Below, piece after piece: positions 1-64,000 of a DNA stretch of 64,000 nt; position 1 is the first letter of the stretch, and every line of letters begins with the position of its first letter. The position numbers were made by a program, and so were the translations under genes. A model generated the notes under the pieces. That model was given only the letters and a program-made list of their open reading frames with translations, did not search any database and was not told the origin of the DNA. The stretch spans positions 78,501 to 142,500 of the forward strand of contig WPIO01000053.1 of NCBI GenBank assembly GCA_009760855.2, written 5' to 3'. This DNA comes from Cristatella mucedo. Taxonomy: Eukaryota > Bryozoa > Phylactolaemata > Cristatellidae.

Positions 1-429
1 GGTGGGCGCCGGAAGAGGGCTCGAAACCTCTTAACCACTTCACTGTATGGCTGTGGGTAGAATGGTATATCTATCGTGTCGTCATCCACGTCGAACTACG
101 GCACCAAACATCGCGTCTCGAGCTCTAATGCTGAGTCCTGCTCCACGACGCTAGCCACTGCCGCCGTATTGCAATCCTGCCATCGCAATTTAAAATGATG
201 GCAACCTTCCTTTGAGGGCTCCTGGAATTGCATTTGAGCCCTCTGTGAGGTTAAAAAAATCGGTTCCAAAGATCATGTCAACGACGAGGTCTCTCACAAC
301 GAGAAAGGTATGACGCACAGATCTGCCCTTTATAAAAAAAAACTGTAGATCGCACTGTCCGGTGGCCCGAAGAGGCTGATTGGCTGCCGTCTTTAAGGTC
401 GTGCAAGTTGGACGGTACGGTGAGTGTGG

Positions 430-718
430 ACTTTAGCTGGCAGCCTCTTCCTTAATTAGTGACGCGGATGAGCCACTGTCGATCAATGCTAATACAGTTT
501 TGTCGCCAATGACGACTGTCAAGCACGACGAATGTGCTTGCGGTCCGCAAAGCGTTGCGGTACATCACAGGGGACTCTCTAGACTCGGCCCGCGGCCCAC
601 CATCCAGCCGCGGGGCCTCGCGCCTGTTTCCCTGAGGTCGTCTGGTAGTCGGTGTGGCTCTGCGGTTAGCACTGCTGCGGGCTACATGGCCGAAGCCCGA
701 GCACTCCCAGCACTGCAC
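430..718 (-). pseudogene. Zinc knuckle and aspartic protease remnant
   Basis: On the minus strand, from 718 down, a CWECSGFGH segment matches a CCHC zinc knuckle in spacing, but the last cysteine position is serine. About 200 bases further, in a different frame, is the protease signature ALIDSGSSASLI (roughly 450-490), with the D-S-G catalytic triplet of retroviral-type aspartic proteases. A stop codon follows close behind (about 436). The frame change between knuckle and protease and the early stop show decay. The protease would normally cleave the Gag-Pol polyprotein. Confidence 0.65.
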
Positions 719-722
719 TTTC

Positions 723-1450
723 CTAGGGCCGCCGAAGTTTCCCGTCTGCTCGCGCCGAGCCTGCTAGCACCTCTGCAGACTCTCGTCCAAGATCTCCCGA
801 TGCGCCCGGTGCTTCGACTCGCATGGGCTGGAGCTCGGCCTCTAAGGTGGCCAGGCGGGAGGTAGGTTCGTCGACGGCGTGGGCACGAGTCGCTCCGGCT
901 GGCTCGAGGGACGCTACGGTAGAGTGTGCGCACCTTCGTTGCATAGCCATTAGAACCACGGCTCGCTTCAGAGCGACCGCTAGCGTTTTACAGTCCGGCG
1001 CAGCCTTAATGGTGGAGGCCACACAGTCCGGCAGTCCATCCAAAAAGTGATGGTATAGAAGCGACTCTTTTGCGGCGCCGCTTAAGTCTGGCATCGCTCG
1101 CCTGAGCAGGCGCTTCAGATCGTACATAAAGTTCCGCACCGACTCGGCGTCCTGCAGGACGCGGCCTTCAAAGTCGCGGAGGTACTCACCACGGCTCTCC
1201 TCTGCTCACCACGGCTCTCCTCTGGCGAGAACGCCTCCTCCAAGGCTTCCTTGACTTCATATATCGTTCGCTTCCCGCTTTCCAGTTCCAGATAGACGAC
1301 GAGCGCCTCGCCTGTTAGAAACGCTTTTACCTTGCTCGTACAAGATGCGTCGTCCCAGCCGTTTGACGACGCACAGGCATCAAAGCGTTCAATCCAGAGG
1401 TCGAGCGGCGTTCGACCGTCGTACACTGGCGGCTTCCTTGCAGTAACCAT
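723..1450 (-). pseudogene. Retrotransposon Gag, frameshifted
   Basis: The start codon at 1448-1450 opens a frame with a W-I-E-R-F core and a K-V-K-A-F-L-T-G-E-A helix, the usual pattern of retrotransposon Gag capsid domains. The frame is lost near 1205, where a perfect 20-bp direct duplication lies (1185-1204 and 1205-1224). The capsid-like sequence resumes in another frame from about 1139 to 723, with an F-L-D-G-L-P motif. Because 20 is not a multiple of three, the duplication alone accounts for the break. Gag would package the element's RNA; this copy should not make full-length protein. Confidence 0.7.
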
Positions 1451-1463
1451 TCTCTACTACCAA

Positions 1464-1925
1464 TGTTGTGTTACTGTGTCTCCATGTTGTGTTACTGTGT
1501 CTCCGGCTGTAGCAGCCCTAGTGGAGTCTCACAGAGACACGAAGACACGAGCGGGCGAACGTGAGCAGTGAGCGAGACTCAATCTTTATATCCCAGCGGG
1601 TACATAAATAAGCTAGGGGCAGACTCACCACAGATTATGGAGTGCATCCGGGGTGAGCCACCTTGGTGGGCCACGTGCCCACATCAAAGGCCGCACCGAG
1701 CCAACCACCCAAGCAGCAGCCCTCATCAAAGGCGTACCAAGACAACCGTCCAACCACCCACCGAAAGCTGGGCACACACCACTGGACGAAAAGCAACATA
1801 ACATTCAGCACGCTCCCCCACGTGCGTCGCTGTGAATCTCTCTAACTTAGTAGTTGCCAGGCCTGTTATTACTCCGACCGCCCAACTTAACGCTTGCCTC
1901 TGGAATCCTTGCTCAATGTGCAATA
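1464..1925 (-). repeat. Probable 5' LTR and leader of the gypsy-type element
   Basis: Directly upstream of the Gag start, on the minus strand, a TTGGTAGTAGAG-like stretch (about 1452-1463) resembles the primer-binding position of LTR elements. To its right, in plus orientation, TG begins an apparent LTR edge at 1464, with a 21-bp unit repeated at 1464-1484 and 1485-1505. A TATA-like ATATAAAG lies near 1585 on the minus strand. The outer edge is uncertain; I place it near the CAATAAA stretch at about 1920. Without the partner LTR this remains a likely, not a proven, LTR. Confidence 0.4.
1830..1925 (-). repeat. Dispersed repeat shared with 33905-33985
   Basis: The reverse strand here, beginning GCACATTGAGCAAGGATTCC, is clearly similar to plus-strand 33905-33985, and both copies abut a short run of ATT or TAA triplets. 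It may be the end of the gypsy-type LTR or a separate small repeat. The class is unknown. Confidence 0.5.
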
Positions 1926-2049
1926 AACCACTATTAATAATAATAATAACAATAAAGCAGCCTCATTTCTAAAAATGGTCTCAGTCTGCTCGCCTCGACT
2001 TAAACTTGGCTAATATCGGTAAACCACCAGATAATTAAAGACGGCACAT

Positions 2050-3715
2050 CTACTAGTTTCTCATTCTTTCACGCCTCTAGTTCAATCAAGACTGGAGATG
2101 AAGTTGCTGTTATGTTATGCTCGAAATTAAACTTCAAGCCATTTGCAATACCCTCGAAGCAGTCTTTCGAATTGATTTCTCGACTTCACCCAAAAACAAG
2201 CCACCGATGGCAGCAGGAGTCTGTCGCCCACCCTGTACCCAATCGTCATTCAGCTCAGATTTCTCTGATCTTATTTTGATGATGTGTGCAACAAATCTGT
2301 ACTTAAATATAAAATATAAATATAATTCATTTATATAGCGCCCCAAGAGAACTTATTCTCTATTCAGGCGCTCCGCATATGCCTCGGGGCTCGAGCCCAC
2401 GACCTCAGTCAGACCTTGGTAGGGGCGAGCACCTTAAGCATCCTTCCTCGTTATGGATAATTTCAACATTTACTTTCATAACTTATCTGAAGCCTTCATC
2501 ACTGAATTTCGTGCATTGCCTGACTCATCGTCTCTCGTGGCTCATGTGCATGGTACTACTCACATCAAGGGTCATACACTCGACAACATTTTTTCATGCA
2601 ACTGCACTTTGTGATAATAAATTATTACAAAATCCTGCTTATCTGACTACATGCAGATCTCATTCGGTCTATCATTCGTGCCCTCCTCCTCTAAAATCAC
2701 CTGTGAATCACAAAACCTCACGACCCTATTATATATGCTGTCCGTGCAAGACTATCTGCCTGGCCTCTTCTGCTCAGTCCCCCCTCCGTTCTGTCATCAT
2801 TGGTAGATGGCTACTAAACGGCACTAGCTGACACGCTCAATGAGTTTGCACCTCTGACTAAGCACATTGTGGGATCTCGCATAGATGACCTATGGCTTAA
2901 TACAGACAATGAACTAGCTATATCTACCAATCGCAAGCTTGAAAAAGGATACAAAAAATCAGGACTGACTATCCATTGACAATCAAATGAGGACTACTGT
3001 AGGTTATGCCAATCACTCCTAGCAAAGGCCAAGTCTAGCTTCTATAAAAAACCTTGTGGAATTACAAATGCGCAATCCAAAAATGCTGATGACGACGATC
3101 AACCTCCTCCTTAACTGCTCCCAGATTAGCTCCTTACCTTATGATCCCTGTGATGATCTAGCTGATCGCTTCTCTCGAAATCACTTTGTCCAGAAGATAG
3201 ACAAGATCGGAGAGTCAAGCCCTGCGATGGCAGTACCCTCTAAAATGCCGTCCCTCAATTCCTTGCAGCACCTCAATGTCTAAATTCAAGCAGGTCAGTA
3301 GTGATCTCGTCCTGATGTTACATCTCGATCAAAAAAAGGCAACTAGTCCTTTGGATCCTATTCCCAACACCCTGATCCTACGTTGTATTGATCTGCTGCT
3401 GCCATGCATACCTAACATCGTTAATCTGTCATTAGCCTCAGGTCATGTCCTAGCACCTTTCAAAAAAGCTCTAGTTAGTTAGGCCACTTCCCAAGAAAGC
3501 GACACAAGACCAAGAGAACTTTAGCAACTACCATCCAGTCTCTCTTCTACCATTCCCTATCAAAGACACTTGAACGAGTCGTGGCAGACCAGCTAAACTA
3601 ATGTATTGAAACTTCTAGCCTTGCTAGTAAGCTTCAGTCTGGCTTTAGAGCTAATCACTCCACAGAGTCGGCATTGCTTTGGGTGTATAGCGACCTACAT
3701 AGGAATGCAGAAAGT
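2050..3715 (+). mobile_element. LINE-B fragment: endonuclease to start of reverse transcriptase
   Basis: Frames in this stretch read as a degraded non-LTR retrotransposon. The endonuclease part (about 2100-2600) includes a phrase equivalent to V-M-D-N-F-N-I-Y-F, the GDFN-like core of AP endonucleases. From about 3290 a reverse-transcriptase lead-in is seen, with the P-L-D-P-I-P-N-T phrase and, after 3640, a Q-S-G-F-R-A-N-H-S-T-E-S-A-L-like motif. Stops and frameshifts are frequent. A minus-strand SINE interrupts it at about 2298-2438. The same endonuclease stretch recurs at 7779-8100. Confidence 0.7.
2298..2438 (-). mobile_element. tRNA-type SINE inside LINE-B
   Basis: On the minus strand this has a tRNA-like stretch with the box-B-like GGGCTCGAGCC, then a tail GAGCGCCTGAATAGAGA...GTTCTCTTGGGGCGCTAT that folds as a hairpin, ending in A/T-rich sequence. 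It matches the SINE copies at 44945, 56716 and 63117. The 5' end appears truncated. The LINE-B reading on both sides joins across it. Confidence 0.7.
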
Positions 3716-3716
3716 A

Positions 3717-3869
3717 TGCTTCCAGAAAGCCATGCTCGCATCACTTTTCACCACCTATTTGTAGCATTGAAAGTAGGCAGTAGGGGAAGCCATAAAAGCT
3801 GCTAGTGCTTAGTACATGCAGCCAGTCAGCCCGGCTGCTGCCACGTTCATTCCAGGCAAGGAAAGATGG

Positions 3870-3870
<1 letters not shown>
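3717..3870. repeat. Left copy of a local duplication
   Basis: This stretch (GCTTCCAGAAAGCCATG... to GGCAAGGAAAGATGG) is similar in order and content to 4105-4245. Shared pieces include GCTTCCAGAAA, TCGCATCA, AGCAGCTAGTGC-like and GGCAAAGAAA blocks. The copies flank a GT microsatellite. The source and function are unknown. Confidence 0.45.

Positions 3871-3871
<1 letters not shown>

Positions 3872-3957
<86 letters not shown>
3872..3957. repeat. (GT)n microsatellite
   Basis: A perfect run of about 43 GT dinucleotides. It gives long false reading frames of Val-Cys or Thr-His on both strands. Confidence 0.98.
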
Positions 3958-3959
<2 letters not shown>

Positions 3960-4104
3960 ATGCCCATATGCAAGCTTAAGAACCGACTATCACTATCGGC
4001 ATGGTTTTGTTTTACACAAAAAGGACTGCCCAAACATACAGAAAATAAATGCCTTTCTATATGCTTCACCTTTGTTGGATGCATATATAGCAGCAAACCA
4101 AGCT

Positions 4105-4245
4105 TCCAGAAAAAACGTGTTCGCATCATTTCGCTCAAAGCATTCGTAGCCCTTGGTGATAGGCACAGCAAATCCATGCAAGCAGCTAGTGCCATGCACA
4201 TGCAGCATGGCTGTCACATTTTTTAAAGGCAAAGAAAAAGTGACT
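4105..4245. repeat. Right copy of a local duplication
   Basis: Diverged partner of 3717-3870, in the same orientation. The two copies lie either side of the GT run, so the microsatellite may have arisen between or with the duplication. Confidence 0.45.
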
Positions 4246-4507
4246 GTCTCTTTAGGGCCAACCTGCCGATTAGGAATCACAGGATCCATGAGGTAGTGCA
4301 GCACAAAGAGTCCACCGCCAGCGGCAGGACACGAGTGGGCCTCTTATTCGTTGGATGCATATGTCAAAGCTCTTGCCACCAGCTGGCTGAACTACAACTT
4401 CTACTAGCAAAAGGCCTCAAAGTGCTGTCTGGCTTCAACACATCCGCGACAGTCACCAAGCAGCCATATCCTTAAGTGACCTGACTATTTAAGTGTATAT
4501 GCACATG

Positions 4508-4830
4508 CAGCGATGAACATGGTACAAGGCAGCTATGCCCAAGGTGTAGGCCAGATTCTATAATAATACTAAATTAAGCATAGTTTCGCCAAAATATTTA
4601 TTTCACGTATAAGATTTCACACTAAGAAAAACCCCAAGTTGCGACAGATGGGTATTTACTTTCTCGTGTCAAAAACGAAAACGAAATACACCAATAATGG
4701 CCAAAAGCATAACCAATAAATATCAATGAAGACATATAACAAGAGTTAATACAGATAGATACCTTCTTCAGGTGGTACGTGCTGCTGGTCATTTGAATTG
4801 TCTGCTCTTGCATCTGTATGCATTGTGAAA
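4508..4830 (-). pseudogene. Partial duplicate of GPN1 exon 9 and its downstream intron
   Basis: The minus strand at about 4763-4820 encodes DARADNSNDQQHVPPEEG followed by a GAAG|GTATCT donor. This closely parallels GPN1 exon 9 at 42248-42361 (PADAGSDDSNDEQDLPAEEG, GAAG|GTAGCC). The similarity continues into the intron: 4640-4740 resembles 41930-42060, and a GCGATGAACA.GGTAC block at 4509 matches one near 41806. No other GPN1 exon is seen here, so this is a gene fragment, not a second gene. Which copy is older is inferred only from the completeness of the GPN1 locus. Confidence 0.6.
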
Positions 4831-5114
4831 TCCCAATAACACCCTAGCTTACCTAAAGCATTGATATTGCACCAAGATGCTTGCATGCATACCATTCGTA
4901 GATGAAAATATGCATACTATATCGGATATTAGGGCAGGCTGTTGGCATAGGCATTAGGCACAGATAACTTGCAAAGATAAGGCTCTCAGTTTTTGCCCGA
5001 GGGCAAGATGCTCAGCTTAAGCAACAAGATCGTGGATTTGAAGCCTTAGTTATTTGTAACGACGTGTTTAAACAAACGACTTAGGTTTAACTTGAGGGTC
5101 TATGTAAACGAATT

Positions 5115-5735
5115 AATAATGGTATTGGTAATAATAAATAGCACCCTCAGAGAATTGCATCTCTCTAGGCACTTTAAGAATTCTACATAGAAAGCATTAC
5201 CAAATCTTTGGTGGTAAAGTAAAAAAAGCCGGTACAGCATAAGAAGGTATGTGCACACTAAGGACAGATCACAAAGACCCGATACATGCTGTAATAAAAT
5301 GGTGTGTTTTAAGATTCTTTTTCGTCACTTGACAATGTCGGGTGACATTGTAAAGTGTGTCGGCAGTGAGATCCAGGCTTTGAGATTATACGTACAAAAG
5401 GCACGGTTTTCAATGGTTTTGACGATCATGTTAAGGGGAAGGATTGGAGCGAGAGCTGAGGAATTTATGATTTTTCCCCTGGTGTGGGAGTAGTTCCGAT
5501 AGGTTAGCTGGAGTCGGCGAGACGTGGTTGATGTGGCGATTGCTACGTTTATGACAGACGAGCCTAACTGCAGAGTTTTGCACCAAGTGTAAGTACCTGA
5601 CTGCACAGGCAGCGTACAAGTCAAAGATTAGATTGTATTTGCATGGGGATTGCATCGGCAAGATGGGAATATAAGTTGCAAAAAGAAGCAGACCGAGGTA
5701 TGAGCCATGAGGTACCTCATACTTAAGTCGTTCCA
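5115..5735 (-). mobile_element. Diverged LINE-B relative, 3' part
   Basis: On the minus strand the frame at 5431-5736 starts with a P-H-G-S-Y-L-G-L-L-L-F phrase, the degraded PQGSVLGPLLF motif of reverse transcriptase. It then jumps to A-V-R-L-V-C-H-K-R, the usual C-terminal A-A-R-L-V region, so an internal deletion is likely. The 3' end (5120-5190) keeps a decayed form of the LINE-B hairpin and an ATT-rich tail. A block including CCAAATCTTTGGTGG is shared with 42825-42945. Confidence 0.6.
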
Positions 5736-5739
5736 AGGT

Positions 5740-6239
5740 TGATCTTAGTCAGCTCACATCAATACTCTGGAGTCTCCCGCTGACATAAATAATCTGAATC
5801 TTTACAGAACAGTGCTATTAATGCCCAGGCGAAATTCAAGACGCTCTATAGGGACTTTGAATACAATACTAAGAAATGCTCCTGAAAGATCAAGCGGGGC
5901 AAGCAGAGAGACTCTAATGTACATATATAATTGTACCACACATTATATACTTATAAACATTCAATAGATATCATTTTAAACAGACATGCATGGACGAAAA
6001 AGCATATACAGGATCAATGGGTTGTTCACTCGGACTAAATATTCCACCGTTTTACTACTGCATAATAACATGGAAATTCCAATTTCGGTGGTCCTGTCCT
6101 GGCTGAAGAGAACTGGAGTACTAATCATTACGTCCTCAAGTCACGGAACAGATCAAGGCGTCACACATGCTACAGTCAAGTTATTAATCTCATTCTTTGA
6201 CTTTAATTGGTGTCGTGCTTCTACGATGCATTGATCTGC
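5740..6239. other. No recognised feature
   Basis: An A/T-rich spacer. A frame at 5986-6234 is open by chance; I see no known domain in it. Confidence 0.4.
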
Positions 6240-7735
6240 AGGTGCCGTGCACAACTAGCATCAGTAATATATCATTAGCCTCAGGTTAGGTCCCAGCAAC
6301 TGTCAAAAAAGCTATAGTCAGGCCACAACTAAAGAAAGCAACACTAGACCATGAAAACTTGACCAACTTTCACCCAGTCTTCCTCCTGTGGTTCCTATCG
6401 AAGATACTGCAATGAGTCGTGGCAGATCAGCTGAACTCACATATTAAAAATGCAAACCTTGCTAGCAAGTGTCAGTATAGTTTTAGAGCAAATCAATTCA
6501 TTGAGTCAGAATTGTGTCGGGTTTAAAACGACCTGCTTAGAAACGCAGATTTAGGTAGAGTATCTCTGCTGGTGTTGTTCGAGTTTTCGGTCCTTCTTGA
6601 GCGCCTCTCTTCTCGACTTCGCCTCTATGGCACTGCATTGCAATGAGTGATGTCCATCTCAGCGGGAGACTTCAGAGTATTCATGTGAATGGACAAAGAT
6701 AAGCATAGGAACCAACAAAACATCTCAGGGTATCTTGGGGATCCGTGCTTGGTCGTTATTTTCACGGGTTATACTCTCCCTCTTGCCGATGCGATTGCCA
6801 AGCAAAATCTAGGCTTTCACTTTTATGCGAATGACACTCAGTTGTAGCTTTGCTTTGATATCTCCCAGCCTTCAAGCACCTCGAATTCTCTCTGCTCCCT
6901 TGCTGCATGTATTGATGAAATCCGCACATGGAAGGCAGCGAATGTTCTTAAATTGAATGATGATAAAACCAATTTACTACTTCAGGGAAAACCAAGTGCG
7001 ATGTGGACATTGAAGAGACAGAAGCTTAAAATCGGTTATAACGGCTCAAAATATAGGTGCAATGTTTCCATGTGACCTTTCGTTGGACGACTGCATCAGC
7101 TCGACTGTCAAGTCTGCCTACTTTTGGCTATACAAGACTGCTAAAATTAGTGCTTGTTTAGACAGGTATACAACACCCGAATTGGTCCATGCATTTGTAA
7201 AATTCCATGTTGACTTTTGTAACTGACTGTTCACCGGCCTACAGGCCTGTGTAATTGGGTCCAATCGGCTGGTGAAACATTCTGCATCTAGGCTTGTCAG
7301 TCGTGAGTATCGCAGTTGCCAGGTCTAATCCTTCTCGCCGACCTGCACTGGCTAACCGTCAAACAATGCATCGACTTCAATGCTTAGTCACCCAAATTAA
7401 AGGTCCCCTCATTATTTGTCTCCAGCCTACCTAGTAATTCGACTCTTGAACCAGGCAAAGCATCGCATCACCCGCTATCCAAAATCTGACTGTTTAACTT
7501 CACCAAGTACGAACCTCAAATCGCTTGGAGAGTGTGCCTCTGGTTCATATGGTCCCAAAGCCCGGAACTTACTCCCGACCTGCTTCAAGACATTTCCTGA
7601 TTTGTTCACATTTAAAATAAAACTATAAGAGCCTCTATTTCGACCCTATTTAGTGGGTCTCTGTGATTCGTCCTTCATATACTTATGAGTGCTGACACTG
7701 TCCATGCTACCATTAACCAAGCTTCCATGCTTCTT
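6240..7735 (+). mobile_element. LINE-B reverse-transcriptase region and C terminus
   Basis: Successive broken frames give the order of a CR1/L2-type reverse transcriptase. They run from an R-P-Q-L-K-K lead-in (about 6320), through a fingers motif, L-L-E-R-L-S-S-R-L (6590), and G-F-H-F-Y-A-N-D-T-Q-L (about 6810, the YADD box with N for the first D), to L-K-L-N-D-D-K-T (6950). The C-terminal S-L-G-E-C-A-S-G-S-Y-G-P-K-A phrase follows near 7530. Many stop codons interrupt it. The last bases match the LINE-B 3' region but stop short of the hairpin. Confidence 0.75.
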
Positions 7736-7778
7736 TCATACCCCTAGATCGATCAAAACTTGTGTCACTCCCCTAGAT

Positions 7779-8100
7779 CTATGAAAACTAGAAGTGGATT
7801 CACTGTTATCACGTGCTCGAAATTAAACTTCAAGCCATTCTAGTACCCTCGAAATAGTCTTTTGAATCTATTGTCTTGATTTCACGCGAGAGCAAGGTAC
7901 CGATTGTGGCGGTATTGTGGCGGTAGTCTATCGTCAACCAGGTACCAAGTCTTTCTTTATCTCATATTTCTCTGCTCTCACGTCCATTCTGTCTGCAAGG
8001 AATCGATCCTAACTCGTCATGGGTAATTTCGACGTTCATCTTGATGAACTATCTACCGCTTTCTGCACTGAGTTTAGTGGATTGACTGACTGATTGTCTA
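7779..8100 (+). mobile_element. LINE-B endonuclease fragment
   Basis: Parallel to 2095-2560: it carries the CTCGAAATTAAACTTCAAGCC block, then V-V-Y-R-Q-P-G-T-like and V-M-G-N-F-D-V-H-L-like phrases of an AP endonuclease. It lies just after a LINE-B 3' region, so two copies are joined tail to head or rearranged. Confidence 0.6.
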
Positions 8101-8419
8101 ATAGTACTACATGAATTAGAGTTATTACTATTTTAAAATTACGAATCACTAAACAGCTTGGACTATTTGAATTGACAGCTGAAACTTGGTGCGATAGAGT
8201 TAACAGTGCATGCGTGATGACGTTGATAAAAAATTTGCAGAGTATTCTTAAAGATGTAAATACACAGAAAAAAGCAACGAATATGGTGAAAAAGTCAACA
8301 ATAACTGATATTCAATAGCTTGGAAAATTTTAGCTAGGATAGCACGGTAAATATTTTAAAAAACACCTTTGCATAGTTACTTCAGAGAACGTATCTCTTT
8401 CTGGCGACTTCGAATATGC

Positions 8420-8870
8420 CATAGAGCTAATGTAGTCGACTGGTTAGTGGTTACTAGCATGGTGTCAACATGCACAATACGTTTAGTCGTGACATGCACA
8501 ATGTTAGCACTCATTACCACTAGAAAGACACGTCACAAGAACCCTGTGAATGGTCTGATGATCAGGTGCATTTTGAGCTTCTTTTTAATTTCACAAGGAG
8601 ACTTTATGACGTGCACTGGTAGTGACATCCATGCTCTGGGAATATAAACCCTAAATGCACTGCCTCCGGAATTTGTTAGGTAGCTTTGAGGCTTGGCAAT
8701 ACGAATGTAAGTCGAAAGAACAGGTGGTACGAAGCCTAGTCTGAGTTGGGAGTACTTCTGTTCGGTAGGCTGGCGCCATAGAATGAAGGATCCTAAAAGT
8801 GAGGGAAGACTTTTTACAAGTAAATAGAAAATATTGATGTCAATATATTGCTTGATTGGAAGAGTGCCGC
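8420..8870 (-). mobile_element. LINE-B 3' fragment
   Basis: Reverse strand matches the LINE-B C-terminal and 3' untranslated region, including the stretch encoding the A-P-K-A-W-N-S-like end (around 8600-8670) and the GTTAGTGG.TA.CATG block at 8450. No hairpin or tail is kept. Sequence at 8101-8419, between this and the previous copy, has no recognised feature. Confidence 0.6.
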
Positions 8871-9159
8871 AACTATGAATTTGAGCACCTGTAAGTTTTG
8901 ATTACAGAGGTCGGTAGACCGGCAAGTTTTGAGCGAAAGAAGCCGACATGAATGTCAAAAATGGGTGATTCATATCTCGAAAGTGTATTTAGATGACCCT
9001 TGGCAGTTGACCTACACTGAGTGCATGCCCTATACTATCCAGTTTGAAAAGGAGCAAAGCAGCAGGTGATTTATGGCTTGGTGCTTGTAATGCATGGGCT
9101 GGCAGCTCACGTTGAGGCCAGTTTTTGGTCTTTATGTTCACTCTAGTTGAGTTTAGAGG

Positions 9160-9430
9160 AAATAAAAAATGTCATACCTAGCTGAACTGCTGTATTAGTT
9201 TTACCCTCCACGTGCCACCAGGTGTTGTATGGACTATAAATTAGCTGTTTTGCTCCTCTGTCATAAGACCATTGGTGACACAATCTTCAGCTCAGCACGT
9301 TCTGGACTTTAGAACTCACTTCCACAATGCTTGCTCTATTACAGATACACACCTGCTGCAGACAGTAGCAATCCTCTCCAACCGTGTTGAGCTGCTTCTT
9401 TCATACTAATCACCACCTCAACTGCTTCCT
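9160..9430 (+). mobile_element. LINE-A 3' coding fragment
   Basis: Matches the end of the LINE-A reverse-transcriptase frame (Y-L-A-E-L-L, L-A-V, then the W-N-S-L-P-Q block) at 16980-17230. Truncated at both ends and diverged. The stretch 8871-9159 before it has no recognised feature. Confidence 0.65.
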
Positions 9431-9734
9431 AGCTGGACTCAGGCGAAACCTTGAAGGCTCGGTACCTAAGGGTAGGAAAGTGGGTAGGCAAAGTAAGATG
9501 GTGGGATGCCCTTGAGTTTGAGCTGGCTGGGCAGCTTGGGCGACGTTAGATTGAGACCGATGGGGCAGAGTTGAATAGCTGTACCCTATTGTAGGCGAAA
9601 CCGCAGATATTTAATCTGTCGAGCTGGGTGGTGCCTAACTCTGGCAGGGCAAAGTCAGAGGCACGAGGACCAGAACTTGAGATGGCGTTCTCTTCCTCTT
9701 TCGGCCAAAGCTCTCGACTGGGGTATATGTCAAC

Positions 9735-10380
9735 TCCGACTATCAAAGCAGTTACTCAGGAAGCCGGATCTTCAATGGCGAACGATTGTACTCTTGGAAT
9801 TGAGCGAGTGCCTCAGTTGCCACATCACTTCTACCGACATGCACTGGCTCCCAGTCAAGCAACAGATCGACTTCAAGATTTTGTCACTCACTTCTAAGTC
9901 ACTTCATTCGCTGGCTCAAGCCTACCTACCAGATCTACTGCCAACCAGGCTAAGCATCGTACCACCCGCCTTTCGGCATCTAACTATTTACCTAGTACAA
10001 AGCTCAATTCTTGGGTGATACTGCCTTTAGTTCTTATGCCCCCCCCCCAAAGCCTGGAACTCACTCTCGACTTGGGTCACGGCATTTCCTGACTTGTTGG
10101 CAATTACAAAGAAACTAAACACGCACCTGTGTTTCACAGCTTTTCCTGCATCCCCGTGATTCGTCATATATGTGCTTTTGCAAGCTGACACCATGTATAC
10201 TGTCATCACAGGACTTTCATGCTGAGACCATGTCACCCCTAAACATGTTATTCTTTTTGTCTATTGATCTTTCTACCAGCAACAATTCGATCGTATGTCC
10301 TTCGTAGCAAATGTAAAGTGCCTTAAAACACAATGAGTTCTCTGAGGGCGTTAAATCAAGTACGCTATAAATATGGCGTG
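9735..10380 (+). mobile_element. LINE-B 3' end with hairpin
   Basis: Begins in the reverse-transcriptase C terminus (H-W-L-P-V-K-Q-Q-I-D-F-K near 9840) and runs through the A-P-K-A-W-N-S-like block (10040) to the 3' hairpin at about 10312-10355. The ATT tail is lost or decayed. The minus-strand frame at 10027-10236 is a shadow of this element. Confidence 0.75.
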
Positions 10381-10794
10381 TTATTGATCATGTATTTCTA
10401 GATAAATTACGCATGTTGTCATGGAAGTTTGAACGATTACATAATGCCATCAAGCCTAATGTCGTTAGTGGTAACATGCCCGTTGTCGTCCTCTAATATA
10501 TATATAGTTAGTAGTAACTTTCGCAGTGTCAGTACCCATAAGCGGAAATATAAAAAACAGCTAGGGCCCAACTAATGCTTCTCAGAAGCACTTTAGTTTC
10601 TATCTCATTTTTAAATGTTGGCAAAAAGAGAAGTGACGTCGATAGGGAGTTCAATGTAGTGTAACGTGGCATCTGCCATGTTCCTGTCTAGAAAGCCTAG
10701 TCACAGATCTCTGCCCAAACTGTAAGGGCTGATTTCATAGTCCGGAAGATAAGTGAGAAGCGAATTACAAAAGTTTAAATATATAAAAATGTAT

Positions 10795-11095
10795 GTAACT
10801 GTGGATGTAATAATAATATTAATAATGTACTTGATACAAGTGCCCTCAGAGAACTCAATCTCTCTCCAGGTGCTCTAGATTTGCTGAAAAGGGAAATGCA
10901 ATTGAATGGTGAGTAATATCATGCTTGCTAAACAAAAAAAATTAATAACATGGTTAGAGGTGAATGCACAGGGTCAGCATGCAAATGTGGTTAGTGGCAG
11001 CATGCACAGTGTCAGCACGCATGAGCACATCAAGGACGAATCATATGGACCCACTAAATGCTGTCCTAAATAGGTGTGCTGTGATGTAGTGCCCT
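10795..11095 (-). mobile_element. LINE-B 3' end
   Basis: Reverse orientation: TAATAATAATATTAATAATG tail at the left, then the hairpin in the form GTGCCCTCAGAGAACTC...AGGTGCTCTA, then 3' untranslated sequence. Truncated at its 5' side. Confidence 0.8.
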
Positions 11096-11129
11096 GTCTG
11101 AGCCGACCCAAATGTTTGCACTGTTGTAT

Positions 11130-11760
11130 TAACAATAATTATACAGATAACGCATTTGATAAAGTGCCCTCAGATAACTCAATCTTTTTCTAGGCGCTTA
11201 ACATATGTTGGAAAGAAAACACGGTTGAATGATGAGTGGTATCATGCTTGATAAACAACGTGGGTAGCATGGTTAGGGGTGACATGTACAGGGTCAGCAT
11301 GCCTATGTTGTTAGTGTAATGTAATTTAATGTAATGTATCTCCGTTTGTAACTCCACAAAGTCATAAAGACCATGTGGGTCTTACGCAGGAGAGTTTTGT
11401 ATAGCGCACTCACAGCCTAAGCGGCTTTCGGTACGCATTCGGTAGCTATCAGACTTCGTCTCACGCAACAAAGAGAAAGTGGGAAGCATAGCAGAGTCAG
11501 GAGAGCAGTTGAGGTAGTGAGTAGCATAGAAGTAGCAGTTCAGGACCGCTTAAAAAGATGTGCCATAGTCGGCTGTAGGAGAGTAGTTGTCGTTGCGTAG
11601 TGGCAGCTTGCAACATTGTCAGCAAGCATAAGCACATAAAGGACGAATCACAGGGACCTAATCAATTCTGTCTTAAATAGGTGTGCTTTTAATTTCTTTT
11701 ACATGTGCTTAAGTCAGGAAATGTGGTGACGAAAGTCGGTAGTGAGTTCCAATAATATGT
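11130..11760 (-). mobile_element. LINE-B 3' end, split by a LINE-A insertion
   Basis: Left part 11130-11316 holds tail, hairpin and 3' untranslated sequence. Right part 11603-11760 continues in register (TGGCAGC...GACGAATCACAGGGACC). The interruption is a LINE-A fragment at 11317-11597 flanked by TAGTG at 11312-11316 and 11598-11602. Confidence 0.8.
11317..11597 (-). mobile_element. LINE-A 3' fragment nested in LINE-B
   Basis: Starts at the left with TAATGT-type tail repeats and TATCTCCGTTTGTAACTCC, the reverse complement of the LINE-A 3' end, and runs back to the C-terminal coding region. Both sides carry the 5-bp target duplication TAGTG. Confidence 0.85.
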
Positions 11761-11789
11761 CAGCATCGCTAACAGTGTGGAGCAGCCAT

Positions 11790-12115
11790 TTACTGAACTG
11801 CTGCTTCAGTTTCAGCCTCCTGACCTCAGGGCATACAGCTACAAAAAATTAGTGGTTCCACCCCATGCTTAAAGACCACCACTGATGGCAGAGGCTTTTG
11901 CTTTGCAGGCCCTGCAGACTGTGGAACCAATTCCGAAACTCTTATGCAATGACATGCACTCTGCTGCTGCCAACTGTGGCACATACTTTCAAGGCAACCT
12001 GGGCTACTAATTCCATGTCACTTACTTCCCCAGGTTGCCTAGCAGACTCAGCTATGCTTCTCACTTTCTAGTGTTGCTTGAAATGAGGTCTGTTGGTGAT
12101 CGCATGCTTACAAGC
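11790..12115 (+). mobile_element. LINE-A 3' coding fragment
   Basis: Matches LINE-A from the E-L-L-x-Q-F-Q-P region (about 11800) through the G-P-x-L-W-N block (11910) to the post-coding GAGGTCTGTTGGTGATCGCAT stretch (12085). It leads into a CA microsatellite. Confidence 0.65.
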
Positions 12116-12180
12116 GAGCTTGCACATACATGCACACATACACACAAACACATGCACAGAGACACAGACGCATGTAGGTG

Positions 12181-12184
<4 letters not shown>

Positions 12185-12237
<53 letters not shown>
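12185..12237. repeat. (CA)n microsatellite
   Basis: A perfect run of about 26 CA dinucleotides, preceded by looser CACA-rich sequence from 12121. Confidence 0.97.
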
Positions 12238-12239
<2 letters not shown>

Positions 12240-13111
12240 GTCCACATGCAAAAGAGCAGTGTATCTGCATTTTTACTGTGTTGCCTTTCAGAAAATTAGC
12301 ATGCTAAATGGGCCACAAGCCGGTATATCATTTGTGGTTCGTGAGTTAAAATGGCATGCGATAAGTTATGTCCCAATCTTTCAAAATTTACATGGAATGG
12401 ACAGGAAATCCATATCACCATTGCTGTCAGTACTACAAGTACTGCTGTATCACTATAATTACTTCCCTCTACCTCTTTTCTCTCAACTTGTTCGAGCCAT
12501 TCTATGTTCAAATCGTCGGCCAATTCTACCTCCCAGCCTGAAAAGTCAGCGAAACACTGGCCTCACAGTTATCCTTAGAGGTGCACAGACCTATTGGAAC
12601 TTACCACAACAAACGTTGTAATTACGTAAGGGGTAAGTAGCAAAGTTCTTTGTAACAAAAGAGTGGTGTTTTTGGGCTATTCAACAAAGCCTACCATAGA
12701 CCGTAAGAACCAAATCACTTCCCTCCATTCTGCCTTGTGACATTCTTATGCTTGCCATTGAAACGAGTGGGGATTGAGGGTCTTAGTGACTACACCAGTT
12801 GCTCAGATCCAGCAGGTTCCGACAATGTTAGCTGCTGTGTATTCCACATGCTCTGCCTTGGGTTTATACTGACCTTCAGGGCAATGCTGGTCTTAGTAAA
12901 GCCTATCTGCAAGTTACCTAGATCGCTTAGAACTGTGGAACTCTTGTCTTCCAGAAACTTTATGAGTAAGCGTGATTGCAGTCAAATCTTTTAGGAGAGC
13001 ATATCGATCGCCTAAATATTGCCACTAAACTTGTAATCTGGTTCAGATACTGACCTCAGTAATGGACTTTCTGAATTCATGTGGAGATTGGGGTAAGCCA
13101 CCATCGGAATC
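12240..13111. other. No firm feature
   Basis: A frame at 12178-12621 has a tail, Q-T-Y-W-N-L-P-Q-Q, that recalls the W-N-S-L-P-Q end of LINE-A, so this may be a very old LINE copy. A frame at 12737-12994 has no recognised domain. Confidence 0.35.
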
Positions 13112-13405
13112 TTAATGTAATGTAATGTATCTCCGTCAGTAACTGCACAAAGTCATAAAGACCATGTGGGTGTTACGCAGGAGAGTTTTGTATAGCCCAC
13201 TCACAGCCTAAGCGGCTTCCGGTACCCATTCTTCTGCAGCAACTGATAAACTGGGTTCTTGCCTTGCCGAAACTCCATCCTGGATATCGAAAAACATCGT
13301 GAAACTACATAACGATAACACCGAACTGCTGCTCATGGGATACCCTAGGCATGTATCTTGATTAAAAGGCTTTGCTCTTCTAATTGGGGATGCTGTTGTG
13401 CGACC
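13112..13405 (-). mobile_element. LINE-A copy with inverted 5' part
   Basis: From the left: TAATGTAATGTATCTCCG tail and 3' end in minus orientation to about 13219. It then switches abruptly to plus-orientation LINE-A reverse-transcriptase sequence (13220-13405, matching 16421-16590). A tail-attached 3' piece joined to an inverted upstream piece is the usual product of twin priming. Confidence 0.7.
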
Positions 13406-13522
13406 TGATTCCTCCCCGCGCTAAAGAGCGGCCTCCGGCGACTCCTAGCGTGGTGTGGACCTTTACTTGATTTCTCCGTAATACGTTCGGGTATTCCGCT
13501 GCTATCTTCGCTGTGACTATTT

Positions 13523-13852
13523 ATGAGCTGTCTTCGGATATGCTACACAAAACAGGACCTGCTAAGCGTAAGATGCGATGTCGCCATTAGTCGATACCTA
13601 CCGGCGGGCCTTCTCCCGTGGGTCAGTGAGAACCTTCCTGCATCCTGCGTTCGCCCTATCAACATCTCGGCTATCAAACCTACGACTCATAAGTTTAAAG
13701 CGCTGAATAGTACTTGTTGCGGTAGTAGCCCATCCGTCGTGGCCCAGCAGGTTGTGAAACGTCGTCCGACGGCCGTTACCAAGGTCCAATTCAAATTCGA
13801 AGAGCCAGCGTCCGCCGGGCCGGACGCAATCGGTAGAGAATACAAGCCACTT
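13523..13852 (+). pseudogene. LINE-A 5' coding part
   Basis: An open frame from ATG 13523, with codons richer in G+C than the rest of the element and no recognised domain. It runs into the LINE-B insertion. When the insertion and one CACTT target copy are mentally removed, the frame continues without interruption into the endonuclease start at 14377. That suggests this is the N-terminal part of the LINE-A polyprotein. Confidence 0.55.
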
Positions 13853-14371
13853 AATAATAATATTAATAATAATGTGCTCGATAAAGCGCCCTCAGCGAAC
13901 TTAATCTCTTTCTTGGCGCTTTACATTTGCTGCAAAGGGAAATGCAATTGAATGGTGAGTAATATCATGCTTGAAAAACAAACAAAATGAATAACATGGT
14001 TAGGGGTGACATGCACAGGGTCAGCATGCAAATGTGGTTAGTGGCAGCATACACAGTGTCAGTACCCATAAGCTAATCAAGGACGAATCACAGGGACCCA
14101 CTAAATGCTGTCCTAAATAGGTGTGTTTTCAAGTTCTTTTTAAATGTGATCAGGTCAGGGGATGTTCCGACACATGTCGGGAGGGAGTTCCAGGCTTTGG
14201 GAGCTTACGAACTAAATGCACAGTCTCCAAAGGATTTGAGGTTTGTACGAGGTATTCATAGACTGTTGGATTCCGAAAAGCGGGTGGTACGATGCCTGGC
14301 CTGATAAGGGAGTATGTCGGAGAGATAGGCTGGAGCCATAGAATGAAGGGACCTAAAATCGAGCGACAAAA
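13853..14371 (-). mobile_element. LINE-B 3' end nested in LINE-A
   Basis: Tail of TAATAATAATATTAATAATA at the left, hairpin at about 13885-13930, 3' untranslated sequence and the C-terminal coding block (complement of 14170-14370). CACTT occurs at 13848-13852 and 14372-14376, a 5-bp target duplication. Confidence 0.85.
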
Positions 14372-14376
14372 CACTT

Positions 14377-15303
14377 CATCGCCGACGCCCAGTTGTTGGA
14401 CAGCCTCTTAAATTCCGCCTACTAAACGTCCGCTTGCTAAAAACCAAGGGGTTACTTATCCACGATAAATTGGTCCAGGAGAAGCTAGATGCCTTTCTGC
14501 TTACCGAAACCTGAATGACGCCTTGCTCCAGTAGCTGTATTTCCGAGACCACCCCACCCGGGTTCTCATTCTAACAGTCCATGCGTTTTGGCAAGGTCGG
14601 TGGCGGGGTTGCAATTGTAGTTCGCGAATCGTTTGGCTATACAATGTGCAGTTTCTCGCATGGGTCATCGTTTGGATCGGTTGCTATCAGGTCTTCATCA
14701 AAGAAAATGCCTCTCACCGTTATGATATACCAGCCTCCTTCTGGCTGTCTAAACTTGTTTATAGAGGAGTTTTCAGAGTTCCTCGCTAAAATATTTGTGT
14801 GTGGCAGGCCGTTACTGATTGTAGGAGGTATCGATATTCACGTTGACAACCCTAGCAACAGCCAGGTCTGCTCATTTCTTGACTATCTGGAGAATTTTGG
14901 TTTGGCTCAACACGTTAATCATAGGACCCACGTCGACGGCTACGTTCTAGATCTCGTGATCACTAAGGATGTCCTCCCTACTGACTTTGTGGTGTGCCCA
15001 TTGACCCTCTCAGATCATTGTTCGGTCTCGTTTACTGTTCCTGCTCCCTCGTACGTACAGGGCAATGTCGAATTTGCCAAACGACGTAACTTACAAAGTA
15101 TTGACACGGACAAGTTTTTGAAATCTGTTTGTGATGCAGGTCTTCTTGATCTGCATTCAGACTTGACCGGCAGCCTCGATACCCTCACTGATGCAATGAA
15201 CATGACACTCAGGAGTGCACTTGACAAGCATGCTTCCGTCTGCTCTATCCGCGTTCAAAGTCGGCGAGATTCCTTTAAATTTACAAAAAACCTCTTAAAA
15301 TAA
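14377..15303 (+). pseudogene. LINE-A AP endonuclease domain
   Basis: Starts with L-L-N-V-R-L-L-K-T-K and reaches L-L-T-E-T (about 14510), the motif holding the catalytic glutamate; a stop follows at once. The frame from 14581 continues with GGGVAIVVRES, a V-M-I-Y-Q-P-P strand, L-L-I-V-G-G-I-D-I-H-V-D (the GDFN motif altered to GID) and the C-terminal S-D-H-C-S-V catalytic histidine motif near 15015. The enzyme nicks target DNA to prime reverse transcription. The changed GDFN motif and stops predict no activity. Confidence 0.8.
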
Positions 15304-15503
15304 GCCGGGTTAAGCCCAGACTAGAACGTCGTTTCAAGAAATCGGGGTCTGAGGCAGATCTCGTCAATTTTAAAGACTTCCTTCGAGTTAACACCCGAAA
15401 GCTTAAAAACACCAGGGCTTCTTTTTCCATTAGAAAGCTGAATTCCTGCCAGTCGGACACTAAACAGATTTATAAGACAGTAAACCATCTACTGGCCTAT
15501 GCT

Positions 15504-16694
15504 GTGAGGTCTGACTCCCCAGATATTAAGGGCTCAGCCGAAAAGTTTTCAGCCTTCTTTACTGAAAAAATTGTGCACATTCGTGCCTCCATTAAGCCCC
15601 ATCCGACCAAAGCAATCGCCTCTCCTCAACGTGCGACCTTTCCTAATACGTTCTCCGATGTTTCTGCCCATGATGTGACTGCCTTAATAAGGTCTAGAAA
15701 AAAGAGCTCGTCTCATGAAGATCCCATACCTTCATCTCTGTGGTCCTTTACTAGCAGATCAACTTAGCCCTGCCATAACCGAGATGTTTAATGCTTCTTT
15801 GAGAAAAGGGGTCGTCCCCAAGTCTTTCAAATCGGCAATTGTCAGACCTATTCTTAAAAAGCCTGGATTAGACACAAAGGTCCTACTAAACTATCGTCCA
15901 GTTTCCTTCTTCCGTTCTTATCAAAGATTCTTGAAAATATTGTTGCTGAGCAGCTAGTTGAACGCATTGAAAATAATGGAATGTCAGAAATATTTCAATC
16001 AGGGTTCAAGAGGCAGCACTCTACTGAAACTGCTCTCCTCCGTGTTAACAATGACATTCTACGTGGTAACGACGACGGGAATGTCAATGCCCAAGCTCTG
16101 CTAGATTTGTCTGCTGCCATCAACACCATTGATCACGAAGTTCTGCCTGAACGATTGAGAACAACGATGGGTCTGGCAGACGAAACACTGGCGTGGTTTA
16201 AATCATACGTGTCTGATCTCGTTCAATCCGTGTCTTGTGGGGGTCAGGTCTCAGACATGAGAAGGGTCACCTGTGTAGTCCCTCAAGGGTCTGTACTCGG
16301 TCCCTTGCTGTTCTCCATTTATTCACTACCTCTGGGAAAAGTGATTAAGGGCCATGGAATAGGATATCACTTATATGCTGACGATACTCAGTTGTATTTG
16401 TCATTTAAACCATTGGAATCTGCTGCAGCAATTGATAAACTGAATGCTTGCCTTGCCGATATTCGATCCCGGATGTCGGAAAACTTCCTGAAATTGAATG
16501 ACGATAAAACTGAACTGCTGCTCATAGGACACCCAAAGCGTGTGGCTGGATTAAAAGGCTTTGCTGCTCTAATAGGTGATGCAATTGTGCGACTTTCACC
16601 ACGTGCTCGTAATTTAGGTGTCGTGTTCGACAACTGCCTCAATTTCAAAAGCTTCATTCAGAAGACTGCCTCTACAGCTAGCGATCACATCTAA
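15504..16694 (+). pseudogene. LINE-A reverse transcriptase domain
   Basis: Spread over three frames. From 15504 the thumb-side linker contains A-L-I-R-S-R-K-K-S-S. From 15715 there is F-K-S-A-I-V-R-P-I-L-K-K-P-G and N-Y-R-P-V-S, then a frameshift near 15905. From 15981 come Q-S-G-F-K-R-Q-H-S-T-E-T-A, P-Q-G-S-V-L-G-P-L-L-F (about 16280) and Y-H-L-Y-A-D-D-T-Q-L (about 16370), with both catalytic aspartates intact. It copies the element's RNA at the nicked target. The frame closes at 16694. Confidence 0.85.
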
Positions 16695-16699
16695 TCCCT

Positions 16700-17231
16700 A
16701 TCCAAGAGTAGGAGCTGTCTCCCACAGTGGCCTGTAAAAAATTGAACTAGCTCTTTAGTTCTGTCTCGGCTTGATTATTGTAATTCCCTTTTGGCTGGGC
16801 TGCCAAAGAAAGCTATTATGCCACTATAGCGGACTATGAATATGGCTGCAAGGCTAGTCTTCAAGTCACAGCGGCTTTCACACGTATCTACTTTGCTGAA
16901 AGAGCTAGGATGGTTGCCAGTTGAGCAAAGGATACAGATCGAAGTTATTACGCCGACCCACAAGGCCCGCCACGGCTTGGTTCCTTTATACCTAGCTGAA
17001 CTGCTGCATCAGTTTCAGCCTGTTTGCGCCCTCAGGTCCTGTGTGGACAATAAATTAGCTGTCCCATTCCTCCACTTAAAGACAGTTGGCGACAGAAGCT
17101 TTAGCCCAGCAGTTCCTAGGCTGTGGATCTTGCTTCCACAATTTATAAACAACAAAAACTACTCTCCTGCTGCCGATTATGGCTCATCTTTTCTAGCGGT
17201 CCTGAGCTGCTACTTCCATGCTACTCACTAA
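16700..17231 (+). pseudogene. LINE-A C-terminal region
   Basis: After several stops the frame from 16836 gives N-M-A-A-R-L-V-F-K, W-L-P-V-E-Q-R-I-Q, Y-L-A-E-L-L-H-Q-F-Q-P, then G-D-R-S-F and the R-L-W-x-L-L-P-Q-F block, the conserved C terminus of CR1/L2-type polyproteins. This part is the most repeated piece of LINE-A in the window because copies are 5'-truncated. Confidence 0.8.
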
Positions 17232-17402
17232 CTTAACTGTGTTCCTTTGCTGACTCTGCTATGCTTCTCACTTCCTCATTGTTTCGTAAGATGAACTCTG
17301 TTGGCAGCCAAATTTTTACCGAAAGCAGCTTAAGGTTCGCTCAACCAAACTCTCTCGTGCACCATCCACATAGTCTTTGTGGCTTTGTGAATTTACAGAC
17401 GA

Positions 17403-17404
<2 letters not shown>

Positions 17405-17441
<37 letters not shown>
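17405..17441. repeat. (TA)n microsatellite at LINE-A 3' end
   Basis: Directly follows GACGAAG of the LINE-A 3' end, where other copies have ACATT repeats. The tail has probably been replaced or has expanded as TA. Confidence 0.95.
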
Positions 17442-17444
<3 letters not shown>

Positions 17445-17639
17445 GCATATATTTAAAAAATCATAAAGAACGATTTACGTGAAGGTCTGTCTTAGGCTCT
17501 TTTCTTTTCGCATTTCATGATCCCTGATATCATCGCTGCCGATATTATCGTCAATATCGGTAACGGCACCCTTGCACACACTATGGTACAATCAGTGCCT
17601 AAACTTGGACTCACCAAAATATAGCTGAGAACCTGGATA

Positions 17640-17945
17640 GTAATAATATATAATTAATTCCCATTTTATTAAGTGCCCTGAGGGAACTCAATGTCTGTCT
17701 AAGAGCTTTACATTTGCTGGATAGGAAATACGAACGAATGTGTAGTAATAGCATACTCGGTAAACAACAAGAATAACATGAATAAGACATGCATGCACAG
17801 GCGCAGCATGCAAGTGTGGTCAGTGGCAGCAAGCACAGTGTCAGTATGCATTAGCACGTAAAAAAATGACCACAGGGACCCACTAAATGCTGTCATGATA
17901 AGGCGTGCTTTTATTTTTCGGTCCTGATTCTTTAACAGCAAATGT
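17640..17945 (-). mobile_element. LINE-B 3' end
   Basis: ATT-rich tail at 17640-17665, hairpin as AAGTGCCCTGAGGGAACTC...AAGAGCTTTAC, then 3' untranslated sequence to about 17945. Confidence 0.75.
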
Positions 17946-17999
17946 AACGTGCCAATATAGAGATTTAGTTATCCGAGGGTAATATAACCGGTGCATTGC

Positions 18000-18105
18000 T
18001 GTGATTACTATGTTTCTATATTGGCCTCTAAAAACTCAACCTCTTCCTGGGCAGTTTACATTTGCTGCACAGTAAGCACGGTCCAATGGTTAGTGGTAGC
18101 AGAAA
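18000..18105 (-). mobile_element. LINE-B 3' tip
   Basis: A short diverged copy of the hairpin region (CTAAAAACTCAACCTCTTCC...CAGTTTACATTTGCTGCA) and the TGGTTAGTGGTAGCA block. Confidence 0.55.
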
Positions 18106-19699
18106 GCAATAGTAAAATAATGAATCGACACTATTATGTCCTGAAGTCGAATTAGTAATCGTTCGTCTGCGGTTCGTAGGTCATAAATGTATGGATCACG
18201 TCTGCTGATGTACCATATTTAAACGATAGCAACTCTTATATACAGCAATAATTAGTAAGACTCTGTAAACCAAGGAAGCGACCAGAGACGCATCATGAAG
18301 TCAAATTCGTACTAGCTAGTCTTACTTCTGCAGTATCTTAGGTAATGAATTAACGGATCAACTCATCTTCTGTCACGTATTTAGACAGTAGCAACTTCAT
18401 ATGGAAGAAAATCACTAATGGCCATTGCCAAAGTAACTCACTAATACTTTCTAGATGCTAAAAAGGAATGCCGGTATAGTTAAATGTCAATAAAAAGCTA
18501 GTTGTTTATTTAGTTTTATGTGTATTTACATAAGTGTCAGTGAATACATCAACACGGATATCAGTGCAAAACACTCTCGTAGCACAAAGCAATTGAACCC
18601 AGCACTTATGATAGGGAATTAGCAGGTAGTTCCAGTCCGCCTAAAGCAATAAAAAATGCATGTGCTTGAAAGATGTATTAGCTGCATTGGTTTGAATATT
18701 CGACGGTCGTTCGCCTTCTATGTTCCTTATGAAATTCTGAAGCTGACTGAAACTATGCATAAAGCTCGGCGGTCGACGACGAAGTGTTAGCGGTGCTGCT
18801 GATGGATTCCCGGCAAGCTGCTGACAGAATGCAATCAGCAAGCTGCCACTGTGCATAGCTACTTTTTCAGCTCCTTATTACCCAATTACCTAACCTCAAA
18901 AGTAGCAATCTCAGTAGCCCTAGCCTCACCGCCAATAAGTCCAAGCCCAATTGCCAGAGAGTTGCTCAAAGCTGACATTTAGGGCAATCACGTGAGGTAA
19001 AGAGCATAATAAAGTTTTCTTCGGACTATACTATCAATATTAGAAAAATTATAGAAATAAATATAACTTACTGTGCCCTAATAAAACGTAAGCTCTATCC
19101 CCGTACTTTGCAAAGTATTGCTTGAGAGTCGACTGTGGAGGTCAATCGCCAGGATCTAATTAATCGTGCTGAAACGGCTGCTGCATGCAAATTAGACTCA
19201 GATAATGATTACTATCCCTCCATAAAGGCTGTGAGTATTTAGAATGGCTACTAACCAACAATGCAGAAATCTGCGGTCAATGCCACATTCAAGCAATAGC
19301 AGTGTGCTAGGCTCTCTCTTTTTGGCATGTTTTTGGGCATGCAATCGGCCTTGAAATCTAAGCTTATTTCCGCTCTAAACCACAGAGCAGTTTGTATTCG
19401 TCGCGGCCACGATAGGTTACCTATAGCGTTGCGTGGCTTTTTAACAGAGTTTTCTGGAGAATACAGATTCACCACGTTTTGGTGCAACTAGTTACTTCTC
19501 CATTCAGCGACTCTTTGTACATCCGTGAAGGATAGTGCTTCCCATGAGGGTCGTTGGCATGAACAAGAGGCTCAGGGCTTCAGGCAGTCACCCAGAACTA
19601 CTTGAAAAGGCAAAGGATATCTGTTAAGGTCAGTGTATGGCTTCTTTTTTTTGCAAGCATTCCTGCCCACGGCTCAAAAAGCGAGTACGACTAGATAAA
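18106..19699. other. No recognised feature
   Basis: A/T-rich sequence with only short chance frames on both strands. I see no exon-like segment with matching splice sites and no recognised repeat. Confidence 0.4.
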
Positions 19700-20580
19700 T
19701 CTTATACGTATGAAGGGCGACGGAGTCAGCGGCTTATGATAGAACTCGCTAGCTGCTGAATGATTGAATTGACAGCCTTCAAATCAGCACAGAAGAGCTG
19801 TATAATAACGAAAAAATAAATCTGCTGTATAAGCGAACTTTAAACAGGCCGGCTTTAATAAATCAAGAAAACAAGGGAGTACGAACATTCGCATGCAAGC
19901 CGGTTATTGAAAAATGGTGCCAATTTATTGGTGTAAAAATAGGAATGTCAATCGCAATTATACGGCGGATTATATGTTTCTTTAGAAAAGGCAATCCCAT
20001 TGATAATTTATTTTCAAAACATTTTTTGGAGTAAAGTATTGAATTCCCTGGCTATTAGAAGAGAAACGGGAGAGAAATGCAAGTGTGTAGCCAAATTAAA
20101 AAGGGTGGATATAGTAAAACTATGTGGCGAAACTAGGAATCCTTATTAGAAAAAGTTGCAAGTACATTTTGACCGAGCCAAGCCAGGTGAGGAGGCGAAC
20201 AGCCGATGCCCGCGGTCGGAAGATTGTCACCATCTCTAGAGTAGCGAGCTCATGGCAGGGGTTGAGGCGAAAAAAAATGGCGGCCAGTCCATGCTCACAA
20301 TACTAGCCGACGAATCGATGCCCCCCCCCGATATTACCGAATATACTTCAGACGAGCAAGTGGCGACCGAATTTTACACAAGTCGACGTTTATAGAGATA
20401 CTAAGAAGCAATTCTACGAATGTATGATTCTTACATGCTATAGCCGTGTCTTCAACAACTTCAGCAGGAGAAAACACGGCAAGTCTGTTCAGGATAGCAC
20501 CAATGCACGTTAATTGAATACACCTGTCAGTTCTTACACGCATAATAAATATGTCTTTTGACTTTCCCTACTCACCTGTA
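19700..20580. repeat. Left copy of a diverged direct duplication
   Basis: Similar in order to 23500-24680. Shared blocks include CTAGCTGCTG...ACAGCCTTCAAA, GACGAAAAAATAAA/GA, GCGAACTT.AAACAGGC, TTTAATAAATCAAGAAA, TAGCCAAATTA and AAAATGGCGGC near 20275. The last 300 bases match the exon-like minus-strand segment described at 20370. The pair could be a tandem gene duplication or two copies of a non-autonomous transposon; no terminal repeats are evident. Confidence 0.65.
20370..20540 (-). other. Possible exon, left copy
   Basis: The minus-strand frame gives CIGAILNRLAVFSPAEVV followed by an acidic segment and K-N-H-T-F-V-E-L-L. The second copy at 24430-24575 gives IGARVNGLTLSSPVEVSE and K-N-Y-K-F-V-D-L-F. 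Amino-acid similarity is kept while many third positions differ, which hints at coding constraint. I do not recognise the protein. It could also be two copies of a repeat that happens to be open. Confidence 0.3.
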
Positions 20581-21785
20581 GTTAAAATTTAAGCGAAGAA
20601 GTAAGGGCTAGGGTGGGCTCCACCGACGGTGCAAAACGTCTGCCAGCCTCCAGCACTGCAAGGTATGTCCCAGCAGCCCAAAGTCCTGGTCGCAACGTCC
20701 TTATGTATGCTGCTTCTCCGCTATCTTGTGCGTTCACTAGCCTCGCCCCTACTTGTCGGCTATAAATGATCAAAGTTTGCACAGTATTTTACAGCTGAGA
20801 GGTGGCAGGTGCTCAGACTACAAGCACAAGTGATCTTAAAAGCGATCGTCGAGTGGGCCACAAAGATACGCCAACAAGAGTCGCCCGTTGGCAGAAAACG
20901 AAATGCATTGCACCGTGCAATATTAGAAGGATAACGCAGCACGACTAATGAGCAGCAACATTGTGAGCCAGTCACCACAGGGTGCGGGTAACCGCAGCTC
21001 GTATTCTCGTAGCAGCTATCTGCCCGTCGATTTGACTCTAGCTGTGCTGTGCAGGTGAAACAATAGAGTTCGTGTTGTAAAGTTTGTCGGCGATTGGCTA
21101 CGGTTTGCCGTCGATCGAACTGCCACTCAGGATGGAGTGTTAGCCATCACAGCCAAACATGACCAACCCCTGCAAGATGTAGAACAATAAACTCGGCAAA
21201 GGTGACCCCAGCAGCGAACTCGATACTTCGGTGCTATCATCTTCCTTGGGAATTTACCTCGCTTATTCGACCTCGCGCCCAAAAGCATTTGTCTCCATCT
21301 GTATTTGACCTGCAATTATGTTTTCCTAGATCCTTAGTGTAGACGCATCTAACTAGGAAGATTTGAGGAAGGATTAAAGTTTGTCTATGAAGATAGGTTT
21401 AGCAATTGACTTTACCTTCGACTGATAATGGTGTGTCAAAGGCAACATCAAGACCCGAATGAAGTAAATGCTTCAGCAGCTCCACAAAAACTTAAAGATT
21501 ACTCCACTAATCCACTTAAACCGAGGTAATTAACCCATTTAAATGTCTAGTGACAAGAATTTAACTTTAAGTGGTTCTGTGTAGGCGAGAAGATGCTTGG
21601 AACTTTGCATCCCGTAAACCATTTTGGACATCGGATAAACTGGAGCCAGAGGGGATCGCAAAAGTATGTTTACCTGCCGAAGGATTAGTGAATTTGAGCA
21701 AGGGAGAAAGCGCAGCAAGAAGATTGAGGAGCCAGACAGACGCTGCTGTAGCTGAGTGTCCAGCCTGACTGAGAATTGATCTGAG
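20581..21785. other. No recognised feature
   Basis: Short frames only (for example minus 20582-20782 and 21567-21818, plus 21571-21768). None shows a known domain or convincing splice sites. Confidence 0.4.
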
Positions 21786-22185
21786 ATTGGTTAGTGGCAG
21801 CAAACACAGAGTAAGCAAGCATAATCACACAGAGGTTTAATCAAACAGACCAACTTAATACTGTCATAAACAGTTAGGTTTTAGGTTTTTGTAACTGTAT
21901 TTAGGCAAGGCGATGTCTTGAAGCAAGTCGAAATTGAGTTACATTCTGTAGGAGCATGCGAAACACAAGGCATTCTCGCCAAATTATTTATGGTTCGTAG
22001 CGAGGTAACAGTGAACGAATAAATTCCGAAAACCTCGTGGTGTCTTGTATGTATGAATGCATGTATGTATGTATGTATCTCCGTCTGTAACTCCACAAAG
22101 TCATAAAGAGCTTGCATTGTCTGGTGGGGATGTAGTTCTCTTAAATAGTGTTCAGTTAAAGAATGAAGGGACCCAAAAGTGAGAT
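21786..22185 (-). mobile_element. LINE-B 3' fragment with LINE-A tip inside
   Basis: Begins GGTTAGTGGCAGCAAACACAG, a LINE-B 3' untranslated block in reverse, and ends near GAATGAAGGGACCCAAAAGTGAG, also LINE-B. At about 22045-22108 is a GTAT repeat followed by TATCTCCGTCTGTAACTCC, the reverse of a LINE-A 3' tip. Confidence 0.65.
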
Positions 22186-23499
22186 GCAAAACGTATCCAG
22201 ATTTTAGTGTCTTAGGTTCAACTTCGAAAAAATTATGTGACTGGCAAGGTCATATTTATGTTATAGCCCGGACCGCACTGCCTTCATACATCTTGGAGTT
22301 GCAGTGTAGCTTAATTACAATAAAAGGCGGAATTGAATTGCCTTTTTCATCCACATTATAGCAGACGATGGAGAAGGTTTATCTATCAAACTCAATTTGA
22401 TCGTGCATTCAGGTCCTCGTGCAATGGTCCCTAGTAGCTTGCCCCTCTTCGTTTATAAGACTGAAATACAGCCTTTATTTAAAAAATGAGCATTAAGAAC
22501 TATAGCTCTGATTGTACATTAAAAAAATCGTGCATTTACTTAAGCCCTCCAAATATCACGCGATTTGGCAGAAGTTAATTAAAGCTAGGGTCTCAGATGG
22601 CCTGGGGTAATTGGGGCCAGTAGAATGAATTTTCAGTTGCTCAAAGCATGTTGTTCACATAGGAGGAGTGCTGTAGATCCAATATGTAGCGAAGGCATGC
22701 TAGAATGGGTCAATTAAGGCCCAAGCGTAATTTTTCCTACATCTAGTCGCCTTCATTTTTAAAAATCAAGCCTCGTCACTATAAGTTTCAATGAAAACCA
22801 CATTATCACTTTGCCTAATATGTAAATAGCAGTTGTATTGCAATTCGAACATGTTGAAAGACACACTTCCCCAGGCCATCTGAGGTCGTGGGTAACAAGA
22901 ACTACTGTACCCTATGGAATGAAATTTAGTTTGTTAGCACAGAACACCGCCGTCTATATTGCTCAATGAAAACAACTGGTACCGGACACTTATTGTGGAT
23001 ATGATAACTGCATCGATGATTGATTATGTAAGGCTGCCGGTCTATTAGAGGCCATTTTGTGAGAATAAACGCTGGTGCCATTGAACGGCAATTTGTTGGT
23101 GCACTCGAAACCTTTACCTGTGAAGATAAATCTAAACCACAGTTTACTTATTTCGGAAATGGCAGCTGCATCACAGTACTATAAGGTTTCGATGCCATTT
23201 GTGCTTGGCCAAAAGAATAGATATCAAATGACCATGCAAGTTAAACCGGATGACACTTAGTGGATAAGCCAGGCTAACTGTTCACGAGCATTTAATTCTG
23301 AACCGCATCTGGATGCATTTTTTACGTAAATGACAGCTTAATTGCAGTTTGACCGTTTCAGGTAGCCACTTGGGGCGTGTCAATGGAGGCCAAATAATGA
23401 GATTTTTGTGCTAGATGAGACAAATCTAAATGTTCTTTGCATGCGAACCTGCAAAACTATTTTCTATCGTTTGAAGTAAAAACGATGCGGGTCATGCGT
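22186..23499. other. No recognised feature
   Basis: Low-complexity A/T-rich spacer with short chance frames. Confidence 0.4.
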
Positions 23500-24680
23500 A
23501 GCCGGTCACTCTGCTTCCTTATGCTTGACAGCTAAGGATAGAACTTACTAGCTGCTGCGTTGTTCACAAGCTGCAGCCTTCAAACTGCCACAGAAGGGCC
23601 TACGTGCTGACGAAAAAATGAAGCTAGTATTAGCGAACTTGAAACAGGCTGACTTTAATAAATGAAGAAACAAGGTTAGCAAGAACATTTGCAAGCAAGC
23701 TAGTTTTTGGGAAACCTAGCCGATTTATGGATGCAAAATACTAATGGCGATCGCAATTGTCAGGCTGAATTTATTTTTAAAGTAACCCCCACAAATAGTC
23801 GAAAGTCGTATACATTTCTTAACTAAAGTACAACAATATCTGCCACCGTATAGCCAAATTATAAAGTGGGGAAATAGTAAAACAAAATGGCATACTATGA
23901 ACCCATATTAAAAATAGAAACGCTTATTGTTTCATTGACGAAAGCCAGAATTAGAAGTGATTTGACGAATTAGACTAGTAAAGCGGAATTGCTATTGCAG
24001 CTGTAAGTCTAAGCGGAATTTAAAACGGATAAAAGTGGCTTGAAGGAGGTTGCACCGGCTGCCCAAGAAGCAGCGAATGTCCTCCGATCTATGTCATTCA
24101 CTTGCAGGTCTTTTCATTTATTGTGAGCTCGCACCATTCTCTCTGAATTACTTAACTCTGTATGCCTCTTATCATACCGTGCCGTCAGTAATCTCCGGCC
24201 CTAACCAGGCGCGAGCTCACGCCAGCTAAAAATGGCTGCAGAAAAGACAAAGTCGCACGAAGCACGCGGCTGCTCAGAAATAAATCCGCGTGAGCAGCGA
24301 AGAGTGTCACCTGCTCTTGCCTAACCCTCCGAGGGTTGTGGTTGAGACTGGACAAAATGGCGGCGCGGCCCTGCTTGTAGTACTAGCCGACTAATCAAAG
24401 CCCCAGGCATTACCAGACACATTAAAGACAAATTTAACGGCGATCGAAGTTCTCAAAACTTGAATTTTATATAGGTGATCAGAATAAGTCCACGAACTTA
24501 TAATTCTTACGTGCTTCAGCCACGACTTCACTAACTTCAACAGGAGAAGACAGTGTAAGTCCGTTAACTCTAGCCCCAATGCACCGTTAACTTAACCCAT
24601 CAGTAAGTTCTACAGTACGATTCAGAAAAACTCTGTAACACGCGTAATATGCTGTCGTTCTACTTTCCCTAATAATTCGT
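23500..24680. repeat. Right copy of a diverged direct duplication
   Basis: Partner of 19700-20580, about 3.8-4.1 kb away in the same orientation. It contains an extra block at about 24000-24330 that the left copy lacks, and the AAAATGGCGGC motif near 24355. Confidence 0.65.
24430..24575 (-). other. Possible exon, right copy
   Basis: Counterpart of 20370-20540; see that entry. The shared peptide pattern is I-G-A-x-x-N-x-L-x-x-x-S-P-x-E-V, then A-x-x-K-N-x-x-F-V-[ED]-L. Confidence 0.3.
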
Positions 24681-24719
24681 GGTTAGAATTTATGCGACGA
24701 AAAACTTCCTCGATTGAGC

Positions 24720-25077
24720 TCCTGAAAAAAGGAGTGAAAAGGCTGAAGCTCAAAATTGGCTTTGTCAGCATATGTCATCCTGTTGAATCACATCGAAATC
24801 TTAGTGTCACGCTCCATAGTGAGACCTCTCGTTAGACGACCGCATCAGCTCCAGAGTCAAATTTGCCTACTTTCAGCTACGTAACATTGCTAAATTCGGG
24901 CTTGTTTGGATAAGGATACCACGTCTGAGTCGGTGCATGCATTCGTGACATCCTGTCTTGACTTCTGCAAATTGATGCTTACAGGATTACCGGCATGTGC
25001 GATCAGGCGATCGCTGCTTGTGGAGAACTCCACAGCTACGCTTGTCTGTCGTGAGCAGTACATTTGCGACATCATGT
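24720..25077 (+). mobile_element. LINE-B reverse-transcriptase C-terminal fragment
   Basis: Similar to 7010-7320: L-K-L-K-I-G-like start, the TTAGACGACCGCATCAGCTC block, V-H-A-F-V-T-S-C-L-D-F-C and A-I-R-R-S-L-L-V-E-N-S. It is cut off where LINE-A sequence in the other orientation begins. Confidence 0.65.
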
Positions 25078-25483
25078 ACATAGCAGCTCAGGACCGCTGA
25101 AAAAGATGCGCCATAGTCGGCAGTAGGAGAGTAGTTGTCGTTTCGTAAGAATTGTGGAAGCGAGTTCCACAGTCTAGTACCTGCTGAGCTTAAGCTTCTG
25201 TCGCCAACTGTCTTTAAGCGGAGGAATGGGACAGCTAATTTATCGTCCAAACAGGACCTCAGGGCACGAACAGGCTGAAACTGGTGCAGCAGTTCAGCTA
25301 GGTACAAAAGAGCCAGCCGTGGTGGGCCTTGTGGGTCAGCATAAGAACTTTTCTCTGTATCCTTTGCTCAACCGGCAACCATCCTAGCTCTTTCAGCAGA
25401 GGTGACACGTGCTCAAACCGCTGGGACTTGAAGACCAGCCTTGCAGCCATATTCATAGTCCGCTGTAGTGGCATACTAGTGTA
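25078..25483 (-). mobile_element. LINE-A internal fragment joined into LINE-B
   Basis: Reverse orientation: A-V-P-F-L-R-L-K-T-V-G-D-R, Y-L-A-E-L-L-H-Q-F-Q-P and N-M-A-A-R-L-V-F-K-S-Q. It lacks the LINE-A 3' end and tail, so it is not a simple retrotransposed insertion. LINE-B coding sequence lies on both sides, with the intervening part missing. Confidence 0.7.
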
Positions 25484-25625
25484 TGCTCCCAAAGCCTGGA
25501 ACTCACTCCAGAACTGCATCCAGACATCACCTAATTTGACCACATTTAAAAGAAAATTTAAAACGCATCTACTTATGACATCATTTAGTGTATCCCGGCG
25601 ATTCGTCTTTTATACGCACATGCGA
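25484..25625 (+). mobile_element. LINE-B C-terminal fragment
   Basis: Continues LINE-B with ATGCTCCCAAAGCCTGGAAC, the A-P-K-A-W-N-S-like block, followed by a T-F-K-R-K-F-K-T-H-L-like end. Confidence 0.65.
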
Positions 25626-27473
25626 CGTTAAAGACAGGTCCTAGAAGTAAACAGTCTGGAAGCTGCAGGAGACCGGGCCAAAGCACTGGCTGCTGCTCTG
25701 CTGCAACGAAGAATGCATTCTTGAAGTATGCCGGATCTGTGAATGCCGGCAGAAAAAAGAGCTGTCTTTGCCGTGTTTCTGCTCTCTAGTTAGAATGCAT
25801 GAACATCTCCTATTCATTAGAATATTTCCTGTGCTGCACATCTGCTATCGGCTGCAAGCGCGAGCTGCACTGCCACTGCTCTGATAGGTTGAGAAACTAT
25901 TGAGCTCCGAGATGTTCAGTGATGATGTGATGATGTGTGATGATGAGTGATATATGTTAATCATATCTCTATTTGCTGCTAAAATAGAAAAGGTTGACGT
26001 ATATACGACTCAGCGAGTCATTTGTATACCCGTCTTTACATATTTGCTGTTAAAATGAATGTATACATTAAAATGGCTTTTCATTGCTTGCCTGTACATT
26101 GGGCAACATGCATGGCTGTACTTTAAGCTTTTCGTGTGTGGTCCCTATCTTCCCCCTCACTTGTTCATGCCAAGCTAAACCTCATCGGCTGCCAAACGGT
26201 AAGTAAAACTTTAGGCCACACAGCCCATCCATAGTCTTGTCCTTGATTCATGAGGTGTTGCAGCACCACACCATAGATGCCTCTTAATGGACAATTAAGG
26301 AGAATTACATGGCAGCCTGCCCAATAGTTTTCTGAGCTCACGTTTAATACTCTGAAGCTTTTCATGTAGACTTTATTTTGCATTAGGAATGGGAAAGAGA
26401 GCGGTAGGATTGAATCGGAAAAACTGGACGAAGTAATCAGTAATGAAGCAACAGCTCAGGATGGCTTGGAAATGGTGTGCAGTCAGCTTATGCATGGGAC
26501 GAGATTAGAGTGCTAGGACCAAAACGACCCAGCGGCTCAACCAGACCTTTAGTTGCTGATAACGATGGAAACATAATTCGAATCACCAACAGGCTGATCA
26601 AAACCGAAGGTATTGTGAAGTCCAAGAATGGTCGAATTGTCGACTGCATCTGAATGCAACTGACATGTCTAGCAGGACCAAGGGTGTAAGGATGCCACCA
26701 TAATTTCTACTCAGAAAGCCGTCAATCAAAATTAGGAGAGCTTGCATACTAACAGCAAGGAAACCCTAAATTCTACTTTGAAAATCAATTATACTGAAGA
26801 CGGATCGTAATATTGCCAATTTAACAGTACTCGATTAAAATGCCATTACACCATTTTCGAATGGACCAATTACTTTCGGTCGGATCGAGAGTAGTCATTA
26901 AAACGAATCAACGACATTTCCCCGCTGAATGCACTTATGCTTCAGCTTTTGGCAGCAGCAAGGGGCATCCAGGCAGAAGTGACAAATAACAAATTATTAG
27001 CTCACTACGTGCTGCTGCTGCATTGAGACCGCTGCTGCCAGCCAAGGCTTTTAACAAGGTACTTGACAAGACCCATCTACGATGCCCTGTCCTATTAGCT
27101 ATTAACATTAGCGATCCTGCCATCCTCATATGTTAACTCTAGGCTCTCTACCAAGCCAAAGACATCTCTTAGCTACATCGTTGCAAAGCACAAAAGTGCA
27201 CAGGCAAAGGTGCAAGTCAATGGATTCTCATCTTCCTTGCATTCATTATAATTGACGGTACAGCTAAATGAAACTAGGCAGGTTTCATTGAAGTACAAAT
27301 GCAGTAAATCCAGCAAAGGGTCTCCTAGAAATTGCTGCATTTTCAATAATGGGAGGAAAAGTAACCCTGCAATCCTGGCAGCATTACTCATAGCCGTGCA
27401 GGCTAGCAAACAAGTAGCTAGGAATCTGAAAGCTGTTGGGCTGGCAAGTTGCGTTCAGAAAATGTGAACTCAC
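25626..27473. other. No firm gene; ATG-rich microsatellite at 25920-25955
   Basis: Contains a short GATGATGTG repeat. Further TRIM exons downstream on the minus strand would be expected in this direction. A weak candidate near 27330 has a suitable acceptor but stops after about 16 codons. Confidence 0.35.
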
Positions 27474-29408
27474 CTTCAACGTTACTACCACCAGCATCAT
27501 CCTTATATGAGCTAGCCTCAGCTAGGACTCGGTCAAGGCAGTCTACAAGGAAAAGGGCCTCAAGGAGTGTAACTGACACACTTCAACAAGTTTGGCTGCC
27601 AGCACTTGGAGCCAAGCATGAGCTGCAGAGCTTGGCAGACAGCTACCTGAGGTCAGCTCTGGAGTTACCATCCATGAAGTGACCACTTCGTCTATTTCAT
27701 CGGGCAAAGATCCATTCAGAGCCACAAGCTTTTCAGCATCCGATGTCTCACTGAAGCTATCCACCTGCTTGTCAAGCACTTCGAGCCACAACCTCAAGAT
27801 CGCTTGCTGGTCCAGGAAATCCGGGTCGCTGGCCAAATCTGTGATGCTACTGATGTATGCTGAGGCATGCTGCACTGACCGGTTCAGCTGCTCAGCCAAG
27901 CTTTGCAGGGCCACAGCACTCTCCTCGAGCTGGTCATAGCAGTCCTTGATCTTGCTTGCTCTTTGCTTCTTTAAAGCTTTTGCTTACAGCATCCACTGCA
28001 TACTTCTTCTTCGTCCTCAGCTCGTCTAGGTGAATGGCACGAGCCGATAGGATTTCGCTGACCAGACTTCTGGCCCAAAGCAGCTGTGCAGACTTCCCAT
28101 TTACACTGTGAAGAAGATGAGTGGTTTTGTCGCTCACTTTTAGGTCACTTCATTCTTTGGCTCCTGCCTGTCTCTCAGATATACTCCCCCATCAGGCCAA
28201 GCATCCCACCTGCTTTTCGGAATCCAACAGTCTACAAATACCTCGTACAAACCTTAACTCCTTTGGAGACCGTGCATTTAGTTCATATGCTCCCAAAGCC
28301 TGGAACTCCTTCCCGACCTGCGTCAGAACATCCCATGACCAGACCACATTTAAAAAGAACTTAAAAACACACCTATTTAGGACAGCATTCAGTAAGTCCC
28401 TGTGATTCGTCCTTCATGTGCTTATGCGTGCTGATGCTGTGCATGCTGCCACTAACCACACTTGCATGCTGAACCTGTGCATGTCACCCCTAACTATGTT
28501 AATTATGTTTATCAAGCATGATACCAATCGCCATTCAATCGCATTTCCCTTTGCAGCAAATGTAAAGCAACTAGAGAGAGATTGAGTTATCTGGGGGCGC
28601 TTTATCAAGTGCATTATTATTATTGTTATTATTATTATGCCGTATACTCTCTCATGCATCCTTCAATAAAGCTTCGGCTTTCGGTTCTTTTAGCGGCTTT
28701 GCAACCGATGCACTTGGCTTTCTTGCAGTCAAAGCACAGCAGATCCAGCGGCTTCCGGTGCTGCAGGCACTGCTGCTGCCCTGAGGCTTGCAGATCTTCA
28801 CTCATGCTCTTGATCTGATCGATGGCGACAATCACGTGATCCGAGTTGTATCGGCTGTGGCCTGGCAAGCGGGCTGAGCACACGGATCTCTGGCACTGCA
28901 TGCACCAGTCGTCTGCCTGCTCGTCTGGTTTGCCATCCTCTCTGCGAAAAGTGCAACTGCCTGCATCTCTCACAGCTGTTGTAAGTCTCCCCAAGTTGGC
29001 AATGAAGCCGTTGTGATGCTTTGGTATACTGATGTCGGTGACTACTTTGCAAGCAGGGCAGAGCATGCTCTCTGAGCCCTCTGCAGTGCATGCTTGGTCT
29101 GCACAGCAACTGCAGCAGCTGTGCAAGCAGTGCAGCAGCAGCAGCTGCTCTGCGATTAGTCTGAAGGCGATGCAAGACAGCAGGCGTTCGTCCATCGATG
29201 CAAGTCGGTGCATCAGAAGCTCCTGTGCCATGGCTTGTCTCAAAAAGGCATAAACCAAAAGTCTGGCTGGTAGATGAGCTACAAACATTAAGCACAAGAG
29301 ACTAATTGCGACAGGGGATGAAAAAAATATTGTACAGCAGACGCTATTGCAAAGCATATGTATAGAAAAGCATATTGATAATAGCCTAGCACGAGAATTA
29401 AAACACAT
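27474..29408 (-). CDS. TRIM-like RING/B-box/coiled-coil gene, partial and possibly broken
   Basis: Three exons are inferred on the minus strand. The first ends at 28648 (GA|GTATAC donor); an ATG at 29231 is a likely start. It encodes a RING-like domain: L-L-S-C-I-A-F, H-C-L-H-S-C-C-S-C-C and L-C-P-A-C. The second Cys position is Phe. It then encodes B-box 1 (W-C-M-Q-C...) and B-box 2 (C-L-Q-H-R-K-P-L-D-L-L-C-F-D-C). The second exon, 28105-27647, is coiled-coil (H-L-D-E-L-R-T-K-K, L-E-E-S-A-V-A-L-Q-S-L). The third is 27542-27474, with a GTGAGT donor. Splice phases agree. A tandem CTTG/CTTG at 27951-27958 shifts the frame within the coiled coil. The family acts as E3 ubiquitin ligases or translational regulators; no NHL or other C-terminal domain is seen here. 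It may be a pseudogene, or the shift may be a sequencing error. Confidence 0.65.
28118..28640 (+). mobile_element. LINE-B 3' end filling a TRIM intron
   Basis: Starts TTTTGTCGCTCACTTTTAGG in the reverse-transcriptase C terminus. It passes through the A-P-K-A-W-N-S-F block (28285-28310), the CATGCTGCCACTAACC region and the hairpin (28562-28605) to an ATT tail ending near 28638. It is antisense to the host gene. The inferred intron is 28106-28647, so only about a dozen bases on either side are not LINE-B. Confidence 0.85.
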
Positions 29409-29519
29409 GCATCCTATAACTGCCTGTCCAGGAAAAATGAAAAATGGATCACAAGAAAAATATAAGCTTTTTCATATCTAAAAGCATATATTCGACTCTT
29501 CTCCACACTGAGGGCATAA

Positions 29520-29740
29520 TAAATCAAGATGGCTACCTGTGTATCGTGGCCGACGTTGCTGTGCCCAGTGCATTGTGACTGCAAGGTGCTAATTTCACAT
29601 ATCAATAGGGCATCGATCCGGCGCATAATGCCGAAGTTGTGCTGCAAATTATGGGACAAATTGCAATCAGTATACCGTGCTATACCATTTGTCGTAACTC
29701 TGAAACTCATTGAGTCCATGCCAGACCGAATATCGGAAGT
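29520..29740 (+). mobile_element. Tc1-like transposase fragment
   Basis: Aligns with 37915-38215: the CTG.GTATCGTGGCCGACGTT start, a shared C-A-T-T-G-x-G-A-C-T-G-C block, then a jump to GGGACAAATTGCAATCAGT and the L-I-E-S-M-P end. The middle (the N-P-I-E-H-like part) is missing, so this is an internally deleted copy. Confidence 0.65.
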
Positions 29741-29935
29741 TTAAAACACACCTATTTAGGACAGCCTTAAGAACACACCTATTTAGTCACCCCTAACTAT
29801 GTTGTTCATGTTTATCAAGCATGATATTACTAACCATTCGATGGTGTTTCCTTTGAAGCAAATGTAAAGCGCCTAGAAAGAGATTGAGTTCACTGAGAGT
29901 TATTTATCAAGTGCATTATTATTATTATTATTATT
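29738..29935 (+). mobile_element. LINE-B 3' end
   Basis: AAAACACACCTATTTAGGACAGC, a truncated 3' untranslated region, hairpin at about 29872-29912 and an ATT tail at 29918-29935. Part of the untranslated region is deleted. Confidence 0.8.
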
Positions 29936-29939
29936 GGTA

Positions 29940-31390
29940 TTATCGTGGCGAATAAGGCAAGCATCAGTGAATCGGATTCAGGTTTTCATTTCAGTCTCTC
30001 TACTCAAACTCCGTCAGCATCTTCAAGTTGTCTGATCTCCACGTTAATGGCGTGCATTAACTAAAACCCATGCATGGAAGTATATTACAGTGTATCGTCT
30101 TTTCAAACAGCATTCGTTATTTATGAGTACCTTTTCAATTTAAGAATACGCGACCAAAATCTCGGTGTTTTTTCTCGAGTCCGACCGGATATATGGCATT
30201 TCAAAGGAGAAAATTGATTAGAAATACGAGTAATTTGAGTTACAAGCTCCGTCTTGGAATGAATTTAACTGGTAAGCAAGTATACCACTTTATAGGCAAA
30301 GATTGTGGTGAAATAAATCCTGATTCTATGCTGATATTACAAGGAACATGCTGGCGGCGCCGTTTTTGAGCTCTTGGACATCCAGTTACAAAGAGACATC
30401 GTCTATGTTCTATACTGCTGGCCTGGTCGTGTGATTATTTTAAAGAAGCCCAACTGACGTGCAAGCGAGAATCTGTGTGCACAAGTTCCAAGAGAAGTGA
30501 CAGAGCAAGGTGCTGAAAGGTAAAATGTGAACGAAGAACTTGTCTAGAAAGTGGCCATCTGCGTAAAAAATGGTCGCCTAGGTTATTCTTAACGATTAAA
30601 ATTGCACCTGCAATGCACGAAGATTTTAAATTTTCAAGAATAGGTTGGATCTAATTAAGATGCTCCTGATGATCCTTTCCTTAAAGTTGCTTCAGTAAAA
30701 GTCTAAATTTGACAGTCATTGCTCGTATTTCATGTAAGACCCCACAGTGAAAGAACTTGAACCTCTCATATACTGTGCCAGTGCCGTCTCGGGGGTGTGC
30801 TGATATGTGCTATAGAAATTACTTCTTGGTTTCTAATTGCAGGAATCCTGGTGGTCAAAGTGAAGATGACGGATGTCACAAAAAGCTGCATCGACGTCCG
30901 GTCGACCTAATTAAATAGACGCGACCCCAATAAATATTCTGCAAGGTGACAGTTAGCGTGTGATGACGATTAGATAGTGAAACCTGAACCGACCCAAACC
31001 TAGACGAAGTTATTTCTAAATCACCAATGGCCTAATCGCATATTCACAAATCACTTGCATCGCATTCTCTACATTTGTCTACGTGACATGTGCTACGTGA
31101 CTATGCCAGGTACGATATGTGACTCAGCTAGGATTAAAATCATTTTTCTATGATTTGCTGGTTAAATAGCCTCAATAAATGGTATGTAGCTGCTTAAAAG
31201 CCTTCGCGAGTCCAACTGTCCTGCTTGCAGTGGCTAAGGAAGAGCTGTATATGGTATATGTATGGTATATGTAGCTGTATATGTATACTGCCTGTGGATC
31301 AACATATGCGACCTGGATTTCGGTGGGAGCCATCTTACCCCAAAGAGACTTGAGATGTTTAATCAGTTCGGACTGTTTGAGTCATTTGAA
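29940..31390. other. No recognised feature
   Basis: A/T-rich spacer. A plus frame at 31262-31459 runs into the solo LTR and is not supported as a gene. Confidence 0.4.
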
Positions 31391-31395
31391 AGTAG

Positions 31396-32709
31396 TGTAG
31401 CGCCCTGCTGGCTTTCGCTGAATTTTAGCGCGAACAAGAGCTGTTCGGCGGCGGGCTAGAGCCCCTTTGTCCTGGAGCAGTGAGCCAGAGAGGAGCGTCA
31501 GTGCGGTTAGAGAGGAAGCGCTTAGGAGCAGGCCAGGAAGCTCTGAGACGATCGGCGGCGATTCGGCCTTTAGAATTGGTCCGATACTCGCGGAAGCTGC
31601 TGATAGATGTTGGCTGGCCTGTCAACCCCCGCCTTCCCTCTTTCCAAGAAAGAATCTTCTGGAACCCATTCGCCATTCAAGCTGGACGGAGGTACCCTTC
31701 CAGTGGCCTGGGGACGGTAGTAATTCCTTTCTGTAATGGGCCAAGGTGTCCGGGCCCAATACCACTAAGCTCTTGCCCATTGTTCCAGCTAGGTATTTAA
31801 GAGTCGAGCGACGCTCGCTCTTGGCCTCGTGTCTTTAGTCTTTGGTCCGGCTTCGACGCCGTCGCACTCGTTTCTCTGAAAGCGAGGGAGGAGGTCGGGC
31901 TGTCCGCCGACGATGGACGGAACAAGACGAGACAGCGCAAGGAGGATTCGGTGGAACTCCACCGAACACGGTCGTATCGCGCCCGAGCTGGCATTTTGTG
32001 TGTTCTTTCGTGTTTTGTGTTTCTTTTGTGTCGTGGTTGTGCGCGCTAGCACGTGGTCTCGGCATAGGGATTTGCCGGCGCGAGCTAGTCGTAGTTGGCG
32101 TGTGTGGAGCTCTAGTTCCCCGGGTAGGGTTTAGGCTCCGGGTCGCGCTTCAGTGTGGAGAATTATTTCCTCCGCGGGAGTGCTTGAGTTGGCGTGTGTG
32201 GAGTATTCCGGTCGCACTGGTGGAAACCGAGTTCTAGTTCACCGGGTAGGGTTTAGACTCCGGTTCGCACTTCAGTGTGGAGAAGTACTCCCTCCGCTCG
32301 AGTGTTTAAGTTGGCGTGTTTGGGGTATTCCCTCGGCACAGGTGGGAACGGATTCCTAGTTCACCGGTTAGGGTTTAGGGTCCGGGGTGGCGCTTAGTGT
32401 AGAGGAGTATTCCCTCCGCAAGAGTGTTGAACGTGCGAGGAGTGTGGAGATAAAGCTGAACTAGACGCGCAGCGACTTTGTGCGCTTGCGAATAAAGTTC
32501 AGTAAAATCCCCAATTTGTGTGTCTCTCTTTCCAATTCACGCCCCGGACTCACGACCCCCTTTAGTAACGGTAAGCAGGTCAGCGCCAGAAACGCTCGTT
32601 TCGTGGCGGCCAGCTTATTGCGCGTAGGCGCCGGACGGCATTAGGCGATAGGCTACGCCGCTAGGTAAGCGGCTGGTCAAGCCTACCCCGCCGAGCCTTC
32701 GGCGTTACA
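31396..32709 (+). repeat. Solo LTR, plus orientation, 1314 bp
   Basis: Begins TGTAGCGCC and ends GGCGTTACA, so it has TG...CA ends. GTAG flanks it on both sides (31392-31395 and 32710-32713), a perfect 4-bp target duplication. It has a TATA-like TATTTAAG at about 31795 and an AATAAA signal at 32491-32496. No coding interior follows, so recombination between two LTRs has probably removed it. It is matched in inverted orientation by 36120-37332. Confidence 0.92.
32093..32435 (+). repeat. Three imperfect tandem units within the LTR
   Basis: Units start at 32093, 32187 and 32309 with AGTTGGCGTGT and each holds GGGTAGGGTTTAG or GGTTAGGGTTTAGG and TGTGGAG blocks. The first unit is shorter. The inverted LTR carries a different arrangement, so the array differs in copy number between LTRs. 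Confidence 0.75.
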
Positions 32710-33049
32710 GTAGGAAGTGCTGGCTTCTTGAGAGCCTTCCAAAAAATTAGGCACAGTAAAGTTAGCGTTAGTGACGACATGCTTCAAAGTCATTACGGAA
32801 TTACTAAAAGTTTTCTTACATGCGCTTGTAGGGGCTTGCACACACAAGGCAGCGACGGGGCCGAGAAGATGAACGATGCCCCACAGACGAATCGTAGGGG
32901 GGGGTGGCATCTGTATTGTGAGCAGGTGAATCAGGCGGGCGAGCAACGATCCTCACGTGCTTATCAGTCGTGAATGCCGAATAGCAGCTGATGTAGTGAA
33001 GAGAGCTAGATATGGGGATATGGTGCCTACAAGCCGACACTAAGCAGGA

Positions 33050-33145
33050 AGTAGTTCCCTTTGCAGCAAATGTAAAGCGCCTAGAAAGAGATTAAGTTCT
33101 CTGAGGCCCCTTTATCAAGTACATTATTATTATTATTACTGCAGC
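33050..33145 (+). mobile_element. LINE-B 3' tip
   Basis: CCTTTGCAGCAAATGTAAAG, hairpin and an ATT tail to 33139. Strongly 5'-truncated. Confidence 0.8.
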
Positions 33146-33235
33146 TCCGGGAGGGTCAGATGACCTGCCCTGTACTTCCTAGTAAATGGAGCTTAGTCAG
33201 CTGCTACGGATCGACTGCAGTGAATAATGAGCTCA

Positions 33236-33740
33236 TGTAATGTAATGTAATGTAGTGTATCTCCGTCAGTAACTCCATAAAGTCATAAAGACCATGTGGG
33301 CGTTACGCAGGAGAGTTTTGTATAGCGCACTCACAGCCTAAGCGGCTTTCGGTACGCATTCGGTAGCCAACAGACTTCGTCTCACGCAACAAAGAGAAAG
33401 TGGGAAGCATAGCAGAGTTAGGAGAGCAGTTGAGGTAGTGAGTGGCATAGAAGTAGCAGTTCAAGACCGCTGAAAAAGATGTGCCATAGTCGGCAGTTGG
33501 AGAGTAGATGTTGTTGCGTAAGAATTGTGGAAGCGAGTTCCACAGTCTAGGACCTGCAGAGCTAAAGCTTCTGTCGCCAACTGTCTTTAAGCGGAGGAAT
33601 GGGACAGCTAATTTATTGTCCATACAGGACCTGAGGGCGCGAACAGGCTGAAACTGATGCAGCAGTTCAGCTAGGTACGAAGGAGCCAAGCCGTGGCGGG
33701 CCTTGTGGGTCAGCGTAAGAACTTTACAGCAGGCACATTG
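33236..33740 (-). mobile_element. LINE-A 3' end
   Basis: Tail of TGTAATGTAATGTAATG at 33237, then TATCTCCGTCAGTAACTCC and back through the untranslated region into the C-terminal frame (minus 33303-33689: Y-L-A-E-L-L-H-Q-F-Q-P ... L-W-N-S-L-P-Q-F). The C-terminal frame is uninterrupted, so this copy is relatively young. Confidence 0.85.
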
Positions 33741-33904
33741 GTCGGATCGAGTGGTGCGAGTCCGAAATCACTGAGCTACTATTGACTCTACTAATTCCGG
33801 CCTAAAGCTCGGCCTGTCATCCCTTACCTGCCACAGGTGGGAAAAAGCGAAAGCGGCGGCGTCTTTTTCACGAAAGTGAAGTAATTTTTAGTAATAATAA
33901 TACT

Positions 33905-33985
33905 GCACATTGAACCAAGGATTCTATAGACAAGCGTTAGGTTGGGCCGTCGGAGCAGCTATACCAGGCCAGATGACCACTAGGT
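33905..33985 (+). repeat. Dispersed repeat shared with 1830-1925
   Basis: TGCACATTGAACCAAGGATT and the following 60 bases parallel the reverse strand near the left end of the window. Confidence 0.5.
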
Positions 33986-34200
33986 TAAATGTCAATCGCA
34001 ACGTCCTTCTTGAGCGCATCTCATCTCGCCTGGGCATTACTGGCACTGCATTGCAATGGTTACGGTCCTATCTCAGACCTATCTGTCAAGAACTTTATGA
34101 CTGCAATTTTATGCGAACTCTCATTGAACCTCTATGGCTCACCATCAACCAGCATTGTAATTTCAAGGTAATATTGTTGACTTTGTCTGAAAGGATTCTT
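33986..34200 (+). mobile_element. LINE-B reverse-transcriptase fragment
   Basis: L-L-E-R-I-S-S-R-L-G-I-T-G-T-A-L-Q-W-L-R-S-Y-L, the palm-region phrase of CR1/L2-type reverse transcriptases, similar to 6590-6660. Truncated on both sides. Confidence 0.65.
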
Positions 34201-34254
34201 TAAGTAAATGGCTTCTTTATCTTACGCAAACTAACGCATCCGTCGGTTAGTGTT

Positions 34255-34790
34255 ATTGTAACCGAGTTCAATGGGCCAGCGGCTAACTCCCACTATGGCT
34301 CGCTACTATCTATGTCCGTTCTGGGTCGTTACGCCGGGCCCTTCGGTAACAGTGGTTCACGCGTGATCAATCGGGTACACAACACTTTATATAATACACA
34401 CGCATGCGCTATACAAAGGAGGGCACTAAACAAGCCTACAGAGGAAGTTCCTGTACAAGGTAAACTACAGGGGCACGGGATGACGCCGCAAGCGCGAACA
34501 AACGTGTTAGTGCTCAGTCGGCTTCCACAGTCGCCCCGTCGCAGGACTCCGTCTCACCAGTACAAGCATACGCCGTCCAAGACCCGGCTAGCTGAGTACT
34601 CTGTGGTAGACGGAGCGGACGTCCAACACCGTCGAGAGCTTCCGCCGAAAGAGGCGAGCACGTTGTACCCAGTTCCCGTCCTCGGGACTCTGGGAGCTGA
34701 CCCCAGGCTTTTCCCTTCCGGGGCAAGGCAACGCCCAGCCCGACATATCGAATGTCAGTGGGTCCGCCTACTCTAGGGTACATTATTATT
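34255..34790. repeat. G+C-rich segment of unknown class
   Basis: Base composition stands out from the A/T-rich surroundings. Long frames are open on both strands (plus 34312-34776, minus 34514-34783) but neither resembles a known domain. It ends at a short ATT run. It may be part of an LTR or another transposon. Confidence 0.4.
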
Positions 34791-35031
34791 AAAGTTATTA
34801 GAATTGAGTAGCCGAATTTCCCTAGCAGCGCTGGCTCATTTCCCTTATAGCTCTAGCTCATTCCATTTGCAGCGCTTGCTCAGTTTCATTGAATAAATTT
34901 CTATTTCGGTCCTTGTTCGCGTTCAAAGTGATTAGGTTGAATCAATGAAAGAAGCTGCTTTACTTCTCAATATACTTTAGGTTTGAATACAATTATTTTT
35001 TATCTTGAAGCATGGATAAACGTTTTGTCAC

Positions 35032-35215
35032 AATAATAATAACAATAGTAATATTAATGCACTTGACAAAATGCCCTCAGAGAACTCAATCTCTTTCTAG
35101 GGGCTTTATATTTGCTGCAAAGGAAAGACGATCGAATGGTGAGTGGTAACATGCTTGATAAACAACATGAATAATAGGGGTGACATGCACAGGGTCAGCA
35201 TGCAAGTGTGGTTAG
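35032..35215 (-). mobile_element. LINE-B 3' tip
   Basis: TAA/ATT-type tail, hairpin as ATGCCCTCAGAGAACTC...AGGGGCTTTAT, then untranslated sequence. Truncated near GTGTGGTTAGTA. Confidence 0.8.
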
Positions 35216-35659
35216 TAACTATAACTTAAATTAATACTGTACTTTTACGTTCTGCAGCAATAGTTACACGATGAGCTGGAAATTCACTGCCGTGCTGAGT
35301 GTCTAAGGTTGATAATGCTAATATTCGATTTCCGCTACTACTGTGTAGATTCATCTGATAGAGCAATGAGCCTCCCTACTTCACCGTAGGTTTCTGTACA
35401 GCCGAAGCTGAGACACTTGGGGTTTTCAGCATTCAAGCTTTCCGCCGGTAACAGGACGCACATGCACTCAATATTTCAGTTAACACCACGCTTCACTTAT
35501 TTAACACTTCGAGAAAAGTATGAGTGGAACCACGCCTGTACCTCGTCCGCAATCTTCTTCGTTATACGTTCGATTTCTCAATTTGAAACACAAGTTCTAC
35601 TTCAGCGGCGATTACCTTACGCCAAGGTCACTTGACGAGAAGTGAGTAGATGCCGATCC
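35216..35659. other. No recognised feature
   Basis: A plus frame at 35417-35635 has no recognised domain. Confidence 0.35.
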
Positions 35660-35720
35660 TGATGTATCTCAATCTGTAACTCCACAACGCCACACTGACT
35701 TTGTGAGTGTTACACAGGAG
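35660..35720 (-). mobile_element. LINE-A 3' tip
   Basis: TGTATCTCAATCTGTAACTCC followed by a decayed GTGTTACACAGGAG block, reverse orientation. Confidence 0.5.
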
Positions 35721-35880
35721 ATTAGCTTCAGCTAGGATTCGGTCAAGGCAGTCTACAAGGAAAAGGGTCTCGAGGAGTGTAACTGACACACTCAGCAAGA
35801 TTGGCTGCCAGCACCTTGAGCCTGGGCATGAGCCAGGTCAGCTCTGGAGTTCCCATCCATGACGTGACCACTCCGTCTAA
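35721..35880 (-). pseudogene. Duplicated TRIM exon fragment
   Basis: Parallels 27510-27690 of the TRIM-like gene. On the minus strand both read V-V-T-S-W-M-x-T-P-E-L-T and the V-L-A-A-[KN]-L region up to the CTTGTAG acceptor. A stretch equivalent to about 27620-27645 (the donor region) is deleted here. No other TRIM exon is nearby. It is joined directly to a Tc1-like remnant on its right. Confidence 0.7.
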
Positions 35881-36119
35881 GTGACTAATATAAGATCGCC
35901 GGCCGAATTGTGGGAAACATTTCAAGCGGTCTGACATGCTGTACCATTCGACGTAACTCTGGAACTCGTTGAGTCCATGCCAGCCCAAATAGCTGATATA
36001 GTAGGTAGTCAGGGAGGAGGCCACATCCTACTAAATTTATTGTTTCTACTGCTCATGATTCGGTTGTCGTGCTAAGAGACTGTGCGTTGGACTGTTATGT
36101 TTACTGTTTGGCCTCAATT
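35881..36119 (+). mobile_element. Tc1-like copy 1, left part
   Basis: ACTAATATAAGATCGCCGGC and the following bases align with 38134-38365, the transposase C terminus (L-E-L-V-E-S-M-P-like) and 3' untranslated region. It is interrupted at 36120 by a solo LTR and continues at 37333. Confidence 0.7.
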
Positions 36120-37332
36120 TGTAACGCCGAAGGCTCGGCGGGGTAGGCTTGACCTGCCGCTTACCTAGCGGCTTATCCTAGCGCCTAATGCCGTTCGGTG
36201 CGTGCCTACGCGAAATAAGAAGGCCGCCACAAAACGAGCGTTTCTGGCGCTGACCTAGGTACCGTTACTAAAGGGGGTCGTGAGTCCGGGGCGTTAATTG
36301 GAAAGCGAGACACACAAACTGGGGATTTTACTGAGCTTTATTCGCAAGCGCACAAAGTCGATCGCGTCTAGCTCAGCTTTATCTCCACACTCCTTGAACG
36401 TTCTTAACAGCACCAACACTCTTGCGGAGGGAATACTTCTCCACACTGAGCCCGAACCAGAGCCTAAACCCTAACCGGAGAACTAGGACTCGGTTCCACC
36501 AGTGCGGCAGGAATACTCCACACACGCCACCTCAAGCACTCTTGCGGAGGAAACACGTCTCCACACTTATGCTACTTACATCTATACTGGGTAACGACCC
36601 AAATAGACAGAGCTCGAAGTGGAGCCTAAACCCTAACCGGAGAACTAGGAGTCCACACACGCCAACTACGCCTAGCTCGCCCCGGCAAATCCTTATGCCG
36701 AGACTGCGTGTTAGCGCGCACACACAAAACACAAAAGAAACACAAAATGCCAGCTCGGACGCGATACGACCGTAGTCGGTGGAGTCCACCGAATCCTCCT
36801 AGCACGGTCTCGTCCTGTTCCGTCAATCGCCGGCGAACAGCCCGCCCTCCTCCCTCGTTTCAGAAAAACGAGTCCGACGGCGTCAAAGCTCGGAGCCGGA
36901 CAAAAGACAAAAGACCAAAAGACCAAGAGCGAGCGTCGCTCGACTCTTAAATACCTAGCTGAGACAAGGGGGCAAGAGCTTAGTGGTATTGGGCCCGACA
37001 ACCCGGCCCATTACGGTAAGGAATTAATACCGTCCCCAGGCCACTGGAAGGGTACTTCTGTCCAGCTTGAATGGCGAATGGGTTCCAGATGATTCTTTCT
37101 TGGAACCAGTGAAGGCGGAGGTTGACAGGCCAGCCAACATCAATTTAGCAGCTTCCGTGGGTATCGGACCAATTCTAAAGGCCGAGTCGCCATCGCTGGT
37201 CTCAGAGCTTCCTGGCTTGCTCTTAAGCGCTCCCTCTCTAACCGCACTGACGCTCCTCTCTGGCTCACTGCTCCAGGACAAAGGAGTTCTAGCCCCGCGC
37301 TAAAATTCAGCCGAGGCCAGCAGGGCGCTACA
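36120..37332 (-). repeat. Solo LTR, minus orientation, 1213 bp
   Basis: Reverse complement relative of the LTR at 31396-32709: on the plus strand it starts TGTAACGCC and ends GGCGCTACA. AATT flanks both sides (36116-36119 and 37333-37336). TATA-like and AATAAA-type signals are in equivalent places. It is about 100 bp shorter than its partner, largely in the internal repeat region (36420-36660). Confidence 0.92.
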
Positions 37333-37450
37333 AATTTCACTCGTTGATACACTCCGGGAGTATTTTAAAACCGCGTACAACAATAGTCGACCAGGTGGCC
37401 ATAGTTCGAGTGGGTGCTGCAAAACGTACGGCCACTAATGTAGATATATG
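37333..37450 (+). mobile_element. Tc1-like copy 1, right part
   Basis: Continues copy 1 after the LTR: TTTCACTCGTTGATAC and TTTTAAAACCGCGTACAACA align with 38365-38470 of copy 2. Confidence 0.65.
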
Positions 37451-37479
37451 GAAATGCTTTAAGTAGATGTATATAGAGT

Positions 37480-38470
37480 GCCTGAAGGCCTACTTTTCCC
37501 ATGCTCGAATCCATGCCAAAGCACTCGAGCCTACCGCCGACAAGATCCTCGGTGAGCGGACTTCGGTAAGGCGAAAAAGCTCAACGAAAAAGGGCTTATG
37601 GCAAGGCTATGGCAAAGAAAGCTCCTCTACTGACGACAGGTCATAAAAGAGGCACGTGCTCCATGGGCATGACAGCATAGACACTGGACTGCCAAAGATT
37701 GGACGTGGGTATTCCTTACCGGCGATTGTAAGTAGACCGTGCATGGCAGCTGCAAACGTCGATCCTACATATGACGAAGGAATAACGAAGCACGTGCTGA
37801 TGTCAGCTTGCAGAATACTGTAAAGTTCGGGTCAGGATCAGTGATTTGTGGGGAGGCTACACCGTAGGCAGTGTAGTGGCTCTTCACCACATTTCAAGCA
37901 TAATGAATAAATGAATACATGTACCTGCGAATCCTGGCCGACGTTTCTGTGCCAAGTGCATTGCGACTGCTAGGCAATAATTGCATGTATCAACAGGACA
38001 ACGATCCGGAACATGCTGCCAAAATGGGCTGCAAATCTCAACTGCTCCCCTCATTTAATAGGCTTGCAGCCACCGAGTCCTCAACCCGATTGAACATTGT
38101 GGGACAAGGTTCGGCATCGGCTGAGAGCTATAGACACTAACATAAGATCGCCGGCCGAATTGTTAGGACAAATTGCAAGCAGTCTGGCATGCTATACTAT
38201 CCGATGGAGCTCCGAAACTCGTCGACTCCTTGCAAGTTCGAATAGCAGAAGTGGCCACTAATCGGGGCGGGGCCACATCCTACTAGATTTAGTGTTTCTA
38301 GTGTCCAAGATTCAGTTGTGTTAAAAAAATTGTTTGTTGGACTTTTTTTTACTGCGGCATCAATTTCACACGTTTGAACGGTCCGGTAGGACTTTAAAAC
38401 TGCCTACAGCAATAATCGATGAGGCAGCCATAATTGAAGTGGGCGGGACCAAACTTATGGCTTCTAGTGT
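37480..38470 (+). mobile_element. Tc1-like copy 2 with transposase remnant
   Basis: Frames read as the C-terminal half of a Tc1-type DD34E transposase: F-G-S-G-S-V-I-C-G-like at about 37825, H-H-I-S-S-I-M-N-K, then Y-Q-Q-D-N-D-P-E-H-A-A-K (37986-38021), holding the second catalytic aspartate, and N-P-I-E-H (about 38082-38096), holding the glutamate. Several frameshifts and stops make it inactive. Terminal inverted repeats are not visible; both ends are inferred from alignment with copy 1. Confidence 0.75.
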
Positions 38471-38635
38471 ATGCAGCTCAATTCTTATGAAACATGGCTA
38501 AATGAACAATACACAAATCCGAGTTCGTCACGTCGGCTGCTAGAGTAAAACGCTAGGTCCAACTACTACAAAGGGGGCTGCAATCAAGCCATTTACAGTA
38601 TACTGACGAAATTACTAGTAATCTCTAGTATACTC

Positions 38636-38715
38636 CAATAATTCTAATAATAATATTACACATGGTAAAGCGCCCTCAGATAACTCAAATCTCTTTCTAG
38701 CGCTTTAAATTTAGG
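38636..38715 (-). mobile_element. LINE-B 3' tip
   Basis: TAATAATATTA tail and AAGCGCCCTCAGATAACTC...TCTAGCGCTTTAAATTT hairpin region. Confidence 0.75.
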
Positions 38716-39890
38716 TTCAGTGACGTCGTGTTGCAGCATCTGGCAGCCTCGATTGACAATCGCGGCCCTGCACCGAGCAGCGCTAGGTCGTGATGCAGTG
38801 CCTTGAGACTGATATTGCAATGGCAGCTGAAACTTGGCAGCACGGATTACGCAAGCAGCAGTGGGTTTTGCAAGGGCCGCGATAGCCCAAGAAGGTTAGG
38901 TGCGTGTTTTTCATTACCGAAGTCGACAGTTCGATGCCTGCAGTGGGCTATCTATCATCAGTGCCAACTGCAATTAGTGGTGTTGGCTGTCAGGGCTCTT
39001 CTGCTGCTATACAATCGAGGCCGTTCAATCAGCCAATGTTATTATTTTATATGCGGTGTCCCTTAGGACTCCACCTACTACCTACTTTGTTTTTAAATGG
39101 AGAGATACAAGTCACTATCCCTGTTGGTGGCAACGTTACTCAATCTGATATATTTTGATCTTTAAGATATTTACACGAAGCAATTTCTTCCAGGTAAAGG
39201 CATATCGTGTCAACTTCAGGAAAGGCTTGGTTATTGAGACCACTTGATCCACTGTATCTCCTACGACAGACAACTTGATTCACGGTATCTCTTACGGCAT
39301 GCTTGCCAAGACGAACCAGTAGGATGATGGTCTGCAAATGCATCTAAGATCAAATCAAATTACCAAAATAGGCAAAGGGCTTCCTTAAAACCTTGCTACC
39401 CACTTGGTACATTTTGCCTCCTTGTAGCAATGAGAACCATAAACGTCCAGCCTAGTCCAGCATTAAAGGTGGGATTTCGTTTCACGAGTGGTCGTCGACG
39501 TCACAATTCCTTACTAGCTTGGCAGTAGCTGCTACCCGAGCTGATTGCCCTGCCCCGTGTCGTAGAGCTCTCCTTTGCGGACCACAGGGTTTCATAGGGC
39601 ATATAATTCAATCACTTAATTCCGAGCACTGCCTCGTGAGTAGTCTCAGCATGTTTACAGCTGCCACTGCACAAGGGAGTACTTTTTTTTTTAAAGCGAT
39701 CCACCCATCACCCACATTAACGTCGCACGCATCTTAGCAGCACATTGCAAGATTCAGAGCAACAGCTTCTATGCAGCTTCTGTTGACACCGAATTGTCCT
39801 TCACCACGACCTCAGCAGCACCACCAGACCTTGAGGCACTCGCCTAGGTATGTCAATTGCCGTGAGATGTGCAACAGAAAAAAAATGATA
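38716..39890. other. No recognised feature
   Basis: Short frames such as plus 38803-39066 and 39519-39737 show no domain. Confidence 0.35.
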
Positions 39891-39894
39891 CGAT

Positions 39895-40312
39895 ATATGC
39901 AATTGCAACAAGTTGTCTCAAGGTTAAGGTGTGTGCATTTCACAATCCAGGTCGTAGGTTCGAGTTCTGCAGCAGAGAATCCTTTAACACTGTTGGCAAC
40001 TGGAGCTTTAGCTCTGCAGGTCCCAGACTGTGGAAATTGCATCTACAATTCTTACGCAACGACAACTACTCTCCTACTGCCGACTATGAATCATCGTTTA
40101 CAGCGGTCCTGAGTTGCTACTTCCAAGCTACTCACTACTGCAATTACTCTCCTGACTCTGCTATGCTTCTCACTTTCTCTTTATTGCCTGAGACGAAGTC
40201 TGTTGGCTACCGAATGCATACCAAAAGCCTCTTAGGCTGTGAGTGCGCTATACAAAACTCCCACATAGTCTTTATGACTTTGTGGAGTTACAGACGGAGA
40301 TACATTACATTG
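39895..40312 (+). mobile_element. tRNA-like head joined to a LINE-A 3' end
   Basis: 39905-39975 has box-A-like TCTCAAGGTTAAGG and box-B-like AGGTTCGAGTTC at tRNA spacing. From 39985 the sequence is LINE-A: G-N-W-S-F-S-S-A-G-P-R-L-W-K frame, untranslated region and GGAGATACATTACATT tail. It could be a SINE that uses a LINE-A tail, or a chance junction of two elements. Confidence 0.5.
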
Positions 40313-40319
40313 CTTGCTG

Positions 40320-41115
40320 CAAGCAGGTTGAAGGCCGTAAGGGGCTTTTCTAACGTTCTATAAACGAGGCTGTTCAAATCAGCGGAGCTTAAATTTACTT
40401 GCAACTTTTAGCTGGTAATCTAATGGGGGGACAGCTGCATCGTCTAACAAAGCAATCAGCACACCCTCGAAAGACAATGCTCAACAATTTAAAATGACAG
40501 TGTATTAACCGTGGAATAGGTATCGACAGCACCTAGCCGGTGAGGAATCAAAAGCGGCCAGCCTGGCCGGCGCTACACGCCCTCATCCACCCGCCACACC
40601 TCTCTTCAAACGCCTGCCCTTCTTCCTATTGGTCGCAGGGGCAGACTGCTTGTGGCACGGTGTCCGTAACGAGAAGCAGCATCCGCACCGCCCTGTGCAT
40701 CTACGCCGGCATAGTCCGAGAGCAGCGTGCTGCAACGTCATCATTCTGCAGCGACGTTTGCCTCTGCCTGCATTGAGCAGCGGTGGCAGCAGCAAGGTGG
40801 CAGTCACACCTTCTCTGTTGAGTCAGTCGGAGGCTTCGGCAGATGCCCATCAAAGCAAGGCTTAGTAGTAGCAGCACCAGCTGCTGCAGTGGGCACCAGT
40901 GTAGCCGCTGCTATCATGTGCCGGGCTACATGTATATACATATAGGCAAAGTCAGTCAGTGAAATTCAACGTCGTACTGGCTGCCTGGAATAACGGCACG
41001 GACTGCACTGTACTGCACGGCTGCACTGTCACGACCACTCGATCGACAGAAACAAGACTTAATCCAGTCGACGTGAGGTCAAGTACAGCAGCTGCCCCGG
41101 AAGGCAGTGCTGCTG
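40320..41115. other. G+C-rich segment, no firm gene
   Basis: 40540-40940 is G+C-rich with frames on both strands, including CTG/CAG-rich stretches. I see no known domain. It lies just beyond the inferred GPN1 stop codon, so it may include the GPN1 3' untranslated region. Confidence 0.3.
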
Positions 41116-52573
<11,458 letters not shown>

Positions 52574-53737
52574 GCTGTAAACACTGACAGCGAATACGGT
52601 CACGATATGTGACCTTCAAGATAATAGAGAATCTTCTATTCTATATATCGTGAATAATTATTTTTATTTTATATTTTAATTTAAACGAACAGTTTTTCTA
52701 CTGTCATTTGCTGAAATAGGAATGACAGCTGCACCACCTGATTTAAGAAGTGGTTGTTTGGGTTTTGGCGGCTTGCGTCGCGTGCAGCTTGCAGGCGTTA
52801 CCCTCTCGGACCGACTTTGTTGACAATGAATGGGCATTGTCGCTAATAGAAAATATTCTGGTGAATTGTATCTGTTGAAGCAGCTTTCTCGACCTTTGCT
52901 GAACGGGTCCAGGTGCGTGGCGCATGGAGTGATAGTAGGAAGCTGCATATATCACCATGGCTGCGGCGTGGAGCCTGGAATGTATGTGCACTCAAACACT
53001 GCATATGACCCGAAGTTGCAGTGCTCGAAGACAGCGCGCAAATAAGAAACTGATTGCTCGTTTGACATTCGTCTTCATCGTTACATATTTTGCAACATTT
53101 TCAGAGACCGTGTCGCTGTTCCTCCAGCGTGCTCTCGCATCACTCGCTCCTCCTTAGCGTCCAGTCACCTCACATGCTTCGCACCAAATTGAAACCTTTC
53201 TTGTATGATCGAGCCTTAAATTCATGTGCGCAAAAAGTCTGCAACTCCCTTCCAGCAATGGTCGCTACCTGCACGAACCTTGCATCATTTAGGTCTCAGC
53301 CGAATAAGCATCTGTATCGAGCAGCTTTCCTCCTCCCGCCCCAGTGAATTAGTCTTTCGTATTCCTGCGGGATTTGCGTGCTTGCCTGTGAATAATTTGG
53401 TGCATTTTATTAGCCGCAAGTCTTGGTCACTGGTGACTGAGCATCCTGATGTTTGCTTTAGCACGCTGACCGAAGCATGATACTTGTTAGCTTTTGCATG
53501 CTCAATTCTGCGAACGTCACCAGCCCTTTATCGTCGATACTCTTCCAGTGAGTTTTAGAGCACCTGGAGAATATAGATTTAGCTGTATCACGGTAATTTA
53601 CTAAACACTTGTTTTAATTATTGTTATTATTATTCTCAGTACCGTGCTCGAACCTAGGGTGGGTTAAAGCCAATAGCTAGCACGTTAAAGCGGCATTTTA
53701 CGGCGAAGACATCTTTTTCAGAGGTTGAATTTAAAAG
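52574..53737. promoter_or_regulatory. Divergent GPN1-STK36 intergenic region
   Basis: About 1.16 kb between the two start codons, which face away from each other. Transcription of both genes must begin in or near here. I see no clear TATA box tied to either start. A LINE fragment occupies 53041-53350, so the original spacer may have been shorter. Confidence 0.5.
53041..53350 (+). mobile_element. CR1/L2-like LINE C-terminal fragment
   Basis: Frame 53090-53347 reads M-L-R-T-K-L-K-P-F, Y-D-R-A-L-N-S-C-A-Q-K-V-C-N-S-L-P and a final F-R-S-Q-P-N-K-H-L-Y-R. This parallels the S-F-x-x-x-A-P-K-A-W-N-S-L-P ... L-K-T-H-L-F end of LINE-B. Confidence 0.6.
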
Positions 53738-54816
53738 ATGGATAATTATCACGTGCTCGAGCTGATCGGCGAAGGCTCTTTCGGCAAGGTGCACAAAGGG
53801 CGACGCAAGTACACTGGTCAGGTGAGAGAGAGAGAGAGGCCTCTTAAGCCCAGGGCACTGCAGCAGCCGCTCTCAAGCAGACGCTCCGCTGCCAGCGGCA
53901 GCGGCGCTGCAGCTGAGCCTCGCGCAGCGGCCCGACGAGCAGGTCAGCAGAGCACTGCCAACGAGCCGTTGAGCAGTGCAATCGGCCGATCGCACACAGC
54001 GAGCAGAGACGGTTGCCTTCTGCCGGCATGCTGAGAGCTGCTGCTGGCGGCGGAAGTGATGCTATGCCGGTCTTGTGCTGCTGTCGAACTACTGCTGTAG
54101 TCTTTCCAGCAGCACTGCTGGCTGCTCGTGCATTCTGACCTCGCTGCTAGCTCATTGCTATGACGTCAGCAAAAGCTTTTTGCTGAAAATATGACCCGGC
54201 AGGCAGCTGGCCAGAAACTCGTGGCAGCTGCTTGTAGGATAGTGCTGCTAGTGTAGTGATAGACTGCTGCAGCTGCTGGACCTGGGGGCGGAGCAAGAGA
54301 AGGGTCCGTAGGTCGAGTCTGGCATCCGGTAGCCATCTGTGCAGTCAAGCTGTTGCTGCATGCCGGCTGCTGGTGCTGCTTGCCAGCTGTTGCTGCGTGC
54401 CGACGATGGCTGCTGCTCAGGTGCTGCTGCTGCAGCATGCCAGCTGCTGCTGCTGCTGCTGCTCAGATGCTGCCTCGGTCACAGTGCTACAGCGGGCGGT
54501 GCCGCTAGCCTGGGCGACTGGACTTTCATCAGTTTCAAGCGAGTTTTCTAAGGGTTCTCTCTTGAACGATATCTTTCAACTCCTCGTGGTGGTATTTTAA
54601 TACTCACTCCTTTATTGCTGTCGAGTTTCTGGCTCATCTCCTCATTCACCACCGTAGGATAGCAGCACCTCGCCTGGCCCTGGGGGTTGTGGTGGGTAAG
54701 ATGTTTCAACTTCCATTGGTCCGATTTTGCTGATTGGCTGATGTGGTATGTGTGGCCAGATCCCCCAGCATTCGCTGGGACCAGGCGATGATGATACACT
54801 TGATGAAGACGTGAAC

Positions 54817-54847
<31 letters not shown>

Positions 54848-57535
54848 TACACACACTTATACAGATTATTCATTTGTATAGCTCCCAAAGGGAACTACTT
54901 CTCTACCGAGGAGTTAAACACATGCCACAAGAGCTCGAACCCATGACCTTGGTCGTCAAAGGCGAGTGCCTTATGCCTGTTGGCCTGTGCCAAACTGTGT
55001 GGCAGCTGTGCCTTGCTCTGTCCACGTGTTCTCGTTGCGTTTGCTCATTGCCCCATTGCTCATTGCCCCATTGCTCATTGCTCAGTGCCCCGTTCAGCAC
55101 TGCCGTGTGGCTGGAATAGTCCACACGAAGACGCATGAGTACTGGCATTCGTGCGACCATTTTTAACTTGCTTACTATTTTTATTGACAGACCTAAGCCG
55201 GCTGGGTCATCGGCTGCTCCTGCTAGGATAGGCTTTCATCTGGATGCATTATTTAAGGTGCAGCCAGCGGCCCTCGATCGGTCCTCCGATTAAGAAAACG
55301 ATTTTGCACCCGGGTGCTCAGCCGTGGTAAGACGAGTCGTAATTTAAGAAAGCATCTTTCAGCAAGGGTCCACTTAATGCTATGCTAGTTAGCTAAGGTC
55401 CTGTAGCTGTACAGAGATCGTGGCTGTCACTGTGCCAACTAAGGGCGATTTTAAGCGATGCCCAAATCGGTTCGGCTGCTGTTAAAACATCGTCGGTCAA
55501 TCTCGACGTCCCGAATGCACGAACCGGTCGCCAGGTTGCATCGCGAGGTTGCACCGTCCCGATTGGTGCTGCACAGCCACCCCCCCCCCCCCGCTTGCAG
55601 TGTGAGCTTGGGGCAGGCAATGGAGGCAGCACAGCCTCCTTTCAATAAGATTATGCAAGCCTTGAGTCACGAGTAATGCCTCGGCTTCAAGAGGATTTCA
55701 AATGAATTTGCTAAGTTCCCGACGCCAATGCTGCTGCTGCTAGATGGCTAGTCGTTTTTTTGCAAGCGATTGCATGTCGAAGGCTTCTCTTTCATCGTCG
55801 CGCAGATTGTCGCACTGAAGTTCATCTCAAAGGTTGGCCGCTCCGAGAAGGAGCTGCGAGGACTGCGCCGCGAGATCGACATAATGAGGGGCCTGCAGCA
55901 TCCAAACATCGTGCAAATGCTCGACAGCTTCGAGACGGAGAAAGAGGTATTGGTCAAGCAGCTAGTAGCTAGTTCCAGAAGTTTCATCGTATTGCCAGTC
56001 CAGATTATTACCATACGTTAATGCGACTGCTTTTCTGGCTGTCAGAAGCTCTGCGTGGTACATTATGGACATGCTGTGTTGACAGTTTATTTCGTTGGGA
56101 AGAAAACTTTCTCGCTAATCGAAAGCTATATGATGCGTTCCTGCCTACCACCTGTCCAGCATACTAAATGTTACCTGAAAAAAGTTATCCTCTGCAAGGC
56201 GATGCTGTTTACCACCTAGTCTTGATCCCTGTAGCAGCTTCCGGTGAATTCACTAGCTTGGCCGAGCCGACCTTCCTGTCCCCGAGTACGGTCATCTTAA
56301 GCAGGTGGTTTTTGTGGCTCGATGTCTGGTTCTGGCACCCTGGGCAGCCGCTTTTGGCCTCGGAGCTCTTCTTAGTGTAGGCATCCAGACTCTACCTGAC
56401 ACAACCTTACCTCATGCAAAGTGCACGATTGATCTCGCTTTTGCTCCAGTCTTTTTGTGAAGGACTAGCAGAATGTCATTAGAGAAGTCGCTTTGCACCG
56501 TTTCCTCTAGCATGCTTTAGTGTAACTAGTTCCTTCCTGTAATTGACCGGAAAGGGGAGCTAAACCTTGACCTTGACCCAGACCTAGAGCAACCTAGAAA
56601 GCCACGAAGCATCTCGAATACTCTCTTGCACTGACAAAACTTCCGTGGTAATACTCTTCGAAGCCAGATTCTGAAAGTACTACCGATATTTAAGAAAACG
56701 GAAGGTTTATGCCAAGTTGGTTTGCTCCAGCAGTTAAGGTGCTTGCCCCGACCAAGGTCTGGCTGAGATCGTAGGCTCGAGCCCTGTGGCATATTTGAAG
56801 TGCTTGAATAGAGATTAATTTCTCTTGTAGTGCCATACAAATGAGTTATATTTTTTAAGCTCAGAGATTTATTAAAACAATTTCCATTCACGTACATCAC
56901 CATAACCGTGCTTATGTGTGTGCCCACATTGTGTGATCCATCATTTCCTTTGCCAATGAGGTCACTCCTGAGCCACCGAGCTGCTTGGAACCCCAATAAA
57001 TTAGGCCTGTGGCCTAATTCGGGAAGGTTAAATACGGGATTGAGATGCTGGACTAAGCATTGCCGGATACAAGGCTTCGATCCCTGATCGTTGCCTGCAT
57101 GTTGACTCATTAGGACTAGGTTCTCCCAGCATTCAAGCTTCTAGCTCTTCAGTTTGTTTATATAAACCTTAAATCCTTTGGAGACCGTGCATTTAGCTCG
57201 TATGCTCCCACAGCCTGGAACTCCCTCCCGACCTGCATCAGAACATCCCCTGACCTGACCACATTTAAAAGAAACTTAAAAACATACCTATTTAGGACAG
57301 CATTTAGTGGGTCCTTGTGATTCGTCCTCGATGTGCTTATGCGTGCTGACACTGTTCATGCTGCCACTAACCACATTTGCATGCTGACCCAGTGCATGTA
57401 ACCCCTAACCATGTTATTCATTTTGTTTGTTTTTCAAGCATGATTTTACTTACTATTCTATTGCGTATCACTTTGCAGCAAATGTAAAGCGCCTAGAAAG
57501 AGATTGAGTTCTCTGAGGGCGCTTTATCAAGTGCA

Positions 57536-57575
<40 letters not shown>

Positions 57576-57576
57576 G

Positions 57577-57627
<51 letters not shown>

Positions 57628-60600
57628 ATAATCTGCCGTATAGTCTGCCATAGTCCATACAGGGATTTAAGTTTGTTCGATTGCTGATTTCTTGTTTGCA
57701 GCTGCATTGACCTTTTTTGCATTATCAAATTGCTCACTGCTACAGGTGGTTGCAGTCACAGATTTTGCTGAGGGGGAACTCTTCCAGATATTAGAGGACG
57801 ACGGCAGTCTGCCGGAGGATCAGGTGAGCGCCCGTGCAGCGGATGTTGAGTCGAGGTCAAGGTTTCTGCCGCCATACACCACATGGTGGAAGAGCATGCA
57901 GCTGTGCTCCCCGGTGTGGTGCCCTCTGCCATGACTGCCACGCCTTCTCCTTCCTGAACCTACTCTATTGCCCACCTCAGCATTAAGGTCCTGCTGTTGC
58001 AGTTGCCATGTGTAATTGCAATGGTTGTAGTTACTGGGTCCTAGTAGCCACTTACTTTGCAAAGTGACACAGTCTGCATTCGTCAAACGTGCGAAATCTT
58101 GCCTCCCTGTCGACGGATCTCGCCGTGCTGCGTGCTGCTTGCAGGTGCGCTGCATTGCCGCGCAGCTCGTCTCCTCCCTCTACTACCTGCACGCTCACCG
58201 CATTCTGCACCGAGACATGAAGCCACAGAACATCCTGCTCGGCAAAGGCGGCGTCGTGAAGCTGTGCGACTTTGGCTTCGCTCGCGCCATGAGCATGAAC
58301 ACTCTGGTGCTCACGTCCATCAAGGTGAGGAAGAAGAGCCGTGCCGATGTGTGCTGCTGCAGTGGTGGCACAGGTAGCATTTAGGGGGGCAGTAAATCCG
58401 CTTTAGCCTCACTTTTACAGTGATCCAATCCCTGAAGAGCTGTGCCGATGTGTGCTGCTGCAGTGGTGGCACAGGGTAGCATTTAGGGGGGCAGTAAATC
58501 CGTTTTAGCCTCACTTTTACAGTGATCCAATCCCTGAAGAGCTGTGCCGATGTGTGCTGCTGCAGTGGTGGCACAGGGTAGCATTTAGGGGGGGGCAGTA
58601 AATCCGCTTTAGCCTCACTTTTACAGTGATCCAATCCCTGAAGAGCTGTGTCGATGTGTGCTGCTGCAGTGGTGGCACAGGGTAGCATTTAGGGGGGGCA
58701 GTAAATCCGCTTTAGCCTCACTTTTACAGTGATCCAATCCCTGAAGGCAACTGAAGCCCATTCCATCCCCGTTGCATATGGTGCTCTTTTTTTTTTAGCA
58801 ATCACTAGCAGATTTTAGCCTCACGATGCTGAGAAATTAACTTTTCTTTCGTATGTATCACCTCATCTGTCGTTGATTGACTTTCAGGGTACTCCTCTGT
58901 ACATGTCCCCTGAACTAGTGGAAGAGAAGCCATACGATCACACAGCCGACCTGTGGTAAGTTACCTTACCTTGAGCAAGCCGCCTACGTACGCCCGCTGC
59001 TGATGCCGCTACAGTGTCATGTTGCAGTTGAACTTCTCGATAGTTTTGCTTCAACAGTCGAGTGTCACTGTTTTTTGTTCACTGTTTGTCGCTGTTTTTT
59101 GGTACTAAGTTACCAGTCTCTTTAAGTACGGGGCTTTTTTGCCTGTTCCATTGATGGGCTGCACTACCTGTGGGGCAGCATGGCAGCAAACCTTCTCATC
59201 TTAAAGGGTGATATAAAACTTAAAGTTTTGATTTAACATTTTGATCATTTTATGGGTCAAACATTGTTTTACTTTACTTTTTGTTATTTATTCTCTCAGA
59301 AATATGATATAAATATGATAGCTTAACCCTTCAAATGTGCTCGGGCCATTTTTGCAGACCAAAGTGACCTCTCACTAGATGACCATTTCAGCTCCTCAGT
59401 CAAGTCTGCCTTCTTTTGGGAAGATCACACTGCAAATTATGGTGCTTGGTTAGATAAAGATGCCATAGTCAAGCCTGTCTGTGCATTTGTGACATTCCAG
59501 CTAGACTTCTGGAACTCACCGGTTGCAGCTGTTCTTGCCTGTGCAGCAAGAAATTTACTGTTGGTTGGCAACTCATCAGTGTGTCTAGTCTGTCGCCAAC
59601 TTAGCAATTGCCACATGACACCACTTCTGACTAATCGGCACTGGCTCCTCATTAAGCAGTGTGTCAACTTCAAGGTTCTGTCACTCATGTTTAGCAGCCT
59701 TCATTTCCACGTGCCGCTCTACTTATCTTAGGGACTCGCTTTTCAGGCTTGTAATTGTGACACCTGTTGTTCTGACTTGTGTCGTTTGGCTGTGCCAGTT
59801 ATAAACACGAAATCCTTCAATACTGTGCTCTCTGTCAGTATGCTCCCTAAGCCTGGAGCTCACTACTGTCTAAACACCGTGTAACACAATGTCTTCTCTT
59901 GATTCGACGACATTAACAAAGAAACTGAATACGTACCTGTTCCTCACAGCTTGTCTTTTGTCCACGTGAATAGTCTTTTATGTGCACTTTAGTGCTGAAA
60001 TTGTGCAAAATAGAAAGAGCCAATTGGCTGGCTTTCTTTTCAGCATATATAGATTGCCCCAAAAAGAGATTTGGGTTCTCTTCGGGCAATATATAAATAC
60101 TTTTATTTGAGTTATAATTATGATTGTAGTGAGTGCTGAATACTTTCTTCGCGACTTCAGATTCCACGCCAGCTTTGCCGCAGCATGCTCTGCTTCTGCT
60201 TTGCTGACCGCTGCAGGGCACTGGGCTGTATCCTGTACGAGCTGAACATTGGGCAGCCGCCATTCTACACCAACAGCATCTTCCAGCTGGTTAGCCTCAT
60301 AGTGAAAGATCCCGTGAAATGGCCCAAGAGCATGTCGCCAGCATTCAAAGACTTCCTCCAAGGGCTGCTGACCAAGGACCCCGGTGCTAGGCTCAGCTGG
60401 CCTGACTTGCTCCTGCATCCATTCGTCGCCGACCTCGTGACCGGTAGAGTGGCCTGACAGGTCGCGCTTGCCTGCTCGAGACTGGCCACGCCCTTGAGCT
60501 CGACCTGCAGCCGAGGCAGTCAGTGCTTCGGCGAGGGGGGGGACGGCGGTGTGGCTAGTCGCGCTTGATTCGATGCAGGCAGACGCCTAGCATTTCGAGT

Positions 60601-63600
60601 TCTCAGATCGTTGACTACTGTTACCATCATGTAATGTCCATTATATCTATTAAATCATATCTGTTACCATATCCATATCATATATATTACCCTTAATGTT
60701 ACTGTTATCGTTTCATCGACGTGTGCTTCCACTTCCTGTTTGTCGCCCCTCCAGCATCCGAGGCCGACAAGATGTTGGACAGTCCATTCACGAAGCCGCT
60801 CTCGGCCTCGATGGTCGCCGCCAAGGAGAAGCAGGTGCGCGAGAAGAGCGCCGCAGCCGCCGGAGCCGGAGGCACGTCGAAGATCCTCAGCAAGGCCGCC
60901 GCCAAGCGAAAAGCCGCCGCCCTGCCGCCAGACGGCGCCACGACTGCCGGGGCAGCTGCAAAGCAGCAGCAGCAGCCGACGGCGGCAGCGGCAGTCCAGC
61001 GCACCGAACAATCAAAACTACCAGGACTGCTCCACGCTGCTACCGCGGTAAGGTTCAAGTTAATGCGCTCGGCGCAAGGTTACACCACTTCCTTGCATTT
61101 TCTGTCAAGACTCTGTTTACTTTTCTCTCGTGTGATCAATTTACCCTCATTGCCTTCACTAAATCGATCTTATCCTATGCGCGTTTGACTGCACGTTGGT
61201 AAGCCGCATGCTTTGCTGCTGGTCGGCCAACGTGAAGATTGCAGCTGCAGGTCGCCAGCAGCGTGTATCCATTTCGTATTGTCCTTGCTATGTAACGTTA
61301 TGTATCTCTATATGTAATTTCACAAAGGCACAGATACTAAGAGAATTTTATTCTGGATAGTTTTCTGTGATGTACTCAACAAAGCCCAAGAGGCATTTGG
61401 TGGCATACGTTTGCCAACAGACCGAATCTCATGCAACAAAGAAAAATTGAGAAGCATGGCTGGGTCACGATGGCTGCCGAGGAAGTCGGTGGAGCAAAGA
61501 AGTGGAAGTACCAGCATAGTATGGTAGGAAAGGATGTGCCACTATCAGCAGCATGCGAGTAGATGTCATTGCATGAGAATTGTGTAAGTGAGTTCCACGG
61601 TCACAGGACCTGAATGCATCTGTCGCCGATGGTCTTAATGCATAGGAATGGAACAGCTAATGTATTGTCTGCAGAGGACCTGAGGACACGAGGAGGCCTA
61701 AACAGGCACAGCACTTCAGCTAGGTAGGAAAGAGCCAAGGCGTGGCTGGCCTTGCGGGTCAGTTTTAGAATTTACAGCAGCCGCTATCACGATTCCATTT
61801 TGCATTTAGTGGGAGCTTAATTTTCGTAAGACGCATTCTTCTTTCAAGCCAGCCATGCGTTCTGCTTTCGTCCGACTATGTGCCACCGATCAGCCATGTG
61901 GCTCGGGCAAGTGCATGTTGTTCGCAGGCTAACTTTCCGTAGCTGACTTTAATGCTGTGCTGAGTGGCTGAACTTTCAGCCGGATTCATAAAGTACTTAA
62001 CACCCGAGGAATATCGATTGAGCTACACCGTCTTCGGGAATTTATATATAACGATGAGGAACTGTGGTATATGTGAATTTTCTGAATAGAGATTAAGTTC
62101 TCTCGGGAGGGGGGCTATGTTAATGAATTGTATATATTTTTAATTGAGGAGTGAAGCAGAAGATTCGCTGTGAGCTCAAGGATAGACAACAGATCGACAG
62201 TTGCTTTGTCTGCCTGATTAGTGCTTTATATGCTTAAGCACGCTGAAATTATGCATGCAATGTGTTATTCAAATGACTTGCCTATTTACGACATAAGTAA
62301 AGTGCCAAGAGTAAGATATCTTTCATATTTTAAAGTGTGCTATGCAGACGTGCCAGTGTCATTATTTCTATTTTTTGTGTCGAGCAGTGACTGTAGCTTT
62401 GGGCGATGGATGCCTTTGTGTTGTCATGGCACGGCTCGTTTGTCAGGCATCGAGTATGTACGGCAGGGCTGCTGCTATTTTACAGGGCCCAGCTGCTGCT
62501 CTTGCGAATGAATTGAAACCATCGGCATCTTACTGGGAGAAAGCAGATCCTAAGGTAGGCGTTCATATTTTCTGGCAGCTAGAATGAATTTCATGTACTG
62601 TACTTTTTTTTTTTATCTTAAACCCTGCAAAGCAATGAGAGTTAAGTTGGTTTCTCGTGGAAAGGTTTTTTAGGGCATACTTAATTAAAGACCACGAGGC
62701 ATACAGTGTCTGATCTGTTCCCAACGATTTACGTCATGCGGAGAAAATAGAGAGTCGGAATCCTCACTTGGTCACTCAGTTACTTAATGGCAGCTTTGAA
62801 AGCCTACGTAGAAGCAAATGATGGCTCTGCAATGAGTGGCTCAACCAGTGTAGCAGAACACAGTCTTGGTTCGGAAATTTTTAGTCATTTGTGTGGCATA
62901 TGTGATATGCTTCTTCATTTTTAGTTTTTCATTTTTAGTCGAGTAGGATTGTTTTATATGCCGCAGCAAATAATAATCTGTCTTCAGCATTTTTGGGTCG
63001 ATCGCCTGCTCGATCCAGATCCAGGTTCTACCAAAGATTTTTTTACTAGTTAATACAGACGTGCTGACAATGTTGCATGCTGCCACTAACCACACTTGCA
63101 TGCTGACCCTATGCATATATAATTCATTTGTATAGCGCCCAAGAGAACTTAATCTCTATTCAGGCGCTTCACATATGCCTCCGGGCTCGAGCCCACGACC
63201 TTAGCCAGACCATGGTCGGGGGGGGGGCGATCACCTTAACCACTGGACCAAACCAGCTTGGCGTGTCACCCCTAACCATGTTATTCTTGTTGTCTATCAA
63301 GCATGATACCGCTCACCATTCGATCGTGTTTCCTTTGCAGCAAATGTAAAGCACCTAGAAAGTGATTGAGTTCTCTAAGGGTGCTTTATCAAGTGTATTA
63401 TTCTTATTAAGGTGCTTCGATGTGAACGCCATTCTGGGCTCATTGTTAGTGCTGGCACTTTTTTTGCAGGCTGTTAATCCTACTCCACGTGAGGACAGAA
63501 TCGAGAAAGACTATGCTGCCGAGTACCCAAACATCGAGGTGGGATCAAGAAAGCTCGTCAAGAGGCATGCAGATGCAGACGTAGCTACTGCTGCTGCAGC

Positions 63601-64000
63601 TGCTCAGGCTCGCTCAGCACCCGATGGAGCGGGCGACAGAGAGCAGGTGAGAGCTAGGACTGAGTTGGAGAATCGTTTGAGTGAGTCGACTCATCAGCGC
63701 TCAGACTAGTAACACAAGAACCCCAGTAGCACGAATTCTCTTTCGTGCCATTCGACGTAGGCTAAAAGGAAAGTGCCAGTGTGCAATTCCCACGGACGAA
63801 ATAAATGCTGTAAAGAGCATCTGGCCATCGAGCTTTGTTTAGAATGTCAAGTCAGGAGTCCTGTAGCTCTAGGCGTAAGGAGCATATGGATTATTAAACT
63901 CTCGACTCGATCACCGTTGTCAGATTCAAGTACTGTATTTGTGTTAAAAAATTGTCTTGTCTAGTATGCTTCATGAAACCGGTTGATCTCTTGAATGTTT
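53738..64000 (+). CDS. STK36: Serine/threonine kinase 36 (Fused), 5' part, nine exons
   Basis: Exons: 53738-53821, 55806-55946, 57746-57823, 58145-58324, 58888-58955, 60217-60443, 60755-61047, 62447-62554 and 63470-63646. Phases agree throughout and junctions are GT-AG; the gene continues past the right edge. The kinase domain is complete across exons 1-6: start [20 protein letters not shown] (glycine loop), V-A-L-K-F-I (catalytic Lys), HRDMKPQN catalytic loop, [29 protein letters not shown] and H-P-F near its end. The match to Fused/STK36 is very close, including the [12 protein letters not shown] phrase. Exons 7-9 encode an Ala- and Gln-rich linker. The C-terminal HEAT/ARM-like part of the family is not reached. 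Fused kinases act in hedgehog signalling (fly) and ciliary central-pair assembly (vertebrates). Confidence 0.95.
54820..54843. repeat. (AT)n and T-run
   Basis: Short AT repeat followed by a T run at the tail end of the adjoining minus-strand SINE. Confidence 0.9.
54844..54995 (-). mobile_element. tRNA-type SINE in STK36 intron 1
   Basis: Minus strand: head with TTAAGGC-like and box-B-like GGGTTCGAGC stretches, then a tail hairpin with a changed stem (CTCC/GGAG) and A/T-rich end. More diverged than the other copies. Confidence 0.6.
55040..55090. repeat. 15-bp tandem repeat
   Basis: About three copies of ATTGCCCCATTGCTC in STK36 intron 1. Confidence 0.85.
56716..56860 (+). mobile_element. tRNA-type SINE in STK36 intron 2
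   Basis: Box-A-like TGCTCCAGCAGTTAAGG, box-B-like GGCTCGAGCCC, then tail hairpin (GTGCTTGAATAGAGATTAAT...CTCTTGTAGTGCCAT) and an A/T-rich end. Confidence 0.75.
57160..57640 (+). mobile_element. LINE-B 3' end with (AT)n tail in STK36 intron 2
   Basis: C-terminal block with GCTCCCACAGCCTGGAAC, untranslated region and perfect hairpin (57486-57525). The usual ATT tail is replaced by a TA-rich microsatellite at about 57535-57625. Confidence 0.85.
58334..58743. repeat. Four tandem copies of a ~102-bp unit in STK36 intron 4
   Basis: Units at 58334-58434, 58435-58536, 58537-58640 and 58641-58743 differ by a few bases, mainly in the length of a G run. Each starts AAGAGC(C/T)GTG and ends CAATCCCTG. 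The array starts 10 bases after the exon 4 donor. The repeated minus-strand frame here is a by-product. Confidence 0.95.
59340..60115 (+). mobile_element. Divergent LINE-B relative in STK36 intron 5
   Basis: Contains [13 protein letters not shown]-like, [12 protein letters not shown] and other C-terminal phrases of the LINE-B type. It ends in a hairpin at 60053-60090 whose outer stem sequence (ATTGCCC/GGGCAAT) is quite different from that of LINE-B. Confidence 0.75.
61290..61785 (-). mobile_element. LINE-A-like 3' end in STK36 intron 7
   Basis: Reverse orientation: TATGTATCTCTATATGTAA tip, untranslated region and C-terminal coding sequence. More diverged from LINE-A than the other copies. 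Confidence 0.65.
62060..62145 (+). mobile_element. SINE tail fragment
   Basis: TCTGAATAGAGATTAAGTTC followed by a G run and ATGAATTGTATATATTTTT, the SINE tail region without a recognisable head. Confidence 0.55.
63057..63412 (+). mobile_element. LINE-B 3' end, split by a SINE, in STK36 intron 8
   Basis: Left part 63057-63116 (GACGTGCTGACAATG...CTGACCCTATGCAT) and right part 63263-63412 (GTGTCACCCCTAACC, hairpin, ATT-like tail). A minus-strand SINE lies between them. Confidence 0.75.
63117..63262 (-). mobile_element. tRNA-type SINE nested in LINE-B
   Basis: The best-preserved head: minus strand TTGGTCCAGTGGTTAAGG (box A), GGGCTCGAGCCC (box B), then GAAGCGCCTGAATAGAGA...GTTCTCTTGGGCGCTAT hairpin and AATGAATTAT end. 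Flanking duplication is not clear-cut. Confidence 0.8.

Follow-up and report, generated by a model that had tools for sequence, protein, structure and literature searches.

In this work we have examined a stretch of DNA of 64 kb, referred to below as the window and belonging to a eukaryotic assembly of 572 Mb in 688 contigs, with particular attention to a hairpin at 60053-60090 which lies at the 3' end of a decayed LINE. This LINE, here called LD, is intronic: exons of a serine/threonine kinase gene, which we take to resemble STK36/fused, are found at 58150-58956 and 60217-60456. About four near-identical tandem copies of a unit of ~116 bp were also noticed by eye inside the kinase gene, at about 58330-58750. 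Tails with the layout of the LD hairpin occur elsewhere in the window, on LINEs as well as on a tRNA-type SINE, and they are listed here with their strand and, in bits, their score against the covariance model described below.

60053-60090, plus strand: 3' hairpin of the divergent LINE LD, outer arms at 60053-60059 and 60084-60090, inner stem by sequence reading at 60065-60069 and 60077-60081; predicted fold of -16.8 kcal/mol, z -3.1; model match at 60042-60103, 59.6 bits, itself a training row
59330-60115, plus strand: decayed, 5'-truncated LINE LD with a C-terminal remnant of ORF2, recognised by ORF2 homology
57161-57536, plus strand: LINE-B 3' end with its hairpin at 57486-57525, recognised by blastn to other copies in the window; ORF2 C-terminus at 57144-57317; 82.7 bits, fold z -6.0
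43128-43187, plus strand: LINE-B tail with the loop UUAAGU, as in the SINE; 82.5 bits
49652-49711, minus strand: LINE-B tail; 77 bits
13872-13931, minus strand: LINE-B tail; 73.8 bits
28555-28614, plus strand: LINE-B tail; 67.6 bits
33065-33124, plus strand: LINE-B tail; 76.1 bits
63339-63398, plus strand: LINE-B-like tail (group LE); 76.3 bits
35057-35116, minus strand: LINE-B-like tail (group LE); 71.9 bits
29857-29916, plus strand: LINE-B-like tail (group LE); 67.6 bits
44950-45069, plus strand: tRNA-type SINE, box-B-like motif at 44995-45005 and LINE-type tail at 45010-45069; 71.5 bits
2324-2437, minus strand: SINE copy, 87.7% by blastn; tail 69.9 bits
56728-56847, plus strand: SINE copy, 84.6% by blastn; tail 58.9 bits
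63121-63240, minus strand: SINE copy, 83.5% by blastn; tail 72 bits
54867-54926, minus strand: decayed SINE tail with box-B-like context upstream; 32.7 bits
62066-62129, plus strand: decayed SINE-type tail with a 4-base insertion, 77.3% by blastn; 35.1 bits
5129-5184, minus strand: tail of an old LINE group, LC, with ORF2 C-terminal homology upstream (35.1%, E 1.9e-10); 27.8 bits
42839-42896, minus strand: second LC tail, 82.5% by blastn to the copy at 5149; 42.6 bits

Read directly, the hairpin at 60053-60090 is ATTGCCC CAAAA AGAGA TTTGGGT TCTCT TC GGGCAAT, that of LINE-B at 57486-57525 is AAAGCGCC TAGAA AGAGA TTGAGT TCTCT GAG GGCGCTTT, and the SINE tail at 45021-45056 is AGCGCC TGAAT AGAGA TTAAGT TCTCT TGG GGTGCT, with one G.U wobble in its outer stem. 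All three agree letter for letter with the original prediction, and the reading also confirms its statements that LINE-B and the divergent LINE have the inner stem AGAGA/TCTCT in common and that the outer arms at 60053, ATTGCCC/GGGCAAT, differ from those of LINE-B and yet pair. The layout common to LINE-B, older LINE families and the tRNA-type SINE is this inner stem enclosed within an outer stem of 6-8 bp; in both LC tails the spacer before the inner stem is two bases shorter. The core AGAGATTNNNTTCTCT, with at most two mismatches, is matched 26 times in the window, a count in which two sites appear once for each strand, compared with a mean of 2.33 and a maximum of 8 after shuffling, and the pattern AAAGCGCC...GGCGCTTT has four where none is expected. 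The covariance model, trained on 28 tails (15 from the window and 13 from genome loci), found 28 tails in the window at E <= 0.0034. Among them are the SINE tails near 2330, 54870, 56790 and 63140, for which the same layout had been claimed; two extra matches at E <= 1, one of them doubtful and the other on the opposite strand of the 60053 hairpin, were left uncounted. Single-strand folding of eight tails gave z-scores of -2.9 to -6.0, the values against dinucleotide shuffles being -6.0 at 57477, -3.1 at 60042 and -2.9 at 45010. In 66 distinct sampled tails, 83.8% of the stem cells were paired in register, compared with 37-58% when slid by 1-3 columns. The tail hairpins are real and well beyond chance, as the shuffle counts, the model matches and the fold z-scores show.

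The same tail is abundant in the genome. A sample of 250 kb, taken at regular intervals from four contigs and having no part in the building of the model, contained 67 tails at E <= 0.01; when it was searched as two parts, which makes the E-values smaller, 50 and 19 tails were obtained. Simple scaling would give about 150,000 tails genome-wide, a figure extrapolated from a small, non-random sample. The strict pattern GYGCC-N5-AGAGATTNAGTTCTCT-N3-GGCRC was matched exactly 24,307 times in the genome and its reversed control not once. Altogether 110 tails were gathered, 28 from the window, 69 from sampled loci and 13 from loci fetched by similarity search.

What kind of LINE carries these tails? 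LINE-B has a reverse transcriptase domain of the non-LTR type, as an L2-clade LINE should, the RVT_1 match being above the Pfam cut-off in one of two copies that contain part of this domain (L026, E 1.3e-12) and below it in the other (L027, E 1.2e-05). A homology search with the L027 frame returned 3,189 relatives, 120 of them listed; among those 120, all 12 that are named by organism are proteins of teleost fish with 46-48% identity, and the two nearest have 96% and 74% identity, each over 73% of the query. The Pfam search of the 60053 element gave no match, and its ORF2 kinship is seen in the C-terminal homology to LINE-B (48.9% amino acid identity over query residues 51-226, E 3.6e-42). Stop codons are present in all three frames of LD at 59330-60039, and its 3' end has eight further genomic matches with 76-81% identity. 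Homology to the LINE-B-type ORF2 C-terminus was found at most 900 bp upstream of 48 of the 110 tails, the 60053 element included. The 3' tails form a stem-loop with a lower and an upper stem, which is characteristic of the 'stringent' LINEs of the L2 clade, and most of the listed LINE-B tails are trailed by TAT/ATT repeats (judged by eye and uncounted), in agreement with the short 3'-terminal repeats of such elements. A second LINE with a reverse transcriptase domain, LINE-A, lies at 14575-17231 (RVT_1, 2.3e-21). By eye, the plus strand after this element has no such hairpin, so that not every LINE here has the tail; a PDB sequence search with the LINE-A reverse transcriptase (15858-16694) gave no match.

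The SINE consensus, derived from ten copies, has in its head two motifs that resemble the internal promoter boxes of RNA polymerase III, TGGTCCAGCGG for box A and GGCTCGAGCCC for box B, and continues into the LINE-type tail. ARAGORN called no tRNA gene in the window, and its calls at a lowered threshold vary between SINE copies. A fuzzy box-B motif assigned 18 of the 110 tails to the SINE, probably wrongly in the case of L006:138. The original prediction had considered that the SINE tail might turn out to be unrelated to the LINE consensus, but the two are homologous: 49 bp are shared at 79.6% (blastn) between the SINE and LINE-B at 57478-57526, a LINE tail of the same genome. From which LINE could the SINE have taken its tail? 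We compared the SINE consensus over 56 columns, four CpG columns being left out. It differs from the LINE-B consensus in 17 of the 56 columns and from the nearest single LINE-B copy in 15, whereas the nearest of 70 non-SINE tails of 60 nt, L005:1505, differs in ten and the next nearest, L013:900, L002:1541 and L004:1522, in 12 each; L005, L002 and L004 are loci retrieved for their resemblance to the 60053 tail, and L013 comes from the unselected sample. The motifs GCATATG, CTCTT and CTATAYAAATG are common to the SINE and the older tails, where LINE-B instead has GCAAATG, CTCTG and CTTTATCAAGTG. Since the SINE tail is nearer to LD-like tails (10, 12) than to LINE-B (17), an older, LD-like LINE appears to be the likelier source. 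Mobilisation of the SINE by LINE-B today is possible, because the loop UUAAGU of the SINE is also present in some LINE-B copies. The model matches, the ORF2 homology and the comparison of tails bear out that LINE-B, its divergent homologue and the tRNA-type SINE end in a common hairpin, in the manner of known LINE-SINE pairs, whereas the proposal that LINE-B moves the SINE is weakened (17 columns as against 10).

Changes in the outer stem had been predicted to be compensatory and selected, and covariation was suggested as the check. Run as column shuffles, this check gave no significant excess. In the first alignment, whose 28 rows include 15 from the window and others from loci of which some were picked by similarity to the 60053 tail, the covariation score was 0.148 against 0.131 +/- 0.011, with 45 of 500 shuffles as high; for the number of cells paired, 53 of 500 were as high. 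For the 66 distinct tails among the 67 sampled, the score was 0.154, with 0.148 +/- 0.008 after shuffling, and two-sided changes affected 6 pairs against 4.9 and 16 cells against 12.3 (119, 159 and 70 of 500 shuffles as high, respectively). No measure on these unselected tails can be told apart from the column shuffles, the other counts being 94 and 144 of 500. Fisher tests on 70 tails of 60 nt gave p = 0.13 for pair 14-45 and p = 0.30 for pair 15-44. It should be borne in mind that copies decay freely after insertion, and the lack of covariation is therefore no argument against an RNA structure; the null result removes one line of evidence for selection, and nothing more.

Could selection nevertheless have made compensatory changes between the tail families, with LINE-B moving the SINE? 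We consider this improbable. It is true that ATTGCCC and GGGCAAT pair in the 60053 copy, that the first 28 rows reached 45 and 53 of 500, and that some LINE-B copies have the loop of the SINE. However, the SINE is closer to the nearest LD-type copy than to LINE-B, and the covariation of the sampled tails cannot be distinguished from that of shuffles. Moreover, the outer stem AGCGCC/GGCGCT has one CpG in each arm and its variation lies mostly at these two CpGs. When C changes to T in one arm and G to A in the other, both by CpG decay, a C-G pair becomes U-A, so that CpG decay and unequal age of the copies would produce U-A doubles without selection. Such doubles do occur in the genome and may be counted in favour of compensation: GTGCC/GGCAC has 639 exact matches, two further combinations of GTGCC or GCGCC with GGCGC, GGCAC or GGTGC have 2,984 and 1,924, and among 100 matches listed of the 24,307 there are 88 C-G, six C/A, four U/G and two U-A. 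Outer stems that are fully Watson-Crick were found in 23 of 83 tails of 60 nt (17 AGCGCC/GGCGCT, 4 AGTGCC/GGCACT and 2 AGCACC/GGTGCT), and all 23 are CpG-transition versions of one stem. The 60053 copy, which is 62 nt long in the model alignment, falls outside this set. Its arms differ from the LD-type AGTGCC/GGCACT by one change in each, at partner positions (G-C to U-A); in simulations with one change per arm, full Watson-Crick pairing was kept in 5.5% of cases, about 1 in 18, or in 10% with G.U, and this swap had been singled out post hoc from 28 tails.

The strand symmetry of CpG decay was tested on 108 of the 110 tails, with families assigned by fuzzy upstream motifs. In the 5' arm the ratio of TG to CA was 11:0 in LD, 23:7 in other L2-like tails, 1:5 in LINE-B and 4:2 in the SINE, and in the 3' arm the ratio of CA to TG was 3:3, 10:13, 5:3 and 2:6 in the same order; the groups are small, and five of the 11 LD rows belong to loci that had been retrieved because they resemble the 60053 tail. 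These ratios are suggestive only, pointing perhaps to U.G as the ancestral state of the first CpG pair in the older families, with LINE-B having changed to C-G on one side. The differences between outer stems are mostly CpG decay together with single-sided wobble changes, and do not demonstrate compensatory evolution. There is a caution in this for other systems: deamination in the CpG-rich stems of decaying repeats can alone mimic compensatory base pairs, and covariation should therefore be judged on family consensuses, away from CpGs.

What, then, is the function of the hairpin? We think it very probable that 'stringent' non-LTR retrotransposons of the L2 type have their 3' tails recognised through it, and that it does the same for a tRNA-type SINE which took its tail from such elements. 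The shared tail, the homologous ORF2, the abundance and the folding are the observed basis of this reading. By analogy with known systems, which also suggest the name of the L2 clade, the ORF2 protein of the LINE would bind the stem-loop of its own RNA or, mobilising it in trans, that of the SINE RNA. The short 3' repeats would then align to the nicked target and reverse transcription would begin (target-primed reverse transcription), the outcome being many 5'-truncated copies that bear the same tail. The outer stem would be preserved as a stem, and the inner stem and loop in their sequence. The SINE most likely acquired its tail from an older LINE similar to LD.

It may be, on the other hand, that the tails are alike through common descent or template switching only, with the hairpin irrelevant to recognition and a relaxed mechanism operating via the 3' ATT repeats. 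This accords with the repeats into which most of the listed LINE-B tails continue, with covariation among copies no higher than in shuffles and with the many old copies whose outer stem is broken (23 of 83 are fully Watson-Crick). Little can be read from broken stems, however, since decay is what one expects of dead copies. LINEs with ~49% identity between their ORF2 C-termini still have the same core, and the SINE and LINE-B share only their last ~49 bp, as a recognised tail predicts. In zebrafish, ZfL2-1 and ZfL2-2 need their stem-loop for retrotransposition, which its deletion abolished (PMC4176376). We find this alternative very improbable. That the tails are chance inverted repeats or a simple-sequence artefact can be dismissed for practical purposes: the surroundings of several copies are AT-rich and repeat-rich, but the shuffle expectations and the reversed-pattern control contradict this, as do the fold z-scores of the eight tails, and the tails sit directly after ORF2 remnants.

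If the hairpin is a recognition element, is its use confined to each family? Perhaps the several LINE lineages, with ORF2 identity of ~49%, and the SINE form one exchange pool in which any active member could move the others, although we regard this as speculative and rather unlikely. Cross-use would freeze the loop and the inner stem and let the outer stem drift freely as a stem. An exchange pool, if true, would supply naturally occurring LINE and SINE RNAs with which loop-specific recognition, as well as mobilisation across families, could be tested.

In layout and in the arrangement of host and parasite, the tails appear to fit the known L2 type of LINE and SINE, with a loop sequence of their own. 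Rfam holds a family of UnaL2-type tails; searched at the gathering score, the whole window gave no relevant match, and at E <= 10 the region 57400-57600 gave no match to UnaL2. The GGAUA loop of the UnaL2 type is absent from the LINE-B and SINE tails. As described in the cited papers, UnaL2 and UnaSINE1 of the eel, which belong to the L2 clade, share a tail that is recognised by the LINE protein (PMC2653535, PMC3747384, PMC4176376). There, as here, a LINE and a tRNA-type SINE share a 3' stem-loop that ends in short repeats, but the repeats are TGTAA and the loop GGAUA, whereas here we find TAT/ATT and, in LINE-B and the SINE, UURAGU; recognition by the LINE protein was shown for the eel pair. 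The 3' tails of ZfL2-1 and ZfL2-2 consist of a lower stem, an upper stem and a loop, the stem being swappable and the loop specific, and the tail-binding region of the zebrafish L2 LINEs lies between EN and RT (PMC4176376). Our tails have the same three parts, although the host and the families are others, and the loop is common to several families here whereas the loops of the two zebrafish elements differ. In carp, HAmo SINE and HAmoL2 have a hairpin tail of ~42 bp in common (PMC2653535). Like ours, this is a tRNA-derived SINE whose hairpin tail is nearly identical to that of an L2 LINE; its partners differ by one base, whereas here the nearest sampled LINE tail differs from the SINE in 10 of 56 non-CpG columns. 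The monocot L1 and SINE tails, with ~50 nt of related 3' ends which form a hairpin and for which compensatory mutations were reported (PMC3747384), resemble ours in that the LINE and SINE ends are related and hairpin-forming, but they belong to the L1 clade and to plants, and we see no significant compensation. Our search, which covered published papers, did not find this particular family described, and we make no claim that the family is undescribed. The tails would add an abundant further example to the L2 kind of tail sharing between LINEs and SINEs. Lastly, the window also contains a long GA/CT-rich microsatellite at 43835-44260, which is open in several frames.
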